A stretch of 37,889 bases of DNA from Oscillospiraceae bacterium. Lineage in GTDB: Bacteria; Bacillota; Clostridia; UBA1381. The position numbers were made by a program, and so were the translations under genes. Each line of letters opens with the position of its first letter. Within the stretch, counting starts at the first letter, position 1. The stretch is taken from NCBI GenBank assembly GCA_022509025.1, contig JAFLUB010000026.1, positions 1 through 37,889 on the forward strand. The letters run 5' to 3'. A model generated the notes under the pieces. That model was not told the origin of the DNA. It saw only the letters and a program-made list of their open reading frames with translations, and did not search any database. Shown here one piece after another: positions 1 to 37,889 of the stretch.

Positions 1-10
1 GAATACTACT

Positions 11-451
11 ATGAATTCAAGCTATTTGCAGAAGCCACAGGAAGTTGAAAGAAAGTGGTACGTTGTTGATGCAGCAAATAAGCCGCTTGGTCGTGTTGCA
101 GCTACAGTTGCAAGCATTTTAAGAGGTAAGCACCTCCCAACGTTCACACCGAACGTAGACTGCGGTGACCATGTTATCGTTATCAACGCTGACAAGATTA
201 TTCTTACAGGTAACAAGCTTAATCAGAAGATTCGTTATTATCACACAGGCTGGGTAGGCGGAATTAAGGAAATCCACTACAACAAGCTTATGGTTGAAAA
301 TCCTGAGAAGGCTGTTATGTATGCAGTAAACGGTATGCTGCCGAACACTACTCTCGGCAGAAAGGCTCTTACAAGACTTCGTGTTTATAAGGGCGAGGAA
401 CATGAGCATCAGGCTCAGAACCCAATCGCATGGACAGGCGAAATAAAGTAA
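11..451 (+). CDS. rplM: 50S ribosomal protein L13
   Basis: Large-subunit ribosomal protein L13, 146 residues, the usual bacterial length. The N-terminal stretch [11 protein letters not shown] and the following [16 protein letters not shown] block are typical of the family, as is the central YYHTGWVGG motif. L13 binds 23S rRNA early in 50S assembly. It lies 13 bases upstream of rpsI, the standard L13-S9 operon. The promoter and ribosome binding site lie at or beyond the window edge, so the start is chosen by family alignment. Very secure. Confidence 0.97.
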
Positions 452-464
452 GGAGGACAATATA

Positions 465-860
465 ATGGCAAAAGAACAATACTACGGTACAGGTAGAAGA
501 AAGTCTTCTGTTGCAAGAGTTCGTCTTGTTCCGGGCAATGGAAGCATCACTATAAACGGCAGAGACATTGACGATTATTTCGGTCTCGGCACTTTGAAGC
601 TTATCGTTCGTCAGCCGCTTGAGCTTACTAAGACAACTGACAAGTTTGACGTAATCGCTAAGGTTGAAGGCGGCGGCTTCACAGGTCAGGCCGGCGCAAT
701 CCGTCACGGAATCTCAAGAGCTCTTCTTGAGGTTGACACAGACGCTTACAGAGCAGACCTTAAGGCTGCGGGCTTCCTCACAAGAGACTCAAGAATGAAG
801 GAAAGAAAGAAGTACGGCTTAAAGGCAGCTCGTCGTGCGCCCCAGTTCTCAAAGAGATAA
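465..860 (+). CDS. rpsI: 30S ribosomal protein S9
   Basis: Small-subunit ribosomal protein S9, 131 residues, full length. It has the [14 protein letters not shown] start and the conserved basic C-terminal tail ending APQFSKR, whose last Lys-Arg reaches the P-site tRNA. A strong AAGGAGG site lies before the ATG. It is co-transcribed with rplM and ends in a terminator 14 bases after the stop. Oddity: the last 15 residues of this gene are encoded a second time at about 2719-2766 with synonymous differences, suggesting that the 3' end was replaced when a small island inserted. Confidence 0.97.
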
Positions 861-873
861 ATTATTATTATAC

Positions 874-907
874 AAAAGACGCGCTCCGTTGGAGAGCGTC
901 TTTTTTG
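874..907 (+). terminator. Terminator of the rplM-rpsI operon
   Basis: A GC-rich hairpin with arms AAAGACGC-GCTCC and GGAGA-GCGTCTTT around a GTT loop, followed by a run of T. It sits 14 bases after the rpsI stop codon. Confidence 0.92.
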
Positions 908-911
908 TGGA

Positions 912-940
912 TTGATTTATTGTGTCTGATATGGTATAAT
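912..940 (+). promoter_or_regulatory. Promoter for the membrane protein at 1009
   Basis: TTGATT (912-917), 17-base spacer, TATAAT (935-940). The leader behind it contains an inverted repeat, CACTCG at 953-958 and CGAGTG at 980-985, followed by TTTTTG, which could act as a weak attenuator. Confidence 0.7.
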
Positions 941-1008
941 TGATATATAAATCACTCGCTTATTTTCAATCTGGGAGCGTCGAGTGTTTTTGAAAAGGGG
1001 AAAGTGAC

Positions 1009-1398
1009 ATGAAAACAAAGCATGTATTTTTAAATATTTTGCCGCTGCCATTATGGATTGCATATTATTTATTTACTATTTCAAACAAAGAACTGTTTAT
1101 GATGCCTATGGATGAGAATGTTTCTTTAATAATAATTATTGCATTTACAATATACAATCTTTTCTCGAAGCGCGTGATTGAGTTTTTGGGAAGAAACCTA
1201 ATAGGGATTACTTCTCTTACGGTGGGTTGCTTGGTAAGCGGACAAATATATTTGAAATTATGCCATCATATGTCTGATGAACACTATGCTGTAAAATCTA
1301 TCCCGTTTGATATTGCAATAGCGGCACTTGCGTTAACCGCTATTGCTTGCGTGATAAGTTTTTTCATTACTAAGAGAAGAAAAGGCTCAAATCCATAA
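1009..1398 (+). CDS. Small integral membrane protein, unknown function
   Basis: A 129-residue protein with four likely membrane helices, at about residues 8-25, 34-52, 62-82 and 97-118, and a basic C-terminal tail (KRRKGSNP) that should lie in the cytoplasm. An AAGGGG site lies 8 bases before the ATG. I do not recognise a family. It has its own promoter upstream, and a terminator hairpin overlaps its stop codon. It is AT-rich and lies between the two copies of the rpsI 3' end, together with the Fic gene, so it is likely cargo of a small acquired island. A partner role for the Fic protein is possible, but the intervening terminator and separate promoter argue against tight co-expression. Confidence 0.75.
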   Translation: MKTKHVFLNILPLPLWIAYYLFTISNKELFMMPMDENVSLIIIIAFTIYNLFSKRVIEFLGRNLIGITSLTVGCLVSGQIYLKLCHHMSDEHYAVKSIPFDIAIAALALTAIACVISFFITKRRKGSNP

Positions 1399-1416
1399 AA
1401 ATGGATTGAGTCTTTT
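1380..1416 (+). terminator. Terminator overlapping the stop of the membrane protein gene
   Basis: About 16 paired bases: AAAAGGCTCA, one bulged A, ATCCAT, loop AAAA, ATGGAT, TGAGTCTTTT. The hairpin starts inside the coding sequence. Its right arm overlaps the -35 element of the next promoter. Confidence 0.8.
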
Positions 1417-1434
1417 CTGCTTCCATGGTATAGT
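1406..1434 (+). promoter_or_regulatory. Promoter of the Fic gene
   Basis: TTGAGT (1406-1411), 17-base spacer, TATAGT (1429-1434). Predicted transcription starts near 1441, about 30 bases before the Fic start codon. The -35 box lies inside the right arm of the preceding terminator. Confidence 0.6.
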
Positions 1435-1471
1435 TAAATTAATACTAAATCACAAAGAAAGCAGGTTAATT

Positions 1472-2602
1472 ATGAATAACGATCCTTTTAAAGAATATAT
1501 AAAACAAACGGAACCGGATAAGAAATATAAGGGATATGCTTGGAGTACAGCAATAGGTTTGCAGGCGGTTGATGGATTAAAGCCGTCTAAGCAACTTTTA
1601 AAGACAGCCATTGACAATATCGAAGGCAATATCTCTATAGAAGATGCCGAAAAAAGAATTGAAAGCTACTATGCGATAAACCCACAAAAAACAGAGGAGG
1701 ACAGAACCGAGGAAGCCGATAAGGTATCTGTGCGTATTGCTGCTATTCTTTCGGAAAAATCATTTTCTTTTGCTCCGAGTGAGTATATCGGTATTCATAA
1801 GAAATTGTTTTCCGGGATATACAAGCATGCCGGCAAAATCAGAGATTATAATATCACAAAAAAGGAGTGGGTGCTTGACGGTGAAACTGTTTTATACGGA
1901 AATGCCACAGAGCTTCGTGAAACCTTGGAATATGACTTTGCAGAGGAAAAAAAATTCAGCTACAGAGGACTTTCAATAGATGAAATTATTCAGCATTTGG
2001 CGTATTTCATTTCAAGATTGTGGCAGATTCATGTATTTGGCGAGGGGAATACAAGGACAACGGCAGTTTTCTTTATAAAATATCTAAGGTCGCTTGGTTT
2101 TGATGCAACGAATGACATATTTGCAGAAAATGCATGGTACTTCAGAAATGCACTCGTTAGGGCAAATTATACCAACTTAAAGAATAACATTCATGAAACT
2201 ACTGTGTATTTGGAAGCCTTTATACGAAACCTTCTCTTGAATGAAAATAATGAGCTAAAAAATCGTTATTTGCATATTGACAATCTATTTGAAGCTAAAA
2301 ATGTGGCTATTGATAGTAAAAACAAGGCTATTGATGATAAAAATATAGCCATTGAAACCCGAATAGCCGGAATCAAATTTAATGTTCAGACAAAAAACAG
2401 TATAGTAAAACTATATACAAAGGTTGGTTTTACAGATATATTCGGAAGAAGTGATGTTTCCGATATTTGTGGTATTTCATATTCGGCAGCCGGGAATTTG
2501 ATTTCCAAAATGAGAGAACATAAGCTTATTGAGGAAGTCAAAGGCTATGGCAAAGGAAAATATCGGTTTATGGCACTTATAGATAATGCCGAAAAGAAAT
2601 AG
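1472..2602 (+). CDS. Fic family protein (probable AMP transferase)
   Basis: A 376-residue Fic-domain protein. The active-site loop near residues 187-195 reads HVFGEGNTR, matching HxF-x-[D/E]-GN-x-R: the base His and the phosphate-binding Glu, Asn and Arg are present, so the enzyme should be active. Fic enzymes usually transfer AMP from ATP to a protein hydroxyl. An N-terminal helix with AIDNIEGN resembles the segment that precedes Fic cores. After the core come three near-identical heptads (KNVAIDS, KNKAIDD, KNIAIET; about residues 279-300), a likely short coiled coil, then a C-terminal winged-helix-like region. The start is set at 1472 because a transcript from the TATAGT box would begin after the in-frame ATG at 1406. 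AT-rich; target unknown. Confidence 0.88.
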   Translation: MNNDPFKEYIKQTEPDKKYKGYAWSTAIGLQAVDGLKPSKQLLKTAIDNIEGNISIEDAEKRIESYYAINPQKTEEDRTEEADKVSVRIAAILSEKSFSFAPSEYIGIHKKLFSGIYKHAGKIRDYNITKKEWVLDGETVLYGNATELRETLEYDFAEEKKFSYRGLSIDEIIQHLAYFISRLWQIHVFGEGNTRTTAVFFIKYLRSLGFDATNDIFAENAWYFRNALVRANYTNLKNNIHETTVYLEAFIRNLLLNENNELKNRYLHIDNLFEAKNVAIDSKNKAIDDKNIAIETRIAGIKFNVQTKNSIVKLYTKVGFTDIFGRSDVSDICGISYSAAGNLISKMREHKLIEEVKGYGKGKYRFMALIDNAEKK

Positions 2603-2715
2603 GAATACAGACGGAAATATCAAAGATATTATAGGGGATAAAAAAGGGGTTAAATTTCCAGACAACACCTCAAAAAGTCAGTGTTTTCAAGGGTTTCAGC
2701 GTTTTAAGTATAAAC

Positions 2716-2766
2716 GAGTACGGCTTGAAGGCTGCACGTCGTGCTCCGCAGTTTAGTAAGAGATAA
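2716..2766 (+). pseudogene. Displaced 3' end of rpsI (S9 C-terminus)
   Basis: Codons 2719-2763 read [15 protein letters not shown] then TAA, identical in protein to the end of rpsI (813-860), but the DNA differs at about nine positions, all synonymous (for example TCA versus AGT for serine). No S9 coding sequence precedes it and there is no start codon. It is followed by its own terminator. The best reading is the original rpsI end left behind when an element inserted and supplied a replacement end. Confidence 0.85.
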
Positions 2767-2786
2767 AAACACTCACGAAACACTCA

Positions 2787-2821
2787 AAAACCCAGAAACC
2801 TTGCGGTTTCCGGGTTTTTTT
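2787..2821 (+). terminator. Terminator after the duplicated rpsI end
   Basis: Arms AACCCAGAAACC (2789-2800) and GGTTTCCGGGTT (2805-2816) with one mismatch, TTGC loop, then a T run. Probably the ancestral rpsI terminator. Confidence 0.88.
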
Positions 2822-2947
2822 ATGCCCTAATTTTCCTGTCGGCTTTGATTAAATTTAAAGAAATTTATACTAATTTATTCCATTTTATAGGGGATAAAAA
2901 AGAGGTGATTTGCAGTCAAAATATGATGCCTGATGAGGAATTTGACG

Positions 2948-2968
2948 AGCCCGAAAAAATTCCGGGCT
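2948..2968. terminator. Short hairpin near the end of the SLH gene
   Basis: AGCCCG and CGGGCT around an A-rich loop. It could end transcription from either side, but the stem is short and neither side has a long T run. Confidence 0.35.
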
Positions 2969-3000
2969 TTAATCATTAAAAATATTCCCCCCGCCTGATT

Positions 3001-4341
3001 TTATAACCGATTAATAGAACAGATGTTGCCGACTCTTGAAATAATTGTTATTGCTTGCTCAAGTGTACAATACTCCTGCGGTTCAAAATAATTATTTCCA
3101 ACACCACTCATAAAATTATATTTTGTCATAGTATAAACACCATTACGCGCCCAATCCGAAATCATATTATCATCATTATACGCTGCAAGTTTCGATATTT
3201 CTTCCATACTTTCCAAATCAGAAAAATATTTATCAAATTCTTCATACGTATCAAAAACACGTCCGAAAATTGTACATATTTGTTCTCTTGTAATATACCC
3301 ATCAGGATTGAAGGTACCATCTCCCATACCATTAATAATGCCCAGTTCGGACAAAAGACTGATACCCTCGTCCACCGTGTCCATATCGGAATATTGTATA
3401 TTTCTGTGGGTTACTCCGGCAGAATGTACCTTCCGGGAAATAGTGGTATAACCATTAGGATTTTCAAATAAATCATCATAGTTTCTGCACGGAATCATAT
3501 TTAACATATTTGCCGTAAGAGCGCAAAATTCTCTTCTGGTTATAGGCGACGTGTATTGTGTACTTGTATTATACGGTATCATATTATTCCCCGCGGCTTT
3601 TTGTAAAATATCATATGCCCATTCACTGCATCCGTCAGCTGTAAAGAAGCATGCCATAGAGTTTTTCGTTTCCCAAGTGCCGTCATAACCGCTGAAATAT
3701 TGTTCATCATGCGTTCCGTCATAATCACCTAATGGTTTCGCTTTATCTCTGTATTTGTTATAAAGCTCACTTCCAAGTTCTGTGACTTTATATGCTTCCG
3801 TACCGCATGGCTTATACCATATGAAATTCTCCGGCATTACAGGAAACGGGCTGTCTTCTCCATATGCGCTTACACCTTTTCCATATCCGCCATATATAGC
3901 CGCGCCGCCGTATGCGCCGCCAAAACAAAGCTGAGCCATCTTTACATTCCTATACCATGTCCAGCGTTCGGCAGGGAGCTGTGCTGAAATACCTATGTAA
4001 AAGTAAGGATAGTTTTCATCAACATTATCCGGTATACTGTCAAAATCTGAATTGACAGGAGCAATAATACATTCCCCATTTGTCTGACAATATGCATCTA
4101 TAAGACTTTTAAGATCATTTGCCTCTAATTCAGCCACACGATTTATTCCTTCGGATGGAAAGCAAATAATACCATATTTAATATCATTAATGTCAGTTCC
4201 AATTGAGTCACTGAAAACATTATTAAAGGACTTATGAGCGTCAACACTGAATGTTTCAGCAAAACCAATGCTTTGATTACATATGAGCATTATCCCGAGT
4301 ATACTAACGACTATTTTCTGTTTTAATTTGCTTTTTAACAT
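3001..4341 (-). CDS. Secreted protein with C-terminal SLH-type repeats
   Basis: A 446-residue exported protein. The start at 4341 is chosen because AGGAGG lies 8 bases upstream; a longer reading would put the site inside the gene. The N-terminus is a signal peptide (KSKLKQK, then VVSILGIMLICNQSIGFA). The central part, about residues 30-260, is aromatic- and glycine-rich and I do not recognise it. From about residue 260 on there are three SLH-like segments, with cores ITRREFCALTANML, INGMGDGTFNPDGYITREQI and MSGVGNNYFEPQEYCTLEQA. SLH domains bind pyruvylated secondary wall polymer, so this protein likely sits in the cell envelope. Monocistronic with its own promoter. Confidence 0.85.
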   Translation of the reverse strand: MLKSKLKQKIVVSILGIMLICNQSIGFAETFSVDAHKSFNNVFSDSIGTDINDIKYGIICFPSEGINRVAELEANDLKSLIDAYCQTNGECIIAPVNSDFDSIPDNVDENYPYFYIGISAQLPAERWTWYRNVKMAQLCFGGAYGGAAIYGGYGKGVSAYGEDSPFPVMPENFIWYKPCGTEAYKVTELGSELYNKYRDKAKPLGDYDGTHDEQYFSGYDGTWETKNSMACFFTADGCSEWAYDILQKAAGNNMIPYNTSTQYTSPITRREFCALTANMLNMIPCRNYDDLFENPNGYTTISRKVHSAGVTHRNIQYSDMDTVDEGISLLSELGIINGMGDGTFNPDGYITREQICTIFGRVFDTYEEFDKYFSDLESMEEISKLAAYNDDNMISDWARNGVYTMTKYNFMSGVGNNYFEPQEYCTLEQAITIISRVGNICSINRL

Positions 4342-4421
4342 ATTCAAAGCCTCCTGTAGCAAACGTTAAACAACTTATTGAGCATATTTAAATATATCAC
4401 CTTTAATGATTCCTAAAGGTC

Positions 4422-4450
4422 ATTATAACACATTAGATTTTAATCTTCAA
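4422..4450 (-). promoter_or_regulatory. Promoter of the SLH protein gene
   Basis: On the minus strand TTGAAG (4450-4445), 17-base spacer, TATAAT (4427-4422). Confidence 0.7.
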
Positions 4451-4488
4451 TAATTACTATAAGTATGATTTTGCCGCAATACAATATG

Positions 4489-4528
4489 AAAAAACAGCTT
4501 TTTCAAAAATCAGAGAAAAAGCTGTTTT
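4489..4528 (-). terminator. Terminator of the HD-GYP gene
   Basis: Arms AAAACAGCTTTTTC and GAAAAAGCTGTTTT around a 10-base loop. Read on the minus strand it ends in a T run just after the stop codon at 4535. Confidence 0.85.
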
Positions 4529-4534
4529 ATATAC

Positions 4535-5776
4535 TTACGCCATAATAACGCTAATATCATTCACAATATCACCATTAAGCTCACCTTTATTTACCATATC
4601 CTGCATGATTGAAATGGTTTTTTCATGTGACATACCATCTTTATACGGTCTTTTTTCCGTCAATGCCTGATATATGTCAATGCATGCCATCAACTGTTCC
4701 TCGAAGCTAAGCTTGTCCGCCGTGAGTCCGCGCGGATAGCCTTTACCGTTGAGCTTCTCGTGATGATTTGACGACCATTCTACAATATCGGGGATTCCCT
4801 TTATCTGATTCAATATGTAATATGTTGCAGAAGCGTGATTTTTCATTTCGGTGAATTCGTCGGTGGTAAGCTTCCCGGGCTTTTCAAGAATATTATTTGA
4901 AATCGCCAGCTTGCCTATATCGTGCATTGCTCCCGCAAAATAGAAGCGCGTTGTTTTTTCATCGTCAAAACCGTAGTGTTTTGCCATTATCTCCGCTTTT
5001 TCCGCAACCCCCTTGGAATGAGACTGTGTAAATTCCGATTTATAGTCTATTATTTTCGCAAATAAGTCCGCTATATTACGGACTTCCTCATCGGAATAAT
5101 CAGAAAGCTCGCTATAAAACTCCTCATGCAGACAGTGCATAAATCCTTTCTCACGCAAGGAAACAATTTTATCATAAGTTACGGCTTTTAAAAACAGCTC
5201 TATGGTCTCGTCGGAGAACTTGCTTCCGGCATTGCTTTGTACCCACCCGCGAAGGTCTTCAAGCTCCGTAACCGTCATTGTTTCAAGATTAAGATGACAT
5301 GTCGTATCAGCAAGGTCTGCTAAATGCACTATCTGAGCTTTAAGCGGAGTCTCAGCCGCCGTCATACCGAGCACTCCGCTTCCGTCGGCATTCTCATGGT
5401 GGCATAGAACGATATTCTTCACATCTGTACGAAACGGCAATAAACGAATATTCATCTCTCCGGTAACGCTATGGTCATGGTTCAGCTTAGACTTGTTTCG
5501 TTTTATTATATCGCCAATATTTACAGATAAACCCTCTAATATCGAGCTTTTTGAAAGCTCCTCATAAATATACTCTGTGAGTGCATTGTCGTGAAGCATG
5601 CAGCAGCCAGTAAAATCCCTCAGCTCCTCGTCCCGGAATCCCGCTTCTTTTCCCATTAAAAGCGACAGATACGCCACGCGTCTGCCATGACCTGTATCAA
5701 CTCCCAACAGCTCCGCCTCTACCCTGTCCAATGCGAATGACAGAGCATACAGCATATCCGTCAAATCTAACTTCAT
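4535..5776 (-). CDS. Tandem HD / HD-GYP domain protein (probable c-di-GMP phosphodiesterase)
   Basis: A 413-residue cytoplasmic protein with no membrane segment. The C-terminal half is a canonical HD-GYP domain with HSKGVAEKAEIMA, HDIGK near residue 283, NHHEKLNGKGYP around 335-345 and a downstream ACIDIYQALTEKRPY. This family hydrolyses cyclic di-GMP. The N-terminal half repeats the fold in weaker form (DTGHGRRVAYLSLLMG, MLHD, CHHENADGSGV, AQIVHLADLAD) and lacks the exact HDIGK and GYP signatures, so it may be regulatory. The start is set at 5776 because GAGGGG lies 7 bases upstream. No receiver domain is present, so the input signal is unknown. Confidence 0.9.
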   Translation of the reverse strand: MKLDLTDMLYALSFALDRVEAELLGVDTGHGRRVAYLSLLMGKEAGFRDEELRDFTGCCMLHDNALTEYIYEELSKSSILEGLSVNIGDIIKRNKSKLNHDHSVTGEMNIRLLPFRTDVKNIVLCHHENADGSGVLGMTAAETPLKAQIVHLADLADTTCHLNLETMTVTELEDLRGWVQSNAGSKFSDETIELFLKAVTYDKIVSLREKGFMHCLHEEFYSELSDYSDEEVRNIADLFAKIIDYKSEFTQSHSKGVAEKAEIMAKHYGFDDEKTTRFYFAGAMHDIGKLAISNNILEKPGKLTTDEFTEMKNHASATYYILNQIKGIPDIVEWSSNHHEKLNGKGYPRGLTADKLSFEEQLMACIDIYQALTEKRPYKDGMSHEKTISIMQDMVNKGELNGDIVNDISVIMA

Positions 5777-5856
5777 ATAACTACCCCTCAAATATATTTT
5801 CAACAAACTATTAATCGTAACATGTGTAATTTAATTTCAAGATTTATTGCTTCGTT

Positions 5857-5885
5857 ATTATAACGTATAGTATAAGAAAAGTCAA
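5857..5885 (-). promoter_or_regulatory. Promoter of the HD-GYP gene
   Basis: Minus strand TTGACT (5885-5880), 17-base spacer, TATAAT (5862-5857). Confidence 0.8.
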
Positions 5886-5907
5886 CCATAATAAAACCGG
5901 CATAAAG

Positions 5908-6214
5908 CAAAGAGATGCTCTGAAGCATCTCTTTGGTCAGACTGTCGACAAATTGCCCAGACCGCGCAATATTACAATCTACAATATCAAGGTATTTTTT
6001 ATACTAAGTAAATTTAACAGCGGTATTTTATAGAAAAACACCGCTGTTATACGCTTTTCACGAAAATAAGCCTTACCGTACCCACGTACACCTACTTTTC
6101 TCTTTTCGTGAAATCTGACCTAATTTGTCAAAGTCTGCTCAGTGTGTAGACTTTGTCTACACACTGAACAAAGAGATGCTCTGAAGCATCTCTTTGGTAA
6201 GCATCTCTTTGGTA
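5908..6214. repeat. MITE-like, hairpin-rich repeat segment
   Basis: A gene-free segment built of repeats. A hairpin (CAAAGAGATGCT, CTGA, AGCATCTCTTTG) occurs at 5908-5935 and again at 6169-6196. Inside lie imperfect terminal inverted repeats, CAGACTGTCGACAAATT at 5938-5954 and AATTTGTCAAAGTCTG at 6122-6137. There are further stems TAACAGCGGT/ACCGCTGTTA (6015-6049) and TCAGTGTGTAGAC/GTCTACACACTGA (6139-6167). AGCATCTCTTTGGTA is tandemly duplicated at 6185-6214, right against the DUF362 stop codon. No ORF is inside. The second hairpin may serve as the DUF362 terminator. Confidence 0.75.
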
Positions 6215-7081
6215 TTACCACTCTATAAGCTCATATTCCCTATTACCGATACCCAAAGCTGCGGCGGCTTCTATCGTATGCACGCCGTTTCGGCTCTCAA
6301 TCCTTTCAATCAGATGGTCGCGTCCCGGGTCATCGGTTGCGGCATAGACTAAATCGAGACAAGCCTGATCGATTGCGACAGGGTCGAGTGAAATCAGGAT
6401 ACCGATATCCTTCATACACGGGTCTTCAGCGACAGAACAGCAGTCGCAGTCAACAGACATATTGCACATTACATTGATATACACAATATTATCCTTGAAG
6501 TATTCAGATATGGTTGAAGCCGCGTCAGCCATTGATTCAAGGAACGAATCGTGGTCAGAATTCCAGAAATTGTTCGTGTCACCTACGCCGTGGATATACG
6601 CTTTACCATAGGATGAAGCGACGCCTATTGAAATTTGCTTCAGCGCGCCGCCATATCCGCCCATCGGGTGACCTTTAAAATGAGCAAGCACAAGCATTGA
6701 ATCATAGTTTGCCAAATTTTTACCAACATAGTTTTTCTTGATGCATTTACCGTTCGGGATTTCAAGCACCATATCAGGTCCCTCAGCGTCAAGCAGGTCA
6801 ACCTCGAAATTATCCTCCCAGCCATGCTTTTTTAGCGTTTTAAGATGTCTTTCCGTTGTATCGCGCGAGCCTTCATAGGCTGTGTTGCATTCCACAACGG
6901 TGCCTTTCACATAATCAACAACCGGCTTCCAGAACTCCGGCTTTAAGAAATTCTGATTTCCCTCTTCGCCCGAGTGAACCTTAATCGCCACCTTGCCCGT
7001 AAGTTCTTTACCTAACTTTTGATACATTTCCAGTACCTTTTCCGCTGATATGGTTTTTGAAAAATAAACCTTTGACTTCAT
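6215..7081 (-). CDS. DUF362 domain-containing protein
   Basis: A 288-residue protein of the DUF362 family, whose members have the pattern KVAIKVHSGEEGN...FLKP, a central AHFKGHPMGGYGGALKQISIG block and an ISLDPVAIDQACLDLV segment; all are visible. A cysteine cluster, CNMSVDCDCCSVAEDPCM (about residues 206-223), could bind a metal or Fe-S cluster, but the classical ferredoxin pattern CxxCxxCxxxC is not present. The biochemical role of DUF362 is not settled, so none is assigned. No signal peptide; AGGAGGT lies 8 bases before the ATG. Transcribed alone from a nearby promoter. Confidence 0.88.
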   Translation of the reverse strand: MKSKVYFSKTISAEKVLEMYQKLGKELTGKVAIKVHSGEEGNQNFLKPEFWKPVVDYVKGTVVECNTAYEGSRDTTERHLKTLKKHGWEDNFEVDLLDAEGPDMVLEIPNGKCIKKNYVGKNLANYDSMLVLAHFKGHPMGGYGGALKQISIGVASSYGKAYIHGVGDTNNFWNSDHDSFLESMADAASTISEYFKDNIVYINVMCNMSVDCDCCSVAEDPCMKDIGILISLDPVAIDQACLDLVYAATDDPGRDHLIERIESRNGVHTIEAAAALGIGNREYELIEW

Positions 7082-7119
7082 CGCGATACCTCCTAAAGTT
7101 TTAATTGTATCTTACCCTT

Positions 7120-7148
7120 ATTTTACCATAAATATTAATCGTTTTCAA
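7120..7148 (-). promoter_or_regulatory. Promoter of the DUF362 gene
   Basis: Minus strand TTGAAA (7148-7143), 17-base spacer, TAAAAT (7125-7120). Confidence 0.65.
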
Positions 7149-7164
7149 TATATAAAGTAAAAGC

Positions 7165-7194
7165 AAAAAGTCCCCGCAGTCACGGGGAATTTTC
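7165..7194 (-). terminator. Terminator of the lipoprotein gene
   Basis: Minus strand TCCCCG, 6-base loop, CGGGGA followed by CTTTTT. Located 16 bases after the stop of the lipoprotein gene. Confidence 0.8.
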
Positions 7195-7209
7195 ATTGCT
7201 GAAATGTAC

Positions 7210-7818
7210 TTAGAAATTAAATACCTTAACCAGCGGGTCTTCATTTGTTTCGCCGCCGGCGAAATCAAGCGCTTCGATTGTCATAGGTGATTTATCCTCA
7301 AGCCTGAATGTTTTCTGAACGATAATAGTACCGCCCGGCTCAACAAACTCAGACTGCGCCAAGAGATTAACTCCCTCCACGTCTGCTACGACAACCGGAC
7401 GAAGTTCGAGGTCGTTCTGATAAGCGTTCACAAGAACTGAACTCGTGAACGACCGTGCCGCGTCTGCGTTATTCTTGTATTTGAAGGAAACAACCGCAAT
7501 ATCCTCATCCTCATATTTTATAACCTTAGCGTCCTCGATTGTAACCTTTACTTTGCCGAGATTACCGCTGAATTCACTCTTATCAGAATCAGAAGTTGCC
7601 GCCTCGCCTTCGACCTTATCCATATCCGCCGGCTCGATGTTTACTGCGTTGCCATCTGCATTGTTCTCTCCGTTATTCTCATATGCGCCTGAAGCATCGA
7701 TCTTCTGTGTGTTCTGTGATGTAGCGGTATTGTTATTTTTATCCGCCTTTTTCGCACAGCCCGCCGCCGATACGGCAAGCGCAGTAGCCATAACCATAAT
7801 TATAAGTTTCTTATTCAT
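7210..7818 (-). CDS. Lipoprotein with a DUF5067-like domain
   Basis: A 202-residue exported lipoprotein. The signal peptide KKLIIMVMATALAVSAAGC ends in a lipobox with the modified Cys near residue 21, followed by an acidic, Asn-rich linker to about residue 85. The C-terminal domain (KVTIEDAKVIKYEDEDIAVV, FKYKNNADAARSF, FVEPGGTIIVQKTFRL) has the beta-sandwich pattern of DUF5067/DUF4352-type domains in clostridial lipoproteins. Function unknown; probably outer-face, membrane-anchored. The start is supported by AAAGGGAG 8 bases upstream, directly preceded by a hairpin TGCCGT, TCAGG, ACGGCA. Monocistronic, with its own promoter and terminator. Confidence 0.85.
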   Translation of the reverse strand: MNKKLIIMVMATALAVSAAGCAKKADKNNNTATSQNTQKIDASGAYENNGENNADGNAVNIEPADMDKVEGEAATSDSDKSEFSGNLGKVKVTIEDAKVIKYEDEDIAVVSFKYKNNADAARSFTSSVLVNAYQNDLELRPVVVADVEGVNLLAQSEFVEPGGTIIVQKTFRLEDKSPMTIEALDFAGGETNEDPLVKVFNF

Positions 7819-7866
7819 ATGTTAAACTCCCTTTCTGCCGTCCTGAACGGCATAAATTGTATTCAT

Positions 7867-7895
7867 ATACTAACATATAGTATACCAAAAATCAA
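7867..7895 (-). promoter_or_regulatory. Promoter of the lipoprotein gene
   Basis: Minus strand TTGATT (7895-7890), 17-base spacer, TAGTAT (7872-7867). Confidence 0.65.
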
Positions 7896-7927
7896 GCCAC
7901 TTTATAAAAATTCACAATCTATTCACA

Positions 7928-7956
7928 TTGACATAATACTTTTTCCGATATATAAT
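7928..7956 (+). promoter_or_regulatory. Promoter of the HAD-malQ operon
   Basis: Consensus TTGACA (7928-7933), 17-base spacer, TATAAT (7951-7956). Transcription should start near 7963, leaving a leader of about 120 bases before the HAD start codon, unusually long for this window. Confidence 0.85.
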
Positions 7957-8005
7957 AGATAGGCTGGAAATTTCAACTGCACCGAAAGGCTTTGCATAAT
8001 TTCTG

Positions 8006-8068
8006 TTTAACTCTTTATCAGCCCGCGATAAGGACGTTAAATTCACTATAATTCTGACGGGCAGAAAG
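8006..8068 (+). promoter_or_regulatory. Leader pseudoknot A before the HAD phosphatase gene
   Basis: A hairpin TTTAAC-t-CTTTATC / GATAAGG-ac-GTTAAA carries the loop AGCCCGC. The loop GCCCG (8021-8025) can pair with CGGGC (8058-8062), which abuts AGAAAGG. The same architecture occurs at 8746-8800 and 31437-31499 with different stem bases. It may control translation of the following gene. I do not recognise a named RNA family. Confidence 0.55.
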
Positions 8069-8083
8069 GCTACGGATACCATT

Positions 8084-8740
8084 ATGTCACAGATTAAGGC
8101 TTGTATATTTGACCTGGACGGAACTCTGACCGATACAATCCGCGCGATAGCGCATTTTGGTAACACAGCGCTTGCCGCGTACGGTATGGACGGGGTCAGT
8201 ATTGAGGATTATAAAATATATGTCGGTGACGGACGCGACAAGCTTATTCACAGACTCCTTAAAGCGCGTAACGCCGACACTCCGGAAATGTTCCGAAATG
8301 TCTGCGCAGTTTATAATGAAAATTATGAAAAAGACTGGCTTTACGATACTAATGTTTATGACGGTATACGCGAGCTGCTTGAGAGGCTGAAAGAAAACGG
8401 AGTGAAAATAGCCGTATGCTCCAACAAGCCTGACAACGTTGTCCGTTTTGTGCTTGACAGCTTCTTCGGCAAAGACTACTTTGACGCCGTAAGCGGCATA
8501 ATAGATGGTATGCCGACAAAGCCCGACCCGTATACTGCGCTTAAAATAGCGGAAAGTCTTAATGTAAAACCGGAGGAATGTCTGTTCCTCGGCGACACAA
8601 ATGTTGATATTTTCACCGCTAAGAATGCGGGAATGACATCTGTGGGCGTGCTGTGGGGATTTCGCACGCAGACAGAGCTTGTGCAGGCGGGCGCGGACTA
8701 TATAGCCCCTGTTCCAAATGTTATTTTACAGCTTGTTTAA
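8084..8740 (+). CDS. HAD-superfamily phosphatase (phosphoglycolate phosphatase-like)
   Basis: A 218-residue HAD hydrolase, subfamily IA. Motif I FDLDGTLTDT (nucleophile Asp about residue 10), motif II VCSNKP, motif III around the Lys of GMPTKPDPYTAL, and motif IV FLGDTNVDI are all present, with a helical cap between motifs I and II. Such enzymes remove phosphate from small phosphorylated metabolites; Gph- and PpaX-like members are closest by motif, but the substrate cannot be read from sequence. It is the first gene after a strong promoter, 69 bases upstream of malQ, with a long structured leader. The ATG lies 14 bases after AGAAAGG, a long spacing. Confidence 0.92.
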   Translation: MSQIKACIFDLDGTLTDTIRAIAHFGNTALAAYGMDGVSIEDYKIYVGDGRDKLIHRLLKARNADTPEMFRNVCAVYNENYEKDWLYDTNVYDGIRELLERLKENGVKIAVCSNKPDNVVRFVLDSFFGKDYFDAVSGIIDGMPTKPDPYTALKIAESLNVKPEECLFLGDTNVDIFTAKNAGMTSVGVLWGFRTQTELVQAGADYIAPVPNVILQLV

Positions 8741-8745
8741 CCCTC

Positions 8746-8800
8746 ATGCGTCTTACACGCCCGCGGTAAGACCGCAATTAAATTTTTGCGGGCAGGAAGG
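8746..8800 (+). promoter_or_regulatory. Leader pseudoknot B before malQ
   Basis: Hairpin GCG-TCTTAC / GTAAGA-c-CGC with a loop holding GCCCGC (8759-8764), which can pair with GCGGGC (8788-8793). The latter is immediately followed by the ribosome binding site AGGAAGG. Linker AATTAAATTTTT. Same layout as leaders A and C, with base changes on both sides of both helices. Confidence 0.6.
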
Positions 8801-8809
8801 TATGGTATT

Positions 8810-10285
8810 ATGAGAAAAAGCGGAATACTTATGCACATATCGTCTCTGCCGTCAGATTACGGTATAGGCACTATGGGAAACGAGGCATATAAATTTGTCG
8901 ATTTCCTCTATGAGGCGAAGCAGCGCTGCTGGCAGATATTGCCGTTAGGTCCTACGAGCTATGGTGATTCTCCGTATCAGTCGTTTTCAACTAACGCGGG
9001 AAATCCGTATTTTATTGATCTTGATATTCTTCAGGAGGAAGGATTGCTTAAGAAAAGCGATTATTCATCCTTAAACTGGGGTAAAAACAGTAAAAAGACA
9101 GATTATGAAACTATTTACAATAACCGCTTCAAAGTGCTTAGAAAAGCATTTAAAAAGTTTAAAGAGAATATTCCGAACGAGTTTAATGATTTTCTTCATA
9201 AAAACGAAAAGTGGATTTCAAACTATGCCATGTTCATGAGCATAAAGGACGAGAACGACGGCAAATCATGGCTTCTTTGGGACGACAGTCTGAGAAAACG
9301 CGATTCTCACGCTCTGTGGGAGTTCAATTCGTCTCACGAAGATGATATAATGTTCTGGGAGTTTTTACAGTTCAAATTCTTTGAGCAGTGGAATAAGCTT
9401 AAAAAGTACGCGAATGAAAAAGGTATCAGTATAATCGGCGACATTCCGATATATGTCGCTCTGGACAGCGCTGAGGTCTGGGTATATCCCGACCTGTTTG
9501 AGCTTGACAATGACCTTATCCCGACGGCGGTTGCGGGCTGTCCTCCCGATGCATTCTCCCCCACCGGTCAGCTTTGGGGCAATCCTCTCTATCGCTGGCA
9601 GCGCCACAAAGAATTCGGTTATAACTGGTGGATTGACAGAATAAAGGCGGCAACAGAGCTTTATGATATAGTAAGAATTGACCACTTCCGCGGCTTTGAA
9701 GGATATTATTCCATTCCCTACGGCGATGAAACAGCTGAACACGGACAATGGCTTAAAGGACCGGGTATGGAGCTTTTCGGCGCGGTAAAGAACGCGCTTG
9801 GCGACCTGCCGATTATTGCTGAGGATTTAGGATTTCTTACAGAGGACGTGCATAAGCTTCTTCGCGATTCGGGCTTCCCGGGAATGAAGGTGCTTGAATT
9901 TGCGTTTGACCCGCGCGAAGAAAGCAACTATCTACCGCATACATATACTTCAAACAGCGTTGTTTACGTTGGTACTCATGATAACGATACAATTCTCGGC
10001 TGGCTTAGTGAGCTTGACAAGGATACAATTGAATTTTGCAAAAAGTACATCGACGCGGACGATGATATTGTCTGGAAAATGATAAAAACAGCTATGGCAA
10101 GCGTCAGCGATACTGCTATAATACAGATGCAGGATTATTTAGAGCTTGGCAGCGAGGCAAGAATGAATATCCCATCCACACTCGGCGGAAACTGGGAATG
10201 GCGCATGGGAAAAAGAGACGCGACGAAAAAATTAGCGAAAAAAATCGCCGACATAACGCGTACATACGGCAGATGTGAAAGATAA
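8810..10285 (+). CDS. malQ: 4-alpha-glucanotransferase (amylomaltase)
   Basis: A 491-residue GH77 enzyme, the usual length. It moves alpha-1,4-glucan segments between maltodextrins, releasing glucose, in maltose/starch use or glycogen metabolism. Seen: HISSLPSDYGIGTMG near the N-terminus, the WQILPLGPTSYGDSPYQS block, the nucleophile region VRIDHFRGFEGYY, the acid/base region IIAEDLGFLT, and the third carboxylate in VGTHDNDTILGW. The start at 8810 is taken because AGGAAGG lies 9 bases upstream; an in-frame ATG at 8786 would precede the binding site. Likely co-transcribed with the HAD gene. A hairpin repeat follows the stop codon. Confidence 0.96.
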   Translation: MRKSGILMHISSLPSDYGIGTMGNEAYKFVDFLYEAKQRCWQILPLGPTSYGDSPYQSFSTNAGNPYFIDLDILQEEGLLKKSDYSSLNWGKNSKKTDYETIYNNRFKVLRKAFKKFKENIPNEFNDFLHKNEKWISNYAMFMSIKDENDGKSWLLWDDSLRKRDSHALWEFNSSHEDDIMFWEFLQFKFFEQWNKLKKYANEKGISIIGDIPIYVALDSAEVWVYPDLFELDNDLIPTAVAGCPPDAFSPTGQLWGNPLYRWQRHKEFGYNWWIDRIKAATELYDIVRIDHFRGFEGYYSIPYGDETAEHGQWLKGPGMELFGAVKNALGDLPIIAEDLGFLTEDVHKLLRDSGFPGMKVLEFAFDPREESNYLPHTYTSNSVVYVGTHDNDTILGWLSELDKDTIEFCKKYIDADDDIVWKMIKTAMASVSDTAIIQMQDYLELGSEARMNIPSTLGGNWEWRMGKRDATKKLAKKIADITRTYGRCER

Positions 10286-10300
10286 TATAAAACCGTTACG

Positions 10301-10380
10301 GTACGACTTCGGACAAGGCATAATGCGGGATTTCCCGCATTATGCTTCGTTTTGTCCGTTCTGCATCTGAATCTTATCAG
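10301..10380 (+). repeat. 80-bp dispersed repeat, copy 1
   Basis: This 80-base block matches 16561-16640 at about 70 positions without gaps. It contains an inverted repeat GCATAATGCGGG / CCCGCATTATGC that may also end malQ transcription. Confidence 0.8.
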
Positions 10381-10448
10381 TCCATTAAGGCGGTTGACAG
10401 TATCAAGCAGATTAAGATTTGAATTTTATTACATGAAAGAGGTATCAT

Positions 10449-12482
10449 ATGAAAAAGTTAAATATCGGCCATATAACACTCGGAGTATGCTATTATCCTG
10501 AACACTGGGACAAATCGCTGTGGAGAGATGATTTAAAGAAAATGAAAGAATACGGCATAGAAACAGTCCGGATTGCGGAATTTGCATGGAATAAGTTTGA
10601 GCCGCATGAGGGTGTATTTAACTTCGACTTCTTTGACGAGTTTATGGAAATGACCATTGAAGAAGATATGGATGTTATTTTCTGTACTCCGTCAGCAACG
10701 CCGCCTGCTTGGATGAGCGAAAAATATCCTGAAATCTTAAATGCCGATATTGACGGTAATCTGATAAATCACGGTCTCAGACGGCATTGTAATCTTAATT
10801 CTGAGAAATACCGCTTTTTCGTTTCGCGTATTACGGAAAAAATAGCGGAGCATTACAGCAAATATAAAAATATTGTCGCGTGGCAGCTTGATAATGAGAT
10901 TAACTGCGAATGTGACCTGTACTATTCCGAAAGCGACCACCGCGCTTTTCGGGAATATCTGAAAAACAAATTCGGCAGTCTTGATAATCTTAATGAAGCA
11001 ATCGGAGCTGCGTTCTGGAATCAGACTTATACATCCTGGGACGAGGTACATCTTCCTCGCCGCACAAACTCAGGCAGAATGGGAAATCCGCATATAGGAC
11101 TTCTTGAAAAGCGCTTTATTTCCGATACGGTTATCGGCTTTTTCAAATTACAGGCTGATATTATACGCCGATACTCGGGCGCGCCTGTGACTACTAACGG
11201 ATTATTCCGTCATATTGATTATCACCGTCTTGTCGAAGAAGCGCTTGATTTTATAACGTACGATAATTATCCCAATTTTGCATACGAAAGACGACTTGAC
11301 ATATCACGCCAAAACGGGATGAGGGATAGAAACAGCTCATACAATCTCACGCGCGCGCGCAGTATTTCACCGATATTCGGCATCATGGAGCAGCAGTCCG
11401 GACCATCGGGATGGAATTTCAGAATGGAGCAGCCTGCGCCGAAACCGGGACAGATACGGCTCTGGACGTTGCAGGCAATTGCGCACGGCGCGGACTTTGT
11501 GAGTTATTTCCGTTGGAGAACGTGTACTTTTGGAAACGAAATCTACTGGCACGGACTTCATGATTATGATAGCAAGCCAAACCGCAGGACAAAAGAGCTT
11601 CAAAAAGCATATAATGATATTCAATGTTTACAGTCTGTATGCGGAAATGAGTATATTGCCGAGGCAGCTCTGTTAAAGGATTACGATAACGAGTGGGACG
11701 CGGAGGAGGACGTATGGCATTCCAGCGTGGACGATATAAGCTATGACAGTTGGTTCAGAGCATTTCAGAAAAAGCATATACCGTATGATTTAGTGTACAT
11801 AAACGACATAACCGAGCTGAGTGAGCTTTTAAAATACAAAATAGTTGTATATCCGCATCCGACAATTTTAACAAAGGAACGCGCTGCACTGTTAAAAGCG
11901 TATGCTTCTGAGGGCGGAACGGTCATTTTCGGATGCCGTACCGGTTACAAGGATTTAACAGGAAAATGCCGCATGACTCCAATGCCGGGCTTTGCCGCTG
12001 AGCTTTGCGGTGCGGAGGTTGAGGAATTTACGTTCCTTTCACCATATGATAAGGAGCAGTATGTAAATATCGGAGAAAAACGCGTCAGCGCGCCATGCTT
12101 TAACGATGTTTTGGAAATAACAGACGGAGAGCAGCTTGGAACATTTGAAAGTAATTATTATGCCGGTAAAACTGCCCTGTCACTTAAAGAAACAGGCAAA
12201 GGCAGAGTCTACTACTTCGGCGCGGCATTCAGTGAGGATTCCGCAAAGGCGCTAATAGAGCTTGAAAACCTCAACTCACCGGGTAATTTGGATAAAGTGA
12301 TTGATATGCCTGAAAGTGTGGAGCTTGCAATCAGAGGTGAATATATATTCCTCTTGAATTACAATGAGGATAGTATCGACATGGATTGCTCCGCAGAGTT
12401 TAAAGATATGATAAGCGGCGAAACGTATTCCGGCAAAATCAGAATTGAAGGCTATAATGTGGTTGTATTGAAAAGAATATAA
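10449..12482 (+). CDS. GH42 beta-galactosidase
   Basis: A 677-residue glycoside hydrolase family 42 enzyme at full family length. It hydrolyses terminal beta-galactosides, for example galacto-oligosaccharides or side chains released from pectin. N-terminal GVCYYPEHW and VRIAEFAWNKFEPHEG are family hallmarks. The catalytic acid/base is Glu150 in WQLDNEINCE and the nucleophile Glu314 in FGIMEQQSGPSGW; FRWRTCTFGNE...HGL follows. A trimerisation-like domain and a small beta domain make up the C-terminal third. No signal peptide, so intracellular. An AAAGAGG site lies about 6 bases before the ATG. TTGACA at about 10394 has no clear -10 box, so the promoter may need an activator. A broken GH42 copy follows. 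Confidence 0.95.
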   Translation: MKKLNIGHITLGVCYYPEHWDKSLWRDDLKKMKEYGIETVRIAEFAWNKFEPHEGVFNFDFFDEFMEMTIEEDMDVIFCTPSATPPAWMSEKYPEILNADIDGNLINHGLRRHCNLNSEKYRFFVSRITEKIAEHYSKYKNIVAWQLDNEINCECDLYYSESDHRAFREYLKNKFGSLDNLNEAIGAAFWNQTYTSWDEVHLPRRTNSGRMGNPHIGLLEKRFISDTVIGFFKLQADIIRRYSGAPVTTNGLFRHIDYHRLVEEALDFITYDNYPNFAYERRLDISRQNGMRDRNSSYNLTRARSISPIFGIMEQQSGPSGWNFRMEQPAPKPGQIRLWTLQAIAHGADFVSYFRWRTCTFGNEIYWHGLHDYDSKPNRRTKELQKAYNDIQCLQSVCGNEYIAEAALLKDYDNEWDAEEDVWHSSVDDISYDSWFRAFQKKHIPYDLVYINDITELSELLKYKIVVYPHPTILTKERAALLKAYASEGGTVIFGCRTGYKDLTGKCRMTPMPGFAAELCGAEVEEFTFLSPYDKEQYVNIGEKRVSAPCFNDVLEITDGEQLGTFESNYYAGKTALSLKETGKGRVYYFGAAFSEDSAKALIELENLNSPGNLDKVIDMPESVELAIRGEYIFLLNYNEDSIDMDCSAEFKDMISGETYSGKIRIEGYNVVVLKRI

Positions 12483-12499
12483 GCCGGAGAGGAATTATT

Positions 12500-12601
12500 A
12501 TGAACAACCTGCGCTACGGAGACAATTACAATCCGGAGCAGTGGATTGAAAGAAAGGGGCTGACCCAAAGGGGGGTGTTGCTTAACGCAACACCCCCTTA
12601 A
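12500..12601 (+). pseudogene. N-terminal stub of a second GH42 gene
   Basis: The ORF starts 17 bases after the GH42 stop codon, behind a good site (GGAGAGG), and reads MNNLRYGDNYNPEQWIERK. YG-x-x-YNPEQW is the classic start of many GH42 beta-galactosidases and differs from the start of the upstream gene, so this was a separate paralogue in the same operon. After about 19 codons the reading enters a foreign hairpin repeat and stops at 12599-12601. The rest of the gene is absent. Confidence 0.8.
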
Positions 12602-12628
12602 CATAAAAATTCAATTTATCAAAGTCTG
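12569..12628. repeat. Hairpin repeat at the GH42 truncation point
   Basis: A perfect 11-bp stem, GGGGGTGTTGC (12571-12581) and GCAACACCCCC (12587-12597), then AATTTATCAAAGTCTG at 12613-12628, which matches the terminal repeat of the element at 6122-6137 with one difference. It lies exactly where the second GH42 gene breaks off. Confidence 0.7.
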
Positions 12629-12634
12629 TCAATT

Positions 12635-12937
12635 TTACACAAATATCGCAGCGGCATACACCGCAGCCATAATTATAAACAGCACATGAAGCCAGAAAAG
12701 CGCGACCGCGCCCCCTTCGCGTTCACTTTCCAGACACTGTTTTATTATTTTCACAAGAATAAGCGCCGCGCCAAATACAATAAGAGGAAAGAAGAAAAAT
12801 CCTAAAAGCGCGCCTCCCTCCGTTGTATTAGCCATTATAAACTTTAATATAACCGCATAATACGCGCAGCCGCTCAAAACCGCAAATACCAGCAAGCCCC
12901 ATGTATTTTTCAGAAGCTTTATAACACCATTTTTCAT
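12635..12937 (-). CDS. Small membrane protein, unknown function
   Basis: A 100-residue protein with three likely membrane helices, at about residues 12-34, 44-62 and 78-99, and a charged loop KIIKQCLESEREGG between the last two. I do not recognise a family. An AAAGGA site lies 8 bases before the ATG. It lies downstream of the YebC-family gene on the same strand, separated by 119 bases that can form several hairpins. Its 3' end abuts the repeat that truncated the second GH42 gene. Confidence 0.7.
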   Translation of the reverse strand: MKNGVIKLLKNTWGLLVFAVLSGCAYYAVILKFIMANTTEGGALLGFFFFPLIVFGAALILVKIIKQCLESEREGGAVALFWLHVLFIIMAAVYAAAIFV

Positions 12938-13050
12938 CTGTTAAATTCCTTTCAGGCTTGATAGAAAATCACTTCAATTGCCGCTTTGCAGCCTGAGTGC
13001 CGTACATGTGTACCGCCTCAGTCGGGAAGTGGTGATATGTGTGATTTTAG
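12938..13050 (-). promoter_or_regulatory. Structured leader between the yebC-family gene and the small membrane protein gene
   Basis: Minus-strand helices CTGAG / CTCAG around GTACACATGTAC, plus CAGGCT pairing with AGCCTG directly before AAAGG, and an outer CACTTC / GAAGTG option. Some pairings exclude one another. Only the base pairing is seen; no promoter was found. Confidence 0.35.
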
Positions 13051-13056
13051 CCAAGC

Positions 13057-13788
13057 TTAATCTTCATCCGGCATATCCCAGTTATGATATACATCCTGAA
13101 CATCATCGTTATCCTCTAACATATCCAGCAGCTTTGTCATAGACGCAATCTGAGCGTCATCTGTAAGCTGAGTCATTGTCTGAGGAACCATGCTGACCTC
13201 GGCGGAGGAAATTGTATACTTCTCAGAAAGAGCATCACGCACCGTTCCCATATCAGCTGGAGCGGTTGTGATTTCTATCATGTCCTCGTCCGCTTCAATA
13301 TCATCTGCGCCCGCTTCAAGAGCGTCCATCGTGATTTCTTCCTCGTCGATATCGTCATTTTCGATAATTATAACGCCCTTCTGATCGAACATAAAGCTTA
13401 CGCAGCCTGTCTGTCCCATGTTACCGCCATTTTTATCGAACGCATGGCGCACGTCTGCGGCTGTTCTGTTTCTGTTATCGGTAAGAGCGTTCACGATTAC
13501 GGCGACACCTGCCGGACCATATCCCTCATATGTGATGCTTTCATAGTTATCGCTCTCTGTGTCACCCGCCGCCTTTTTAATAGTTCTGTTTATATTGTCG
13601 TTCGGCATATTATTTGAACGTGCCTTAGCTATTGCGTCTTTCAGGCTTGAGTTGTTATCCGGGTCCGGACCTCCCGCCTTTACCGCAACAATGATTTCAC
13701 GCGCTATCTTTGTGAATATCTTAGCTCTCTGCGCGTCGTTCGCGCCTTTTTTACGCTTGATTGTACTCCATTTTGAATGTCCTGACAT
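13057..13788 (-). CDS. YebC/PmpR-family regulator / translation factor
   Basis: A 243-residue member of the YebC/TACO1 family, normal length. The start SGHSKWSTIKRKKGANDAQR is diagnostic, followed by the conserved KARSNNMPNDNI and ITYEGYGPAGVAVIV segments and an acidic C-terminal domain. Family members have been described as transcription regulators (PmpR) and, more recently, as factors that help ribosomes through proline stretches. Cytoplasmic. An AAGGAG site lies 8 bases upstream. Its promoter overlaps the 3' end of the upstream acyltransferase gene and shares a long core with the nitroreductase promoter. Confidence 0.95.
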   Translation of the reverse strand: MSGHSKWSTIKRKKGANDAQRAKIFTKIAREIIVAVKAGGPDPDNNSSLKDAIAKARSNNMPNDNINRTIKKAAGDTESDNYESITYEGYGPAGVAVIVNALTDNRNRTAADVRHAFDKNGGNMGQTGCVSFMFDQKGVIIIENDDIDEEEITMDALEAGADDIEADEDMIEITTAPADMGTVRDALSEKYTISSAEVSMVPQTMTQLTDDAQIASMTKLLDMLEDNDDVQDVYHNWDMPDED

Positions 13789-13827
13789 AATAAATACTCC
13801 TTATACCTTTTAATTTATATCTAAGCT

Positions 13828-13856
13828 ATTCTATCACAGTTCCGCCTTTTTTTCAA
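13828..13856 (-). promoter_or_regulatory. Promoter of the yebC-family gene
   Basis: Minus strand TTGAAA (13856-13851), 17-base spacer, TAGAAT (13833-13828). It lies in the last codons of the acyltransferase gene. The spacer end plus -10, AACTGTGATAGAATAG, is identical to that at 27421-27436. Confidence 0.75.
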
Positions 13857-14907
13857 TACTTTTATGCGGTTTCCTCAGAAGGATATTTAATATTAATCCT
13901 GATACCGTATGTACCAGAACCGACATCACTACCGTTCCGGCTATAATACATACGAGATACACCTCGTCTTTATCAAGATGTGTCGGCGCAAGATTATACC
14001 AGAATCCCATTCTAAGCCATGTTATCCACAGCGCGTGCGTCAGGTACAGTTCCAGCGACATTTTCCCAAGAAACCGCAAAACCATGTTGCCAAGCTGTAT
14101 CTTCATCGAAAGTACCATAAGCAGCAGGGCAAATGACGTGGTATTAATCACAGTTATGATAAATACAGGCAATGTTCTGTCATTATTATGATGACTGTAA
14201 TATACATAGCTAAGCGCAAAGATAATAAACATAATCAGTGTTTTAAGAAAATATTGTTTCTGAAAAAACCTTGTAAACGCGTCCTTGCCGTAGCATACCC
14301 ATATTCCCGCGGCAAATGCAAGACATGAATTAGTCCACCATAACCCTAATCCGCAAAGATTCATTATTATTATATACAAAACCACAAACACTGTCATCGC
14401 AATCGGCTGTCTGTTTGACACAAACAGTTTACCGCATATATAGAAGCCTATATAAAATATCGCTATCGCCATCACAAACCACAGGTTAAACCCTGTCAGC
14501 GAAATGAGAATATTTTGAAAATCCATATTATTGGTTACAATATAAAAAATGTTTATTATATAAAATGGTACAGCAATCGAAAGCATTCTCTTTGAAAAAA
14601 AACCTTTAAGATAATCGTTTTTATTCATTAGTCCATATTGGAGTCCGTACCCCGAAACAAAGAAAAATCCCGCAACCATTATCGCGCCCATATACTTGAA
14701 TGCATACAGCGTGAAATAAGTATCCGCAAGATACATACATATATGGCTCAGAAGAATAAGCAGAGCGCACATTCCCTTTATACTCTGCGTCTGTGAAACC
14801 GAAAAATAATCCTCAAAGAATTCTCTTTTCTTTGCAAATCTTACGCCACATACGAGTATTAACAGTGTAAATACAATGATAGCGGCTGATATAGCTGTTG
14901 TTACCAA
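13834..14907 (-). CDS. Acyltransferase family 3 membrane protein
   Basis: A membrane protein of about 357 residues with roughly ten helices. After an N-terminal anchor, SIKGMCALLILLSHIC is the usual start of the acyltransferase 3 fold (the His is the presumed catalytic residue), and LGKMSLELYLTHALW near the C-terminus is another family signature. Such proteins O-acetylate or otherwise acylate extracytoplasmic glycans. The start is uncertain: no ATG fits. A TTG at 14907 has AAAAGGA 9 bases upstream and is preferred over the TTG at 14916, which would touch the binding site. A promoter lies at 14943-14971. Confidence 0.87.
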   Translation of the reverse strand: MVTTAISAAIIVFTLLILVCGVRFAKKREFFEDYFSVSQTQSIKGMCALLILLSHICMYLADTYFTLYAFKYMGAIMVAGFFFVSGYGLQYGLMNKNDYLKGFFSKRMLSIAVPFYIINIFYIVTNNMDFQNILISLTGFNLWFVMAIAIFYIGFYICGKLFVSNRQPIAMTVFVVLYIIIMNLCGLGLWWTNSCLAFAAGIWVCYGKDAFTRFFQKQYFLKTLIMFIIFALSYVYYSHHNNDRTLPVFIITVINTTSFALLLMVLSMKIQLGNMVLRFLGKMSLELYLTHALWITWLRMGFWYNLAPTHLDKDEVYLVCIIAGTVVMSVLVHTVSGLILNILLRKPHKSIEKKAEL

Positions 14908-14942
14908 AATCCTCAATCCTTTTCATGAATATCTGTATTTTT

Positions 14943-14971
14943 ATTCTATCATATTCGACATATTTTGTAAA
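14943..14971 (-). promoter_or_regulatory. Promoter of the acyltransferase gene
   Basis: Minus strand TTTACA (14971-14966), 17-base spacer, TAGAAT (14948-14943). The predicted RNA start is only about 25-30 bases before the TTG start codon. Confidence 0.65.
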
Positions 14972-15010
14972 CCAAAAATATGTTGAATATGAATACAAAA
15001 ATGATAAATG

Positions 15011-15040
15011 TTGACTTTTGGTATAAAATAATGGTATACT
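15011..15040 (+). promoter_or_regulatory. Promoter of the GH13 gene
   Basis: TTGACT (15011-15016), 18-base spacer, TATACT (15035-15040). It is back to back with the acyltransferase promoter, about 40 bases apart. Confidence 0.75.
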
Positions 15041-15077
15041 TTATAATGTTGATATAAAGATAACAAGGAGGCAAAAT

Positions 15078-16388
15078 ATGTGGGCATATGAAAGTGTATT
15101 TTATCAGATTTATCCTTTAGGATTCTGCGGCGCACCGTATGAGAACGACGGGGTTTTGGAGCATCGGATTACAAAGGTGAATAACTGGATTACACATATA
15201 AAAGATTCAGGCGCGGACGCGATATATTTCTCACCTGTGTTTGAGTCAGACACGCACGGTTATAATACACGCGACTATAAGAAAATTGACTGCCGTCTCG
15301 GAACAAACGAGGATTTTAAATCTCTCGTTTCCCTGCTCCATAAAAACGATATAAAAGTCGTTTTGGACGGTGTGTTCAATCACGTAGGCAGAGGTTTCTG
15401 GGCGTTTCAGGACGTTCTGATAAACCGTGAAAACTCGCGCTACCGTGATTGGTTTTTCATCAATTTCAGCGGCAACTCGCACTATAATGACGGCTTATGG
15501 TATGAAGGCTGGGAGGGTAATTATGACCTCGTCAAGATAAATCTGCGCAATGAAGAGGTTATAGGACATATCTTTGACGCGGTTAAATTCTGGATTGATG
15601 AATTTGAGATTGACGGACTGAGACTTGACGTTGCATATTGTCTCGATAAGGACTTTTTAAAGCGTCTTAGAAGCTTCACATCAGGACTTAAAGATGACTT
15701 TGTCCTGATAGGTGAGCTTCTTCATGGCGATTATAATCAGTTTGTCAATGACGAGATGTGCCACAGCTGCACGAATTATGAGTGTTATAAAGGCGTTTAT
15801 TCCAGCTTTAACAGCATGAATATGTTTGAAATTGTACACTCTCTGCTGCGTCAGTTCGGACCTGAGAATTGGACACTTTATAAAGGCAAGCATCTTTTAA
15901 GCTTCGTAGATAATCATGATGTTACGAGAATAGCAAGCATTCTCACAAACGAAAACCATCTGCCGCTTGTGTATGGTATGATTTTCGGTATGCCGGGTAT
16001 TCCCTGTGTTTATTACGGCAGCGAGTGGGGCGCGAAAGCAAATAAGAGCGAGGGCGATCCGGCTCTGCGCGCGTGCTTTGAAAACCCTGAGAAAAACGAG
16101 CTTACTGAGTTTATTTCAAAGCTTGCAGCGGCGCATAAGGGAAGCAAAGCGCTTTGTTACGGTGATTTCCGCTCTGTTGTGCTGCAAAACAAATATTGCA
16201 TTTTTGAAAGAAAATGCGATGATGAGCGCGTGCTTGTCGCAATCAACGCGGACAGTGAGCCTGTTACGGCGCACTTTGACGCGGGCTGCGGCACTGCCAT
16301 TGACTTGATTACAGGAAATACGCATGACTTCGGCGGAGGAAGCGAGCTGCCTCCATACAGTGTGAAGTACTGGAAAATGGAAAGATAA
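15078..16388 (+). CDS. GH13 alpha-amylase family enzyme (cyclomaltodextrinase/neopullulanase-like)
   Basis: A 436-residue intracellular GH13 enzyme without signal peptide. The barrel begins at once (YQIYPLGF), and the four conserved regions are present: DGVFNHVG, GLRLDVAYCLD (nucleophile Asp184), LIGELLHGD (acid/base Glu213) and FVDNHDVTR (transition-state Asp281). A short C-terminal beta domain follows. It lacks the N-terminal domain of classical cyclomaltodextrinases, so it is a compact member; alpha-1,4-glucan hydrolysis is the expected role. It has its own promoter and an AAGGAGG site. It would feed the same maltodextrin pool as MalQ, 5 kb upstream. Confidence 0.93.
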   Translation: MWAYESVFYQIYPLGFCGAPYENDGVLEHRITKVNNWITHIKDSGADAIYFSPVFESDTHGYNTRDYKKIDCRLGTNEDFKSLVSLLHKNDIKVVLDGVFNHVGRGFWAFQDVLINRENSRYRDWFFINFSGNSHYNDGLWYEGWEGNYDLVKINLRNEEVIGHIFDAVKFWIDEFEIDGLRLDVAYCLDKDFLKRLRSFTSGLKDDFVLIGELLHGDYNQFVNDEMCHSCTNYECYKGVYSSFNSMNMFEIVHSLLRQFGPENWTLYKGKHLLSFVDNHDVTRIASILTNENHLPLVYGMIFGMPGIPCVYYGSEWGAKANKSEGDPALRACFENPEKNELTEFISKLAAAHKGSKALCYGDFRSVVLQNKYCIFERKCDDERVLVAINADSEPVTAHFDAGCGTAIDLITGNTHDFGGGSELPPYSVKYWKMER

Positions 16389-16389
16389 G

Positions 16390-16646
16390 TTGGGGCTGCC
16401 CAATTTAGCGCAGATCATAGAAAGGCATTGAATCAGCATAAAGCCTGAATTTTTAGATTATTTTAAATAGTTTATAATGTTGAATTTCGCAATAATTTGC
16501 GAAATTCTTCGTTTCTATGCCTTTCTATTACGAACGAAACTCACCACTTGACGTACCTACGTACGCCTTCGGGCAAGGCATAATGCGGGTTTCCCCGCAT
16601 CTTGCTTCGTTTCGTCCGTTCTGCATCTAAATTCTTTCAGCCCCAA
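16390..16646. repeat. Composite repeat element with terminal inverted repeats
   Basis: Ends TTGGGGCTG (16390-16398) and CAGCCCCAA (16638-16646) are perfect inverted repeats. Inside lie ATAGAAAGGCAT / ATGCCTTTCTAT (about 16417-16428 and 16516-16527), a hairpin GAATTTCGC / GCGAAATTC, and the second copy of the 80-bp dispersed repeat (16561-16640). A 33-bp direct repeat starting CTGCC, at 16396-16428 and 16652-16684, spans the right border. No ORF is inside. Confidence 0.75.
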
Positions 16647-16689
16647 AGGAACTGCCTAATTTAGCGCAGACCATAGAAAGGCATGAAGT

Positions 16690-16772
16690 CAGCAAAAAAA
16701 ATTAATTTTCAGATTATTTTAAATAGTTTATTCAGCAAAAAACTTAATTTTCAGATTATTTTAAATAGCTTA
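16690..16772. repeat. AT-rich tandem repeat, two units
   Basis: Two units of about 40 bases (16690-16732 and 16733-16772), each with CAGCAAAAAA and TTTTCAGATTATTTTAAATA. A third, degraded copy of the latter part occurs near 16449-16472. Confidence 0.75.
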
Positions 16773-16787
16773 CAGGTAATAAAAGTA

Positions 16788-16820
16788 AAGGTCACTTTGT
16801 CTACATGACAGAGTGACCTT
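16788..16820. terminator. Terminator hairpin at the end of the giant surface protein gene
   Basis: AAGGTCACTTTGTC and GACAGAGTGACCTT with one G-T pair and a 5-base loop. Located 18 bases after the stop of the minus-strand gene. The T run is better on the plus strand, so it may act in both directions. Confidence 0.75.
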
Positions 16821-16837
16821 TTTCATAAAGAAATATA

Positions 16838-19800
16838 TTAATTTTTATAAATCGAATCCCATGCTCCTGCGCTTGATGCAGTAGAATCCGTTTTTTCAAG
16901 CGCCTCCCAATCGCGAACCTCGCGCATTTCGGTCCATATCTCATGGTCATCACCTTCAAACTCCCAGTAATGAGAATTTGTAGCCTCCTGAACTGCGCTG
17001 TAATACCATGCGCTTGTGTCAAGATTATCGCTCCAGGTAATCATACCTTCAAGGAGCGCGTTAATATTTGCAGGTTTACGGTTGAGCATATTATTAATAA
17101 GCGTCATTGCTTCAGAACGGATAATGGGCTGAGTGGGTCTGAACGTACCGTCCTCATAGCCGCTAATCCAGCCACGCTCCGCGGCGCGGTTAATATACTC
17201 TTTAGCCCAGTGATCACTGATATCCGTGAATTTGTCCTCACCTTCATATGAGCCGCTGTCAAATCTCGCTGCAATCGACGCGAACTCGGCACGCGTTATC
17301 GGCGCGTTCGGTAAGAATGTGCCGTCAAGATAGCCGCTGACAATTTCAGCGTTCGCCATCGTTGAAACCCCGTTATTATACCAGTTTATTAAATCCACAT
17401 CAGAGAAGCTGTTGAACTGATTCCAATATTTACTTCTTGAATCATCCGTCAGAAGTCTGAAGAATATCGTCGCAACCTCCGCGCGGGTTATCTGATTGTT
17501 AGGACGAACATCGCCCTCCGGATAACCGATAATATACGCATGGTGGTCATCATGGTTAAGCTCAGGCACATCATCCTTTCCGTTATTCGGATTATCTCCG
17601 GGACGTGTATTACCATCCTCACCTGTATATTCATTCCGGATAATATATCCTGTTGTGCTCTTTACATAATTCGGAGTATATCCTGAAACAGGCTCCTCCT
17701 CGACCGTATAATTGATAGCTTTGCCGTTCGCTGTACGCGCAAGCTTTGTGAACGTGTAAATCCAATTATTAGACGCGCTTAGCTCATGCGTTGCGACAAT
17801 CTCATCGCCGTTCATAACGTTGACCGTAATCGACTCAGGCCGCTTACCTTCCGCGTTGTTATTGTCCTTCCACTGCTTTTCAACACGAATACTTATATAT
17901 TCGCTGTCAACATCTTTATACTTCGGCGAATTATTCCTTGACGGCGTCCTGTCCGGACTCGGTGTCGGGCTAGGACTTGGTGTCGGCTTCGGACTCACCT
18001 CAGGAGACGGCGTCGGACTCACCTCAGGAGACGGCTTCGGGCTCACCTCAGGAGACGGCGTCGGACTTTCCTCAGGTGATTTATGATTTGTGAATTTCAC
18101 CTCTTTCGGGCTGTCAGGCTCAATCATACCTGTATCATCGCCGCTGGAAGTAACATCGTAACCGTCGTTATCCGATTCCTCAACCTTATATGTAATTTCG
18201 GCAGGCAGAGTTGCGATTTGTTTCTCACCATGCTTCAGCTTAAATTCAGTCACACCGTTTACAAATGTCAAACCACCGAATTCACCGTTAATACTTTCAT
18301 CACCCAGAGTTAAGGTAAAGGTAAAGTTCTTGGTTTTGTCACCGTCACCTGTAACAGTCTTGCTTACCGTGAGAATGCCCTTCGGGTCAGGAACTACAGC
18401 GTTAAACTTATTCGTAAATTTAGCCTCTGCTGTCTTACCGTCTTCGATTGTACCGGTATCGTCGCTCGATGTAGCTGTGTAATCGCCTCTATCCGTCTCC
18501 GACTCCTTAACCTCATATGTGATTCCGGCGGGCAGATCCGTTGCGGTTATGCTTTCTCCGTGTTTCAGCGTAAATGTAGCCACACCGTTTTCAAACGTCA
18601 TGTCGCCATATTCACCGTTGATGCTTTCATCATCCAGCGTTACAATAAAGTTAAAGTACTTATTCTGCTCTCCCAAATCACCCGTGACAGTCTTGCTTAC
18701 TGTAAGATTACCCTTCGGCGAAACAGGATTGTCAAGCTTATTTATAAATTCAGCAGTTACTGTCTCTTTTGCTACGATTGTGCCTTCCACTCCTGTGGAA
18801 GTAACATCGTAACCGTCATTATCCTCTGTAACCTTATATGTAATGTTTGCGGGCAGCATTGCAGTTATGCTCTCGTTGTCTTTCAGCGTAAATTCAGCCA
18901 CGCCGTCTACAAATGTCAAACCGCCGAGTTCTCCGTTAATACTTTTATCGCCCAGAGTTAAAGTAAATTTAAAGTTCTTATTCTTATTTCCTGCTGTACC
19001 TGTAACGGTCTTGCTTATTTTGAGATTACCCTTCGGGTCCGGAACAGGAGCGTTCAGCGTATTTGTAAAGTCCGCTTCTGCCGTCTTACCGGCTACGATT
19101 GTACCTGACGCGCCGATGGAATCTACAGTGTAATCGCCTTTATCCGTCACCGACTCTACAACACCATATGTAATTCCGGCCGGCAGATTTTTTGCGGTTT
19201 TGCTATCACCGTCTTTCAGCTCAAATTCTGTCACGCCTTTTTTAAAGGTCATATCGCCGTATTTACCGTTAATATCTTCATTATTCAGGACTACGGTAAA
19301 GCCAAATTTCTTATTCGGATCTCCCAAATCACCCTTAACGGTCTTGCTTACTGTAAGATTACCCAAAGCGTCCAGATGGTTCTCAAATTCAACCTCTGCC
19401 TCTACGTCCTCTTCGATTGTGCCTGTTGTATCTCCTTTGGTAGTAACCGTATAACCGTCATTATTAGACTCTGTAACCGTATATTTAAATCCCGCGGGCA
19501 GAGTTATGGTTTTACTCTGGCCATCTTTCAGTTTAAACGTAGCTTTACCTTTTTTAAATGTCATGTTGGCAAATTCACCGTCAATTTTTTCATCATGCAC
19601 GTCTAAGGTAAAGGTAAATTCCTTATTTTTATCGCCTGCGGTGCCTGTAACGGTCTTGCTAACTGTGAGACTACCCAGCGGAGCCGGTTCAATGTCTACG
19701 TTGAACAGCGCGAAACGCTCATTGATAGTCGCGCCAATGGACGCGGCGCTGCCCGAAACGGCAGCCGGAAAAGCGGAATAATCAGGATAATAATCCGGCT

Positions 19801-22800
19801 TAATGGTTCCCACTTCAGGATCGCCTTCCTGCAATTCAACTTCGATTTGCTCACCGGTCTCGGCACTCGTTCTTGTTATCTTATCGCCGACTCTATATCT
19901 GTCATTGCGTATCAGCGAATCAAGCACACCGCTGTTAGCGTTAGAAATCGCTCCCGCATCCGCCGATGTTATTTCTGCATTTTCCATATCGGCAAAATCC
20001 AGATAGTCGGAGCTCGTTTCGCCCTTCATATTCTTGATGGTATACGTGCCTTTTGGCAATCCGTAGGTAGGCACATCGTACGTCAGCTTTCCGACGCTCA
20101 TTTCGTCTCTGTGCCATCCGTTATCGTATTCACTGGTGCCGTAGTCATGGATAAATTGTTCATCCGTAAGCTCCAGAGTCGCATATATGTCTTCATCCTC
20201 TGTAAGCTTACCCTTGACGGTGTAATTGGCTGTCAATTTGCCTAATTCCTTGCCGTCACGGTACAAATCTGCGGTGTATTTGATTGTTGTGCCTGTCTTG
20301 ATTATATCGTTTTCGAGCAGCTTGTTTATTTCTTTCGCTCCGACACTCATTCTAAGGTCAACCTTACCGCTGACAATGTTTCTTCTTATAGTGTCCTTGA
20401 TTGCTGCCTCATCCTTGATCGTTTTGCCTTCCACGGGCTTATAAGCCGTATCCCACCTGTAAGCCGTGTCTTTTATAAGACTGTTGTCTCTGCCGTTGAC
20501 ATTGGAAGCCTTCATACTGATAATGTCATTCGCATCAATCTTTCCATTTATTTCAGCAAGTCTGGTTTCATCAAGATGAGCTCCGCCGTCTAATTCGACA
20601 GATTCACAAACGTTCTTTAAAACCTCTGAGAAGGTTTTGTCATCGTTTGCATATGTACCGTCCTTGTCAAGAATACGCTTTTTAGCCTCAGCAAAAACTT
20701 TTCCATAAAGCTCTTCATCTAATTTGTCGTCTTTGGAAAGTATATTGGTTAAAGTCATTTTTAAAACATTGTCTAAAAGAGGCTCATCTATAATATGCGT
20801 ATTGTCATCCTTGAGAAGCTCTTGTAAATAGCTTATTTTAAATGTTTCGTCTCCAAGACGCTGCTCTTCGGTATACGGAGTAAATTTAACGCTGAGCGTT
20901 GACTGTCTCGGAAGCGTATCTCTGACAAGCTCGCCCGGATTGCTGTCGGTAACTTCAGGGTATCGGCGGTCGCCTACCTGCCATGTATACCTGAGGTAGC
21001 CCATGCGGTCGCCTCTGTGTAAATCAGTTCCTGTCTGGCTCTTGTTTTCATCCGCAGAATTACCGGCAACATTTGGCAGATAATAATATGGGATAATGAA
21101 TGATCTTCTGCCGCCGTCCTCCGCGGTTTCAAACACAGCGAGCAAATCATTATAGCTCATGCTGGAATGCGGAGAAAACGTATACCGCAGTATATACTCC
21201 CAATAGATACCTGACGTCAGGTCGTCGCGGTTGTCAGAGCCTTCCCATGTCATAACCTGACCGATAATATCATTCAATGACAGCTTCTCGCCCATGAAAA
21301 TGGTCTGTTCATCGTTCTGTCCGTTTGCGGGATTGGGAACGTTTACCATGACGCGCGGGAAGCCCTTAGAGGGATGGTTGATTATTTCTCCGGTTTCATC
21401 ATCAAACACTCTGATTGCGTCTTCAGCATCGGAATGTGGTTCTTTATCAGTCTTATGGCGAACGAAGTTTTGCATCTCCTCGTTACCGCCGGTGGGAATC
21501 ATATTACCACCGACAAAGTTTTCCTTTGCTCTCAAGATAATTCTCGCATTCCAGATTGCGAGACGGTTTACGCCGATAGCGCTGGCAGGGATAGTCTGAC
21601 CATTCCACTCAAGGTAATACATACCCTTATTTTCGCTTTCGTCTTTACCGGAATCATAACGTAGGTACGGTTTTCTTGCAACCGAGTCAGTATTGTCATT
21701 GTCAAGCTCGATTTTAATGTCTTGACCGGTAGTTACATCTATCGTTTCAGTTTTGCCGTCTTTGGCGAGCTTAACAACTTTACCGTCGGCTTTCAGCTGC
21801 CATACAGTGCCGTCATTATCCACCAAATCAAAACGCGGATCAATATATTCCGTAATTGTGAAGTCCTCGAGAGGCTTAATAATCTGGTCCAGAATTTCCT
21901 CTGCGAAAATCTGCGTAAGGATATCCGCGTCATTCATGCCCTTGGCAGCATCGCCAAGCTCTTTTTTGCCCTTAGCCACGGAGAAGAAGTGAGCTTCCTG
22001 ATCCGCTTTAGATGATCCCTTTTTGCCGGATAAGGATACAAGAAAATCATGCGCTTTACCATATTGTTGTCCGGTCTCCTGCACCGGTCCGCCGTTAAGC
22101 AGGACTGTAAATATGGTATATCCGGCTTCTTTCAATGTATTAGCAATATTTTTTGTCTCATCGGGCTCGTTAACATTATCATCCGCGCCGTCGGTAAAGA
22201 TAATAAGGTACTTCGGTATATCCGGATTATCGCTGTTCTCGTCTGCCAGCTTCGATTGGAACGCCGTTAGGCCTGTTATCGAGCTTGTGCCGCCGGTGAG
22301 ACCGTAGTTGGACTGCCCATTGTTATCTTTCGCATAAAATGAGCCATTACCACGATTTGTGGACACGGTGTTCACGCTCTCGCTGAGATTTGAGGTCCAG
22401 TTGAGCAGTATCGCATCGTTCTCATTCAGTTTCGAAGAGCTGAAACGAACAGCAGAAACAATAGCTGAGGGAGAAACCTCGCCCATTTTAGTTACAAACG
22501 CGCCTACAGCTCGACGCAGAGCCTCTGTCTTGACGTACTGCTCATCTGTCAGCTCGTAGACGTAGGAGGCGCGATAGTTACTACTTCCTGTTGCGGTAAA
22601 GCAGCGCAGATAACCATTGCTGTCGATATAGAACTTAATCGGACCGTTAGCTGATACGGTATATGTTATACCGGTATTCCCACTATCACTCTCTGTCGTC
22701 ATGTCAGGCGCGACGCCGACGCCGTCATCTCCTGTCATACTTGTTCCCGCCGTAATCGTGTCCGTGAAGGTCCAACCTGATTGGAGTCCGATAGTATTCT

Positions 22801-25267
22801 TTGCGGTTGTACTATTAGCCGTGAAGTTGCCGGTATAGCTGGAATAGTACCAACCATTTCCGTTTATATTGTTTTGGAATTCGGGCGCTCCGCCTGCATA
22901 ATAGCAAATAGGGGTATATTCCGCAGTATTGATTCTGGCGTCATATACAAAATAGCTGTAGCCGGAAGCGCCGAGCAGGGAATTGTCAGTGTTTCTGGGG
23001 TTAAGAATTATGTCTTGTTCGTCTTTGGTCAGAAATACCTCGACCATTCTCTTCGGCGCGCTAAGCGGCTGACCGACGATAGAAGTCAGTGTTCTTATTT
23101 CAGACGCAGTAAGCGCAGCGTCATAGAGGTAGATATTGTCAACATAGAAATACTGCTTCTCACTTTTATATCCGTCGTCAAATGGGGCAAATACGACGTT
23201 TTTCCCTGAAAGTCCCGTAACTGAGGCGGTCGCCTTTTCTGCACCATCTAAATATGCCGTTACGCTACCGTTATTGAACACGAATGCAAGCTCATGGCTC
23301 GCGATGCCGCCATAAACATTAGAAAGTGTGAACAGCTTGCTGTCTTTTCCCAGTTCAGCAACGATATCATTGCCGGTACGGTACACATGGAAATATTTGG
23401 AAGCTGCTATGCTGCCTGTTAAACCACCGATGTACAGGATTTCAAGTTTTCCGGTATAGGCGTTGGCAGCTGTCTGATTCAGAGAAAATGAGAGTGTAAA
23501 GTTGTCGCTCGCAGGTGTTTCCTCTACCAAAAAACCCGCTGTCGAATAGTCAAGAGAAAATCCTTGACCTTCCGAGAAGTTCAGAGGTACACCGCCCCAG
23601 CTCGTTGCGCCAGTATAATCCTGATATTTAATCAGGGTTTTCTGATTAGATACACCAAAATCAATGGCGTCGTCTGTAGGCTGCGAGACCGCCTTTGCAA
23701 AGTCGCTTTTCACCATGTCGCTGTATTTCGTAGACGGTTCTTTCTTTACAGTATTCAAAAACCATGTTCTGTTATCACCATCTTTATTTGGTTGAAACTC
23801 ATAGTATCCTTTGAGGTTGGCTTTTGACGGGTATTCAGTGGTCTCTTCCTTCGTGTATTCGCCCAACCTTTCGAGCATACCAATCTTATATTCAAGAGCC
23901 GTTGCGTCAGCCTCCCTGCCGCTCGATTTCAGCTTCTTAATAACATCCTTGACATTGATAGCATTTGGTATGTCGGAGGCAAAGCCCATACTGCCTGACG
24001 CGTCTATAACCATACCTACCTGCTGCGCGTATCCTTCGGTATACCATGATTCCAAATCCACGTTAAAGGTTCTGCCGTCACCTATCGTTTTTACAAAGTG
24101 ACCATCATCATCAGTTACCCGGTTACCCTCTTCATCAAGCACATATTCCTCATGAACACTTGCGGTTTTATCGGTGTGCAGTCCTACAGCAGTACTGTAG
24201 ACCTTGGTAAGCTCAACGTCTTCTCCCACATTTAAGCCTACAGGTAACTCCTCTGCTTTTGTGCAGGGCATATCGCCGTTTTTGACGATTTCTCCCTTGA
24301 TATAAGAGTTTTCTGAGTCTGTACTGTCGTGTAAATATGTATACACCCAAGCCGTATCGTGTTCCTTGCTTTTTTCTATACCCTCGTTGCCGAAAACCGT
24401 CTTGTCTGCGGTACCGTTTACGTCCATGGTCTCACAGATATAAAACGCGTGCATCTTTACAATGTGAACATCCTTGTCATAACTTACCTTGATGATGTCA
24501 CCATTATTTTCGTCTGTTACGGTTGCATTAGCGCCTGAGGAGACATTGAATCCGGCAAAGTGTTCGTACGCCTCGTCCTCGTCGGTTCCGTCCCAGTTGC
24601 CGTATTCGCATTCCATAAGCTCGATCGAACCGTCACCGACAGTTCCGAGATAAACGGACCAGATGCCGCCGCCTTGCTTGTCTGTCGGACTGAGCACAAT
24701 AAACTGGTCGCCATTGTCGACTTCTGCCCCATGATAGCCGGAACGTGCCGCGGCATAGTATTTATAGCCGTCGTCACTATCATCAGAAGGAACAATATAT
24801 CCGTCAATTATGACAGAATGGAGGTCACGCGATTCGCCTGTCTCTTCTGACGATTGTCCTTTTTCGTTTGTCGCATGCCAATGACGCACCATAAAGTGCG
24901 TGGCTTCGTCAACATTTATTTCAGACAATTTAGCTTTTGGTAAATTCTTCGCTTCCTCGCCTCCGAACAGCGGATCGGCATGGATAGAAGCGCCTGCAAC
25001 TGCATCAGGCGTTTTTGAAGCGCTTGCAGTTGCATCAGGCGTTCCTGTCGGTGACGCTGTCTTTGAAGGACCTGCCGTTGCATCCGGATCTCTTGTAGGT
25101 GAAGCGCTTGCTATTGCATCAGGCGTTCCTGTCGGTAAAGCGCTTGCCGTTACGCCGGGCGCTGCCGGATCTGTCGTTGTCTCGTTCTCTGCGTATGCCC
25201 ACGTTGGCATCATGGACAAGCACATGGAGATTACTATGATTATGCTTATAAATCTCTGTCTTTTCAT
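16838..25267 (-). CDS. Giant SLH-anchored surface protein with VWA, LamG-like and isopeptide-like repeats
   Basis: About 2809 residues. A signal peptide (KRQRFISIIIVISMCLSMMPTWAYA) is followed by a Thr/Pro/Ala-rich linker with repeats to about residue 110. A von Willebrand A domain starts near 419 with the metal site DASGSMG. It is interrupted by a concanavalin/LamG-like region (about 530-730) and resumes near 910-1060 (IIFTDGADDN). Residues about 1856-2390 hold five repeats of about 107 residues, each starting LTVSKTVTG or a variant and ending near FTNxL, like pilin or adhesin stalk domains. Then come a Pro/Ser spacer (about 2392-2446), a Cna-B domain (about 2456-2545) and three SLH repeats (about 2570-2760). 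A probable cell-surface adhesin. The start is set just before the signal peptide; GGGGGT lies 12 bases upstream. Confidence 0.93.
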   Translation of the reverse strand: MKRQRFISIIIVISMCLSMMPTWAYAENETTTDPAAPGVTASALPTGTPDAIASASPTRDPDATAGPSKTASPTGTPDATASASKTPDAVAGASIHADPLFGGEEAKNLPKAKLSEINVDEATHFMVRHWHATNEKGQSSEETGESRDLHSVIIDGYIVPSDDSDDGYKYYAAARSGYHGAEVDNGDQFIVLSPTDKQGGGIWSVYLGTVGDGSIELMECEYGNWDGTDEDEAYEHFAGFNVSSGANATVTDENNGDIIKVSYDKDVHIVKMHAFYICETMDVNGTADKTVFGNEGIEKSKEHDTAWVYTYLHDSTDSENSYIKGEIVKNGDMPCTKAEELPVGLNVGEDVELTKVYSTAVGLHTDKTASVHEEYVLDEEGNRVTDDDGHFVKTIGDGRTFNVDLESWYTEGYAQQVGMVIDASGSMGFASDIPNAINVKDVIKKLKSSGREADATALEYKIGMLERLGEYTKEETTEYPSKANLKGYYEFQPNKDGDNRTWFLNTVKKEPSTKYSDMVKSDFAKAVSQPTDDAIDFGVSNQKTLIKYQDYTGATSWGGVPLNFSEGQGFSLDYSTAGFLVEETPASDNFTLSFSLNQTAANAYTGKLEILYIGGLTGSIAASKYFHVYRTGNDIVAELGKDSKLFTLSNVYGGIASHELAFVFNNGSVTAYLDGAEKATASVTGLSGKNVVFAPFDDGYKSEKQYFYVDNIYLYDAALTASEIRTLTSIVGQPLSAPKRMVEVFLTKDEQDIILNPRNTDNSLLGASGYSYFVYDARINTAEYTPICYYAGGAPEFQNNINGNGWYYSSYTGNFTANSTTAKNTIGLQSGWTFTDTITAGTSMTGDDGVGVAPDMTTESDSGNTGITYTVSANGPIKFYIDSNGYLRCFTATGSSNYRASYVYELTDEQYVKTEALRRAVGAFVTKMGEVSPSAIVSAVRFSSSKLNENDAILLNWTSNLSESVNTVSTNRGNGSFYAKDNNGQSNYGLTGGTSSITGLTAFQSKLADENSDNPDIPKYLIIFTDGADDNVNEPDETKNIANTLKEAGYTIFTVLLNGGPVQETGQQYGKAHDFLVSLSGKKGSSKADQEAHFFSVAKGKKELGDAAKGMNDADILTQIFAEEILDQIIKPLEDFTITEYIDPRFDLVDNDGTVWQLKADGKVVKLAKDGKTETIDVTTGQDIKIELDNDNTDSVARKPYLRYDSGKDESENKGMYYLEWNGQTIPASAIGVNRLAIWNARIILRAKENFVGGNMIPTGGNEEMQNFVRHKTDKEPHSDAEDAIRVFDDETGEIINHPSKGFPRVMVNVPNPANGQNDEQTIFMGEKLSLNDIIGQVMTWEGSDNRDDLTSGIYWEYILRYTFSPHSSMSYNDLLAVFETAEDGGRRSFIIPYYYLPNVAGNSADENKSQTGTDLHRGDRMGYLRYTWQVGDRRYPEVTDSNPGELVRDTLPRQSTLSVKFTPYTEEQRLGDETFKISYLQELLKDDNTHIIDEPLLDNVLKMTLTNILSKDDKLDEELYGKVFAEAKKRILDKDGTYANDDKTFSEVLKNVCESVELDGGAHLDETRLAEINGKIDANDIISMKASNVNGRDNSLIKDTAYRWDTAYKPVEGKTIKDEAAIKDTIRRNIVSGKVDLRMSVGAKEINKLLENDIIKTGTTIKYTADLYRDGKELGKLTANYTVKGKLTEDEDIYATLELTDEQFIHDYGTSEYDNGWHRDEMSVGKLTYDVPTYGLPKGTYTIKNMKGETSSDYLDFADMENAEITSADAGAISNANSGVLDSLIRNDRYRVGDKITRTSAETGEQIEVELQEGDPEVGTIKPDYYPDYSAFPAAVSGSAASIGATINERFALFNVDIEPAPLGSLTVSKTVTGTAGDKNKEFTFTLDVHDEKIDGEFANMTFKKGKATFKLKDGQSKTITLPAGFKYTVTESNNDGYTVTTKGDTTGTIEEDVEAEVEFENHLDALGNLTVSKTVKGDLGDPNKKFGFTVVLNNEDINGKYGDMTFKKGVTEFELKDGDSKTAKNLPAGITYGVVESVTDKGDYTVDSIGASGTIVAGKTAEADFTNTLNAPVPDPKGNLKISKTVTGTAGNKNKNFKFTLTLGDKSINGELGGLTFVDGVAEFTLKDNESITAMLPANITYKVTEDNDGYDVTSTGVEGTIVAKETVTAEFINKLDNPVSPKGNLTVSKTVTGDLGEQNKYFNFIVTLDDESINGEYGDMTFENGVATFTLKHGESITATDLPAGITYEVKESETDRGDYTATSSDDTGTIEDGKTAEAKFTNKFNAVVPDPKGILTVSKTVTGDGDKTKNFTFTLTLGDESINGEFGGLTFVNGVTEFKLKHGEKQIATLPAEITYKVEESDNDGYDVTSSGDDTGMIEPDSPKEVKFTNHKSPEESPTPSPEVSPKPSPEVSPTPSPEVSPKPTPSPSPTPSPDRTPSRNNSPKYKDVDSEYISIRVEKQWKDNNNAEGKRPESITVNVMNGDEIVATHELSASNNWIYTFTKLARTANGKAINYTVEEEPVSGYTPNYVKSTTGYIIRNEYTGEDGNTRPGDNPNNGKDDVPELNHDDHHAYIIGYPEGDVRPNNQITRAEVATIFFRLLTDDSRSKYWNQFNSFSDVDLINWYNNGVSTMANAEIVSGYLDGTFLPNAPITRAEFASIAARFDSGSYEGEDKFTDISDHWAKEYINRAAERGWISGYEDGTFRPTQPIIRSEAMTLINNMLNRKPANINALLEGMITWSDNLDTSAWYYSAVQEATNSHYWEFEGDDHEIWTEMREVRDWEALEKTDSTASSAGAWDSIYKN

Positions 25268-25344
25268 ACTTAGTAATATACCCCCTTTTGACTTGTTAAT
25301 AGACACTATTATCATGATATGTTGATTATTTAGTATAATATTAT

Positions 25345-25373
25345 ATTTTACACCTCTTGTCTCTTATCGTCAA
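25345..25373 (-). promoter_or_regulatory. Promoter of the giant surface protein gene
   Basis: Minus strand TTGACG (25373-25368), 17-base spacer, TAAAAT (25350-25345). Between it and the rplT terminator (25374-25471) I see only AT-rich sequence. Confidence 0.65.
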
Positions 25374-25471
25374 GGCCTGAAGCGGACAAAATTGTTGACA
25401 ATACTGTTAATTTTTTGTTACAACTTTAAAATTTGTCAAAAAAATATTTCATTTCACTGTTGACAAAAAAC

Positions 25472-25499
25472 AAAAAGCGTATCGTACGATACGCTTTTT
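25472..25499 (-). terminator. Terminator of the infC-rpmI-rplT operon
   Basis: A perfect palindrome built of AAAAAGCGTATCG and its complement with a T tail, 11 bases after the rplT stop codon. Confidence 0.92.
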
Positions 25500-25509
25500 C
25501 AATACCCTA

Positions 25510-25863
25510 TTAAAGAGCAGATTTTGCTGTTTCAACGAGCTTTGCGAATGCAGCGCTGTCAGCGATTGCGATTTCAGAAAGCATCTTTCTGTTCATTTCG
25601 ATACCTGACTTCTTCAGACCGTTCATGAATGTTGAATAGTTCATGCCGTTCTGTTTGCAGGCAGCTGAAATTCTCGTGATCCAAAGACGACGGAAATCTC
25701 TCTTTCTTCTTTTTCTGCCGACATAAGCATTCTGCATTGAACGCATAACTGCCTGATTAGCAACTCTATACTGCTTGCTCTCAGCACCACGGAAGCCCTT
25801 AGCAAGCTTTAATATCTTCTTATGTCTTTTTCTTGTATTTAATGCGCCTTTTACTCTTGCCAT
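25510..25863 (-). CDS. rplT: 50S ribosomal protein L20
   Basis: 117 residues, usual length. The basic N-terminus [22 protein letters not shown], the [16 protein letters not shown] block and the [11 protein letters not shown]-terminal region are typical. L20 binds 23S rRNA and is needed for 50S assembly; in Firmicutes it also binds the leader of its own mRNA to reduce expression of the infC-rpmI-rplT operon. It is the last gene of that operon, 22 bases after rpmI, with an AAAGAGAGG site upstream and a strong terminator downstream. Confidence 0.97.
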
Positions 25864-25885
25864 TAGTTTTTACCTCTCTTTCAGA

Positions 25886-26083
25886 TTACTTGTAAGGAAT
25901 AAGCTTCTTGATAACTGCCGCATTTGCCTTTGAGCAGTAAGCCTGTTTTCTCAAATGTCTTTTTCTCTTAGTTGTCTTCTTGTTCAGAATGTGTCTTCTG
26001 AATGCTTTGTTCATCTTAACCTTACCGTTCTTTGTAAGATTAAATCTTTTTGCTGCGCCTCTGTGTGTCTTTATTTTAGGCAT
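25886..26083 (-). CDS. rpmI: 50S ribosomal protein L35
   Basis: 65 residues, full length, with the family start [20 protein letters not shown] and the basic [16 protein letters not shown] segment. Between infC and rplT in the conserved order. A GGAAGGAG site lies just upstream of the ATG. Confidence 0.97.
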
Positions 26084-26115
26084 AGTTTACACTCCTTCCG
26101 AATTTAAAAATCATC

Positions 26116-26628
26116 TTATGATAACGGTGCGAGAAACATAATCATGTTTCTGCCCTCAAGCTTCGCGGGCTTTTCTATGCTGCCCGCCTCTTTTGCCTGT
26201 TCGGCAAATCTCTCAAGCAAGGTATAACCTATCTGTGAATGACTTAATTCACGACCACGGAATCGAACCATAACCTTTACTTTGTCGCCCTTTTTGAGAA
26301 ACTTTATCGCGTGGTTACACTTCGTATTGAAATCGTTGGTGTCAATAGACGGGGAAAGCTGAACCTCTTTGATATTTACTACCTTCTGGTTCTTTCTGTT
26401 TTCCTTTTCACGCTTGTTAAGTTCAAACTTATACTTGCCGTAGTCCATTATTTTACACACAGGCGGATTTGCCTGCGGTGCAATTTTGACCAAATCCATT
26501 CCCTTTTCATATGCGATTTCCTGCGCATCGCGTGCGCTCATCAGACCAAGCTGCTGACCGTCTGCTGAAACAACGCGGATTTCACTGTCACGGATTTGTT
26601 CGTTAATCTGTAAATCATTCTTACTAAT
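26116..26628 (-). CDS. infC: Translation initiation factor IF-3, ATT start codon
   Basis: IF-3 of about 170 residues; it keeps 30S subunits free and proofreads the start codon. The N-domain (INEQIRDSEIRVVSADGQQLG), linker (YGKYKFELNKREKENRKNQK) and C-domain (IRFRGRELSHSQIGY-like pattern, ending NMIMFLAPLS) are complete. The start is taken at ATT (26628-26626), read ISKNDLQ and aligning with the start of other infC genes; GGGAGGGA lies 6 bases upstream. Longer in-frame ATG starts would run through the leader terminator. Rare ATT/ATA starts are a known self-control feature of infC, since IF-3 disfavours them. First gene of infC-rpmI-rplT. Confidence 0.95.
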   Translation of the reverse strand: MSKNDLQINEQIRDSEIRVVSADGQQLGLMSARDAQEIAYEKGMDLVKIAPQANPPVCKIMDYGKYKFELNKREKENRKNQKVVNIKEVQLSPSIDTNDFNTKCNHAIKFLKKGDKVKVMVRFRGRELSHSQIGYTLLERFAEQAKEAGSIEKPAKLEGRNMIMFLAPLS

Positions 26629-26770
26629 GGTTAATCCCTCCCTCTGAGCATCAAAAAACGGATGCAAAACGCACCCGTACACAAATATCTCCCTGATAGG
26701 ATATACATTGTATTTACCGCAAAGCCTTCGCCGTACGGTGAGAACGGAGCGTTCTACTTGTTTTCATTTC
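26629..26770 (-). promoter_or_regulatory. infC leader with attenuator (L20-leader type)
   Basis: A leader of about 140 bases between promoter and ATT start codon. On the minus strand ACGGGTGC, GTTTT, GCATCCGT followed by TTTTTT forms a terminator at 26653-26678. Upstream, CACCGTAC (26740-26733) can pair with GTACGGGTG, which would open that terminator. This fits autoregulation of the operon by L20, known in Firmicutes. The exact family match is inferred. Confidence 0.75.
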
Positions 26771-26776
26771 TGATAT

Positions 26777-26805
26777 ATTATACCAAAGACATTTTTATAT
26801 GTCAA
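26777..26805 (-). promoter_or_regulatory. Promoter of the infC-rpmI-rplT operon
   Basis: Minus strand, both boxes perfect: TTGACA (26805-26800), 17-base spacer, TATAAT (26782-26777). Confidence 0.92.
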
Positions 26806-26820
26806 GTATTTTTTGAAAAT

Positions 26821-27396
26821 TTATTTTATCTCAATCAAAACCTCGTCAAGAGGACGCTTCGGAACGTTTATCGTACCATCCTCACTCTCAAAGTACTTCA
26901 CCTCGCCGTTTTTCATATCCACCATACGGCTTTTCTGCATAGGATAGCCGACTGCCAACAGATATACCACGTCCAGTGTTTCATCAAGAGAAAGCGTTCT
27001 TTTAATCTCGTCACGCATAATCGCGCCGAGCCAGCACGTTGCAAGTCCCATTTCAACTGCTTCAAGCATCATTGTAGTCACAGCCGCGCCCGCTTCGACC
27101 TCAAAACCGCCGTTCTTTTTTATATTCTTATCACCAAGCACAGCTATGTAAGCCGCAGGACGTTCGTTTTCCTTCGGTGCGCCGTCCGTCAATGCTCCTG
27201 CCCATTTAGTGAACGGATAAATATTACTGAGCGTCTCCTTATTATCAATAAATGCGAATTTAAGCGGCTGAACATTCGCACCGTATGCCGCGACGCGCGC
27301 GCAGTCCACCAGTTTTGTTAAATCCTCGCGCTTTACCGCCTTTTGTTCAAATTTTCTTATAGTTCTTCTGTTCATTATAGCGTCATATACGTTCAT
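26821..27396 (-). CDS. Nitroreductase family protein
   Basis: 191 residues, a short FMN-dependent nitroreductase-like protein. The N-terminal NRRTIRKFEQKAV is the usual FMN-phosphate-binding signature, AAYGANVQPLKFAFI is the next conserved block, and TCWLGAIMRDEIKRTL...VVYLLAVGYP gives the C-terminal nucleotide-binding segment. Such enzymes reduce nitro groups, quinones or other small acceptors with NAD(P)H; the natural substrate is unknown. AGGAGG lies 8 bases before the ATG. Transcribed alone from the promoter at 27423-27451 and convergent with nothing; no clear terminator follows before the infC promoter. Confidence 0.92.
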   Translation of the reverse strand: MNVYDAIMNRRTIRKFEQKAVKREDLTKLVDCARVAAYGANVQPLKFAFIDNKETLSNIYPFTKWAGALTDGAPKENERPAAYIAVLGDKNIKKNGGFEVEAGAAVTTMMLEAVEMGLATCWLGAIMRDEIKRTLSLDETLDVVYLLAVGYPMQKSRMVDMKNGEVKYFESEDGTINVPKRPLDEVLIEIK

Positions 27397-27422
27397 TTCA
27401 CTACCTCCTTATATTTTAAACT

Positions 27423-27451
27423 ATTCTATCACAGTTTTCGATATTTTTCAA
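27423..27451 (-). promoter_or_regulatory. Promoter of the nitroreductase gene
   Basis: Minus strand TTGAAA (27451-27446), 17-base spacer, TAGAAT (27428-27423). It shares CTGTGATAGAATAG with the yebC-family promoter. Confidence 0.75.
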
Positions 27452-27469
27452 TTTATATCCGCTATTTAC

Positions 27470-27498
27470 TTTACACAAAGCAAAAAATTTTATATAAT
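27470..27498 (+). promoter_or_regulatory. Promoter before the decarboxylase gene
   Basis: TTTACA (27470-27475), 17-base spacer, TATAAT (27493-27498). The TATAAT is part of a tandem repeat unit and recurs at 27609-27614 and near 27708, without a good -35 box at those places. Confidence 0.55.
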
Positions 27499-27717
27499 AA
27501 CCTCAGGGTGTTACCCAAATCGAAGATTTGGACACCCTGGAGAACATTGTATCTTACTTTGCGTGCCACGTTGCGGCACCGACTGCTTCGCAGTCTGCAA
27601 ATATATGATATAATAACCTCAGGGTGTTACCCAAATCAAAGATTTGGACACCCTGGAGAACATTGCATCTTAACGCTGCGCACACGTTGCGTGCTTGCAG
27701 TTATGATATAATAGTAA
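27492..27717 (+). repeat. Tandem hairpin repeat, two units of about 110 bp
   Basis: Units start at 27492 and 27608; the first 65 bases of each are identical except for two positions. Each unit opens with ATATAATAACCT, then a long stem CAGGGTGT..CCAAATC / GATTTGG..ACACCCTG, then AGAACATTG and a second short hairpin around CACGTTGCG. A third GATATAATA closes the array. It fills the 340-base gap before the decarboxylase gene. Confidence 0.85.
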
Positions 27718-27738
27718 TTTTACTAAAGGAGGAGTTGC

Positions 27739-29085
27739 ATGGCTGCGCCGCTTTATGAACGTCTTAAAAATTACGCGCGTAAAAACAGAATATCGTTTTC
27801 AATGCCCGGTCATAAATCCGGCAGAGGGCTCAGGAATGACTTAATCTCACTCGATGTGACGGAGCTTGAGGAAACGGAAAACCTGCACCACGGCGGCAAA
27901 TACGTCAAAGAGGCGCAGCGGCTTCTTTCCCGGCTTTACGGAAGTAATAAGAGCTATATTTTAACAGGCGGCTCCACCGCCGCCATACAGGCTATGATAT
28001 GCGGAAGCGTCAAACCCGGCGGTCTTTTGCTCGCCGCGTCAGACTGTCATCAGAGCGTTATAAACACATGCGCCCTTCTCGGAATACGCATACGATTTTT
28101 TCCGAAAGAAATTGACAGTGAATTTAAAGTACCCAAATACACCGCTGCAATAAAAGAATACATCACTGATGACACAGATGCGGTTATAATAACGTCTCCG
28201 AATTATTACGGCGTATGCTCTGACATAGAAAAAATAGCCGCTGAATGTCACGAACGGAATATACCTCTGCTCGTTGACGAAGCGCACGGCGCGCATTTTA
28301 TCGCTGACAGCCGTTTCCCCGAAACAGCCGTGAAGTATGCCGACGCGGTCTGTCACAGTGCGCATAAGACGCTTAACGCGATGAACGGAGCGGCATATCT
28401 TCACTTAAACGGCTCTCTTATTAATACACAAAGAACGGAAAAAGCCCTATCTATGTTCCAGTCGTCAAGCCCGTCTTATGTGATTGCCGCCTCGGCGGAT
28501 ACCGCGAGAGATGAACTGGCATCAGGAAATGAATGGAACAGAACATACAACCTGTGTAAGGATTTAAGGAGTAAATTAATTCAAGCAGGTATTAAGGTTC
28601 TCGAAAATGATGATATGACAAGGCTTGTATTAAATTTCACAACATTTGGCATAACAGGCTTTGAGGCAAGCCGTATCCTGTCACAAAACGGAATAGATAT
28701 TGAAATGGCGGATTTATTTAATATAGTTCTGATTATCACGCCATCTAACACTTTAAACGATCTTGAAGCGCTATTTAAGACAGTTACGCAAATCACCGCT
28801 GCAAACACAAAAACCACGTCTTTTCCACGCGTGCCGATACCTCCCCTGTGTAATGAAACACTGTCGCCGGGCAAGGCGTTCTTTTCAGCACGGACAGAAA
28901 TCAGTCTTGCGGACGCTGACGGACGCGTATCATGCGTATCAGTCACACCCTATCCGCCAGGTATACCTGTTATTCGCATGGGAGAAACAATAAAGAAAGA
29001 ACAGATTGAATATATAAATTATATCCTGTTATCCGGCGGAGAAGTGACAGGTCTCTCAGACGGAAAAATTACAGTTGCGGAGTAA
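27739..29085 (+). CDS. Orn/Lys/Arg decarboxylase family protein (PLP-dependent)
   Basis: 448 residues, a fold-type I PLP enzyme of the short Gram-positive group that includes SpeA-like arginine decarboxylase and lysine decarboxylase. Seen: FSMPGHKSGRG at the N-terminus, TGGSTAAIQAMI (phosphate binding), LLVDEAHGAHF (PLP ring Asp) and SAHKTL with Lys210 as the Schiff-base lysine; a smaller C-terminal domain follows with TPYPPGIPVIRMGE. It likely makes a polyamine or cadaverine, but the substrate cannot be told from sequence. AAAGGAGGAG lies 7 bases before the ATG. It is 5 bases from recD2, so the two are co-transcribed. Confidence 0.92.
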   Translation: MAAPLYERLKNYARKNRISFSMPGHKSGRGLRNDLISLDVTELEETENLHHGGKYVKEAQRLLSRLYGSNKSYILTGGSTAAIQAMICGSVKPGGLLLAASDCHQSVINTCALLGIRIRFFPKEIDSEFKVPKYTAAIKEYITDDTDAVIITSPNYYGVCSDIEKIAAECHERNIPLLVDEAHGAHFIADSRFPETAVKYADAVCHSAHKTLNAMNGAAYLHLNGSLINTQRTEKALSMFQSSSPSYVIAASADTARDELASGNEWNRTYNLCKDLRSKLIQAGIKVLENDDMTRLVLNFTTFGITGFEASRILSQNGIDIEMADLFNIVLIITPSNTLNDLEALFKTVTQITAANTKTTSFPRVPIPPLCNETLSPGKAFFSARTEISLADADGRVSCVSVTPYPPGIPVIRMGETIKKEQIEYINYILLSGGEVTGLSDGKITVAE

Positions 29086-29090
29086 TATAA

Positions 29091-31334
29091 ATGAATGAGA
29101 TAATTACAATCACAGGCACAGTTGAAGAAATAATATTTTCCAATCCTGATAACGGTTATACTATATGCGGTATAGACAGCACTGAGGAGGGGCTTTTTAC
29201 CGCGACCGGATATATGCCTTTTCTCTCTGAGGGAGAAAGCGTGGCGCTGTCAGGTATATGGGTGACACATCCTGACTATGGCGAACAGTTCAAGGTGGAA
29301 TATTACGAGAAGGTTATGCCGTCTGACGAGGAATCAATTATACGCTATCTGGGGTCTGGTATAATTCCCGGAATACGCGAGGCAACGGCTAAAAAGCTTG
29401 TCAAGCATTTCGGCTGCGAGGTTTTGGATATAATGCTTGCAAACCCCGAATCGCTTTCGGAGATTAAGGGTATAAGCAAGGAAAAGGCGAAGAAAATCGG
29501 TGAGGAATTTCAAAAGCTCCAATCCATGCAGAACATTGTTATGTTTCTTCAGCAATATAACATATCCGCGAATATGGCTGTAAAGGTGCATAATGTACTC
29601 GGCGCGGCGGCAGTGGATATGATAAAAAAGAATCCTTATATCATGTCAGATATGGTGGACGGAATTACCTTTAAGACTGCCGATACAATTGCATTCAACA
29701 TGGGCATGCCGAAAAACAGTATCATCCGCATACGCGCCGGGATAAAGAACATACTCCGCACTGCCGCTTATACGCATGGTCATGTATATCTTCCTAAGAC
29801 TGTGCTTCTGGAACATGCTGTGTATACGCTTAAGGTAGAGGAAAGCGAAGCGGAGGCCGCTGTTTCCGAGCTTATAGCGTCAAAGGATATTTTTTTGGAT
29901 AATGTTGAAGGTACAGATGCGTACTATCTTTACGAGTACTATGAGGCGGAATATTATATAGCGAGAAGGCTTATTGCCATATCTCAGAGTAAACAGAAAT
30001 TTACAATGACAGAGGATGAGGCTGAAATGGCCATTGATGCTCTTGAAGAAAAAACGGGACTATATCTCGAAGGCGAACAGCGTAATGCCGTTGTCACAGC
30101 TCTTTCCACGGGCTGTATGGTTCTTACGGGCGGTCCCGGTACAGGTAAGACGACAACAATAAATACTATAATAAAGCTTTTGGAGGATTTGAAGCTCTCA
30201 ATCGCGCTTGCCGCTCCTACGGGGCGCGCGGCAAAAAGGATGAGCCAGGTGACAGGCTGCGAGGCAAAGACCATTCACCGTCTGCTCGGTACGCAGCGTA
30301 ATTCTGAGGGGTACAGCGTTTTCTCGCATAATGAGGAGCACCCTCTGAGCGCGGACGTTATAATTCTTGATGAAGTGAGTATGATTGACATAAGCCTTAT
30401 GTCGTCTTTCCTTAAAGCAGTCAAGCAGGGCGCGCGAATAATTCTTTCCGGCGATGCGGATCAGCTGCCTTCAGTTGGTCCGGGTAATATAATTCATGAT
30501 ATGATAGAAAGCAATACTATTCCTGTTATACAGCTTAACAGGATATTCAGACAGGCTGAGGAAAGTCTTATAATAGTCAACGCGCATAAGATAAACCGCG
30601 GCGAAATGCCTGATTTATCAGTGAAGTCGAGCGACTTCTTCTTCCTGAAGCGTCAGACCCCGCAGGACAGCGCATACACTGTCAATGACCTGTTCAAAAA
30701 TCGTCTGCCAAAAAGCTACGGAGTGAACCCTGTTTCTTCGATACAGGTATTGTCGCCGACTAAAAAAGGACTTGCCGGTACGGTAGCCTTGAACAAGCTG
30801 ATTCAGGCGCACATAAACCCGTATGACGAGACACGTCCGCAGTATGTTTACGGCGGGACCACCTTCCGCGTCGGGGACAAGGTTATGCAGACAAAAAATA
30901 ATTACGACATGATATTTTCACGCGAAAACGGTGAGGACGGAATGGGAATTTTCAACGGTGATATGGGAATTATAGAAAGTATCTCCGTTCGCGACAAGTA
31001 CATGAACATCATTTTTGACGAGGACAAGAACGTTGAATATCCGTTTACTAATTTAGACGAACTCGACCTTGCCTATGCGATTACCGTACACAAGAGTCAG
31101 GGCAGTGAGTTCCCTATCGTAGTCATGCCGGTCTGCTCATTTGCTCCCATGCTTATGAGCCGCAACCTTTTCTACACTGCCGTGACGCGCGCACGGGATA
31201 TGGTTGTGCTTGTGGGCAGTGAAAAAACTGTGCGGAATATGACGCTTAACAATCAGTTTAAACAGAGATTCACCGGGCTGACGGAAAAGCTTATGGCAAT
31301 ACAGAAATTCACAATACAAAAAAATAACACCTGA
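29091..31334 (+). CDS. recD2: ATP-dependent DNA helicase, RecD2 type
   Basis: 747 residues, the length of Gram-positive RecD2 (a 5'-3' SF1B helicase not tied to RecBC). The N-terminal region has an OB-like start (GTVEEIIFSNPDNGYTI) and helix-hairpin-helix repeats (GIIPGIREATAKKLVKHFG, LSEIKGISKEKAKKIG). Walker A GGPGTGKTTT is near residue 347 and Walker B ILDEVSM near 425; later motifs LSGDADQLPSVGPG, LNRIFRQ, and AITVHKSQGSEFP are present. RecD2 acts in DNA repair and replication restart. GGAG of its ribosome binding site overlaps the stop region of the decarboxylase gene. Confidence 0.95.
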   Translation: MNEIITITGTVEEIIFSNPDNGYTICGIDSTEEGLFTATGYMPFLSEGESVALSGIWVTHPDYGEQFKVEYYEKVMPSDEESIIRYLGSGIIPGIREATAKKLVKHFGCEVLDIMLANPESLSEIKGISKEKAKKIGEEFQKLQSMQNIVMFLQQYNISANMAVKVHNVLGAAAVDMIKKNPYIMSDMVDGITFKTADTIAFNMGMPKNSIIRIRAGIKNILRTAAYTHGHVYLPKTVLLEHAVYTLKVEESEAEAAVSELIASKDIFLDNVEGTDAYYLYEYYEAEYYIARRLIAISQSKQKFTMTEDEAEMAIDALEEKTGLYLEGEQRNAVVTALSTGCMVLTGGPGTGKTTTINTIIKLLEDLKLSIALAAPTGRAAKRMSQVTGCEAKTIHRLLGTQRNSEGYSVFSHNEEHPLSADVIILDEVSMIDISLMSSFLKAVKQGARIILSGDADQLPSVGPGNIIHDMIESNTIPVIQLNRIFRQAEESLIIVNAHKINRGEMPDLSVKSSDFFFLKRQTPQDSAYTVNDLFKNRLPKSYGVNPVSSIQVLSPTKKGLAGTVALNKLIQAHINPYDETRPQYVYGGTTFRVGDKVMQTKNNYDMIFSRENGEDGMGIFNGDMGIIESISVRDKYMNIIFDEDKNVEYPFTNLDELDLAYAITVHKSQGSEFPIVVMPVCSFAPMLMSRNLFYTAVTRARDMVVLVGSEKTVRNMTLNNQFKQRFTGLTEKLMAIQKFTIQKNNT

Positions 31335-31342
31335 TAAGGAAG

Positions 31343-31376
31343 TGATAACGTGAAAAATCACGTTATCATGATTTTA
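31343..31376 (+). terminator. Terminator of the decarboxylase-recD2 operon
   Basis: Perfect 11-bp stem TGATAACGTGA (31343-31353) and TCACGTTATCA (31358-31368) with an AAAA loop, then TGATTTTATT. Eight bases after the recD2 stop codon. Confidence 0.85.
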
Positions 31377-31436
31377 TTGCCCGTCCGAGTATTTTCTCGC
31401 AAGCTTCGAAAATCGCACATGGGCAAAATATCCATT

Positions 31437-31499
31437 AGCGCCCTATCTGCCCACGATAGGCGCGTTAAAATTTTTCATTACTCTTTGTGGGCAGAAAGG
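31437..31499 (+). promoter_or_regulatory. Leader pseudoknot C before the second HAD gene
   Basis: Hairpin GCGCC-c-TATC / GATAGGCGC with the loop TGCCCAC (31448-31454), which can pair with GTGGGCA (31487-31493) just before GAAAGG. The linker contains GTTAAAATTTTT, as in leaders A and B. The distance from AGAAAGG to the preferred ATG is 14 bases, exactly as in leader A. I found no convincing promoter between the recD2 terminator and this element. Confidence 0.6.
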
Positions 31500-31513
31500 C
31501 TATGAATATTTAT

Positions 31514-32152
31514 ATGCAAGGAGCAATATTTGATGTTGACGGTACCCTCCTTGACTCAATGTCAGTCTGGTGGGATGTTCTTATCGAATTTTACAAACAG
31601 CACGGCGTGGAGTTATCCGATACGGAAGCAATGACGTTTAAGGAAGTGACGCTTGATGAATCTATCCCTATGATGATAGACAGGTTTAGTCTCAGCGAAA
31701 CGCCTGATGAAGTTCTGAATATACTTAAGGGTATGACGGCAAAACATTATGAAACAACACTGCCGCTTAAAGAGGGAGCAAAAGAATATTTAAAAAGATT
31801 GCACGGCAGCGGCGTTAAAATAGCTATCGCAACTTCGGGCTATGAGGAGCTTTGCAAAACGGCTTTCATGCGTCTCGGTGTGTGGCAGTACATTGATGCC
31901 TGCGCTTTTTCATCAGAGGTTGGCGTGAATAAGTCCAATCCCGACGTGTATCTTCTCGCGGCAAAACGTATAGGAGTTCAGCCGGAAGAGTGTATTGTTT
32001 ATGAGGATATATTGGCGGGTATAAACGGCGCAAAAAAGGGTGGTTTTCGTACATGCGCTGTTTATGATGACACTAACGCGGATGAAACGGATACGCTCAA
32101 AGAACTCGCAGACTGTTATATTACATGCTGGAACGATTTGCTGAGTTCGTAA
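31514..32152 (+). CDS. HAD-superfamily phosphatase (beta-phosphoglucomutase-like)
   Basis: About 212 residues, HAD subfamily IA. Motif I is FDVDGTLLDSMSVWWDV (nucleophile Asp at about residue 8), motif II IATSG, the motif III Lys is in VGVNKSNPDVYLLAAKRIG, and motif IV is YEDILAGINGAKKGG. The VYEDI form and cap resemble beta-phosphoglucomutase-like and sugar-phosphate phosphatases; the substrate is unknown. Start at 31514 is preferred because the HAD fold begins there; in-frame ATG 31502 and GTG 31487 touch or precede the AGAAAGG site. It shares its unusual leader with the HAD gene and malQ at 8 kb, suggesting common control. Confidence 0.9.
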   Translation: MQGAIFDVDGTLLDSMSVWWDVLIEFYKQHGVELSDTEAMTFKEVTLDESIPMMIDRFSLSETPDEVLNILKGMTAKHYETTLPLKEGAKEYLKRLHGSGVKIAIATSGYEELCKTAFMRLGVWQYIDACAFSSEVGVNKSNPDVYLLAAKRIGVQPEECIVYEDILAGINGAKKGGFRTCAVYDDTNADETDTLKELADCYITCWNDLLSS

Positions 32153-32189
32153 GAATATTCTTGATAGTCTTAATTTTATTATTTTTCAA

Positions 32190-32228
32190 AAAAAGAATCA
32201 ACACTATTTTCTAAGCTTGATTCTTTTT
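32190..32228 (+). terminator. Terminator of the second HAD gene
   Basis: AAAAAGAATCAA (32190-32201) and TTGATTCTTTTT (32217-32228), a 12-bp perfect stem ending in a T run. Confidence 0.85.
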
Positions 32229-32259
32229 GATTATCATATTAACTTAATGACATTAGCTG

Positions 32260-32290
32260 GCAAATTAGCATTTCAACAATGCTAATTTGC
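32260..32290 (-). terminator. Hairpin at the end of the DUF2442 gene
   Basis: GCAAATTAGCAT and ATGCTAATTTGC with a 7-base loop, extended by AGCTG / CAGCT. There is no long T run, so termination is uncertain. Confidence 0.5.
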
Positions 32291-32306
32291 AACAGCTCCT
32301 TGATTT

Positions 32307-32657
32307 TTATGTTATCGGTATACTGTCAATATAACAACTGTCAGGACATAAATCCAGTTTGTTATTCCATACAGTCTCGCTGTCAATGTTTGGGTCAATA
32401 TCCCATGCTATACAATGGCTGCTGTCAACATACACACGTCTGAAATCGTCAGGTGCTGAAATTTTATTGAATACAGAGTTTTTAGTGAATAGCGGTTTTG
32501 CATCATACAGTCTCTTTTCGCCATTATCAAAGCTAATAATCAACGTATAATTATCACTCGGTACAACAGCTACAATTTGCTTTGTTCCGTTTGCAAAGTA
32601 TTCAGCTGCGGCTTTGTCAAAGCCCTTTGACAAATAATATTCAACACTTTTAGGCAT
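32307..32657 (-). CDS. DUF2442 domain protein
   Basis: About 116 residues. The first 25 residues (PKSVEYYLSKGFDKAAAEYFANG) are an add-on helix; the rest follows the DUF2442 pattern: VVPSDNYTLIISFDNGEKRLYD, a PDDFRRVYVD strand, and IAWDIDPNIDSE...LCPDSCY. DUF2442 proteins are often encoded beside DUF4160 proteins in toxin-antitoxin-like pairs, and that is the arrangement here, although the DUF4160 partner is broken. Start at 32657, with AAGGAG 8 bases upstream; GTG 32666 overlaps the site. The molecular role of the family is not established. Confidence 0.85.
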   Translation of the reverse strand: MPKSVEYYLSKGFDKAAAEYFANGTKQIVAVVPSDNYTLIISFDNGEKRLYDAKPLFTKNSVFNKISAPDDFRRVYVDSSHCIAWDIDPNIDSETVWNNKLDLCPDSCYIDSIPIT

Positions 32658-32675
32658 GGTTCTCACTCCTTAATA

Positions 32676-32816
32676 TTATTTGAGCGGTTCTATTTGGAAT
32701 AGCTCTTGTTTTCTCTCGGCAAGTTCCCAGTTTTCAAGAAGTTCTTCCATGTGCAGAGCCGCCCATCCAAGTAGCATTTTCAGTTGTCTGTCTTATGAGA
32801 GTCCTTCACTTGTCAT
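32676..32816 (-). pseudogene. DUF4160 protein remnant, in-frame stop
   Basis: Behind a good GGAGG site the frame starts ATG, reads MTSEGLS, meets TAA at 32795-32793, then continues in frame DRQLKMLLGWAALHMEELLE, NWELAERKQ, ELFQIEPLK to TAA. The part after the stop matches the C-terminus of DUF4160 proteins (WA-LH--EL--NWELA...I-PL). The N-terminal beta strands of the family are missing, so it is both truncated and interrupted. It lies 18 bases upstream of the DUF2442 gene, its usual partner. Confidence 0.75.
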
Positions 32817-32948
32817 ATCCGACACCTCCAAGATTTATCAATAATATTATAACCCAGTCTGATTGAATATGCAATCAAAACTTACCGCATAAGCATATAA
32901 TCCTCTTTTAATCAGGAAATTCTGAATATGAAAATGTCATTTTGATTA

Positions 32949-32977
32949 TTTACAATAACCATAAAATATGATATAGT
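32949..32977 (+). promoter_or_regulatory. Promoter of the structured leader and the 86-residue ORF
   Basis: TTTACA (32949-32954), 17-base spacer, TATAGT (32972-32977). RNA should start near 32984, exactly where the first helix begins. Confidence 0.75.
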
Positions 32978-32982
32978 ATAGT

Positions 32983-33155
32983 TGCGACATACTCAACTAA
33001 ATATACCTTTCTAAGAAAAAGTCTGCGCTTGTAAAAAGCGTACGCTTTGGTTGTCTTTGTCTTTTTCTTAGTAAGGTAGACATTGGGTGTGTCGCAGCAT
33101 TAAACCAAAGCGGCGTTTTTTGTGCGTCGCTTTGATTTAAGGCGGCGCATTTTTT
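32983..33155 (+). promoter_or_regulatory. Riboswitch-like leader with antiterminator and terminator
   Basis: The closing helix is TGCGACA (32983-32989) with TGTCGCA (33090-33096). Inside lies a 16-bp helix ACCTT-t-CTAAGAAAAAG (33005-33021) with its complement at 33061-33077. CGCTTTGG (33043-33050) in its loop can pair with CCAAAGCG (33105-33112). That same stretch begins an antiterminator arm, 33102-33115 with 33125-33138 (13 of 14 pairs). The latter overlaps TGCGTCGC (33123-33130), which pairs with GCGGCGCA (33142-33149) before TTTTTT, a terminator. The pairings are mutually exclusive, as in riboswitches. Aptamer family not recognised. Confidence 0.7.
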
Positions 33156-33173
33156 ATTTATGGAGGTAGAAAA

Positions 33174-33434
33174 ATGAAACTGAAATATGAATTGCTGGCA
33201 AACGCAGTATCAGAGGCAATACGCGAGAAAATAAAAATGTACGCCGAATTTGACGGTTTAAACGAGTTCAATATTGACGTGAATGAAATTGCTGATTCAA
33301 CAGCAATAAAAGCGCTTTCTGAAATCCAAAACGTTATACAGAATGATAACAATTCCGATTTTGACGCTATAGAAGAGATTGTTAATATATTTGAAAAATA
33401 TCACATAAGCGCAGGCTCACGGCACGATTTCTGA
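33174..33434 (+). CDS. Small acidic protein, unknown function
   Basis: 86 residues, predicted mostly helical and acidic (about 18 Asp+Glu), with no signal peptide, membrane segment or cysteine. Sequence blocks such as NAVSEAIREKIKMYAEFDG and FDAIEEIVNIFEKYHISAG match no family I know. A clear GGAGG lies 8 bases before the ATG, and it is the only gene behind an elaborate attenuator leader, so it is very likely expressed. It converges on the rhamnogalacturonan lyase gene and shares a terminator hairpin with it. Confidence 0.75.
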   Translation: MKLKYELLANAVSEAIREKIKMYAEFDGLNEFNIDVNEIADSTAIKALSEIQNVIQNDNNSDFDAIEEIVNIFEKYHISAGSRHDF

Positions 33435-33473
33435 TTAAAAAACGCCCGACACTTTTTAAAAGTGTCGGGCGTT
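33435..33473. terminator. Shared terminator between convergent genes
   Basis: AACGCCCGACACTTT and AAAGTGTCGGGCGTT form a strong stem. The T run is on the minus strand, so it mainly ends the lyase gene, but it also follows the plus-strand ORF by a few bases. Confidence 0.88.
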
Positions 33474-33506
33474 ACGCATCTTATTTATATTATGTTTACT
33501 TATCTA

Positions 33507-36266
33507 TTAGAATAAGTCCCAAAGCTTTGAAAGCATTGTTGCTGCCTCAGCTCTCTTAGCGTTAGCCTTCGGAGCGAATGTCATTTTTCCGTCTTTCTCG
33601 ATACCATTGATGATACCAAGTGCAACTGCATTGTCAACATCACCTGTTGCCCACGCGTCAATTGTATCAGCGTCAGCAAAGTCAATCTTAACATCCTCAG
33701 GAACAGCTACTTCCTTATAAGCAGCAGCCTTAGCTACCATAGAAGCCATTTCCTGTCTTGTGATGTTTACATCGAACTGGTCAACTGTGAACGCAATATC
33801 ATCTGCAATAAGATTTGCATCCTTAGCAGCCTTTACATATGGAGCTGCCCAATGCTCGCTTGCCAGTGATGAATCAACTGAAAGCTTAAGAGCGTTTACG
33901 ATAAGTGTTGCAAACTGACCCTTTGTAACCGTTCCTTCCGGCTCAAAGTGTGTAGCGTCCATACCGTTGATAACGCCTGCCTTATTCATCTTTTCGATGT
34001 ATGGCTTACCCCAGTGATCTGCAATGTCAACGAATCCTGCAGCTGCAGGTGCAGATGATGAACCGCCTTCCGGAAGAGCACTCTCGTCGAATGCCTTCGG
34101 TGTGTATTTATTTGATACAAGCTTAACATTTGCAGCCGGCTGTGTTGTGTACGGTGAATTAGCAATCTTGTCGTTCATGTACCAGCTGATGTGAGGCGGC
34201 TGGTTGTAGCAGTTTGCATAGCATCCTGATGAGTTTCTGTAGATATCATCGTGAGCAAGTGTATAGAAGTTATAGTCTGTTGCATAAGGTGTTTCAAATA
34301 TTCTCAATGAATAGTTGTAAACAGTCTTATCCATTTCAACTTCGATATCCTTATCCCAGTCACCCTTGATTGTCATCTTTTCCTTCTTTGTATTCTGACC
34401 TGTAATTGCGTAAGAAACAATTTCTTCTCTCCAGTCACCAAAGAGGTCAGCCTGAGCGTTCACGTTACCCTTTGTACCGTTGATTGAGTGTGAACCCTCA
34501 CCCTTGAATATTTCCTCAAACTTCTTTGCAGAGTCATTCCACTTTGTTAATGTAACTTCTGTACCGTTGTGGTCCTGAAGCTCATCCTGGAGATCGCCGT
34601 CCCAGTAAATTCTACCGTTCATTGAAGCGCCGAGATCGCCAAGCTCGTTACCGTCGCTGTCCCAGTAACCTGTTGAGCCTGCGCCCCACATTACATACCA
34701 GCTGTCGCCGTAACCGATATTACCTATCATACCACGGCCTGTATCCTTAACACCATTATGAATCTGATAGAACTCACCTGTCTTAGCGTTCTGAAGTGTA
34801 CCGCCCCATACGTGACGGCTCTCATCAGTATCAGCAGCGCCCTTTGAATTCTTAATTATTGTATTGCTTGTTACGAACTGTGAAAGAATAGGACCGTTAA
34901 GATCGAATGCATCACTGTCTGCGCTGTAGTCCTCATAAACCTTCATGAACTCAAGACCTTCCTTAGTCGGGTCGAAGTCACCAAGGTGCATAGCGTCACC
35001 ATGCTCCTGATATGTGCACCACAGGATTGAACCATCGTGATCCCATGTCAAAGCACCGTAAAGGATTTCGTCCTTACCGTCGCCGTCAACGTCGCCTGCT
35101 TCAATCTGGTGGTTACCCTGACCGATGTAGCCGTTGTACTTGCTTTCAGCTGTATCAAATGACCAATCCATTGTCAGCTTGCCGTTCTTGAAGCTGTAAG
35201 CAGCGCAGCCTGTACGTCCGTTAGGATTAGAGATATTCTTACCAAAGTAATATCCGCGGGCAAATATTGCTGAAGGTGTCTGACCGTCAATATATGCTAC
35301 AGTAGCATTATATCTCTCTGAACGGTTACCAAAGTCATCACCGAAGCTGTAGCATGTTGTCATCGAACCAACAACGTTGTTCGGGAAGTAATCAATAGTA
35401 TCAAGAGCCGCGCCGGTTTCACCGTCGAAGCAGGTTACATAAAGCGGACCCTGAAGGTTCTTACCTGCGTTCATAGCAGCCCAGCTGTTCTCGTATGTGT
35501 CACCTTTTGATGCATCGCCGATTACATTACCCTTACCGTCGATAGTACCGTCAGCAGTTCTGAACATAACCTCAGCCTTACCGTCGCCATTATAGTCTGC
35601 AATTGCAAACTGTGTGTCATGCGCGCCGGCACGGATATTGTAGCCCATGTCGATTCTCCATAACTGTGTACCGTCGAGCTTGTATGCATCAACGAAAACC
35701 TTACCTGTCTGACCTGTTGATGCAGCGTCCTTTGCGTCTGACGGGTTCCACAGTACTACGATTTCATACTGTCCGTCACCGTCAAGGTCACCGTATGAAG
35801 CGTCACCGGGTGCGTAAGAACCAATGTAAACACCGTTTCTGTCCATCTGAACAACGTCGCTTTCAGGAGTAGTACCCATCGGAATATCAAGATATCCGTT
35901 TTCCCATACAGGAGCGGGATCTGACATTTCACCGTTGCATACAACAGTGTACTTAGAATCTACACTGCCCTGAGCGTCAACGAAGTTTGTGATAGCGCCT
36001 TCTGCAATCTTCTCTTTGTTTCTGTAAAGAGTGAACTGAGTATCAGCCGGCTCTGTAGCCAGTCTTCTCCATGACACAAGAACGCCGTCACTTGTCTTTG
36101 TAGCAACGACACCTCTGTCAAGCTTTTCCATGTTTCTTGTTATAGCGCTGCCTGCAAACGCGCCCGCAGTTGTTGACGGAACTGCGATTCCTACAGCGGC
36201 TACCTGTGCAAGAACCAAAGAAAAAACACCTAACTTTTTCAAGTTCTTCTTTGAATTTTTGAACAT
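33507..36266 (-). CDS. SLH-anchored rhamnogalacturonan lyase, polysaccharide lyase family 11
   Basis: 919 residues. A signal peptide (KKNLKKLGVFSLVLAQVAAV up to AGAFA, about residue 39) leads into a PL11 domain to about residue 740. The family start MEKLDRGVVATKTSDGVLVSWRRL, the beta-propeller blades with calcium loops (GDLDGDGQYEIVV, DYNGDGKAEVMF, GDVDGDGKDEILYG) and the YNNRSERYNATVAYIDG-like segment are clear. PL11 enzymes cut the rhamnose-galacturonate backbone of pectin by beta-elimination. After a short Ser/Ala linker, residues about 750-919 hold three SLH repeats for cell-wall attachment, unlike the free Bacillus enzymes. GAGGGAGG lies 7 bases upstream of the ATG. Confidence 0.95.
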   Translation of the reverse strand: MFKNSKKNLKKLGVFSLVLAQVAAVGIAVPSTTAGAFAGSAITRNMEKLDRGVVATKTSDGVLVSWRRLATEPADTQFTLYRNKEKIAEGAITNFVDAQGSVDSKYTVVCNGEMSDPAPVWENGYLDIPMGTTPESDVVQMDRNGVYIGSYAPGDASYGDLDGDGQYEIVVLWNPSDAKDAASTGQTGKVFVDAYKLDGTQLWRIDMGYNIRAGAHDTQFAIADYNGDGKAEVMFRTADGTIDGKGNVIGDASKGDTYENSWAAMNAGKNLQGPLYVTCFDGETGAALDTIDYFPNNVVGSMTTCYSFGDDFGNRSERYNATVAYIDGQTPSAIFARGYYFGKNISNPNGRTGCAAYSFKNGKLTMDWSFDTAESKYNGYIGQGNHQIEAGDVDGDGKDEILYGALTWDHDGSILWCTYQEHGDAMHLGDFDPTKEGLEFMKVYEDYSADSDAFDLNGPILSQFVTSNTIIKNSKGAADTDESRHVWGGTLQNAKTGEFYQIHNGVKDTGRGMIGNIGYGDSWYVMWGAGSTGYWDSDGNELGDLGASMNGRIYWDGDLQDELQDHNGTEVTLTKWNDSAKKFEEIFKGEGSHSINGTKGNVNAQADLFGDWREEIVSYAITGQNTKKEKMTIKGDWDKDIEVEMDKTVYNYSLRIFETPYATDYNFYTLAHDDIYRNSSGCYANCYNQPPHISWYMNDKIANSPYTTQPAANVKLVSNKYTPKAFDESALPEGGSSSAPAAAGFVDIADHWGKPYIEKMNKAGVINGMDATHFEPEGTVTKGQFATLIVNALKLSVDSSLASEHWAAPYVKAAKDANLIADDIAFTVDQFDVNITRQEMASMVAKAAAYKEVAVPEDVKIDFADADTIDAWATGDVDNAVALGIINGIEKDGKMTFAPKANAKRAEAATMLSKLWDLF

Positions 36267-36541
36267 TTCGTTATCCTCCCTCTGATTTTAAATATCACAT
36301 TTTTGTTACTATACTGCATTTAAGCATAGTGATTATTACCTATATGATAACACATTTTTCACAAATTTTAAAGAGTTTTTCATAAATTCAATGTATAATT
36401 TACAGTGTTTTTTGTTCAAAATGCGATTTTTGTATTTATTTTTTTAAATTATCCTATATGTCTTTTAATTTCCAATCATGTAAAAAACGTGTAAAGATGC
36501 CCTGCTTTATTTAGTTGTTTTTATTCGCGAAAGTATGGTAT

Positions 36542-36570
36542 TTGTTTCTAAAAATCTTTTTGTGTATAAT
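36542..36570 (+). promoter_or_regulatory. Promoter of the recombinase gene
   Basis: TTGTTT (36542-36547), 17-base spacer, TATAAT (36565-36570). The 320-base gap before it is AT-rich and holds no gene; the divergent lyase gene should have its promoter in it, possibly TTTAAA-N17-TATCAT on the minus strand. Confidence 0.65.
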
Positions 36571-36599
36571 TATGTTAACATAAAGAAAGGATGATTAAT

Positions 36600-37751
36600 A
36601 TGCCAATTTACAAAATGGAAGGTAAAAAAAACGGTCTGCAAAGATATCGCGTACGCATCAATTACAAGGACAGCGCCGGGAAATCAAGGCAGACCGACAG
36701 AATTGCTTACGGTAAAGAGGCGGCAAAGGAACTTGAGCTGCAGCTTAACAGCACTATGAAAACATTTTCTGCACCGCGCATTACACTGCGCCAGCTTTAC
36801 GAGGAATATATCACCGTAAAGAAATACGAGGTTCGGGAAAATACCATACATACAATGCAGGGACGGCTTGAGGCATACGTTATAGCGGTGCTTGGCGACT
36901 ATGACATCAGGGATCTGAATGTTGCGATTCTGCAGAAATGGAAGCAAAAAACAGAGGAGTCAACCAACGACAAAAACCCTTCAAAAAAAATCTCTCTGAC
37001 AGTGAAAAAAAATATATACGGTGAATTCCGCGCGTTGCTCAATTATGCCGTGCGTATGGAATACATCCCTAAAAATCCTTTGATCTCCATAGGTAATTTT
37101 AAGAATCCATATGAACCGAAAACAGAAATAAGATTTTATACGCCGGAGGATTTCAAAAAATTTATACGCGTATCTGAACAAGAGGCTGTACATACAGAAA
37201 ATACTACCGGTAACACATATGAATGGAATTTCTATGTATTTTTCAATATAGCCTATTATACAGGGATGCGAAAGGGTGAAATAAACGCGCTTAAATGGTC
37301 CGACATTGACGGGAATATTATTCACGTGCGCAGAAGCATTACTCAGAAAATCAAAGGCGGTGACAGAGAAACTCCGCCGAAGAATAAAACATCTATACGC
37401 GATTTGCAAATGCCTTTGCCGCTTACAAAAATACTGAGCGAACACAAAAAACGCCATGAACTGATAACAGGCTTTAATGATGATTTCAGGATTTGCGGCG
37501 GTGTCAGATGTCTTCGTAATACAACACTTGAGCGGCGTAATACTTATTATTCCGAAACTGCCGGCTTACAGCATATACGTATACATGATTTCCGCCACTC
37601 ACACGCTTCCCTGCTTGCCAACAACGGCATCAATATTCAGGAAATCGCCAGACGACTCGGACATGCGAATGTTGAAATAACATGGAATATATACTCTCAT
37701 CTCTACCCTCGCGAGGAGGAAAGAGCGATTAATGTTTTAAATAAAATCTGA
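36600..37751 (+). CDS. Tyrosine recombinase / phage-type integrase
   Basis: 383 residues, full length for integrases of Firmicutes phages and conjugative elements. An N-terminal arm-binding-like region (YKMEGKKNGLQRYRVRINYKD) is followed by a SAM-like core-binding domain and the catalytic domain, with Arg in YTGMRKGEINALKWSDID, HDFRHSH (His-x-x-Arg), LGHANVEIT and the nucleophile Tyr in NIYSHLYP. All catalytic residues are present. The start is 36600, with AAAGGA 9 bases upstream; the ATG at 36591 touches the site. No excisionase, relaxase or phage gene is beside it. ACGTGTAAA recurs at about 36488 and 37757 on either side, too short to call att sites. Confidence 0.92.
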   Translation: MPIYKMEGKKNGLQRYRVRINYKDSAGKSRQTDRIAYGKEAAKELELQLNSTMKTFSAPRITLRQLYEEYITVKKYEVRENTIHTMQGRLEAYVIAVLGDYDIRDLNVAILQKWKQKTEESTNDKNPSKKISLTVKKNIYGEFRALLNYAVRMEYIPKNPLISIGNFKNPYEPKTEIRFYTPEDFKKFIRVSEQEAVHTENTTGNTYEWNFYVFFNIAYYTGMRKGEINALKWSDIDGNIIHVRRSITQKIKGGDRETPPKNKTSIRDLQMPLPLTKILSEHKKRHELITGFNDDFRICGGVRCLRNTTLERRNTYYSETAGLQHIRIHDFRHSHASLLANNGINIQEIARRLGHANVEITWNIYSHLYPREEERAINVLNKI

Positions 37752-37809
37752 TTGTTACGTGTAAAATTCGTGTTTGTTGGCTCTATAATAGCAGTATATG
37801 CACTGTATT

Positions 37810-37889
37810 TCAAAAATAGGGTTGGGTTACTTCAACTGAACCGACAACAGCTCCGACAACGGCGGCTACAACAGCTCCGACAACGGCAG
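37810..37889. repeat. 24-bp tandem repeat in an open frame running off the window edge
   Basis: The 24-base unit starting ACAACAGCTCCGACAACG is at 37844-37867 and again (cut off) from 37868. Plus strand encodes TTAPTTAA repeats, like linkers of clostridial surface enzymes, but has a TAG upstream at 37817 and no start codon in the window. Minus strand is also open (AVVGAVVA repeats) and ends at TGA 37812-37810. Either could be a partial gene. Bases 37752-37809 hold nothing I can name besides a TATAAT at 37784. Confidence 0.5.

Follow-up and report, generated by a model that had tools for sequence, protein, structure and literature searches.

The riboswitches SAM-II, SAM-V and preQ1 are H-type pseudoknots that act on translation, in which the loop of a small hairpin pairs just before the Shine-Dalgarno (SD) sequence. 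Guides located 5′ of terminal hairpins and complementary to the cleavage sites are described for IS200/IS605 elements (PMC8266576). Structured leaders occur in a gut Oscillospiraceae bacterium (GCA_022509025.1; genome 2.49 Mb), within a 37,889-nt stretch of contig JAFLUB010000026.1, hereafter the window. A sequence-only reading had placed three such leaders before two HAD phosphatase genes and malQ, and their positions, hairpins, GCCCRC loops and 3′ strands of GGGC followed by AG(A/G)AAGG were all found as it had given them. The hairpins are real, but the P1 helix is longer than had been proposed for the first and third leaders. The supposed AAA-T-TTT core of the linker did not hold as a fixed core, and survives as a loose A/U-rich consensus (82% A/T over the last 12 nt). 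The third leader, at 31437-31499, is present but is merely the 3′ part of a structured element of ~170 nt at 31342-31510. The other two are short forms, composed as follows.

8005-8069, plus strand: HAD1 leader, short form (P1, pseudoknot and its own SD, termed SD2; no 5′ part)
8005-8041, plus strand: HAD1 P1 hairpin with loop AGCCCGC, from sequence and fold; covariance model match of 72.2 bits
8005-8011 and 8036-8041, plus strand: outer HAD1 P1 strands GTTTAAC and GTTAAA, from sequence
8013-8019 and 8027-8033, plus strand: inner HAD1 P1 strands CTTTATC and GATAAGG, from sequence
8021-8025, plus strand: HAD1 pseudoknot 5′ strand GCCCG, from sequence and pattern search
8058-8062, plus strand: HAD1 pseudoknot 3′ strand CGGGC, from sequence and pattern search
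8063-8069, plus strand: HAD1 SD2 AGAAAGG, followed by ATG at 8084 (ORF 8084-8740, HAD_2)
8747-8800, plus strand: malQ leader, short form (P1, pseudoknot and SD2; no 5′ part)
8747-8776, plus strand: malQ P1, TGCG-TCTTAC with GTAAGA-C-CGCA, from sequence; covariance model match of 45.6 bits
8759-8764, plus strand: malQ pseudoknot 5′ strand GCCCGC, from sequence and pattern search
8788-8793, plus strand: malQ pseudoknot 3′ strand GCGGGC, from sequence and pattern search
8794-8800, plus strand: malQ SD2 AGGAAGG, followed by ATG at 8810 (product Glyco_hydro_77)

Taken singly, the three leaders fold modestly more stably than shuffled sequences when folded without pseudoknots (z of -1.5, -1.7 and -2.7). 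The motif GGGCAGRAAGG, with at most one mismatch, is found six times in the window against 0.69 expected, a number reached in 0 of 100 shuffles. Covariance models of Rfam 15 (4227 families) gave no match to the window at the gathering threshold; at E≤10 there was none for 7980-8840, and 31425-31512 returned one antisense miRNA match far below gathering. Nine long-form loci yielded five matches at E≤1, all below gathering and none at the leader. A known RNA family was accordingly rejected, and the earlier remark that the leaders fit no class such as preQ1, SAM-II or fluoride stands after a covariance scan.

On the minus strand of the window, a plain hairpin, GCCGTTCAGGACGGC (7837-7851), adjoins AGAAAGG before a DUF5067 gene (7210-7818), and a similar plain hairpin precedes the ORF at G000:C56:19123. 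The hairpin in the window is possibly a relative of the leader that lacks the pseudoknot, or a remnant. The window further holds a single ORF of 2825 aa (16838-25315, minus strand) and, at its end, a phage-type integrase gene assigned by Pfam (36591-37751, plus strand).

The core of the leader, of ~55-75 nt in the short form, comprises P1, a loop GCCCRC that pairs with a downstream GYGGGC as an H-type pseudoknot, SD2 (AGAAAGG) at once thereafter, and the start codon. The longer architecture was recognised by reading 160 nt upstream of 30 copies in the same genome, most of which proved to be the 3′ part of a larger element. In this long form, of ~170 nt, the core is preceded on its 5′ side by a hairpin (H1) and a domain (H2), and the structure is closed beside the start codon by a further helix, P0. 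Its 5′ half runs from a native-looking SD (SD1) through H1 (AACGTGA...TCACGTT) and H2 (GCCCGTGC...GCAC-AT-GGGC) to the P0 5′ strand ATATCCAT; its 3′ half continues with P1 and its GCCCAC, an A/U-rich linker, GTGGGC, SD2 AGAAAGG, CT, the P0 3′ strand ATGGATAT, a few bases and ATG. The copy in the window is laid out as follows.

31342-31510, plus strand: long-form element before the second HAD gene of the window, ~170 nt
31338-31342, plus strand: native SD GGAAG (SD1) of this HAD gene, now 5′ of the element; 12 congeners have SD, spacer and start without the element
31342-31369, plus strand: H1 hairpin GTGATAACGTGA(AAAA)TCACGTTATCAT, directly after SD1; outer pairs locus-specific
31379-31424, plus strand: H2 domain GCCCG...ATGGGC, with covariation across clades
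31428-31435, plus strand: P0 5′ strand ATATCCAT, pairing with 31502-31509; one mismatch in this copy
31435-31468, plus strand: P1 hairpin with loop TGCCCAC, CCTATC/GATAGG and outer GCG/CGC and TTA/TAA
31449-31454, plus strand: pseudoknot 5′ strand GCCCAC, from sequence and pattern search
31487-31492, plus strand: pseudoknot 3′ strand GTGGGC, from sequence and pattern search
31493-31499, plus strand: SD2 AGAAAGG, from sequence
31502-31509, plus strand: P0 3′ strand ATGAATAT, near the right end of the element
31514, plus strand: start codon ATG of the HAD gene; orthologues start at the same place

The 5′ arm of H1 holds a GTG at start-codon distance from SD1; a conserved upstream ORF from this GTG was rejected, as frame and length vary between copies by eye. 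Six long copies bear an extra structured insert of ~65-70 nt in the H1 loop (G000:C4:51661, C25:6649, C25:7337, C32:8447, C2:34740 and C3:50851), and the long copies of argR and recN, which are neighbouring genes, both carry this insert. In one long-form clade (L035, L037, L044, L092, L133, L135-L138 and L141) H1 is followed by CCTCC or CCTTC, a complement of the native SD1; judged from its sequence, CCTCC on the 3′ side of H1 could cover SD1 in that clade. In L052, of a different clade, a hairpin covers the SD1-like stretch.

Far from being confined to three copies, as had been supposed, the family numbers ~89 in this genome by covariance model. The model was built from 72 sequences of this and other genomes, and 150 of 1349 candidates from the source genome were scored; 130 matched at E≤1 and 90 at E≤1e-3, of which one antisense echo was dropped. 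The resulting 89 comprise 54 long forms, 20 short forms, two with a partial left half and 13 that are degenerate or very short. Pattern searches returned 43 exact copies with a hairpin start and a GGGC-SD end (none read backwards), 54 with GCCCRC...GYGGGCAGRAAGG and no stem required, and 55 with the looser SD of GYGGGCRGRAAGG, the reversed control giving none for either of the latter. Long copies share a median aligned identity of 84%, but their 5′ flanks only 27% (ungapped); they have thus multiplied within this lineage.

Further instances, which the sequence-only reading had anticipated in related genomes, are plentiful. The covariance model matches 49 of 61 genomes and the stem-free pattern 41 of 61, the source genome included in both, with one match in the reversed control of the pattern. 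The 15 congeners carry 0-11 copies each and other members of the family up to 32, counts from the covariance model of which stricter filters lose the weak matches. Named carriers are MAGs labelled Ruminococcus, Oscillospiraceae or Clostridia, together with the cultured Ructibacterium gallinarum (lineage Oscillospiraceae), in which the long form is present (L047). Across the phylum beyond the host order (397 genomes), 22 matches in 20 genomes stood at chance level against 20 in 16 for the control, and none of the 14 same-class genomes among these had a pattern match. A wider pattern search gave 47 of 100 loci, among the matches listed, that pass a filter of pattern plus stem; most of the remaining loci look like chance matches in unrelated bacteria. 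Viral contigs gave no match to the strict pattern and phage and plasmid records none to the element, so that a viral, phage or plasmid origin was rejected.

Copies sit at gene starts, which upholds the proposal of a structured H-type pseudoknot placed for translation initiation. In the source genome, 84 of 89 lead into an ORF of at least 60 aa beginning 4-21 nt after SD2 and five have no such ORF; among the 74 copies whose ATG lies 9-20 nt beyond SD2, the distance is exactly 14 nt in 47. The 72 sequences of the model were partly picked with stem bases in the pattern, and a second set, of 95 listed copies from other genomes, was picked without stem or start codon. Within this second set, 93 of the 95 lie 4-21 nt before an ORF, compared with 14% of 3760 positions drawn at random from that DNA. 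The outcome that had been held to speak against the leaders, a match to a known repeat dispersed without regard to gene starts, is therefore borne out only in the dispersal: the copies keep strictly to gene starts, and none of the known repeats matched.

The genes downstream are of many kinds. Fifty of the 86 downstream proteins of the source genome were scanned against NCBIfam, and 35 had a match at E≤1e-20, with scattered functions, while 15 had none. Best matches, some of them below the curated cut-off, include recN, argR, aspS, purC, apt, ilvD, trkA, murG, lgt, cmk, hypoxanthine phosphoribosyltransferase, queC, nrdG, dnaN, a Clp ATPase, aconitase, spoVAD, addB, remA and a MATE transporter; no ribosomal protein was among the 50. 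The genes dnaN, cmk and aspS are usually held to be essential, and all three carry the leader here. When 179 leader genes from the various genomes were compared with one another, 19 clusters emerged, 17 of them small and common to several genomes and two within one genome. Because the downstream genes are scattered and few leader genes are common between genomes, a themed regulon is unlikely.

The pseudoknot, P1, H1, H2 and P0 all pair with compensatory changes, and the RNA structure is real and selected; the earlier observation that stem bases differ while pairing is kept thus extends to P0, P1 and the pseudoknot as well as to H1 and H2. Across the 72 aligned sequences, 83.4% of cells in P0, P1 and the pseudoknot are paired, compared with 37-41% when the strands are slid, and 124 cells are changed on both sides, compared with 59.6 in shuffled data. 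For H1 and H2 (12 sequences from three clades) the corresponding values are 88.6% against 28-42%, with 36 double changes against 12.5. In the second set, 60 of 95 copies have a P1 stem of 5 bp or more (shuffled mean 35.5, maximum 43). At the free pseudoknot pair, 93 distinct copies of that set show A-U 49 times, G-C 34, G-U nine and A-C once (Fisher p 6e-16, uncorrected for kinship); in 55 copies of the source genome the counts are 47 A-U, five G-U, two G-C and one A-C (p 0.04). The signal in P1 is uneven: of eight positions in 65 copies from other genomes, the observed value was reached by 0 to 10 of 2000 shuffles at five, and at the other three (147, 26 and 47 of 2000) the gain over shuffling is unclear; in the 28 copies with an extra A spacer only one position beats shuffling. 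Orthologous leader genes of the congeners G002, G012 and G014 keep P1 with wholly different letters. Compensatory changes within hairpins could come in part from palindrome correction during replication, an explanation that does not extend to the crossing pairs of the pseudoknot. Both a fixed place before the start codon and compensatory structure, the marks of a cis-acting translational leader, were thus found.

Seven loci of the source genome were compared with their orthologues in the genus, the flanks being read by eye and the relatives being other species rather than strains (protein identity of 61-82% for recN, cmk and the HAD protein). At five of the seven the site is empty in relatives, as for a dispersed mobile element. 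The cmk gene has a plain SD, spacer and start in all 15 congeners, and the element in the source genome alone; argR lacks the element in 14 of 14, clpC in 14 of 14 and the HAD gene at 31514 in all 12 congeners that have the gene. At recN, 13 of 14 have a plain SD and start, and G006 has a different insert. These five loci, four with long forms and clpC with a short form, each keep the native SD, which the element separates from the start codon. The remaining two differ. Diverged pseudoknot-like leaders precede malQ in G001 and G015, with a possible remnant in G005 and 11 of 14 plain, and, by eye, HAD1 in the same two congeners, the other 12 of 14 being plain; the short-form leaders of malQ and HAD1 are older, common to the source genome and two congeners. 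The insert upstream of recN in G006 (locus L200) ends in GGAATGGAGATTACT before the start and recalls a weak copy of the source genome, C14:1720; it may represent a separate family of elements that shares the right end. Among the weak copies, several have the appearance of 5′-truncated remnants in which SD2 and the start are retained.

The edges of the element bear on how it could have arrived. At cmk the upstream gene ends directly before the element, and the final bases of that gene are complementary to the H1 3′ arm. For the three pairs of H1 arm and left flank closest to SD1, 39 long copies include 35, 30 and 22 with a match, compared with 21.9, 15.6 and 12.3 when shuffled, and 0 of 1000 shuffles reach any observed value. 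Such complementarity could reflect targeting by a guide-like sequence, or correction of a palindrome once the copy was in place. By eye, neither a target-site duplication nor inverted ends were seen at the loci examined; a TGATT at clpC is tempting, but not so at the other loci. With the H1 3′ arm complementary to the left flank and the P0 5′ strand to the right end, the layout recalls that of IS200/IS605 guides. By inspection of the genomes compared, the presence of Y1 transposase genes bears no relation to copy number, and none were found in the copy-rich G020, G034, G052, G054 and G060, all of them 73-89% complete. Five Y1 matches exist in the source genome, all at or within ~450 bp of contig ends, with a best nearby R1 match of E 0.58; blastn of the window element against these loci gave a best E of 0.38, a comparison that the contig ends restrict. 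For all its suggestive layout, an IS200 or REP transposase was therefore rejected as mobiliser, since by inspection Y1 presence shows no dependence on copy number and no shared ends were found. One Y1-family gene (G000:C18:37131-37463), which lies close to a contig end within an open frame of ~250 aa and has no leader copy nearby, is presumably a REP-associated transposase.

Openness of SD2 was compared between pseudoknot-free folding and folding with both pseudoknot strands reserved, a proxy constraint in place of a pseudoknot energy model. With the strands reserved, predicted openness rises from 0.09 to 0.50 in 55 copies of the source genome (52 up, one down) and from 0.29 to 0.55 in 93 from other genomes (63 up, 10 down). 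The job of the pseudoknot would then be to keep SD2 open, its formation preventing burial of SD2 by pairing of the neighbouring GGGC side and leaving it accessible at the base of a stacked helix. SD2 is presumably the working ribosome site: the AGAAAGG sequence should match the 3′ end of the 16S rRNA of clostridia, and the retention of SD2 and start by weak, truncated-looking copies hints that the gene depends on SD2.

On balance, the element is probably a dispersed and itself probably mobile family of translational leaders that gives genes a pseudoknot-presented replacement ribosome-binding site. The long form has multiplied in the source genome, its copies presumably spreading as non-autonomous mobile elements that enter the spacer between a host SD and its start codon. 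An inserted copy would shift SD1 of the host gene away from the start, leaving the gene to be translated from SD2. Confidence in this reading is slightly lowered because two of the seven compared loci hold older shared copies and because the P1 signal is uneven in the second set. Only tentatively, and with some doubt, would we go on to a start-site-homing element, one that is mobile but non-autonomous, enters the spacer between SD and start, renders the native SD silent and has the host gene translated from its own pseudoknot-presented SD. Its 5′ hairpin arm would match the upstream flank of the host gene, and the CCTCC of one clade can cover the native SD.

Against a mobile leader may be set a global translational switch under host control, in which a protein or general metabolite binds the pseudoknot and gates SD2 across a large, fast-evolving regulon, the spread being recruitment of a module. 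Retention of the pseudoknot in older short copies speaks for it, at malQ in three species, by eye at HAD1 in three as well, and in the orthologous genes of G002, G012 and G014 with their wholly different stems, as do the loose consensus of the linker and the predicted burial of SD2 without the pseudoknot (0.09 in the source genome, 0.29 elsewhere). Such a switch is nevertheless unlikely, given the functional scatter of the downstream genes and the 17 small clusters common between genomes among 179 leader genes. Moreover, no covariation links L1 to the base that follows GGGC (93 copies: T/A 27, C/A 22, A/A 13, T/G 12, C/G 10, A/G 6, G/A 3), so that an alternative OFF helix via L1 is not conserved and was rejected, and a conserved bistable switch is unsupported. 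Narrower still is the riboswitch for sugar-phosphate or glucan metabolism first proposed for the two HAD phosphatases and malQ. The two HAD genes and malQ do lie together in the window, and an H-type pseudoknot beside an SD resembles small translational riboswitches. Yet 84 copies precede ORFs, with unrelated functions among the 50 scanned and no shared pathway; Rfam offers no match, and the third leader is absent from all 12 congeners that have the gene. This very improbable reading was rejected because the downstream genes are scattered, the leader standing before many unrelated ones.

The converse position, a mere selfish DNA repeat of the IS200/IS605 or REP kind whose hairpins serve single-stranded DNA transposition and whose RNA structure is incidental, draws on the sequence 5′ of each hairpin that is complementary to the element edge, in the manner of IS200/IS605 guides (PMC8266576). 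Also in its favour, no duplication was seen by eye and Y1-family matches exist in the genome. Conservation of the crossing pseudoknot pairs, an SD2 with the usual 14-nt spacing, the location of 93 of 95 listed foreign copies at gene starts and the failure to find Y1 genes in several copy-rich genomes (73-89% complete) make it distinctly unlikely. The position of long copies between SD1 and ATG, and a locus-specific complementarity to the 5′ flank reminiscent of intron-exon pairing, would also suit an intron-like RNA, removed so that the native SD1 rejoins its start codon. Rfam, which covers introns of groups I and II, gave no family that matched, the element has its own SD2 at the usual distance, and weak, seemingly 5′-truncated copies retain SD2, all of which leave an intron scarcely credible.

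If start-site homing were true, insertion before essential genes would be tolerable and the host would be bound to keep the RNA fold; the element would represent a class of mobile element whose niche is the short stretch separating a ribosome-binding site from its start codon, and which survives by swapping that site for a pseudoknot. The leader offers many natural copies for measuring how translation depends on a pseudoknot adjacent to an SD, and supplies gut Clostridia with a portable module for starting translation. It carries a warning as well, that a repeated riboswitch-like leader does not necessarily mark a metabolite regulon. No such element was found described in the literature, where subscription journals were thinly covered and support for novelty is weak.

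The leader most resembles SAM-II, SAM-V and preQ1 in its small hairpin, whose loop pairs just before an SD, and in the plausibility of control at the level of translation. It departs from them in being dispersed, with no Rfam match or shared pathway, and in bringing its own SD2, 3′ of the pseudoknot and unpaired within it. The autoregulatory leaders of S4 and S15 likewise place a pseudoknot at the ribosome-binding site, but no ribosomal protein was among the 50 scanned proteins downstream of the leader. In layout it recalls IS200/IS605, with hairpins that have a 5′ stretch complementary to the element edge (PMC8266576), and further in that no duplication was seen by eye and in a single orientation. 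Its complementary stretches are ~6-8 nt long, however, rather than tetranucleotides as in IS200/IS605 (PMC8266576), it targets gene starts, and no linked Y1 transposase was found. Finally, the leader is short, structured, present in many copies, without coding capacity seen and amplified in a species-specific manner, much as are MITEs and the repeats REP (PMC8266576), BOX, RUP and ERIC. Unlike these, it is set ~14 nt before start codons in the sense of the gene, provides a replacement SD and has its pseudoknot kept by compensatory change.
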